Origin: a virus
Reading direction: 5' to 3' (one strand)
Virus record (IMG/VR): IMGVR_UViG_3300028844_001649
Coordinates: 1-24,377 of that record
Length of the DNA: 24,377 nt
This document shows positions 1-24,377 of this stretch, piece after piece; the first letter of the stretch is position 1, and the number at the start of each line of letters is the position of its first letter. Under the pieces are notes generated by a model. That model was not told the origin of the DNA. It ran no database searches and worked only from the letters and a program-made list of their open reading frames with translations. Both the position numbers and the translations under genes were made by a program.

Positions 1-206
1 TCTTCTATTCTAACTACTTCATCAAATACTTTATCTGCTAAATCATCATATGCACCATAGTAATCTGCATCATTTCTAAATAATGCTCTGCATTCCATGT
101 AACAATCTGCATCTACAAATGACCAATTAATTTTACCATCTTTGGTATGATTCTCTACATCATTGATTGCTTGTCTAATTGTTGACTCTAAGATTTGAAT
201 TTTCAT
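1..206 (-). CDS. Hypothetical protein, 3' end cut by window edge
   Basis: This open frame starts with ATG at 206 and runs off the left edge of the window, so only the first 68 residues are visible. It begins MKIQILESTIRQAIND and is rich in Asp, Glu and Tyr. No known motif is recognised. The start is well supported: AGGAG lies 6 bases upstream, and a sigma70-type promoter (-10 at 234-239, -35 at 257-262) lies just before it. The gene therefore looks like the first of a new transcription unit. Function unknown. Confidence 0.7.
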   Translation of the reverse strand, partial: MKIQILESTIRQAINDVENHTKDGKINWSFVDADCYMECRALFRNDADYYGAYDDLADKVFDEVVRIE

Positions 207-233
207 TTATGCTCCTTGTTTGTTTATACACTT

Positions 234-262
234 ATTATAGGATATTATGCACACTATGTCTA
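234..262 (-). promoter_or_regulatory. Sigma70-type promoter for the gene starting at 206
   Basis: On the minus strand, TAGACA (257-262, five of six matches to TTGACA) is separated by 17 bp from a perfect TATAAT (234-239). Transcription would start near 227, giving a leader of about 20 bases that contains the AGGAG ribosome site. It sits in the 112-bp gap after the nuclease-like gene, which otherwise holds only an AT-rich tract (272-299). Similar promoters lie at 1426-1454 and 14577-14606. Confidence 0.65.
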
Positions 263-318
263 CCAAAAAAACCAAAATAATTAAATTAATTTTCACCTGT
301 TGTATTTTTGCAACACCT

Positions 319-906
319 TCAGGAATAGTAAAAAAAATTGGTAAAAGTGTCATGTACAACCTTTCCATCCTTGAAGAACACAATGTCTTCTTTGTTAATG
401 TAATCTAAAATTTCTTTTAGTGAAACGTATATTCCTTCACGCATACTGCTTTTGCTTTCTTTAAGTTCTTTGTATTCTTCTATCTTTTTATCAAACAATG
501 GATGTAATTTAGCAAAGTGTTCTTTACCAATCCAATAACTGCAAATAGGTATTGGTTGTCCTGGTGCAAACAATCCATGTCCAAAACCTTCAAACTCATA
601 TACTTTCTGTTGTGATGTTATCTTGCTCATGTCAAACATTGCCGATGGCCATCTATCTATGGTAGGGATATTGTTCATACCGGTGCTTTTAAGTTCTATG
701 TTTGAATATCCTTCATTTGGTGCTACTGCGTCTGCTCCACTACGACCTGGAACTTTTTTTATGCTGGGAAGTATTTGTCTAAGTTCTACTATCTGCATAA
801 GTTCTCTATACCCGTAATTGTCTAGAGCATTGATGTTAGTCAGTTTATGGAACACTGCAAAATGTTGAAGTCCTTTTACAAGATGATCAATGGCGTCAGT
901 ATTCAT
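319..906 (-). CDS. Putative PD-(D/E)XK restriction-endonuclease-like protein
   Basis: This is a 195-aa soluble protein. Residues 54-73 (PGRSGADA...NIELKS) fit the core of a PD-(D/E)XK nuclease: an Asp in a G-x-D context (D59), then after a short hairpin E71-L-K73. An upstream Glu (E35 or E41) could be the helix-1 acidic residue. The spacing and the hydrophobic residue before E-x-K are as in type II restriction enzymes and related phage endonucleases. It follows the broken cell-wall hydrolase by 5 bp and probably shares its promoter at 1426-1454. The family could not be named. It may degrade DNA or process it in another way, and the nuclease reading rests only on this motif. Confidence 0.5.
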   Translation of the reverse strand: MNTDAIDHLVKGLQHFAVFHKLTNINALDNYGYRELMQIVELRQILPSIKKVPGRSGADAVAPNEGYSNIELKSTGMNNIPTIDRWPSAMFDMSKITSQQKVYEFEGFGHGLFAPGQPIPICSYWIGKEHFAKLHPLFDKKIEEYKELKESKSSMREGIYVSLKEILDYINKEDIVFFKDGKVVHDTFTNFFYYS

Positions 907-911
907 TAGAT

Positions 912-1402
912 TTACTCATATTTGTACTTCTTGACATTTTTATATCTAGCATCATCTTTGGATCTGTAAAATATATGATCTCCAATTTCAGTGGTCATTT
1001 CTTTGTGTGATGCCCATGATGGGTTCACATAATCTGCATGATACCACATTGCACCATCAGTGATGTCCAACAATGATATTTCACCTTTTACAATCAACAA
1101 TGCAAATCTATACATTTCATTGTATTGTTCTATGTTACCTGGTTTATCAGGTTTACCATCACAGTACCAGGAAAACTGGCATCTGTGTTTGATAGGATGA
1201 TACACTGCATCATTAGGATCATCAGTTTGTCTAGTACGCCAAGACTCTCTGCAGCAGTGCCTTGATTTCTGGCTTCAAAATACATGTTGTCAGCCAAACA
1301 TTTTGCTTGTCCTACTTCTTGTATTTGTTCTTTATAATCATCTGCATTCTTATCAATGGGTGTGAATATTAATAATCCACCAATTATAGATTCAATAATC
1401 AT
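912..1402 (-). pseudogene. Broken SleB-type cell-wall hydrolase gene (frameshift with internal deletion)
   Basis: Two overlapping frames together resemble a SleB/Hydrolase_2 (PF07486) cell-wall hydrolase. The first frame starts with ATG at 1402 (GGAG 8 bases upstream), has a short hydrophobic N-terminus, and carries the family motif CLADNMYFEARNQGTA near residues 35-50. The second frame, reached by a shift near 1240-1250, reads RESWRTRQTDDPNDAVYHP, then HRCQFSWYCDG, and ends with the conserved DGAMWYHADYVNPSWA and GDHIFYR motifs. The family's usual middle (AVxxVVLNRV...FPxTVCxVV) is in neither frame. About 25-30 residues therefore seem to be deleted, in a number of bases not divisible by three. 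Such enzymes cleave peptidoglycan during lysis or entry. As written the gene cannot give a full enzyme; assembly error is the main alternative. Confidence 0.75.
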
Positions 1403-1425
1403 AAAATGCTCCTTTTTATAATACG

Positions 1426-1454
1426 ATTATATAGTATTACAGTAGAGCAGTCAA
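1426..1454 (-). promoter_or_regulatory. Sigma70-type promoter of the cell-wall hydrolase unit
   Basis: The minus strand has TTGACT (1449-1454), a 17-bp spacer and TATAAT (1426-1431). Transcription would start near 1419, giving a short leader that includes the GGAG site before the ATG at 1402. The promoter occupies nearly the whole gap after the structural gene that ends at 1458, and no terminator was seen between them. Confidence 0.7.
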
Positions 1455-1457
1455 CCT

Positions 1458-2507
1458 TTATTTGATATTATTTTTGGCTTCTTCCACAGTGTATGTGGAT
1501 GTACCAATTGATGCTTTTTGTGTGACTCTGGTTTGTGCAGGAGCAAACATGGAGTTACCCATGCCTTGATCGTCCAGTCTAGTCAAGTTTCTGCCTTCAC
1601 GTGTGGCCGCTATGATGGCCTGGCCATATATGTCTTGTGTTTGTGCAGTTTGTTCTAATATGAATGCAGTACCGCCCAATGAATCATCTTGCCCATAATC
1701 ATGTAGATTTTGTGCCAGTTGTACAATAGCAGTTTTTTGTCCTGTTTGTGTTTGTGCAGGCACAATACCTGCCGCGGCCTGTAATTCTTTTTCTCTTTTC
1801 ATTTGATTGCAAGAGTTTGACACTGATTGTATGCTTTGAGCACTTTGTGTGGGATACTCTGTTTTTAATCTTTCTAGTTCTGTGGCCATGTCAGACAACA
1901 CTGCTGATGCCGCCGCTTCAATGGGTATAGGATCTCCTACGTTTTCCATTTCATATGTTCCTGCTCCAGGTCCTCCAGGAACAACAACATCTGTACCTAC
2001 AATAGCATTACCACCTTCATCTACGCCAATATTACCACCAGTCTGATTGAATGCACCTGAATCAATGTTCACAATGTTTTCATATCCTAGTTTGATATTG
2101 GCCAGTTCTCCTAAGGCATCCAATGAATTTAAATCTGCTTCTACTATGGGCAATTCATCATTGTGTACATAACCAGCCGCAGTTCCTATCACATCAGTCA
2201 TTAAAAACTGTCCTGATGAACCAGTGCCTGTGCCATATGTACCTGTGAAATATTCTGTGACTTCTGCAGGTATCTCAGTCATGTTATCAATGAGATCTAA
2301 ACCTTTGGTAGTTTCTAATCCTGTGGATGCAGTGGCCATTTGTGGAGCAGTCAATGAAAATACATCTTTGACTTGCTTCAATGATTCTGCCAGGGCCGCA
2401 TTTGCATCTGCTAAATCTTCAGGCAATGCAGTGTACAAATCTTTGCCTTTGCCATTCAATAAATTGTTGGTTTGATATATTGGTTTGTTTGTTCTATCTA
2501 ATGCCAT
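1458..2507 (-). CDS. Putative virion structural protein, 349 aa
   Basis: No family is recognised. The protein has 349 residues and is rich in Ala, Thr, Gln and Gly. It has a Gly/Pro-rich linker (VVPGGPGAGTYEMENVGDP, about residues 175-193) separating an N-terminal part from an Ala/Gln-rich, probably helical C-terminal part. It has no signal peptide or membrane segment. It starts at ATG 2507, with AGGAG inside the end of the preceding 49-aa gene, so the two are probably translationally coupled. It is the last gene of the glutaredoxin-PAAR unit. The company of the PAAR protein suggests a tail or baseplate component, but that is inference from position and composition. Confidence 0.65.
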   Translation of the reverse strand: MALDRTNKPIYQTNNLLNGKGKDLYTALPEDLADANAALAESLKQVKDVFSLTAPQMATASTGLETTKGLDLIDNMTEIPAEVTEYFTGTYGTGTGSSGQFLMTDVIGTAAGYVHNDELPIVEADLNSLDALGELANIKLGYENIVNIDSGAFNQTGGNIGVDEGGNAIVGTDVVVPGGPGAGTYEMENVGDPIPIEAAASAVLSDMATELERLKTEYPTQSAQSIQSVSNSCNQMKREKELQAAAGIVPAQTQTGQKTAIVQLAQNLHDYGQDDSLGGTAFILEQTAQTQDIYGQAIIAATREGRNLTRLDDQGMGNSMFAPAQTRVTQKASIGTSTYTVEEAKNNIK

Positions 2508-2508
2508 A

Positions 2509-2658
2509 TCAGTCTCCTAATCTACCTAGTCTGTGATACATGATTTCAAGTTCACGTATTTCTTGTTCAGTCATGCCTTTGTCCGAACTTTGTATCACTT
2601 TCATGATACATTTTTTAATTAATGTAATATCATTGGGTGCGAATATTGGTCTTGCCAT
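2509..2658 (-). CDS. Small conserved-looking protein, 49 aa
   Basis: This short frame encodes 49 residues beginning MARPIFAPNDITLIKKC and ending with ELEIMYHRLGRLGD, probably two amphipathic helices. Its ATG (2658) overlaps the stop codon of the 357-aa gene (TAATG), and its own stop lies one base before the next ATG. It therefore exactly fills the gap between two structural genes, as expected for a real coupled gene. Its function is unknown. A role as a small virion or chaperone-like component is only a guess from position. Confidence 0.65.
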   Translation of the reverse strand: MARPIFAPNDITLIKKCIMKVIQSSDKGMTEQEIRELEIMYHRLGRLGD

Positions 2659-3731
2659 TATGTTGTTAATACCTCGTTGATTGATCGTTCAGCCACTGCT
2701 CTAAGTCTTTCTGGACCTTTGAACATGCTGACTACATTACCGTTGTTGTCAAATGCCTTCAATGCTGGTGCAACACCTTCAAACAACACAGAAGGATCTA
2801 AGTAATCTTGTGCTGATGTCATCTTAGTCAATGTTGATCCCATAATGGCTTGCATGTTGTCTAAGTCGCCACCTTGTACTTTGCCCATTGCATTGAATAT
2901 GCCTTGACCAATAGTTCCTCCAGGTGCTTTGTTTATCACTTGCTTTTCAGCAAAATTAATCAATCCAGTGACGTTGTCTAAATTAGCAGTACCTTCAGAG
3001 ATGGTTTGTAAAATACCAAAGTCAGATGCTGGTTTATTTAAAAAGTCCAATGAATCTGTGCGTGATAACATGTCACCTACTTTCAATGAATCCAATCCTA
3101 CTTTTTCTAATGCAGTGTCTAACATAGGTAGTCCACCTGCTTGGTTCATGAAGTTTTTGGCCAACTGTATGGGATTACCCAATGAGTCTAAATTACCAAA
3201 GTCAATGGACGATCCTACTTTGCTTAATGATTTTGCAAAGTCAGGTAATGCATCTGTGATGCCTGACATTCCTCCAGACAATATGTCTGAGTATCCTGCC
3301 GATGCCGCAATGTTTTGTCCGGCATTTAATGCACCAGATATCAATGAATTTGATCCTGATACAAATGCACCTGCTGATGCCAGATGTTGTGAAAATACTC
3401 CTACGTCTGCACCAAATATTGATGATGCCTGTGAAGTAATGGTAGAAGTAAAAGGATTTGAACCCAACACTGATGTAAAATCTGCGGGTATCACATTAGT
3501 CAATGAAGGAAACGATGTTGCTCCTAATGATTTTATTGTGTTAACTATTCCTGAACTTAAATTAGATACATTAAATGCACTAGTGGCCGCTGATACGGCC
3601 GGTATTGATGCAACTTTGGATATGGCTGAAGTTAGTTTGGATGAAATACCTAAACCACCACCGCCTAATCCTCCCAGCATACCTGCTGATGAAATTATTT
3701 GCATTGGTGAAAATGAATTTCCGCAACCCAT
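2658..3731 (-). CDS. Putative virion structural protein, Gly/Ser/Ala-rich, 357 aa
   Basis: The protein has 357 residues of low complexity, rich in Ser, Gly, Ala and Leu. A glycine run near the N-terminus (GMLGGLGGGGLGISS, about residues 17-31) is followed by many short amphipathic stretches such as SLSKVGSSIDFGNLDSLG. There is no recognised catalytic motif. The N-terminus MGCGNSF has an early Cys but no signal sequence, so it is not a convincing lipoprotein. GGAG lies about 12 bases before the ATG. It directly follows the PAAR gene by 6 bp, so a tail-tip or baseplate role is plausible. A long open frame on the opposite strand at 2929-3906 is treated as a shadow. Confidence 0.65.
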   Translation of the reverse strand: MGCGNSFSPMQIISSAGMLGGLGGGGLGISSKLTSAISKVASIPAVSAATSAFNVSNLSSGIVNTIKSLGATSFPSLTNVIPADFTSVLGSNPFTSTITSQASSIFGADVGVFSQHLASAGAFVSGSNSLISGALNAGQNIAASAGYSDILSGGMSGITDALPDFAKSLSKVGSSIDFGNLDSLGNPIQLAKNFMNQAGGLPMLDTALEKVGLDSLKVGDMLSRTDSLDFLNKPASDFGILQTISEGTANLDNVTGLINFAEKQVINKAPGGTIGQGIFNAMGKVQGGDLDNMQAIMGSTLTKMTSAQDYLDPSVLFEGVAPALKAFDNNGNVVSMFKGPERLRAVAERSINEVLTT

Positions 3732-3737
3732 ATGTTA

Positions 3738-4025
3738 TTATCTCCCTGCTACTACGTCTGGTGATCCTTGTATTCTGGTATGTCCACAAGTGTCAGAATC
3801 ACCAACTAAAATTACTGGTTTACCTTCTGCTATCACAGATCCTGATCCTCCTCTGGTCACTGCCATACAATGTATAGCACAACCTGGAGCACCGCAACAT
3901 GGATGAGGAGTAACTGGACTTCCAGGTCCAACTACTGCTCTGCCATTGGCAACCACAGATCTGGCGCCTTGTACTGCGGCTCCTCCTGCTGAATTAACGT
4001 CACCTCTTCTAACTACGGCTGGCAT
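3738..4025 (-). CDS. PAAR-domain tail spike-tip protein
   Basis: This 95-aa protein is almost entirely a PAAR domain. PAAR proteins form the sharp, metal-binding cone at the end of the central spike of contractile tails (gp5.4 in T4) and help puncture the host envelope. Seen here: the N-terminal MPAVVRRGDV; a first turn with H41, C43, C44, C49, H52 and C53; Gly-rich repeats; and a C-terminal turn SDTCGHTRIQGSPDV with C80 and H82. Several of these His/Cys residues are candidate ligands for the tip metal ion. The RBS AAAGGA overlaps the end of the preceding 103-aa gene. The length is normal for a free-standing phage PAAR protein. Confidence 0.9.
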   Translation of the reverse strand: MPAVVRRGDVNSAGGAAVQGARSVVANGRAVVGPGSPVTPHPCCGAPGCAIHCMAVTRGGSGSVIAEGKPVILVGDSDTCGHTRIQGSPDVVAGR

Positions 4026-4028
4026 GTA

Positions 4029-4340
4029 TTATCCTTTTAGCAAACTTGGTTTCTTTGGTTGTATGATTCCTGATGTGGCTTGTTCATAACTTTGTTTTAC
4101 TGATTCATTAGCATCAAATATCATAGCAACTGCACTCTTATTTATCGTCACATTTTTGTCCAATTCCATGGTCAATGCTGATGGTACCATACGCACTTTA
4201 CCTGATGGGTCTGCCATCACTGTGCATGGTTTAGATACTTCATAGTAATTGTCTCTCATGCCGTCTGTGACTTTGGCCACTACTTCCTCGCCTGTGACTA
4301 ATTTCAATGTGTATATTTCGTTGTCAATTAATGGTATCAT
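4029..4340 (-). CDS. Small beta-rich protein, possibly Sm-like fold, 103 aa
   Basis: This 103-aa protein has an N-terminal pattern IYTLKLVTGEEVVAKVTD and then YYEVSKPCTVMADPSGKVRMVPS. This resembles the strand arrangement of Sm/LSm-like proteins (a G-E-x-V-x-G/A type second strand), followed by a Lys-rich tail. Sm1/Sm2 signatures are not clear, so no RNA-binding role is claimed. The start ATG at 4340 overlaps the glutaredoxin stop (ATGA) and has AAGGA upstream. It sits between glutaredoxin and PAAR. Function unknown. Confidence 0.65.
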   Translation of the reverse strand: MIPLIDNEIYTLKLVTGEEVVAKVTDGMRDNYYEVSKPCTVMADPSGKVRMVPSALTMELDKNVTINKSAVAMIFDANESVKQSYEQATSGIIQPKKPSLLKG

Positions 4341-4588
4341 GGTTGTTCCTTTATTTTATTTTCAATGTCCTCTTTGGTCATTTCTGCTAGTTCTGTGTAT
4401 CCATCACAAAATAACTCACCTCTATGATATATCTGTGGCACTGTTTTATGCCCTGCTTCTATCAAAAACTGTCTAGACGTAGTTTGTTGTGACACATCAA
4501 TGATACTGAACGGTATTTGATACTGCTCTAATATGCTTTTGGTCAATGCACAATACATACAATCTGGTTTTGAGTATACTTTTAACAT
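4337..4588 (-). CDS. Glutaredoxin
   Basis: This is an 83-aa glutaredoxin. Motifs seen are the CxxC redox centre C10-M-Y-C13 in YSKPDCMYC, the cis-proline segment TVPQIY (P51) and the glutathione-site turn CDGYTEL (about residues 61-67). Phage glutaredoxins donate electrons to class Ia ribonucleotide reductase by reducing the C-terminal Cys pair of NrdA, and this window encodes that enzyme at 7037-10516. The ATG at 4588 is chosen over the longer frame from 4672 because GGAG lies 9 bases upstream and glutaredoxin homology begins at once. The extra 28 residues would overlap the divergent desaturase gene. It leads a minus-strand unit that continues into PAAR. Confidence 0.9.
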   Translation of the reverse strand: MLKVYSKPDCMYCALTKSILEQYQIPFSIIDVSQQTTSRQFLIEAGHKTVPQIYHRGELFCDGYTELAEMTKEDIENKIKEQP

Positions 4589-4605
4589 ATTGTCTTGTCT
4601 CCGCT

Positions 4606-4613
4606 TATAAATA
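4606..4613 (+). promoter_or_regulatory. T4-type late promoter (TATAAATA)
   Basis: This is a perfect plus-strand copy of the T4 late -10 element TATAAATA, recognised in T4 by the gp55 late sigma factor with gp33 and the gp45 clamp. Transcription would start near 4619, about 12 bases before the ATG at 4631. It is the only plus-strand promoter needed in the window because the desaturase here is the only plus-strand gene. Minus-strand relatives (GATAAATA) lie before the genes at 12527, 17082 and 21504. Confidence 0.6.
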
Positions 4614-4630
4614 TAATTATGATAAAATTC

Positions 4631-5431
4631 ATGGATACCATAAAAAATTATAACAAAGTTAGGTATGCTCAAGCGACCTGTTATTTGCTCGTTATTTGGG
4701 CCATTACTCTACACTTTTCATGGACACTATTGTTTATAGGATTAGCATTAGGTTGGACATTGTTTTTAATTGGGTTGGGTGTTAGTTTGCACAAGTACTG
4801 CTCACACAGAGCATTACAACCGCGTAACAACGTCATACAACACCTCCTATTGTATTTAGGTACATTGTGTACCCTAGGAACTCCGCTGGAGTTTGCGGCT
4901 GGACATAGAACTCATCACAAGTATTCTGATTCTAATCAAGATCCATTTGTGTTGACTGATTCTATTTGGAACAACATCAAAGTATGGTTTTTATGGGTAG
5001 ATACCACTAAAATTAATGCTAGAATTATCATTGACCTAATGCGAAATCCTACAATTAAATTTTACCATCAACACTACTGGAAAATATGGTTACCATTACC
5101 TATCATACTGTTGATAGTCAATCCTGTGATCCTGGCATACTGCTTTGCACTGCCTGTGGTATATGTGTTGTTGGGTATGAGTTATGTTACTGTGATTGCA
5201 CACAGTAAGTGGTGCCAACGTATGTTTGGTGTTACAGGTGCTCATGGGCAAGACAACAAGTCCTGGAACTCTGCATTGTTCACTGTGTTATTTCCTGGAG
5301 AAGGACATCACGAATCACACCACCATAACCCAGGTGAAAGAAACTATTCAAGAATAAATGGAAGATGGGACTTTGGAAGTTCTGTTGCTGATATGTTTTC
5401 TAAGTATGATAAGTCTGCTTCAACTGAGTAG
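4631..5431 (+). CDS. Fatty-acid (acyl-CoA delta-9 type) desaturase 1
   Basis: This is a 266-aa integral-membrane desaturase. With iron, oxygen and an electron donor, the family puts a cis double bond into acyl chains. The three His boxes are present: H54-KYCS-H59, H92-RT-HH and H227-ES-HH. Hydrophobic spans lie at about residues 17-50, 68-88 and 153-190. ATG 4631 gives an N-terminus the same length as desaturase 3 relative to the shared HFSW. An in-frame ATG at 4619 and a TTG at 4595 exist, but none has a clear RBS. It is the only plus-strand gene and faces desaturase 2, overlapping it by 32 bp at the 3' ends. It is more divergent than the other two around box 2, with DPF in place of DPHSP. 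Confidence 0.9.
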   Translation: MDTIKNYNKVRYAQATCYLLVIWAITLHFSWTLLFIGLALGWTLFLIGLGVSLHKYCSHRALQPRNNVIQHLLLYLGTLCTLGTPLEFAAGHRTHHKYSDSNQDPFVLTDSIWNNIKVWFLWVDTTKINARIIIDLMRNPTIKFYHQHYWKIWLPLPIILLIVNPVILAYCFALPVVYVLLGMSYVTVIAHSKWCQRMFGVTGAHGQDNKSWNSALFTVLFPGEGHHESHHHNPGERNYSRINGRWDFGSSVADMFSKYDKSASTE

Positions 5432-6233
5432 TATTAATTTTTTTACCCACTAATTGAATAAACCACCAACCTAAATCCCATTCGCCTTTGACCAATGCGT
5501 TTTTGGCAGTAGCAGGATTGACATGATGATTTTCATGGTTACCTTCACCGGGTACTAACACTGCCATCAACTTAGAATTAAAAGTTCTGTCTTGTGTGTC
5601 CCAATTGGTGTAGCCAATTTTTTTGTGTAACCAGTCATTGTGTGCCAACACTGTGATGTATGATATACCTGAGAACACATACACAATGGGCAAGAAGTAA
5701 AAGTATGTGGCTATCTGTGGTGATAATCCAAATAAAAATACAAACCATGCCAAGTTAATTTTAAAGTAATGCTTGTGAAAAAATTTATGATCTTTACACA
5801 CAGTTAAATCTTTGATTGTTCTTGGATTGATTGCATATGTAGGAAAATAATAAAACCAAAGTTTTATGGATCTCCATACACCGCCGCCTTCTAAATTAGG
5901 CGAGTGTGGATCACCTTCATGATCAGAAAATTTATGATGCTTTCTGTGTGTGGCGGCCCATGATATGTTGGAACCCAATGATGTAATTGTGGATGCAAAT
6001 AACAGTATCCATCTGCATAATCTATTTTTAGGGGTAAACATTCTGTGTGCAGACCATTTGTGCAACGATCCTACTCCAATGAGATACAATACCCAGCCAG
6101 CACATAAACCTGCTAGAAACATTTTCCAATCCCAATATGCAGTGAGTCCTACAAACAAACCTATGTATGCAAATGCTTGAAGCATCTTCATTTTTTTGTC
6201 TAAAGGAAAATTCTTTTTAATCCAATGTTTCAT
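5400..6233 (-). CDS. Fatty-acid (acyl-CoA delta-9 type) desaturase 2
   Basis: This 277-aa membrane desaturase is paralogous to its two neighbours. His boxes are H58-KWSA-H63, H96-RK-HH and H233-EN-HH, and box 2 is followed by FSDHEGDPHSP as in stearoyl-CoA desaturases. Two pairs of membrane spans are visible, at about residues 18-55/75-95 and 160-198. Its start overlaps the end of desaturase 3 by 17 bp with AGGA in the overlap, so the two are coupled. Its 3' end overlaps convergent desaturase 1. It probably acts in the host inner membrane, raising lipid unsaturation; the electron donor is not encoded here. Confidence 0.92.
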   Translation of the reverse strand: MKHWIKKNFPLDKKMKMLQAFAYIGLFVGLTAYWDWKMFLAGLCAGWVLYLIGVGSLHKWSAHRMFTPKNRLCRWILLFASTITSLGSNISWAATHRKHHKFSDHEGDPHSPNLEGGGVWRSIKLWFYYFPTYAINPRTIKDLTVCKDHKFFHKHYFKINLAWFVFLFGLSPQIATYFYFLPIVYVFSGISYITVLAHNDWLHKKIGYTNWDTQDRTFNSKLMAVLVPGEGNHENHHVNPATAKNALVKGEWDLGWWFIQLVGKKINTTQLKQTYHT

Positions 6234-7005
6234 TTGCTATGTCCTGTTTAATAAACCAAAAGCCAATATCTATATCTTTGTCAGTCACTGAGTTTTTGGC
6301 AGCCCCAGGGTACTCATGATGATTGTTATGATTACCATCTCCAGGTAACAAACAACATATTATTTTACTATTATATACGTGATCAAACTTATCAAAGTTT
6401 GTGTAGCCAACATGTTTATTAATTAAGTTATGGCAATGAGTGCCTACAGTGAGCCAACCCATGGTTAAACACAAATATAATTGTGGTACCAAGTAGCAGT
6501 ATATTAATGCCCAAGGAGATATTGCAGTCAGTGTTAACGCCAATGCAATGTGTATGCCATAATAGTATCTTGCAAACCATTGATGATCTTTATCGTTAAC
6601 AATGTCTTGAATTAGTTTATGATCATATACTTTTCTAAGGTCTAACAATAAAAAAAATATTCTCCAAAAACTTCCATACTTAGGTGAATGTGGATCTTTT
6701 TCAGTGTCAGAGTTAGGATGATGTACCCTGTGTATGGCCGCCCACACCAGAGTATTTCCAAAACCACATAAAGTAGCAAATGCTAATAGCAGTATTTTAC
6801 AAAATCTATTTTTAGGTGTAAAGGCTCGATGTGCTGACATCTTATGTAACCCTCCAGATACTCCTATCAACCAGAATGTCCATCCCAACATAATTCCTAC
6901 CAACAAACCCTGCCAGGAGAAATGCATGATCATACCCACAATGGCACTAAGCCATAGTGTGTTCTGAAATAACATTAATAGTGAGTACCACCCAATTAAT
7001 TGCAT
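6217..7005 (-). CDS. Fatty-acid (acyl-CoA delta-9 type) desaturase 3
   Basis: This is a 262-aa membrane desaturase. His boxes are H54-KMSA-H59, H92-RV-HH (then PNSDTEKDPHSP) and H226-NN-HH. The last, GDGNHNNHH, is close to the GEGWHNNHH of bacterial delta-9 desaturases. Hydrophobic spans lie at about residues 8-50, 70-90 and 150-190. The ATG at 7005 has only a weak RBS (GGTAAG); M11 is an alternative start. It lies 31 bp after nrdB and is coupled to desaturase 2. A TATAAT hexamer (7036-7041, minus) overlapping the nrdB stop could be a local -10 element, but no good -35 is present. Confidence 0.92.
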   Translation of the reverse strand: MQLIGWYSLLMLFQNTLWLSAIVGMIMHFSWQGLLVGIMLGWTFWLIGVSGGLHKMSAHRAFTPKNRFCKILLLAFATLCGFGNTLVWAAIHRVHHPNSDTEKDPHSPKYGSFWRIFFLLLDLRKVYDHKLIQDIVNDKDHQWFARYYYGIHIALALTLTAISPWALIYCYLVPQLYLCLTMGWLTVGTHCHNLINKHVGYTNFDKFDHVYNSKIICCLLPGDGNHNNHHEYPGAAKNSVTDKDIDIGFWFIKQDIANETLD

Positions 7006-7036
7006 AATTGCTTACCAACCTTGATTAATAATTGTA

Positions 7037-8161
7037 TTATAGTGAAATGCCTTTAAATGTATCTTCGTCTACATCTTGTTTGACAGCACCTATAGTGTAA
7101 CTACTTATCTCAGTTTCCTGTGGGGCTACTTGAACGTCGCCTCCGGCAATCCATTTTTGTGTCCAAGGTAAAGGATTTGATCCTCCCTTGTATGGTGACT
7201 TCAACGACAATGATGACATTCTTTTGTTGCCAATCCATTCAATGTACTGACACAATAATTCTTCGTTGAGTCCAATCATGGAACCATCTTTGAATAAAAA
7301 CTTGGCCCATGCTTTTTCTTGTTCAATCGCAGACACAAACATGTCTAAGACATCTTGCTCACACTCTGCTTTGATCTTAATATAGTCTTTGTCATCTTTG
7401 GGTAACATCTTAATCATGTGTTGTGATGATGCTAGGTGTACATTTTCATCTCTACAGATTAACTTGATAATTTTAGCATTACCTTCCATTTTCTTTAATT
7501 CAGCAAATGCCCAAGAACATGCAAAGGATACATAAAAACGTATGCCTTCTAACACGTTCACAGAGTTGATGCATAACCATAGTTTCTTTTTTAATTCATA
7601 TCTACTGACAGTGACCTTGTCACCATTCACTGTGTGTGTACCTTCACCTAATAAATTATACCATTGCTGATACTCAATTAAATCATCATAGTATTTGGAT
7701 ATATCATTACCACATGCCATAATTTCTTTGATATCTAACAGTTCATCAAACACTGTAGAAGGATCTGAATACACGTTTCTGATGATGTGTGTGTATGATC
7801 TAGAATGTATGGTTTCGTTAAATGCCCAAGTTTCAATCCATGTTTCTATTTCAGGCAATGATGCCAATGGCAACAATGCTAAATTAGGTGAACGACCTTG
7901 TACTGAATCCAATACTATTTGTCTTTTTAAATTTGACGTAAAAATGTGTTGCTCATAAGGAGTTAAATCCTTAAAGTCTTTGGCATCACGCATCACATCA
8001 ACTTCTTCAGGTCTCCAAAAGAAACCCAACTGTTTGTTGGTTAACTTTTCAAACTGCCTGTATTTGACTGTGTCATAACGTTGTATGCCCACACCACCTT
8101 TAGTATCCATAAATGCCATGGAATTTAGATGGTTTTTGTTCTTAGTATTTAAAACTGACAT
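7037..8161 (-). CDS. nrdB: Ribonucleoside-diphosphate reductase, class Ia beta subunit
   Basis: This is the 374-aa radical-generating subunit of aerobic ribonucleotide reductase, which makes dNTPs for phage replication with NrdA. Diiron ligands are all present one residue later than in E. coli NrdB: D85, E116, H119, E205, E239 and H242. The radical tyrosine is Y123 in HSRSYTHI. Signature stretches FFWRPEEVDV and LLGEGTHTVNG are conserved, and the flexible C-terminus ending EDTFKGISL is the usual NrdA-docking tail. Full length. The gene lies 39 bp after nrdA, without a strong RBS before the ATG. Confidence 0.97.
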   Translation of the reverse strand: MSVLNTKNKNHLNSMAFMDTKGGVGIQRYDTVKYRQFEKLTNKQLGFFWRPEEVDVMRDAKDFKDLTPYEQHIFTSNLKRQIVLDSVQGRSPNLALLPLASLPEIETWIETWAFNETIHSRSYTHIIRNVYSDPSTVFDELLDIKEIMACGNDISKYYDDLIEYQQWYNLLGEGTHTVNGDKVTVSRYELKKKLWLCINSVNVLEGIRFYVSFACSWAFAELKKMEGNAKIIKLICRDENVHLASSQHMIKMLPKDDKDYIKIKAECEQDVLDMFVSAIEQEKAWAKFLFKDGSMIGLNEELLCQYIEWIGNKRMSSLSLKSPYKGGSNPLPWTQKWIAGGDVQVAPQETEISSYTIGAVKQDVDEDTFKGISL

Positions 8162-8200
8162 ATCATTATTTAGTGCTTTGGCGTTGAATAAAACTTGGTG

Positions 8201-10516
8201 TTAAAGTACACAACTCTCACAATCTTCCTCTTCTACAGGCTCTTGTATTGTGGTTTGTGAGATATCCACAGAATCTGCAACATCTCTGTCCACATCAATT
8301 TCGCCTTGTCCATCATATGTGTTGTTGTAATACAACTGTTTACCACCATATTTATAAAACATTAGGATATGCTTCAACATTTCTGACATTGGAATCTTAT
8401 CATCTTCATAATGCTCAGGATTGTATGATGTGTTCACTGATATACCTTGATCAATGTACTTTTGTAATATGGCCATGATCTTCAAGTATCCTTCTGGAGA
8501 CTTTTGATCCCATAACAGTTCATATTTGTTTTTAAGTCTTCTAAACTCAGGCACCACTTGTCTAAGAGCACCATGTTTGCTTTGCTTCACTGATATGTAT
8601 GATCTTGGTGGCTCTACTCCGTTAGTGGAGTTAGATATTTGTGCAGATGTTTCTGCAGGCATCAGTGCCATCAATGTGCTATTTCTAATTCCTGTGTCCT
8701 TCAACTGTGTTCGTAATCCTGCCCAGTCTACATGATCCAGATGCGGAACTAACTCATCGACATCTTTCTTGTATGTATCCACAGGCAGTATACCATCATG
8801 GTATTTGGTTTGATCTGACTTGGGGCAATGGCCTACTTCTTTGGCCAAGTCTGCTGATGCTTTGATCAAATAATATGACCAATGTTGTGCCCAACGATCT
8901 AATTCTGGTAATGCTGAAGGATCTGAATATGTGTAATCTTTTTTGGCCAACCAGTATGCTAAATTGATAATACCAATGCCCAAAGGTCTTCTATTTTCTG
9001 TGGCATACCTAGCGGCAATCACAGGATAGTTTTGATATGTCAACAATGCATCCAACCCTCTCACTGCTAGTTCACATGACTTTTGCATGTCTTCTGGTTC
9101 TTTGAATGCTCCCCAATTGATTGCTGACAATGTACACAAGGCAATTTCAGCAGTGGGATCATTTAAATCGTTGAGTGGTTTAGTTGGTAAGTTAATTTCA
9201 CAACACAAGTTTGATTGTTTTACAGGAGCAATGTCTGCCTTGAATGCTCCATGATCGTTAGCATGGTCCACATTCATTAAATATATTCTACCTGTGTCTT
9301 TGCGTTCAGACACAAACTGTGAAAATAAATCAATGGCTTTGATTGTGCGTTTTCTTAATTTAGTATTGCGTTCAGCAGTTTCATATAGTTCTTTAAACTT
9401 GTCTGGATTTTGAAAAAATGCTTCATACATTTCTGGCACATCATGTGGAGAAAATAGTGTGATATCTTTACCTTGTAACAATCTTTCATACATTAGTTTG
9501 TTAAACTGTACACCATAATCCATGTGTCTGACTCTGTTGTCATCTGTGCCTTTGTTGTTTTTTAGCACTAATAAATCTTCTACTTCTAGATGCCAGATTG
9601 GATAATACAATGTGGCCGCACCATTTCTTACTCCTCCCTGTGAGCAGGATCTAGTGGCCGCTTGAAATAATTTATAAAATGGAATCACTCCTGTGTGATA
9701 TGCATCTCCTGATCTAATTGGCGATTTAATAGCACGTATTCTACCTGCTCCAATTCCAATACCTGCTTTCTGTGAAACGTATCTCACAATAGAAGAGGCA
9801 GTGGCATTGATTGAATCCAATGAATCATCTGCTTCAATTAATACACATGATGAAAACTGTCTTTGTGATGTTCTTACACCTGCCATTACTGGCGTTGGTA
9901 ATGATATTTTGTGTGTGCTAATTGCGTCATAATAATCTTTGACTATTTGCATTCTAGTTGCTGGATCATGTTGGTTAAACAATGTGGCGGCAATTAACAT
10001 GTAACACATCTGTGGTGACTCATATATTTCACCAGTGACTCTATTTTGTACTAGATACTTGCCTCTGAATTGTTCCATGCCCACATAAGTTAAATCTTCA
10101 TCACGTTCATGTTTGATATACCTATTTAACAATGACCATTCTTCATCAGTGTACAGAGTCAATAACTCTGGATCATATAATCCTAACTCAATGTTTTTTT
10201 GAATTAACTTTTTGATGTGCCAAGGTTCAAATTGACCATACACATCTTTTCTGATATGATAGTTAATCAATCTGCCTGCCACATGCTGATAGTTGGGTGT
10301 TTCTTCTGTGATTAAATCTGCGGCGGACTTGATCAATGTCTCTTGTATGTCTTTGGAAGTAATACCTGTGTAAAACTGTAGATGAGATTTAATCTCAACT
10401 TGTGATGCTGATACTCCTGTTAAATCTTGACAAGACCACATCACTACTTTGTGCAATTTATCTATTTCTAATGGTTCTTTTCTGCCGTCTCTTTTGCTTA
10501 CTAATATTTCCGCCAT
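8201..10516 (-). CDS. nrdA: Ribonucleoside-diphosphate reductase, class Ia alpha subunit
   Basis: This is the 771-aa catalytic subunit of class Ia ribonucleotide reductase; E. coli NrdA has 761 residues. An N-terminal ATP-cone (about residues 1-95, KRDGRKEPLEIDKLH) suggests dATP/ATP activity control. Active-site residues are visible: C224 in FSSCVLIE, the N436-L-C438 and E440 set in SNLCCEINLPTKP, and C461 in IALCTLSA. The radical-path pair Y729-Y730 lies in LYYNNT, and the C-terminal Cys pair C766-x-x-C769 is reduced by glutaredoxin or thioredoxin. It follows the 143-aa gene by one base, with AAAAGGTAAC before the ATG. All key residues are intact and no intein or intron interrupts it. Confidence 0.97.
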   Translation of the reverse strand: MAEILVSKRDGRKEPLEIDKLHKVVMWSCQDLTGVSASQVEIKSHLQFYTGITSKDIQETLIKSAADLITEETPNYQHVAGRLINYHIRKDVYGQFEPWHIKKLIQKNIELGLYDPELLTLYTDEEWSLLNRYIKHERDEDLTYVGMEQFRGKYLVQNRVTGEIYESPQMCYMLIAATLFNQHDPATRMQIVKDYYDAISTHKISLPTPVMAGVRTSQRQFSSCVLIEADDSLDSINATASSIVRYVSQKAGIGIGAGRIRAIKSPIRSGDAYHTGVIPFYKLFQAATRSCSQGGVRNGAATLYYPIWHLEVEDLLVLKNNKGTDDNRVRHMDYGVQFNKLMYERLLQGKDITLFSPHDVPEMYEAFFQNPDKFKELYETAERNTKLRKRTIKAIDLFSQFVSERKDTGRIYLMNVDHANDHGAFKADIAPVKQSNLCCEINLPTKPLNDLNDPTAEIALCTLSAINWGAFKEPEDMQKSCELAVRGLDALLTYQNYPVIAARYATENRRPLGIGIINLAYWLAKKDYTYSDPSALPELDRWAQHWSYYLIKASADLAKEVGHCPKSDQTKYHDGILPVDTYKKDVDELVPHLDHVDWAGLRTQLKDTGIRNSTLMALMPAETSAQISNSTNGVEPPRSYISVKQSKHGALRQVVPEFRRLKNKYELLWDQKSPEGYLKIMAILQKYIDQGISVNTSYNPEHYEDDKIPMSEMLKHILMFYKYGGKQLYYNNTYDGQGEIDVDRDVADSVDISQTTIQEPVEEEDCESCVL

Positions 10517-10517
10517 G

Positions 10518-10949
10518 TTATGTTACCTTTTCTTTTAGTGTGTTGCAGTCCAACATTTCCTGTACTTTGAATTCCTGGTCCTGAGTACTTATCACTGTAT
10601 CTGTGTCCCAATTAAGAATATATTTATTATTAACCAATACCACTATACAATCATTTCCGTTTGTGTCCATGATCCTCATAATGCTGACTTCAGCACGATC
10701 ATTGACTAATAAAATAGTATATACTATTCCTAGTGCTTTTGCAAGTTCATCATACGCCAATTCCGCCAAAAGTTCCCAGGGATTTGGCCAATTTTCTTGA
10801 TCTTGCCAATGTATGACATTTGATGTCACAGGAGCCTGTGCCCACCATTCATTGATACAATACAATTGATCTTCAATGAGTTCTGATGCTAGTTTGTCTC
10901 GTAATAAACGCCAGGAACGGAGTCTAGATTCAAAATTTTTAATCCACAT
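10518..10949 (-). CDS. Hypothetical protein, 143 aa
   Basis: No family is recognised. The N-terminal half is Trp-rich and probably helical (FESRLRSWRLLRDKLA, then INEWWAQAPV and WPNPWELLAELAYDELAKAL). The C-terminal half is predicted beta (VYTILLV...SIMRIMDTNGNDCIVVLVN). It starts 3 bp after the tailspike stop and ends one base before nrdA, so it is transcribed with both. Its place directly after a tailspike could mean a tail-fibre assembly or attachment partner, but nothing in the sequence proves it. Confidence 0.65.
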   Translation of the reverse strand: MWIKNFESRLRSWRLLRDKLASELIEDQLYCINEWWAQAPVTSNVIHWQDQENWPNPWELLAELAYDELAKALGIVYTILLVNDRAEVSIMRIMDTNGNDCIVVLVNNKYILNWDTDTVISTQDQEFKVQEMLDCNTLKEKVT

Positions 10950-10952
10950 TAA

Positions 10953-12527
10953 TTAATTGATGTGCTCAACTGAATAATTTATAGTGCCTGCTACAGTGTT
11001 GGTAGATGTGTATCTCAATCTCCAAGTGCCTGATGATTCATCTACACTCAATAAAATACCTGTGGCACCATTTTCAGTGAACTCGTCATCATATGCTATA
11101 GCATTGGCATTTTGGGCCAATGTTACATGCATACAACCTGTTCTACGATTGTCGCCTCTTTGTATTCTATAATAGATTTTAAATTCTGAATAACCATCTG
11201 GTGTGACTGCAACTACATCAGTAGCCGCCGCTTGATTGTTTGCTAGTACCACATACTTGCCTGTCTCAATGACTCTACGACCTAGGTGCACTGCTCTAGC
11301 ATTGTCTGTGAATATGCCATCTACTGTTTGTGTGATTGCAACTCTGGCATGTGTTCTGTCATCTGTGTCTGAACGTTCAAACATATCGCCCCAACTTACA
11401 TTGTTGGCTGATTGTATTTTAATCACGTTAGTAATCATGTTACCAGCACCATTGAAGTTGTTGCCTACATCATAAAAGATGTTGAATGCTGAAATATTTC
11501 TGCTGATGTTTTCAAAGTTGATACCTACATCTGCAATATCATCAAACATGCACTGCATGATTCTAAAACCTGCTGGGCCTGTGCCTGTGGTTGATTCACC
11601 TAAGTTTACGCCTCTGTACAAAGTATGGAAACGTGAATTAGAAAATGTAAATGCTTTGGAGTCTGCATCTGCTTTGACACCATATGTGACGTTTGAAAAA
11701 TCACAGTTATCAAAAGATATTTTAGTTGGAATAGTTGATGCCGTGCCTAACACTGAAACTGCTGACGTGGCTAAAGTTGCATTTGTTAACACTGCTTTGG
11801 CTGATGCACCTTTGAATGCCACTGCATCAAAGAAACATTGTTCTGCTGATTCAATTAGCATGATAGTAACTGTGTCTGTGGTTTCAAATGACATTGATGA
11901 TACTTCAATATTTCTTGGTGTGTTAGCAGAGTTTGTGCCAATGTTTACACCAGTTTGTTGCAATGAGTCTGTGGTTCTGGCCACATATGCTGGTGCAGTG
12001 GAATCGTCTGTGACCAATCTAATAATAGATGAATTCATACCTTCGCCAAACATTTTAGCATAAGGTGGAATTTTTATTTCATTTGTGGTTTTATATATAC
12101 CTGCAGGAAAATACAATGACCTACGAATTTCTTCATTCTTTTCACGAGTGAATAATTCTAACAATGCTTTGTTAATAGCCGCAGTGTCGTCTGTGACACC
12201 ATCACCTTTGGCTCCAAAATCTTTGACTGATGCTACTTGATCTAATTTTTTCTGTATGGTTCTTTCAACTGTGGGGTTACCTGTTACTACATCGTAACCT
12301 GCATCTGAACCTTTGAAAGTGTATGTTTTTGCTAGTGCTAAAACATCTGAATGCTCTGTGAGTATTTCAGTGTTACCAATTACAGGAGCACCTTCGGCTA
12401 GTGTGCCGTTACCTACATATAGTCTACGTTGGTCTTGTGCCCAACCTAATTCTGCACCTGCTAGTTGAGGTACATTTTCTTGTAAACCTTTACGGTGTTG
12501 GATTCTGGATATTTGTACTATGGCCAT
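10953..12527 (-). CDS. Tailspike / tail fibre with pectate-lyase-fold domain
   Basis: This is a 524-aa receptor-binding or depolymerase tail protein. Residues 1-60 (ISRIQHRKGLQENVPQLAGA, then GWAQDQRRLYVGNGT) look like the virion-attachment module shared by many marine T4-like fibres. Residues 101-170 carry the hallmark VKDFGAKGDGVTDDTAAINK and LYFPAGIYKT...MFGEG of the pectate-lyase superfamily (PF12708-type) beta-helix, which continues with short repeating strands to about 430. The last 90 residues (CMHVTLAQNANAIAYDDEF...) may be a beta-sandwich tip. AGGA lies before the ATG, and a GATAAATA late-type promoter (12555-12562) lies about 28 bp upstream. Catalytic residues could not be identified, so enzymatic activity is uncertain. 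Confidence 0.88.
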   Translation of the reverse strand: MAIVQISRIQHRKGLQENVPQLAGAELGWAQDQRRLYVGNGTLAEGAPVIGNTEILTEHSDVLALAKTYTFKGSDAGYDVVTGNPTVERTIQKKLDQVASVKDFGAKGDGVTDDTAAINKALLELFTREKNEEIRRSLYFPAGIYKTTNEIKIPPYAKMFGEGMNSSIIRLVTDDSTAPAYVARTTDSLQQTGVNIGTNSANTPRNIEVSSMSFETTDTVTIMLIESAEQCFFDAVAFKGASAKAVLTNATLATSAVSVLGTASTIPTKISFDNCDFSNVTYGVKADADSKAFTFSNSRFHTLYRGVNLGESTTGTGPAGFRIMQCMFDDIADVGINFENISRNISAFNIFYDVGNNFNGAGNMITNVIKIQSANNVSWGDMFERSDTDDRTHARVAITQTVDGIFTDNARAVHLGRRVIETGKYVVLANNQAAATDVVAVTPDGYSEFKIYYRIQRGDNRRTGCMHVTLAQNANAIAYDDEFTENGATGILLSVDESSGTWRLRYTSTNTVAGTINYSVEHIN

Positions 12528-12554
12528 ATGTTCATTCCTGTGTATATATGATAG

Positions 12555-12562
12555 TATTTATC
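12555..12562 (-). promoter_or_regulatory. Late-type promoter (GATAAATA) before the tailspike
   Basis: GATAAATA on the minus strand matches seven of eight bases of the T4 late element TATAAATA and the NATAAATA form described for marine T4-like phages. Transcription would start near 12549, giving a leader of about 22 bases with AGGA before the tailspike ATG at 12527. It is placed exactly in the short gap between two genes. Confidence 0.55.
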
Positions 12563-12923
12563 AGATGTAGAATGTAACCACTAGTATATAATATGTGACA
12601 AAATGCATGATTTGATCTATAGTGGCGGCATTCCAATATGCCATAGAACGTATCTTAACGTTTTTCCATTCAATGTACCTTTGTTTGCAATAATCTATGT
12701 GCCAGTGTGCTATATGATCACACACTGCGGCCATGATAGCAACTTGCCAAGGTACAAAAAATACAAACACACAAAATGTCAATGCTGAATGATCTAAATA
12801 ATGTTGTTGACCGCCCCAAGGGTAATCAGTTTTTGATGGAGAGCCTGGCACATACTTCATGCTTTGTAACATAAGGTCTGCGACAGCATGTTTAATAGAT
12901 AATAATACAAATATCTCAAGCAT
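12561..12923 (-). CDS. DUF3307-like integral membrane protein
   Basis: This 120-aa protein has three or four hydrophobic segments (about residues 3-20, 45-72 and 97-120). It carries the pattern of DUF3307 membrane proteins: H12 and D16 in the first helix (IKHAVADLMLQS), a His pair around 41-45 (HYLDH), HWHIDYCKQRY at about 73-83, and DQIMH near 103-107. The start overlaps the exonuclease stop by 8 bp. The biochemical role of the family is unknown. The conserved in-membrane His/Asp residues hint at a metal site, but this is inference. Confidence 0.6.
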   Translation of the reverse strand: MLEIFVLLSIKHAVADLMLQSMKYVPGSPSKTDYPWGGQQHYLDHSALTFCVFVFFVPWQVAIMAAVCDHIAHWHIDYCKQRYIEWKNVKIRSMAYWNAATIDQIMHFVTYYILVVTFYI

Positions 12924-13599
12924 GTTTTTTATAGTACTCCTCTACTCTTTGCCACCATAGTTGTTTCCATGTGTCCCACTCTGCACCTTCAGACACAAAC
13001 TCTTGGTATTCATAATCTTTAGAACACATTAACACTACACCTTTGCGTATTTTAGTGCCATGTACTTCGTTGTGTGCTTCTGCATATGCACATAACTGTA
13101 AGAAGTAATCTTCTATCCATTCTCTTTTTTTAGGTTTGTTGGTTTGTTTAAAGTCCATGATGCAATCTGTACCTTTGTGTACTCCTACACAGTCAGTGGT
13201 GCCTGCATATATCTGTGGAAAGTACAGTGCAACTTCTGTGCCCCAATACTCGTTGACATTTTTCAATCCTTCTTTGACTACAATTTTAGCCATGTCCAGA
13301 GATTGTTGTGCATATGGATTTGAAACAGATTCTTTGAGTGTTTCACCGTTCACATAGTCTTCTAAATATTTGTGCATACGTGTGCCACGCGATGCCGCTT
13401 CAGTGACAATTTTCTGTGCCTGCTGAGCACCCACACGTTTACGCCAATTGGCCAAGGCAATCATCTTTTCTTTGGGTTTGGTTTTGTCTAATATGGTAGT
13501 CACAGATGGTACTGCTGATCCGTCTGGACAAGTGTATAACCTTTTACCTTCTATGCTTTTTCTTTTAAGTTCTGTGTAATTGTATTTTTGTTTAATCAT
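12916..13599 (-). CDS. PD-(D/E)XK exonuclease (RecB/MGME1-like)
   Basis: This is a 227-aa nuclease of the RecB/Cas4/MGME1-like PD-(D/E)XK group. In order it has the N-terminal VPSVTTIL segment, the RGTRMHKYLEDY motif (helix His), Y-A-G-T-T-D-C-V-G with the metal-binding Asp, DFKQTNK giving the D-x-K catalytic pair, and the QLCAYAEAHN helix (Q-x-x-x-Y-A). Such phage enzymes process single-stranded or DNA ends during replication and recombination. The cysteines are not arranged like the Fe-S cluster of Cas4 or AddB. The gene overlaps both neighbours by 8 bp and lies in the unit driven from 14577-14606, consistent with early expression. Confidence 0.88.
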   Translation of the reverse strand: MIKQKYNYTELKRKSIEGKRLYTCPDGSAVPSVTTILDKTKPKEKMIALANWRKRVGAQQAQKIVTEAASRGTRMHKYLEDYVNGETLKESVSNPYAQQSLDMAKIVVKEGLKNVNEYWGTEVALYFPQIYAGTTDCVGVHKGTDCIMDFKQTNKPKKREWIEDYFLQLCAYAEAHNEVHGTKIRKGVVLMCSKDYEYQEFVSEGAEWDTWKQLWWQRVEEYYKKHA

Positions 13600-14047
13600 G
13601 TATGTCTCTCATGTCTCTAATCCAAAGAGACAATGTATCGGAAACTTTTTGCATACCTGCATGATCTAACACAGGTGCAATATCGTACACACAAGTTCTT
13701 CCTTGGTCATATAATTTTATAGAAGGATCATTGATTGGTTTTTGGCCTGCCACATATGCATCTTTTAATCCCACTTGAGCACAGTATATTTCTAATGCTT
13801 GAATATCTTCCACATCATCAATGGTAAACAATGCAATAGATCCTGCAACACTTTGTGATAAAAATTCTTGTCCACGTTGTACTTGTTCCAACAACGGTCT
13901 ATCGCCGGCTGACTTAATGTATTCTAAATCCAAGTTCCAAGACAAACATTGTCCATAATTTACATGGTGTTGTAGGTTTTCTCCAGTGCACCATTGAGGG
14001 CCGTAGTATAATAAATATTTACACTGCAAACGATTCGCCACATCCAC
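13592..14047 (-). CDS. Hypothetical protein, 151 aa
   Basis: No family is recognised. The sequence has LLYYGPQWCTGENLQHHVNYG near the N-terminus, then a helical region LLEQVQRGQEFLSQ, an alpha/beta stretch SIALFTIDDVEDIQALEIYC, and a Trp-containing C-terminal helix. There is no ATG start. The frame begins with GTG at 14047, with other possible starts at GTG 14041 and TTG 14029, and all lie inside the 3' end of the IscA-like gene. Translation is probably coupled to that gene. The coupling to an Fe-S carrier and to an exonuclease gives no firm clue to function. Confidence 0.6.
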   Translation of the reverse strand: MDVANRLQCKYLLYYGPQWCTGENLQHHVNYGQCLSWNLDLEYIKSAGDRPLLEQVQRGQEFLSQSVAGSIALFTIDDVEDIQALEIYCAQVGLKDAYVAGQKPINDPSIKLYDQGRTCVYDIAPVLDHAGMQKVSDTLSLWIRDMRDIHD

Positions 14048-14324
14048 ATGAGGCTGTTGCGTTTGGGTTTACTACTTTCAAGTATGATCCTCCAAACTCT
14101 TTGACGTAATCAATAGTACAACCCAACACATACATTTCTGCTACTTTATCAAGTACCAATATGTCTTGAATCAATGTACCTTCTTCAACTTCGTCTACTG
14201 TGTTCCAATTATACTGAAAACCAGAACATCCTCCACCTTGTACTGTGAGGTGTGCATACTTTTTATTAGTATCCTCTGTGGCTTTTCTTAAATATTCTTT
14301 GGCTGACTCTGTTATGTTAATCAT
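14019..14324 (-). CDS. A-type iron-sulfur carrier (IscA/ErpA/HesB family)
   Basis: This is a 101-aa HesB-domain protein of normal length. The three conserved ligand cysteines are C33 in QGGGCSGFQY and C93/C95 in the C-terminal ASCGCGESFAV. The PNA motif before the CGC and the internal strand pattern also fit. A-type carriers receive Fe-S clusters from a scaffold and pass them to target apoproteins. Phage copies are known in marine T4-like phages, but their target is unknown. GAGGAT lies 8 bases before the ATG. It follows two tiny genes behind the sigma70-type promoter at 14577-14606. Confidence 0.93.
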   Translation of the reverse strand: MINITESAKEYLRKATEDTNKKYAHLTVQGGGCSGFQYNWNTVDEVEEGTLIQDILVLDKVAEMYVLGCTIDYVKEFGGSYLKVVNPNATASCGCGESFAV

Positions 14325-14351
14325 TAATTATATCCTCGTAAAATACTTATC

Positions 14352-14435
14352 TTAGACATTTGCATGTGTGATAGTTGTTACCAAAACCAATATTAAAATT
14401 AATATCAAGTAATAGATTTTTGTTTGTTTAGACAT
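14352..14435 (-). CDS. Possible 27-aa single-span membrane peptide
   Basis: The frame ATG 14435 to TAA 14352 encodes 27 residues. It has a Lys-bearing start (MSKQTK), a hydrophobic core YYLILILILVLVTTI and the end THANV, which looks like either one membrane span or a bare signal peptide. It overlaps the end of the cysteine-rich gene in another frame. AAGGA lies about 18 bases upstream, which is far. It accounts for otherwise empty sequence between that gene and the Fe-S carrier. A chance open frame in AT-rich DNA is possible. Confidence 0.35.
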   Translation of the reverse strand: MSKQTKIYYLILILILVLVTTITHANV

Positions 14436-14563
14436 TTTGGGCATACACAATCCTTATATTTTTCGTTACCAACTCGTGGCGTTAGTTTCATACACCAACA
14501 GTCTGCAATATCATCTGTATTACAACTGAACTCATTTCCACATTGTTCACAAGTTTTAGTCAT
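14405..14563 (-). CDS. Small cysteine-rich CWC-type zinc-binding protein
   Basis: This is a 52-aa protein with nine cysteines arranged as C5-x-x-C8, C14, C22-W-C24, C39-x-C41 and C44. The order CEQCGNEFSC, then DCWCMKL, then YKDCVCPKCL, closely fits the cysteine-rich CWC family (PF14375-type) of small zinc-binding bacterial proteins. The ATG at 14563 has only a weak GAGA-type RBS and lies about 7 bases after the predicted transcription start of the promoter at 14577-14606, so the message may have an unusually short leader. It is the first gene of the unit leading to the Fe-S carrier and exonuclease. Function unknown. Confidence 0.75.
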   Translation of the reverse strand: MTKTCEQCGNEFSCNTDDIADCWCMKLTPRVGNEKYKDCVCPKCLNKQKSIT

Positions 14564-14576
14564 ATCAATCTCAGTT

Positions 14577-14606
14577 ATTATATAATACTTAGTGTTGGAA
14601 TGTCAA
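14577..14606 (-). promoter_or_regulatory. Consensus sigma70 promoter (TTGACA-18-TATAAT)
   Basis: On the minus strand, perfect TTGACA (14601-14606) is followed after 18 bp by perfect TATAAT (14577-14582). It starts 4 bp after the preceding terminator and would initiate near 14570, just before the 52-aa cysteine-rich gene. It probably drives the unit 14563-12561 with host RNA polymerase, as expected for early phage transcription. Confidence 0.8.
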
Positions 14607-14610
14607 GAAA

Positions 14611-14638
14611 AATAAACCCGGACTTTGCCGGGTTTATT
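14611..14638 (-). terminator. Rho-independent terminator after the 14673 gene
   Basis: A perfect 11-bp inverted repeat (AATAAACCCGG / CCGGGTTTATT) flanks a 6-base loop. In the minus-strand RNA it is followed by a U-rich run. It closes the unit that ends at 14673 and is followed at once by the promoter at 14577-14606. The 34 bases between it and the gene show nothing recognisable. Confidence 0.88.
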
Positions 14639-14672
14639 CACAAGTTAATGGGTCGAGAAAAGAGATCTAATC

Positions 14673-14990
14673 CTACCTTTTCATTGCCCTTTTAGCCATG
14701 GAGTTAACTGTGTTCCTTGCTTTGTCTTTTGACATAGTTGGATTCTTTAAACCCAAATCAAACTTTATATCATTGTCATTGATATCTGCTATCATGTTTG
14801 ACAATGGTGGCTGTTGTGCCATTGCTTGTAACTGTGTCAAAGATAAATGTATGCCTAAATTCTGTGCCATTCTTAGAAATGCTTGTGTGCTTACCTTGCC
14901 TTTCACACCATCTGACTCATTTTTATCTATGATGTACTGTGCCAATGCTACTATTTCAACATTGGATTGTGTGATCTCCAAGATATTCAT
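14673..14990 (-). CDS. Hypothetical protein, 105 aa
   Basis: No family is recognised. This is a mostly helical protein of 105 residues with a Gln/Met-rich segment (LSLTQLQAMAQQPPLS, about 49-64) and a basic C-terminus (KDKARNTVNSMAKRAMKR). It begins one base after the stop of the 440-aa gene, with AAAAGGTAAC as RBS, the same arrangement as before nrdA. It is the last gene before a strong terminator. The neighbours suggest a virion-related role, which is not shown by its own sequence. Confidence 0.65.
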   Translation of the reverse strand: MNILEITQSNVEIVALAQYIIDKNESDGVKGKVSTQAFLRMAQNLGIHLSLTQLQAMAQQPPLSNMIADINDNDIKFDLGLKNPTMSKDKARNTVNSMAKRAMKR

Positions 14991-14991
14991 G

Positions 14992-16314
14992 TTACCTTTT
15001 TTCTCTGCCTAAATCTGTGTCTATGGATGCTTCTGGTTCTGCCTGTATTGCTTCTTCGTCGTCAACTCCAATGTCTGCTTCATCACCAAGTTCAGGTGCA
15101 ACTGCTCCTGCGTCAATGGATGCTTCACCAGTGATTGGTCCCATGGCTTTTTCTAAGTCAGACTTGGCAGTTTCTAATGCACCAATCAAAGTTGATATTG
15201 CTTGGTTAGTTCCATCATAGTATGCCTGTGTCTGATTAATACCAATTTCTTGCTTCATGGTTTGAGCAAGATTTGGTAAATCTTTGTACTGCATTTCTGC
15301 AATGTCTTCATACATTTTTGTAATTCTGTCTACCACATCTTGTGCGGCTAGTGTGACTTGAGCATCACCAACATCTGCTTCGTTGATTTGTTTGCTTTCT
15401 GGTAGTCTGCTCATGTACTTCTTTGCAATGGCATCTCTTCTGGCTTGATCAGCAGATGATATTGAACCTGCTTTGGCATGTCTTTTATTGATGTCCATCA
15501 CTGTTGCTTGTTCTTGTTTGGATCCATGTTGCATCACAACTGCTAGTGCGTTTTCGGCATGTAGGTTGTTTGCTTCGTTGTCAGCATAATCTTTTTTAGT
15601 GAATCTTTCGTTTGTGATTTCTACTGCTTCACCTAATGAATCTCTATTGTCTTGAATGTATGCAATGATGTCTCTCCATACTGCATTCATGGTTGAATCT
15701 GTGCATAGTTGACTCAACTGATCAAACTGTGCCATAGTTCCATCTACGTAAATGTTTACTGGTGCATCAACTTCAAAGTCTGTGCCATCATCTAATGTGC
15801 CCATTTCTGTATTTTCTCTGACTTTCTTTTTCTTGTGTGTGCCACATGATGATTCTGCATAATCCTGATTCTTTTCTTGTGCCGCTTCTTCGGCCGCTTC
15901 TCTGTCTTTTTTAACTTCTGCTTCTGTGGATCCAATGTAGTCTGCTAGATCTTGATCACTCATTGCACCAATAGGCTCTCCGCCTCCTGATTCTTCAATT
16001 TCATCATCTTCTTCATCTGTGATACCCTGTGTAGGCATTGAAGGCATGGATTTTTGTTGTCCTGTGCCGCCTGCATATGGCTCTGACAGTGCTTGTTGCA
16101 TCATCAATGCTTTTAAGTATGCTGGGTTTGATTGAGAAGTGTGCCTGTTTGTACTGCTTTGTACTTCTGCAACTATGGCAGATGTTTTTGCTAGTAATGT
16201 TTTGGCCTGTTCTAAGTTTAACTTTGACACATCAATTTTGGCATTGAAGTGGCTTTCCATAACTTTAGACACCTGTTGAGTTTTATTTTTTGCTAGTTCT
16301 TGAAGTTTCATCAT
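14992..16314 (-). CDS. Putative virion or head-assembly protein, acidic, 440 aa
   Basis: This 440-aa protein is very acidic and helical. It has an N-terminal helical part (to about 75, ending NPAYLKALMMQQAL), a Gly/Glu/Asp-rich linker (98-150), a middle domain (165-300) and a C-terminal helical part with an extremely acidic tail (405-435). Such a layout is known from scaffold-like and structural proteins of marine T4-like phages, but no catalytic motif is seen. Two internal sites fit the T4 prohead-protease pattern [I/L]-x-E|A: after E229 (SLGE|A) and after E312 (QINE|A). Two ATG codons in tandem start the gene after AAAGGA. An assignment to head assembly is inference. Confidence 0.65.
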   Translation of the reverse strand: MMKLQELAKNKTQQVSKVMESHFNAKIDVSKLNLEQAKTLLAKTSAIVAEVQSSTNRHTSQSNPAYLKALMMQQALSEPYAGGTGQQKSMPSMPTQGITDEEDDEIEESGGGEPIGAMSDQDLADYIGSTEAEVKKDREAAEEAAQEKNQDYAESSCGTHKKKKVRENTEMGTLDDGTDFEVDAPVNIYVDGTMAQFDQLSQLCTDSTMNAVWRDIIAYIQDNRDSLGEAVEITNERFTKKDYADNEANNLHAENALAVVMQHGSKQEQATVMDINKRHAKAGSISSADQARRDAIAKKYMSRLPESKQINEADVGDAQVTLAAQDVVDRITKMYEDIAEMQYKDLPNLAQTMKQEIGINQTQAYYDGTNQAISTLIGALETAKSDLEKAMGPITGEASIDAGAVAPELGDEADIGVDDEEAIQAEPEASIDTDLGREKR

Positions 16315-16768
16315 TAAATCCTTTTTCTTGACAGTATTTAGCCAAATCTATCATGTCTTGTAACTTAAATGTGGCTGTGTCTAATTTGTGTTCATTGTTG
16401 GACAGTTTAGTAAACATTAACTCTTGACGAAGTTCGTCATCTGTGGTTTGTGTGATATGCTCTTGTATCCTTATTTCTGCTTCTAATGATGATACTTTGG
16501 CATCGCATTTGATAATGTCGTTGGCTTCATTTTTATGATATTTGGCCAACACACAATATGCAATGGCATTTCTACCAGTGGCAAATTCGTGTATGAATTC
16601 ATCATTGCGATATACTTGATAGTATCCGTTTAATCTTGAAATTGTAAAATCTTTGAAAACTTTAAAATCATCTTTGGTTTTGATGATTACATTGTTGCCT
16701 AATTTTTTTAGGGTTGCTGACGCAATTGATTTAAACTTTCTGAAGGCGAGATCGGTACTGACTGACAT
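16283..16768 (-). CDS. Hypothetical T4-like phage protein, 161 aa
   Basis: No function is recognised. The start at ATG 16768 (MSVSTDLAFRKFKS) is preferred to an upstream in-frame GTG at 16780, which lies inside the previous gene. The N-terminal half is alpha/beta (NNVIIKTKDDFKVFK; LNGYYQVYRNDEFIHEFATG). The C-terminal half is a long charged helix (AEIRIQEHITQTTDDELRQE) ending in a basic tail. The 3' end overlaps the 440-aa gene by 32 bp. It is probably expressed late with its neighbours. Confidence 0.65.
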   Translation of the reverse strand: MSVSTDLAFRKFKSIASATLKKLGNNVIIKTKDDFKVFKDFTISRLNGYYQVYRNDEFIHEFATGRNAIAYCVLAKYHKNEANDIIKCDAKVSSLEAEIRIQEHITQTTDDELRQELMFTKLSNNEHKLDTATFKLQDMIDLAKYCQEKGFNDETSRTSKK

Positions 16769-16773
16769 GGCCG

Positions 16774-17082
16774 TTACCACAATACTTTAGTTAATAGCCA
16801 TCCTACGATACCTGCTAACATTGTGATAGCCGCGCCTGCCCAAGTAATCAACTGAGTTGATCTTCTGCGATCTAAGTGTGTGATTAAGTTTTTAATCTCT
16901 GCTACACTTGATTCTAGTGAATTAACTTTCTCTTCAACAGTATCCAGTTTTGATTCCAATGCGTTGTACCTCTCAGCACAGAGTTCCACATGAGCCTCTA
17001 AATTCTCTTTTTCAATCTGAGTCGTTGACTGCTTTAACAATGCCGTAATCTCCAATAGGATAATTCGAGCATTTACTTTCAA
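16774..17082 (-). CDS. Coiled-coil protein with C-terminal membrane anchor (XhlA-like), 102 aa
   Basis: Residues 20-70 form a strong heptad-type coiled coil (ALESKLDTVEEKVNSLESSV). A basic patch (HLDRRRSTQ) follows, then one C-terminal membrane span (LITWAGAAITMLAGIVGWLL). This architecture, with the coil exposed and the tail anchored, is that of XhlA-type phage proteins that assist holins, and of some spanin-like or virion membrane proteins. There is no in-frame ATG, so the start is probably TTG at 17082. A late-type promoter lies at 17139-17146. A lysis role is a hypothesis from architecture only. Confidence 0.6.
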   Translation of the reverse strand: MKVNARIILLEITALLKQSTTQIEKENLEAHVELCAERYNALESKLDTVEEKVNSLESSVAEIKNLITHLDRRRSTQLITWAGAAITMLAGIVGWLLTKVLW

Positions 17083-17138
17083 TGAGCCTATGTTTTGCCT
17101 GTTTGTGCCGTGTTAAGTTTGTAATTGCCTTATAACTT

Positions 17139-17146
17139 TATTTATC
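17139..17146 (-). promoter_or_regulatory. Late-type promoter (GATAAATA) for the 17082-14673 unit
   Basis: Minus-strand GATAAATA (seven of eight matches to TATAAATA) lies just inside the end of the 143-aa gene that stops at 17145. It is 57 bp before the TTG start of the coiled-coil gene. The 62-bp gap between the genes contains no other recognisable signal. Confidence 0.45.
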
Positions 17147-17576
17147 ACAAGGGGTTGATAATTGATGAGAAATATGTGTTGATGCGTGTGCCTTGAGTGT
17201 TGATCATGTGGTGTATTTTGGCAGTTTCAGTTAATCCTTCAATCACAGGCACTGAATCAAAATCATGGTTTAAAGAACCTACAGGTGATTGCACCGTGCC
17301 GTATGAATCCATATGCTCTGAATCAAATCCAAATGACCATACGTCGTATTTAAACACAGACGGCATGTAATACTCACCAAAATTATATTGATCAATATCT
17401 ATGTTGGATATTTTTTTAGGTGAATGTGTGATGATAGGTTGTGATCTCAACGAAATCAACTGTATGAATGTTTCGTAATTGCGTTGTTGATTACGCATGA
17501 ATTTTTCTGCGTCTGTTTTGGGTCTGCGTACAAAATTAGTACACGTGATATCTATCAGTGTGTAACATATAATCAT
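17145..17576 (-). CDS. Hypothetical protein, 143 aa
   Basis: No family is recognised. The protein has a charged, Arg/Gln-rich helical part (FVRRPKTDAEKFMRNQQRNY), then a segment rich in aromatic and polar residues (IDIDQYNFGEYYMPSVFKYDVWSFGF). The ATG at 17576 overlaps the stop of the upstream gene (ATGA), so the two are coupled. It ends at 17145 next to a late-type promoter. There is no membrane segment or signal peptide. Confidence 0.6.
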   Translation of the reverse strand: MIICYTLIDITCTNFVRRPKTDAEKFMRNQQRNYETFIQLISLRSQPIITHSPKKISNIDIDQYNFGEYYMPSVFKYDVWSFGFDSEHMDSYGTVQSPVGSLNHDFDSVPVIEGLTETAKIHHMINTQGTRINTYFSSIINPL

Positions 17577-17827
17577 TTGCGTGTCAGTGCCAATACTACC
17601 AACAGTTTATCTAATGCTTCTTTGATTGCCGGATTTGAATTTGCTAACTGCTCCAATTCTGATTGATATGTTTCAAGTTGTTGCCAATAGGTAGGAGGTT
17701 CTTGAGGAGTGATCCTTTGTCTGAGTATGCCTGCTCCTGCAATTTTACGTCTGTACACTGTTTTACCACCATCAGGTGATTCATACACGTACTTTTCTTC
17801 TAGTTCTAATTGTGTCTGTTTGGACAT
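17573..17827 (-). CDS. Hypothetical protein, 84 aa
   Basis: The start at ATG 17827 (MSKQTQLELEEKYVYESPDG) is preferred. The longer frame from TTG 17872 or ATG 17857 would run through the terminator hairpin at 17857-17889. The N-terminal half is charged (GGKTVYRRKIAG). The C-terminal half is a helix (YWQQLETYQSELEQLANS...) ending in LLVVLALTRK. No clear RBS is present. It is coupled to the next gene by an ATGA overlap. Function unknown. Confidence 0.6.
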   Translation of the reverse strand: MSKQTQLELEEKYVYESPDGGKTVYRRKIAGAGILRQRITPQEPPTYWQQLETYQSELEQLANSNPAIKEALDKLLVVLALTRK

Positions 17828-17856
17828 ACACGTACTTATCTGTATGCTTACGGCCA

Positions 17857-17889
17857 TAAAAAAAGGCACCAAAATAATGATGCCTTTTT
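17857..17889 (-). terminator. Rho-independent terminator after the 18254-17916 gene
   Basis: In the minus-strand RNA, an A run and GGCAUC pair with GGUGCC and a U run (one G-U pair), with an 8-base loop AUUAUUUU. The stem is therefore up to 11 bp with a U tract of 7. It lies 27 bp after the stop of the short virion-like gene and isolates that gene as a single-gene unit. Confidence 0.8.
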
Positions 17890-17915
17890 AATTGTAGATA
17901 ATAGTTTAAGTCTAA

Positions 17916-18254
17916 TTATGCACTTACTATAACTTGTCCACCAGCAGTAACTGCCGCCGCCGCAAAGTTATATGAGTCAACTGTACCTATGTTTCTGATT
18001 GCAACTTGTAATGAAGCCGCATCCCACTGACTACCGTCAACTGCAATGTTTACTAAACCTGCTGTTCCTTCTGAGTCAAATACGATTGGGTTAACTGCTT
18101 GTGCTAATGCTTCTAAAGATGAACCAATTCCACCTTTACCAGATATATCTGTACCTGAGCCATCACAATCAATAACGAAAAATGATACGTTGTTTGTTGA
18201 GTATAGGGTTGCATGTGCATGACCTAAACCGTTTGTTCTTGTAAATGAAGCCAT
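17916..18254 (-). CDS. Putative abundant virion protein (decoration-like), 112 aa
   Basis: This small beta-rich protein of 112 residues begins MASFTRTNGLGHAHATLYST. It is rich in Gly, Ala, Val and Ser and ends with SYNFAAAAVTAGGQVIVSA, a style common to small capsid decoration or structural proteins of marine T4-like phages. No enzyme motif is visible. Expression signals are unusually strong: GAGGAG before the ATG, a separate 5' region of 160 bp with a hairpin at 18280-18301, a GGTAAATA late-type element at 18309-18316 and its own terminator. These point to a highly expressed single gene. The decoration role is inference. Confidence 0.6.
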   Translation of the reverse strand: MASFTRTNGLGHAHATLYSTNNVSFFVIDCDGSGTDISGKGGIGSSLEALAQAVNPIVFDSEGTAGLVNIAVDGSQWDAASLQVAIRNIGTVDSYNFAAAAVTAGGQVIVSA

Positions 18255-18279
18255 TTTGTACTTCTCCTCTTAATGTTTA

Positions 18280-18301
18280 GGGATAAGATACATTCTTTCC
18301 C
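18280..18301 (-). other. 5' leader hairpin of the 18254-17916 gene
   Basis: GGGAAAGA pairs with TCTTATCCC (one bulged base) around a 5-6 base loop, about 26 bases before the ATG. It has no U tract, so it is unlikely to be a terminator. A 5' hairpin that protects an abundant late mRNA is one possibility. Confidence 0.35.
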
Positions 18302-18308
18302 TTACACT

Positions 18309-18316
18309 TATTTACC
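18309..18316 (-). promoter_or_regulatory. Weak late-type promoter candidate (GGTAAATA)
   Basis: Minus-strand GGTAAATA matches six of eight bases of TATAAATA and lies 55 bp before the ATG of the virion-like gene, upstream of the leader hairpin. The rest of the 160-bp gap (18255-18416) holds no convincing sigma70 promoter and no credible gene. This element is the best candidate but weak. Confidence 0.3.
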
Positions 18317-18416
18317 AAAAACACACTGTCTTTAATAAGTACTTTTATGAGATTCATAGAAAAACATTCACATATATTCAGATCTATAGCATTACACGTG
18401 GCTATAATATTGCTTT

Positions 18417-18986
18417 TTACGATTTCGTAGGAGTAATTTTAGCAGACTTCATGAATATCATGTATAAGTCTGTGTTGATAGGACGTCTAACTGTTTGTAG
18501 TATTCTAGTGATGGCTGAACGTTTAACGGCAGGAGATTGTTTCTGCCAATCCTGTGCTATTCTTCGCATCCATAACTGATCACCTTTAAGGCCTCTGAAA
18601 CGTCTTTGCAGTATCATCATGAACTGTGAAAAGTCTTGTTCATTTAATATGCCATTGCCCATGTCACGCAATATACGTTTTAATCTCAACTCAGGCAATA
18701 CAATATCCCAGTTGTTGAACAACTTGTCTGCGTATTTCTTTTGTTCTGTGATCAACGTAATGATGTTGTACAAGTCTGTTTGTGATTGTCTGAAACCTTT
18801 GAAGTTCTGAAATGACATAGTGTTTTGTGCATATTTGATTGCTTGAGATTGATCAATGTAATACATGAACTTTAGCATCAACATGTGATCAAACATCAAT
18901 CCTGCCAGTGTCTGTACATCTGTGCCTTTCACAGACTCCAGTTTACGATACATTCTGGCTTCAACTAATTCTTTGATAAATTCCAT
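18417..18986 (-). CDS. Putative internal head protein with capsid-targeting leader, 189 aa
   Basis: This is an all-helical protein of 189 residues, rich in Met, Gln, Arg and aromatic residues. It has no recognised domain and no membrane span, although the segment FDHMLMLKFMYYIDQ is hydrophobic. Its N-terminus MEFIKELVE|AR fits the T4 prohead-protease site [I/L]-x-E|A. It is very like the capsid-targeting leaders of the T4 internal head proteins and Alt, which are cut off in the prohead. The ATG overlaps the stop of the 588-aa gene (TAATG). Function after packaging is unknown. Confidence 0.6.
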   Translation of the reverse strand: MEFIKELVEARMYRKLESVKGTDVQTLAGLMFDHMLMLKFMYYIDQSQAIKYAQNTMSFQNFKGFRQSQTDLYNIITLITEQKKYADKLFNNWDIVLPELRLKRILRDMGNGILNEQDFSQFMMILQRRFRGLKGDQLWMRRIAQDWQKQSPAVKRSAITRILQTVRRPINTDLYMIFMKSAKITPTKS

Positions 18987-20752
18987 TATATGTTTTTAGC
19001 AAAGTTGGCTCTGCTAAACCTCAATCTGTCTACTAGTTTTAATCCTGCTGACACATAACCTTCATGCCCTGCTTCGCCATCCACAGATGCTTGAATACCA
19101 GATCCTTGTGAATCCAATGCTCTGATAACCTGTGTCTTGGCCACTGCAATGGTATTGAATATGTTGAATATCACCAACACCGCCTGCATGTTTTTGCTCA
19201 CATACTGTTCCATTCTTTGATACTTGACCTCAGTGACTTTGGTTTTTGCAAACTGTAAAAACTGTGATGCCATGTTGTTGAAGTTGCCTTCTCTGACTTT
19301 TTGATTGGCAAATGCTTTCATCAGTGCTGGCAAGTCTGCCATTTTTAATTCACGCAATGTTGCAGGATCAAACAATCCATCAATGGCTTGAGCATTGGCA
19401 GAAACGTTGGATGCAATTTTGTTCAGTATGTCTTCAGGTATATCAATCTTTGGTGCATCTTGCATCTTAGGACCAAAAAATTGTATGTCGCCTGCTTTGA
19501 ACACACCCATGTTATCAAATGGTGAACCATTGGCAGTGTGTACTGCAATACCAAACTTGGATTGAGCAATCTTCTTGCCTAGATCTGACGTGGCATCAAT
19601 AGAGTATGTCACTGTGTTGGGTGTGAATGTAATCATGTTGTTTGTAGTGTTGGGAGTACCTGCATATAGCAGATCCCCCATGAACCATGCATCACCTGAT
19701 GGTGTTGCTGATTCCAATGATGACCAAATGGCTTTATACATATTGATCAATCCTGTTCTATCTCCAGGACGCATGTTCATAATACGTTCTAGTTCTTCGG
19801 GCGATTTAGCAATGCCGTTATAACCTTTGGCAGTGTATCCTGCTTTGTCAGTTAAAAAGAATTCTCCGTTTTGTCTACCAAATATGATTGCTGGTTTACC
19901 GTCCCACTTAATAGTGATGTCTTGTGCCTTTGATGGCAACTGCTTGAGCATTGTAACCGCTTGTAAGGCACCTTTAGATCCTTGTGAGAATATCAAATCC
20001 TCAGGATGTTCTATACGAGCACCTTCAATCAACACAGTCATACTTTGGTTTACTATTCTATCTCTCAAACGTGCCATGAAATTTTGATCTTCAAATGTCA
20101 GTCCATCTCTGGCAAATGCATCTTTGGCATCCTGTGTCATGGCTTGATAGTCTTTGTTGTTTTTAATTTTTGCTATAATTGATTCTACATTTTCTAAATC
20201 TTTAGCAGATCCGCCAACCAGTACTTTAGCAATAGTATCAGGATCTTTGGAAATCAGTTTGTTAGTGACTCTGTCTGTGAGTCCGTTTTTGTATGACCAT
20301 TTCATGCCTTTGTACTTGGCAATAGAGGCCATCATAATGTGTCTGTGTACACCTTTGAACTGTGAATCACCTGATGCTGACAATGAAAACTTTTGCCATG
20401 TAGGATCACCAAACATAAAGTCTGTTTGCACATACCCATTACCTGGGTTGCCTGCAATAGGTGTTTTCATGTGTACGTTGTCACCCGACTTGGCAATGTC
20501 TTGATCTTCAACTCCTGATGTTTTTAGTTTGGCAATCAGTTGCTCTTTGGATGTTTGCGTGATATCTACTGCAAGATCTAAATCACCTGATGATGCTTTT
20601 TTGCCTGTGGTACCCAGCATGTTATCACTCAAAGGCAGTCCTGTGAGTTTTTCTAAATAATTAATTGTGGGTTGTATGTCTTGAAGATTGATTCTTTGTG
20701 TAGCAGGTTTACCATCTACTTTAAATACATTGCCACCTTCTTTGAGAATCAT
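18986..20752 (-). CDS. Two-domain protein: Pol-beta-type nucleotidyltransferase motif plus ligase-like KxDG domain
   Basis: This 588-aa protein is probably a DUF6267-type protein of T4-like phages (named from memory, unchecked). Residues 54-63 (SSGDLDLAVD) give the D57-x-D59 pair after a Ser/Gly turn, and D111 in VQTDFMF fits the third Asp of Pol-beta-type nucleotidyltransferases. Residues 279-290 (ITIKWDGKPAII) match motif I (K-x-D-G, K282) of ATP-dependent DNA/RNA ligases. WFMGDLLYAGT (357-365) resembles motif III, and KFGIAVHT (399-406) may be IIIa. Motifs IV and V are not clear, so ligase activity is doubtful. Residues 430-588 are mostly helical. The start MILKE|GG fits a prohead-protease leader. 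GGAG precedes the ATG and overlaps the upstream stop. Confidence 0.65.
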   Translation of the reverse strand: MILKEGGNVFKVDGKPATQRINLQDIQPTINYLEKLTGLPLSDNMLGTTGKKASSGDLDLAVDITQTSKEQLIAKLKTSGVEDQDIAKSGDNVHMKTPIAGNPGNGYVQTDFMFGDPTWQKFSLSASGDSQFKGVHRHIMMASIAKYKGMKWSYKNGLTDRVTNKLISKDPDTIAKVLVGGSAKDLENVESIIAKIKNNKDYQAMTQDAKDAFARDGLTFEDQNFMARLRDRIVNQSMTVLIEGARIEHPEDLIFSQGSKGALQAVTMLKQLPSKAQDITIKWDGKPAIIFGRQNGEFFLTDKAGYTAKGYNGIAKSPEELERIMNMRPGDRTGLINMYKAIWSSLESATPSGDAWFMGDLLYAGTPNTTNNMITFTPNTVTYSIDATSDLGKKIAQSKFGIAVHTANGSPFDNMGVFKAGDIQFFGPKMQDAPKIDIPEDILNKIASNVSANAQAIDGLFDPATLRELKMADLPALMKAFANQKVREGNFNNMASQFLQFAKTKVTEVKYQRMEQYVSKNMQAVLVIFNIFNTIAVAKTQVIRALDSQGSGIQASVDGEAGHEGYVSAGLKLVDRLRFSRANFAKNI

Positions 20753-20753
20753 G

Positions 20754-21269
20754 TTAAACTCCTGCTAACTGTTTAATTTGTTGTAGTTCAGGGTTATTTG
20801 TTGGATTGTTTTGTGCCGCTTTTGTGGCTAATGCTATTATTTGTTTGTCTTTTTGTTGTTGTGTCATTGTGGTTGCTATTTGTTTGCCACTGGCAATACT
20901 CAAGTTTAATATTTTTTCAAACTCATTTGCCGCTATGTTTCTGTTTCTAGGTTGCTGACTGATTTTACTCACTGCTTGATTGACTGCTGTTTTGAGTTCA
21001 GCATCTGCTGATGATAGACTCAATGTACCTAACAATGTTTGATCAATCCAATTTGTTAAATATCCAGATAGTTTGTTTCCTAAAGGTTGATAGTTGTTCT
21101 GTGCTTCAGCCTTGCCTAAGGATTTGATCCATGTCTTAGATGACATGTTTGCAATCTGACCAATTTGATTAGATTTCACTGCTGTCTGTACGCCAGTCAT
21201 AGCCGCACCGCCTACTTGTTTGAGTTTGTCTAGGAAACCTGCTTCGTTGATGATATCATTAATTTTCAT
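20754..21269 (-). CDS. Putative internal head protein with capsid-targeting leader, 171 aa
   Basis: This protein of 171 residues is rich in Gln, Asn, Ala and Ser, mostly helical, with no recognised domain. Its N-terminus MKINDIINE|AG fits the T4 prohead-protease site [I/L]-x-E|A after a nine-residue amphipathic leader, as in T4 IPIII-type proteins. The segment after the leader (FLDKLKQVGGAAMTGVQTAV) is a basic amphipathic helix. It overlaps the 81-aa gene by 11 bp and ends just before the 588-aa gene. A DNA-associated head protein is possible but unproven. Confidence 0.6.
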   Translation of the reverse strand: MKINDIINEAGFLDKLKQVGGAAMTGVQTAVKSNQIGQIANMSSKTWIKSLGKAEAQNNYQPLGNKLSGYLTNWIDQTLLGTLSLSSADAELKTAVNQAVSKISQQPRNRNIAANEFEKILNLSIASGKQIATTMTQQQKDKQIIALATKAAQNNPTNNPELQQIKQLAGV

Positions 21270-21504
21270 CTTTGCGTCTCACTGACCTAGTGAATTTTCT
21301 TGGATCTCTATTTTTAATAGCATTGACAAATTTACGTTGTAAATCTTCTGCTTGTTCAGGAGTGTACAAACTATCAATCTGCTCAAAGATGTTGATTGCA
21401 CTGTGTATGATATTGTTCGCACGACTTTCTACTATGTGGTTCTTGTCCTTACGGATTGACATAGTATTAAGTTCTTCTAGTATGCTTCTTGTTTTACGTT
21501 GCAT
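21259..21504 (-). CDS. Small basic protein, 81 aa, first gene of the head-protein cassette
   Basis: This charged helical protein of 81 residues starts MQRKTRSILEELNTMS and ends with a very basic tail (FTRSVRRKDEN). It contains IVE|S at residues 24-27 and ILEE near residues 8-11, only loosely like a prohead-protease site, so membership of the leader-bearing group is less certain than for the next three genes. GGAG precedes the ATG and a GATAAATA late-type promoter lies 22-29 bp upstream. Function unknown. Confidence 0.6.
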   Translation of the reverse strand: MQRKTRSILEELNTMSIRKDKNHIVESRANNIIHSAINIFEQIDSLYTPEQAEDLQRKFVNAIKNRDPRKFTRSVRRKDEN

Positions 21505-21525
21505 AGGTTTCTCCGAGTCAACAAG

Positions 21526-21533
21526 TATTTATC
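21526..21533 (-). promoter_or_regulatory. Late-type promoter (GATAAATA) for the 21504-18417 cassette
   Basis: Minus-strand GATAAATA lies 22 bp before the ATG at 21504, so transcription would start near 21520 with a leader of about 16 bases carrying GGAG. A weaker sigma70-like pair (TATAAT at 21555-21560, TGAACA 17 bp upstream at 21578-21583) lies just before it and may add early transcription. The gap after the helicase holds nothing else. Confidence 0.5.
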
Positions 21534-21560
21534 GTCAACTCATACCAAACTAATATTATA

Positions 21561-22973
21561 TTATTGTGATTTTAAATTGTTCAGCATAGACTTGAGTTTT
21601 GTGCTCTGTACTTCTGCCGTTACTTTAGGTTGTTCTTGTGTTTCTTGTGTTTGCACAGGCTTTTCGCCCACAGTAGTTGTGGTTTTAATAGACTTCATCA
21701 GTTCTGATGGTGCTTCTCTGGAATGTGATTGTTGTCCTTCTTCACCCAGGTCAATGATTCTCAATGAACCTACATTGAACTCTAAATCCACTTTGGTGCC
21801 CACACCTGAACTACTTCTAGTTTTCATTAACTGTATTTGATATCTACCACGTTCTCTCATTGCTCTACTTGTGAATATACCAAACACATTGTCTGCAGTA
21901 TTGATCTTTGACAGTCCACCTGCAATATGTGAATGATCAAACTCTACTTCTTCCACTGCTGATCTGTTTAACTGCGAAGCAGTCACAAACACAATGTCCA
22001 ACTCTTTGGCCAAGTTACGCAACTCTTCAGACACATACTTGTCTTTCACAAACAAATCGTTGGGTGATACTTTGGCTGACACTGGCATGATCAAATCCAA
22101 ATAGTCCACACATAAAAATTCAATCTTGTATCCTTTGTTGATTTCTAGTTCTTTTAAATATGCTCTAATATCATTGACATTGCTTTGTGCAGGCAAATAT
22201 TTAATTTGCAAGTTACCTGCTTTCTTTTTCACCAACTTGACTTTCATTTCTACTTCATCTAAGTTTTTGAATATTTGATTGGATGCAGTGTTAGTCATCA
22301 TGGAGTCTATACGCATGGCACACAATCCTTCAGATAGTTCTAATGTGATGTACACACCATTTAATCCTTGTTGTGCCCAGTTCACGGATAAGTTTTGCAT
22401 GAACAAACTCTTACCAGATCCTGATCCACCAGCAAATATTTGCAGTTCGCCTTTGTTGAATCCACCATACAATGGTCTATCTACCATGGGCCATCCTGTG
22501 CTGACTTGTCCGTTGGATGCTTTCAACAATTCTAATCTACCTTTGGGATCTTCAAAGTAATCTGTGCCCATGTCTTTGGTCAATGATATTTGCACTGCAT
22601 CTTTGATTAATTTTTCTACAGGATTATAATTGCCCTTCTCCAACATGTCTGCTGATTTAAGAATAGCACGTTCTAGTTCTTGACGTCTAGTAAATGATTC
22701 AAACTCTTCAAAAAACCAAGAGTAATGATCATCTCTGATGTCTGGCACTGCTTGGCACTTGGTCCTAGTCACTGCATAAACTTGTTCTAAAGTAGGTATG
22801 GCTTTGTGCTTGTCCACATGTTCTTTGATAAACTCAGCCACAGGTTGTAACGACCTATCAAAGTTTTTAGGATTGTATATGTTCTGTACTCTGATATACG
22901 ATTCAGCATCGTTCAACATCATTTCCAAAAACAATTTCTGCATTTCTATAGTGTATTCTTTTGTGTCAGCCAT
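21561..22973 (-). CDS. Replicative DNA helicase (T4 gp41 / DnaB-like)
   Basis: This is a 470-aa hexameric 5'-3' DNA helicase that opens the fork and works with the adjacent primase. The N-terminal helical domain (1-130) is followed by the RecA-like core: Walker A GGSGSGKS (182-189), catalytic Glu in ITLELSEG (E212), Walker B FLCVDYLDLI (D290), the sensor TASQLNRS (about 335) and the DNA-loop and arginine-finger region ending MKTRSSSGVG. The C-terminus is a Gln/Thr-rich tail, a possible partner-binding site. The gene begins 8 bp after the primase stop with AAGGAAA inside the primase end. Length agrees with T4 gp41 (475 aa). Confidence 0.95.
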   Translation of the reverse strand: MADTKEYTIEMQKLFLEMMLNDAESYIRVQNIYNPKNFDRSLQPVAEFIKEHVDKHKAIPTLEQVYAVTRTKCQAVPDIRDDHYSWFFEEFESFTRRQELERAILKSADMLEKGNYNPVEKLIKDAVQISLTKDMGTDYFEDPKGRLELLKASNGQVSTGWPMVDRPLYGGFNKGELQIFAGGSGSGKSLFMQNLSVNWAQQGLNGVYITLELSEGLCAMRIDSMMTNTASNQIFKNLDEVEMKVKLVKKKAGNLQIKYLPAQSNVNDIRAYLKELEINKGYKIEFLCVDYLDLIMPVSAKVSPNDLFVKDKYVSEELRNLAKELDIVFVTASQLNRSAVEEVEFDHSHIAGGLSKINTADNVFGIFTSRAMRERGRYQIQLMKTRSSSGVGTKVDLEFNVGSLRIIDLGEEGQQSHSREAPSELMKSIKTTTTVGEKPVQTQETQEQPKVTAEVQSTKLKSMLNNLKSQ

Positions 22974-22981
22974 GTGTTATA

Positions 22982-23953
22982 TTAACTTTCCTTAAGTTTT
23001 TTTGCAAGTCGTCTCTTTGCCAATTCAATTTTAATTTTTGAAGTTTCTCTGTGGCCCATAATAGTTATCAATGTACCCAGTCTGCCATAATGTTTGACTG
23101 CATCATTAACATCTTTGATATGTGCTGGCCATTCAGGTATGCTCACTGCCCACCCTAACTCAACAGCACGGTCTATCATCTTTACTCCTGACTCGTCTTG
23201 ATCAGGCACCACTGTGATTTGTTTGGGTTGTTGTCTGATCAAAGATGCTTGATTGTCTGATATGGTGTTGTGCAACACTGCCACACCATTGATTGCCAGT
23301 GCATCAAACACACCTTCTGTGACTATTAATTGTGTCCAATGTTCTTGTTGTAGATCTAATCCAAATGCATAACCTTGTTGATGTTCATTGATGTACTTGG
23401 GAGTTTTGTCATCTAAAAATCTAGAAGACCATCCCACAATGTTGCCAGCATACGTATACGGAATCACAATGCGTTTTCTTCCAGACTCTTCTTTATCTAT
23501 CATGTAAGGATAGGATTGCCATTTGATGTGTCTGGCTGTTAGATATGCAATGTACTCTTCATCTGTGTTTTCCATCAAACGCCATTGGTCAGGCAAGTTC
23601 AACACATTAAAATCAATGTGTACTTTGGGTGCAGTACGTTCTTCTATGATTGAATGTATGTCTCTGTGTCTTAGACTTTCTAAATTCAGTCTTGCAATTT
23701 CATTTTGATCTACACCCATCCAGGATAACAATTTACGTGCTTTGTATCCTAATGTACGACCCAGTTTGAATGATGCTTTGAATCCACAATTAAAACAATG
23801 ATAAGACCAATCATGCCCTTGTTGTTTAATACCACCACGAGATCTCGTATCTCTGGATTCTCCATTGTGTTCACAACACACTGCGTTGAATGATATCCAG
23901 CCTGAAGATGTACGTTTTCTCCGGCCAGGAATAACGGTGGTGATATCTAACAT
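22982..23953 (-). CDS. DNA primase (T4 gp61-like)
   Basis: This is a 323-aa DnaG-type primase that makes RNA primers for lagging-strand synthesis with the helicase encoded next to it. An N-terminal zinc-binding part has C26/C27, H29, C53 and C56 (AVCCEH...YHCFNCGF). A TOPRIM core follows: VTEGVFDALA (E213, D217) and VVPDQDESG (D251-x-D253). A basic helical C-terminus (KIKIELAKRRLAKKLKES) may contact the helicase. Length is close to T4 gp61 (342 aa). The ATG overlaps the stop of the upstream SGNH-like gene (TAATG). Confidence 0.93.
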   Translation of the reverse strand: MLDITTVIPGRRKRTSSGWISFNAVCCEHNGESRDTRSRGGIKQQGHDWSYHCFNCGFKASFKLGRTLGYKARKLLSWMGVDQNEIARLNLESLRHRDIHSIIEERTAPKVHIDFNVLNLPDQWRLMENTDEEYIAYLTARHIKWQSYPYMIDKEESGRKRIVIPYTYAGNIVGWSSRFLDDKTPKYINEHQQGYAFGLDLQQEHWTQLIVTEGVFDALAINGVAVLHNTISDNQASLIRQQPKQITVVPDQDESGVKMIDRAVELGWAVSIPEWPAHIKDVNDAVKHYGRLGTLITIMGHRETSKIKIELAKRRLAKKLKES

Positions 23954-24377
23954 TAAGTTAGTATACAGGAATCTATTTGTTTAATCAACTGTTTTGATAT
24001 AATTTGATGTCCATTTTCATTGGGATGATCGCCTTTGGCATGTATGTCTTCACGCATAGGATGTTGTAATAATGTGGATCTATAGTTGTCATTAGGCCAC
24101 CACATGGTTGTAACATCTATGACTTTAGGTGGTTGAAATATATTGTATTGTGCCAATTGTAATTGTTGAGCATGTGCAACACCATCAAACAGATACACTG
24201 CTGATTCGTAGTTGTATTCAGATAATTCGTTAGATTGTGATAACACTGTCCATGCTTTGACCATGTCTCTCCATTCATCAGGCACTATAGATGAACCAAA
24301 GTTTACCCAAACATTGTGTATATATTTGTTCCACACAGGATCATTGGAGTATGATACATGATTAGGGTTATACCATG
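23953..24377 (-). CDS. SGNH-hydrolase-like protein, 5' end outside the window
   Basis: Only the C-terminal 140 residues are present. The frame stays open to the right edge of the window (reading WYNPNHVSYSNDPVW before the first GTG at 24336), so that GTG is internal and the real start lies outside. The segment GDHPNENGHQIISKQL near the C-terminus fits the last SGNH/GDSL block, in which an Asp/His pair (DHPNxxGH) supplies catalytic residues. WWPNDNYRS may belong to an earlier block. Phage SGNH-like proteins can be esterases acting on glycans, but some are inactive. It precedes the primase. Confidence 0.6.
   Translation of the reverse strand, partial: WYNPNHVSYSNDPVWNKYIHNVWVNFGSSIVPDEWRDMVKAWTVLSQSNELSEYNYESAVYLFDGVAHAQQLQLAQYNIFQPPKVIDVTTMWWPNDNYRSTLLQHPMREDIHAKGDHPNENGHQIISKQLIKQIDSCILT

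Follow-up and report, generated by a model that had tools for sequence, protein, structure and literature searches.

Conserved prohead-protease-type sites in a putative head-cargo operon of a T4-superfamily jumbo phage

The cargo of T4-like heads is best known from T4 itself, in which the internal proteins IPI-IPIII and Alt carry a short leader ending in [L/I]-X-E, are cleaved by the gp21 protease, are expressed from a late-type promoter and are located in the head (PMC9026906); in IPIII, leader positions 4 and 7 direct the protein to the head (PMC9026906). In giant phages of the phiKZ/SPN3US type, many head proteins that carry propeptides are cut after Glu, and the protease is related to the S77 family (PMC9026906, PMC5694885); phiKZ was initially found to have no sequence similarity to T4 (PMC9026906). 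Jumbo phages also encode repair pairs consisting of RlaP (the RNA-ligase-associated Pol beta nucleotidyltransferase) and an RNA ligase, which are reported as RNA repair enzymes and not as head cargo (PMC7824862). Proteins of the DUF6267 family (PF19782) are found in cyanophages, HTVC008M, Melnitz and DLP_6, and the literature searched contained no paper that names this family or describes its ligase-like nature or packaging.

The window, that is, the whole stretch of DNA analysed here, is a 24-kb viral genome fragment (24,377 nt), in which positions 18417-21504 contain the genes D, A, B and C. This locus resembles that of the T4 internal proteins in its short leaders, its late-promoter-like motif and the inferred head location of its products, and relatives of the window virus encode a head protease of the same family. 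However, no sequence relationship between the mature proteins and the T4 internal proteins was found, B has an additional predicted site that separates its two enzyme domains, and P1' in this clade is not restricted to Ala or Gly, with Ser or Thr being frequent and Asn occurring in some gp23. The clade differs from phiKZ, whose motif is S/A-X-E, in having L/I-X-E and a T4-type gp23 (PMC9026906). B resembles the RlaP pairs in joining a Pol beta-type nucleotidyltransferase to a putative covalent ligase-like enzyme (PMC7824862), but its first domain shows no Pfam match to any nucleotidyltransferase family. Although the C-terminal part of B belongs to DUF6267, in the window group a Pol X-like domain precedes it in the same protein, and a putative protease site separates the two. 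We consider it likely (probability approximately 0.7) that A, B and C are prohead-processed head cargo ejected with the DNA, with the nucleotidyltransferase/ligase pair acting in end repair; cleavage in this phage, ejection and repair are all inferred.

Gene layout and leader sites

All four genes are encoded on the minus strand. ORF D (81 aa; 21259..21504), the first gene of the putative operon, has no short leader and matches phrog_11854 'virion structural protein' (PHROG E 3e-16); its relatives are present in PA5oct, CBB, RaK2 and Phosso, and several of them are annotated as virion structural protein. A possible later site, HIVE|SRA, was seen at residue 26 of this ORF. ORF A (171 aa; 21269-20754) begins with MKINDIINE|AG (leader residues 1-9, 21243..21269; predicted cut E9|A10) and belongs to no known family. 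ORF B (588-aa precursor; 20752-18986) begins with MILKE|GG (leader residues 1-5, 20738..20752; predicted cut E5|G6), and its start is supported by a good Shine-Dalgarno sequence, AGGAG, ahead of the ATG. The B and C genes overlap as TAATG, and ORF C (189 aa, helical, of unknown fold; 18986-18417) begins with MEFIKELVE|AR (leader residues 1-9, 18960..18986; predicted cut E9|A10).

The original prediction, which had been made before any homology search, stated that three consecutive genes carry [I/L]-x-E|[A/G] leaders, that each match has a chance of 1-2% and that three in a row are unlikely to be accidental. All three statements held: the ORFs and starts were confirmed, and the background rate of [IL]xE|[AG] with P1 at residue 4-11 was 1.56% in interior stretches of the window's proteins. 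The motif is present in exactly 3 of the 35 window genes, all neighbouring one another; such a run anywhere has p~1.3e-4, and three or more motif-bearing genes in any arrangement have p~0.017. Relaxing P1' to include Ser brings in MINITE|SAKEY, the start of an IscA-like gene, and MIIE|SII from a short ORF, and single leader matches therefore mean little.

The further claim that these are T4-type capsid-targeting leaders held only in part. The leaders of A and C fit the T4 capsid-targeting sequence (CTS) partially, having a hydrophobic residue at P7 (Ile and Phe, respectively), whereas the five-residue leader of B is too short to meet the requirement at positions 4 and 7. Several relatives of B, a number of them stand-alone DUF6267 proteins, have a leader of the 10-residue form, in which positions 4 and 7 are aromatic, position 8 is Leu or Ile and position 10 is Glu (MTTFKDFLAE, MITFQTFIAE and MKSFSTFITE). 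Because its leader cannot hold positions 4 and 7, the N-terminal site of B most likely represents a processing site, and the targeting route of B is not explained by the leader.

Site conservation and the domains of B

A scan with the single B protein yielded no relatives, whereas an alignment-based scan yielded 80 loci. Across 30 relatives, the B leader site has Leu (18), Ile (11) or Val (1) at P3, Glu in 30/30 at P1 and Gly in 29/30 at P1'. In the C family, P1 is Glu in 23/23, P3 is Leu (16) or Ile (7), and P1' is Ala (12), Ser (9) or Thr (2); E9 of C is one of only three invariant columns across the whole family. In both families, P3 and P1 are kept and P2 and leader length vary, and the residues following the site are conserved (GGNVFK in B and R-M/L-Y/F-R in C). 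Relatives of C were found in Atu_ph07 and Phosso; PA5oct gp257, considered as a further C homologue, was rejected as not homologous. The A family comprises nine relatives identified by tblastn, with starts such as MKINEITE|A, MKINEIINE|G and MKINEIIQVQE|AP, and a PA5oct gene located between those for the portal and the head protease begins with MKINDIITE|G.

The structure model of B (pLDDT 90.5) shows two domains. The first (residues 6-221; 20090..20737, minus strand) matched DNA polymerase lambda in Foldseek (best E 9e-5, prob 1.00), is homologous to PA5oct gp253 (hhalign E 4e-17) and contains GT..SGDLD (D57, D59) and QTD (D111); G47, S55, G56, D57, D59 and D111 do not vary in 30 relatives. 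The hG[S/T]...DhD motif, third carboxylate and palm fold place this domain in the Pol beta/Pol X nucleotidyltransferase superfamily, its activity being inferred. The second domain (residues 244-588; 18989..20023, minus strand) is covered by DUF6267 at residues 247-586 (Pfam E 2e-47, 163 bits versus a curated cut-off of 27). It contains ligase-like motifs with invariant motif residues, namely motif I KxDG (KWDG, K282), motif IV EGxV (E564) and the motif V Lys (K572); K282, D284, G285 and D360 are invariant in 41 rows, and each of the 39 rows extending far enough has E564 and K572. Structural matches with RNA ligases were weak (E 0.03-0.06), the DUF6267 profile did not match the Atu_ph07 RNA ligase in hhalign, and PDB searches using profiles built from B, C and DUF6267 gave no convincing match. 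A covalent ligase-like enzyme is thus a possibility that rests on the motifs, and ligase activity is inferred. The model of C (pLDDT 89.7), in which the leader is the weakest part (about 52), had no fold match among PDB structures.

The two domains of B are joined by a disordered linker (residues 222-243; 20024..20089, minus strand) ending in LIE243, with a predicted internal cut at E243|G244. An [ILMV]xE motif is present in this linker in 30/30 full-length relatives despite the varying linker length. In relatives with split B genes, the separate DUF6267 gene begins with a leader that likewise carries this site (MRFHQFNKPLLLE|ADSRIQH at locus L043 and MKYATGFIQMLTE|GARTPH at L052). Among stand-alone DUF6267 proteins, 25/29 have an N-terminal extension, and every one of these 25 contains [ILMV]xE (22 scored by script and 3 read from script output); some cyanophage DUF6267 proteins lack a leader. 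Split nucleotidyltransferase genes without a leader start with MGG (Atu_ph07 and Phosso), and Met excision would give a Gly-Gly start identical to that predicted for cut B. We regard this predicted internal site, which the original prediction had missed, as more telling than the N-terminal one.

It may be argued that [I/L]xE|small is an uncut structural or regulatory N-terminal element and that these proteins are ordinary intracellular enzymes. The conservation of GGNVFK and R-M/L-Y/F-R after the site is in favour of this view, because it places the neighbourhood under another constraint. However, P2 and leader length are free to vary, the same site recurs at the domain junction and on split genes, and leaderless genes retain the Gly-Gly start. 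Furthermore, the leader (residues 1-4) and linker (222-244) are the sole segments of the B model with pLDDT below 50, and the C model is likewise weakest in its leader. This explanation is therefore unlikely.

A second alternative is that gp21 does process these proteins but that they work as core or scaffold components of the prohead and are not injected as enzymes. In Atu_ph07 and PA5oct, genes located between those for the portal and the capsid have like leaders (MKINDIITE|G, MKLTELFNPLTE|S and METGFEKLLE|G), and A is small and matched no domain family. In contrast, the polymerase carboxylates and KxDG/EGxV residues of B are invariant and would be unneeded in a scaffold. We consider this alternative improbable overall, although a scaffold role remains possible for A and C.

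Head protease, promoter and virion evidence in relatives

A gp21-type (S77) protease and gp23 are encoded in all ten named relatives checked, and their gp23 has LxE|A/S/T/N/I at the expected maturation position. Searching the window together with 20 long relatives from IMG/VR revealed gp21 and gp23 only in one 196-kb contig; the rest are fragments and hence uninformative, and the window virus's own genes fall outside the fragment.

A late-promoter-like GATAAATA (21526..21533, minus strand) lies upstream of D-A-B-C; the T4 late consensus is TATAAATA. The count of TATAAATA in the window is at chance, and GATAAATA by itself is not above chance. However, 78/95 relatives have NATAAATA in the 80 nt preceding D, versus 2.1% of random stretches. 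The promoter is therefore credible only through its conservation, not through the window count. Late expression of the four genes is inferred from this promoter-like motif only.

Leader families are concentrated in this block: 29/108 families downstream of D versus 1/141 upstream of the helicase (p 5e-11). The strict T4-CTS pattern, counted in five whole phage genomes with genes called by a simple script, is rare yet enriched in the block (5/95 versus 5/946, p 0.001).

Virion mass spectrometry (MS) in relatives takes in the syntenic block (PMC6102473; PMC3037559). In PA5oct, 11/14 genes of the block are MS-positive versus 82/262 elsewhere (p 6e-4), and the Atu_ph07 block falls inside the virion cluster CDS 31-76. 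By our count from the Atu_ph07 record, gp54-gp67 comprise ART-like genes together with the counterparts of C, of the two halves of B and of A. PA5oct gp253, the homologue of the B nucleotidyltransferase domain and one of the 11 MS-positive block genes, is present in virions yet leaderless, and hence the leader is not required for virion presence. In PA5oct, the leader motif is only a modest predictor of MS status (8/93 versus 4/183, p 0.018), and we therefore do not claim it as a mark of all head proteins. The cyanophage T4-GC190 protein, with the leader MKKFSTFISE|AV in S-ShM2, was detected in S-SM1 virions (PMC3037559). Only homologues or the products of syntenic genes are known to be present in virions, and cut N-termini in this virus are inferred.

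Among the proteins detected by MS in PA5oct are also RNR, thymidylate synthase and UvsX, and some positives are therefore contaminants. This leaves the objection that the virion signals of relatives reflect co-purification and that the leaders form a chance cluster. Against this are the conservation of the site in dozens of relatives, the concentration of leader families in the block, the enrichment of the block among MS-positives and the conserved late-type promoter, and we consider this explanation very unlikely.

Proposed processing and role

Under the preferred head-cargo reading, D-A-B-C would be a late-transcribed operon of head-cargo proteins in a T4-superfamily jumbo phage. The precursors would be incorporated in the prohead core and cut after [I/L]xE by the gp21-type (S77) protease. 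A and C would shed 9-residue leaders, and B would be cut after E5 and E243, releasing a Pol X-like nucleotidyltransferase of ~238 aa with a Gly-Gly start and, as a separate protein of 345 aa, the DUF6267 ligase-like enzyme. Once mature, the proteins would remain in the head and leave with the DNA on ejection, and the enzyme pair would most likely mend or seal broken nucleic-acid ends before phage gene expression; the substrates may be tRNA that host defence has cleaved, or ends or gaps of the incoming genome. Computational support covers site conservation, domain structure, promoter, synteny and the protease in relatives. A bolder reading, which we hold only tentatively because the balance tips slightly against it, is that the Pol X-like nucleotidyltransferase and the ligase-like enzyme form a single precursor, a head-protease polyprotein that is packaged, divided by gp21 within the prohead and then injected to serve as an end-repair kit, from a conserved cargo locus adjoining the replicative helicase in T4-superfamily phages.

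The original prediction had further proposed that the proteins are packaged in the head and delivered to the host, which is supported overall, with delivery and cleavage in this virus remaining inferences. Its 588-aa candidate enzyme is supported by two domains with invariant motif residues, its activity being inferred, and the late-type promoter that it invoked held through conservation. Its proposed check of whether E|A/G is conserved while the leader varies was borne out for E|small residue, with Ser/Thr also at P1', and that for a gp21 homologue and the motif in gp23 was borne out in the named relatives.

Dozens of uncultured relatives share the signature, and it singles out one genomic block, suggesting that head cargo may be readable from sequence. 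Should B be both packaged and split, the phage would bring nucleic-acid repair enzymes with it and counter host damage before expression of its own genes. The model makes a cheap and concrete prediction, namely that the single gene B yields proteins with the new N-termini GGNVF and GARIE.

Outside the operon but in the same region, a 440-aa ORF (14992..16314, minus strand) is a probable further head protein that matches phrog_14154 virion structural protein (E 4e-8). Its longer leader ends in VSKVME|S (residue 20) and makes a weaker case; VAKVME|S or ARVIE|N is common to several of its relatives.

Leaders in the D-A-B-C cassette

The minus strand of the window carries, in order, genes for a primase, a DnaB-like helicase, D (81 aa), A (171 aa), B (588 aa) and C (189 aa), followed by more small genes and a class Ia ribonucleotide reductase. 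We consider it very likely (probability roughly 0.7) that D-A-B-C encodes head cargo processed by a T4-type prohead protease (gp21), cleavage in this virus being inferred. The three leaders originally noted in A, B and C, short N-terminal segments ending in [I/L]xE before a small residue, were all found as described. Matching stretches have a background rate of 1.56% in the interiors of window proteins, and exactly 3 of the 35 window genes, all adjacent, show the pattern; such a run has p~1.3e-4. In homologues (159 IMG/VR loci obtained from scans), the further expectation that the site is kept while the leader varies held for B and C, and A behaved alike with fewer relatives (nine only). The relatives of B start with MIILE|GG, MNLFE|GG, MYIKE|GG, MLTE|GG, MQIKQLLE|GG, MNSYQTLLE|GG and others (the bar marks the predicted cut). 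P1 is Glu in 30/30 and P1' is Gly in 29/30 full-length rows, including that of the window, with L, I or V at P3 and at least nine different residues at P2. In the C family (21-59% identity), the P1 Glu is among just three invariant columns, with L or I at P3 and A, S or T at P1'. These counts represent kin sequences, not independent events.

Across 95 loci, a leader site occurs in at least half of the members of 29 of the 108 families downstream of D; of the 141 families located upstream of the helicase, just 1 meets this criterion (p = 5e-11). The late-promoter-like sequence NATAAATA lies within 80 nt upstream of D at 78 of these loci versus 2.1% of random stretches. In T4 IPIII, residues 4 and 7 serve targeting, and residues 8 and 10 serve processing (PMC9026906). 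The targeting part of the original prediction is weakest for B, because its leader is shorter than any T4-type capsid-targeting sequence would need.

Elsewhere in the window, a 440-aa virion-structural-type protein (14992-16314) has a longer leader ending in VSKVME|S, which relatives also have. A 99-aa ORF (17573-17872) contains KYVYE|SPDGGKTVYRR, and its relatives start with MIVNKITEAVIYE|SPDGG; this may be a further site or merely a conserved motif.

B as a putative two-domain precursor

Unexpectedly, B appears to be a precursor enzyme in which a second predicted protease site separates the Pol X-like nucleotidyltransferase domain from DUF6267; this cleavage, too, is inferred. In the linker, [ILMV]xE precedes the ARIxHxED start of DUF6267 in all 30 full-length rows, among which linker length differs by up to ~20 residues. 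In the predicted structure of B (mean pLDDT 90.5), values below 50 occur only at residues 1-4 and 222-244, and the ends of these segments coincide with the predicted cuts E5|G6 and E243|G244. At three loci (L043, L052 and L053), B is split into two genes, and the DUF6267 gene carries its own leader and site; at L111, a single reading frame joins A and B, with GLAE|GGKIFK at the junction. The nucleotidyltransferase genes of Atu_ph07 and Phosso are leaderless and begin with MGG, from which Met removal would yield the Gly-Gly start predicted for B once cut.

The first domain matches the fold of DNA polymerase lambda (E = 9e-5) and keeps the three carboxylates. K282-x-D-G, E564-G-x-V and K572 of DUF6267, present in every row long enough to include them, may represent ligase motifs I, IV and V; fold searches gave RNA-ligase matches, all weak. 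Pol beta-type nucleotidyltransferases that cooperate with RNA ligases (RlaP) are known from jumbo phages (PMC7824862). From this domain evidence and precedent, the likeliest role of B is therefore a packaged end-repair pair, a reading that we regard as at best as likely right as wrong; its activity is inferred, and RNA or DNA remains undecided. C is a helical protein for which the fold search gave no match.

The DUF6267 block of HTVC008M (L002) also encodes a zeta-toxin/AAA-type P-loop kinase starting with MIPFILKE|G (16733-17395) and a 5'-nucleotidase-like HAD protein (21299-21889), possibly additional end-processing enzymes.

Head proteins and virion evidence in relatives

The proposed search for gp21 and gp23 (major capsid protein), run on relatives, was borne out: peptidase S77 and gp23 are present in 10/10 phages tested (S-WAM1, HTVC008M, Melnitz, Vibrio 2.275.O, C48C1, DLP_6, Atu_ph07, PA5oct, Phosso and CBB). 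Immediately ahead of the conserved shell domain, their gp23 proteins have LxE, with A, S, T, N or I as the next residue; from its position and by analogy with T4, in which the gp21 motif is L/I-X-E (PMC9026906), this is a putative maturation site. Core proteins bear leaders of this type as well: between portal and head protease, PA5oct gp333 starts with MKINDIITE|GYY, almost the leader of A, and Atu_ph07 genes start with MKLTELFNPLTE|SYY, MDFRQIRALLE|G, MSIRKFLNIINE|S and METGFEKLLE|G.

In PA5oct, 11 of the 14 genes after D are marked ESI-MS/MS versus 82 of the 262 other genes taken from the record (p = 6e-4). Among the marked proteins is gp253, a homologue of B's nucleotidyltransferase domain by hhalign (E = 4e-17). 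The list includes likely contaminants, and in PA5oct the leader alone predicts MS status only weakly. For Atu_ph07, 131 virion proteins are reported, chiefly clustered, with CDS 31-76 as one cluster (PMC6102473); numbered from gp2 = ClpX, its block spans approximately gp53-gp69 and is placed inside this cluster by position only. The cyanophage protein T4-GC190, which adjoins DUF6267 in the equivalent helicase-primase interval and has the leader MKKFSTFISE|AV in S-ShM2, was detected in S-SM1 virions (PMC3037559).

Consecutive Atu_ph07 genes (L223, 11820-19483) start with M[RK]W.QL[TN]E, or with MRWHQLIE, and several have YRG motifs reminiscent of ADP-ribosyltransferases such as T4 Alt. This run is possibly an array of packaged paralogues; the two genes searched had no Pfam match.

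Phage affiliation and other window genes

The window is a 24,377-base IMG/VR fragment, recorded as a single contig. Because proteins related to D occur in the jumbo phages PA5oct, CBB, RaK2 and Phosso, and a relative of C occurs in Agrobacterium phage Atu_ph07, we infer that the virus lies near T4-related jumbo phages, not cyanophages. The helicase of IMG/VR contig 3300028829_002777 (L093), which stops within D, is 100% identical to that of the window, suggesting the same or nearly the same virus; this contig might lengthen its known genome.

The window also encodes an IscA-like Fe-S protein (14019-14324), a glutaredoxin (4337-4672) and a PAAR protein just below the Pfam cut-off (3738-4025). 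Three adjoining fatty-acid desaturase genes (4595-7005; PF00487, E = 8e-13 to 3e-16), one on the plus and two on the minus strand, are unusual for a phage.
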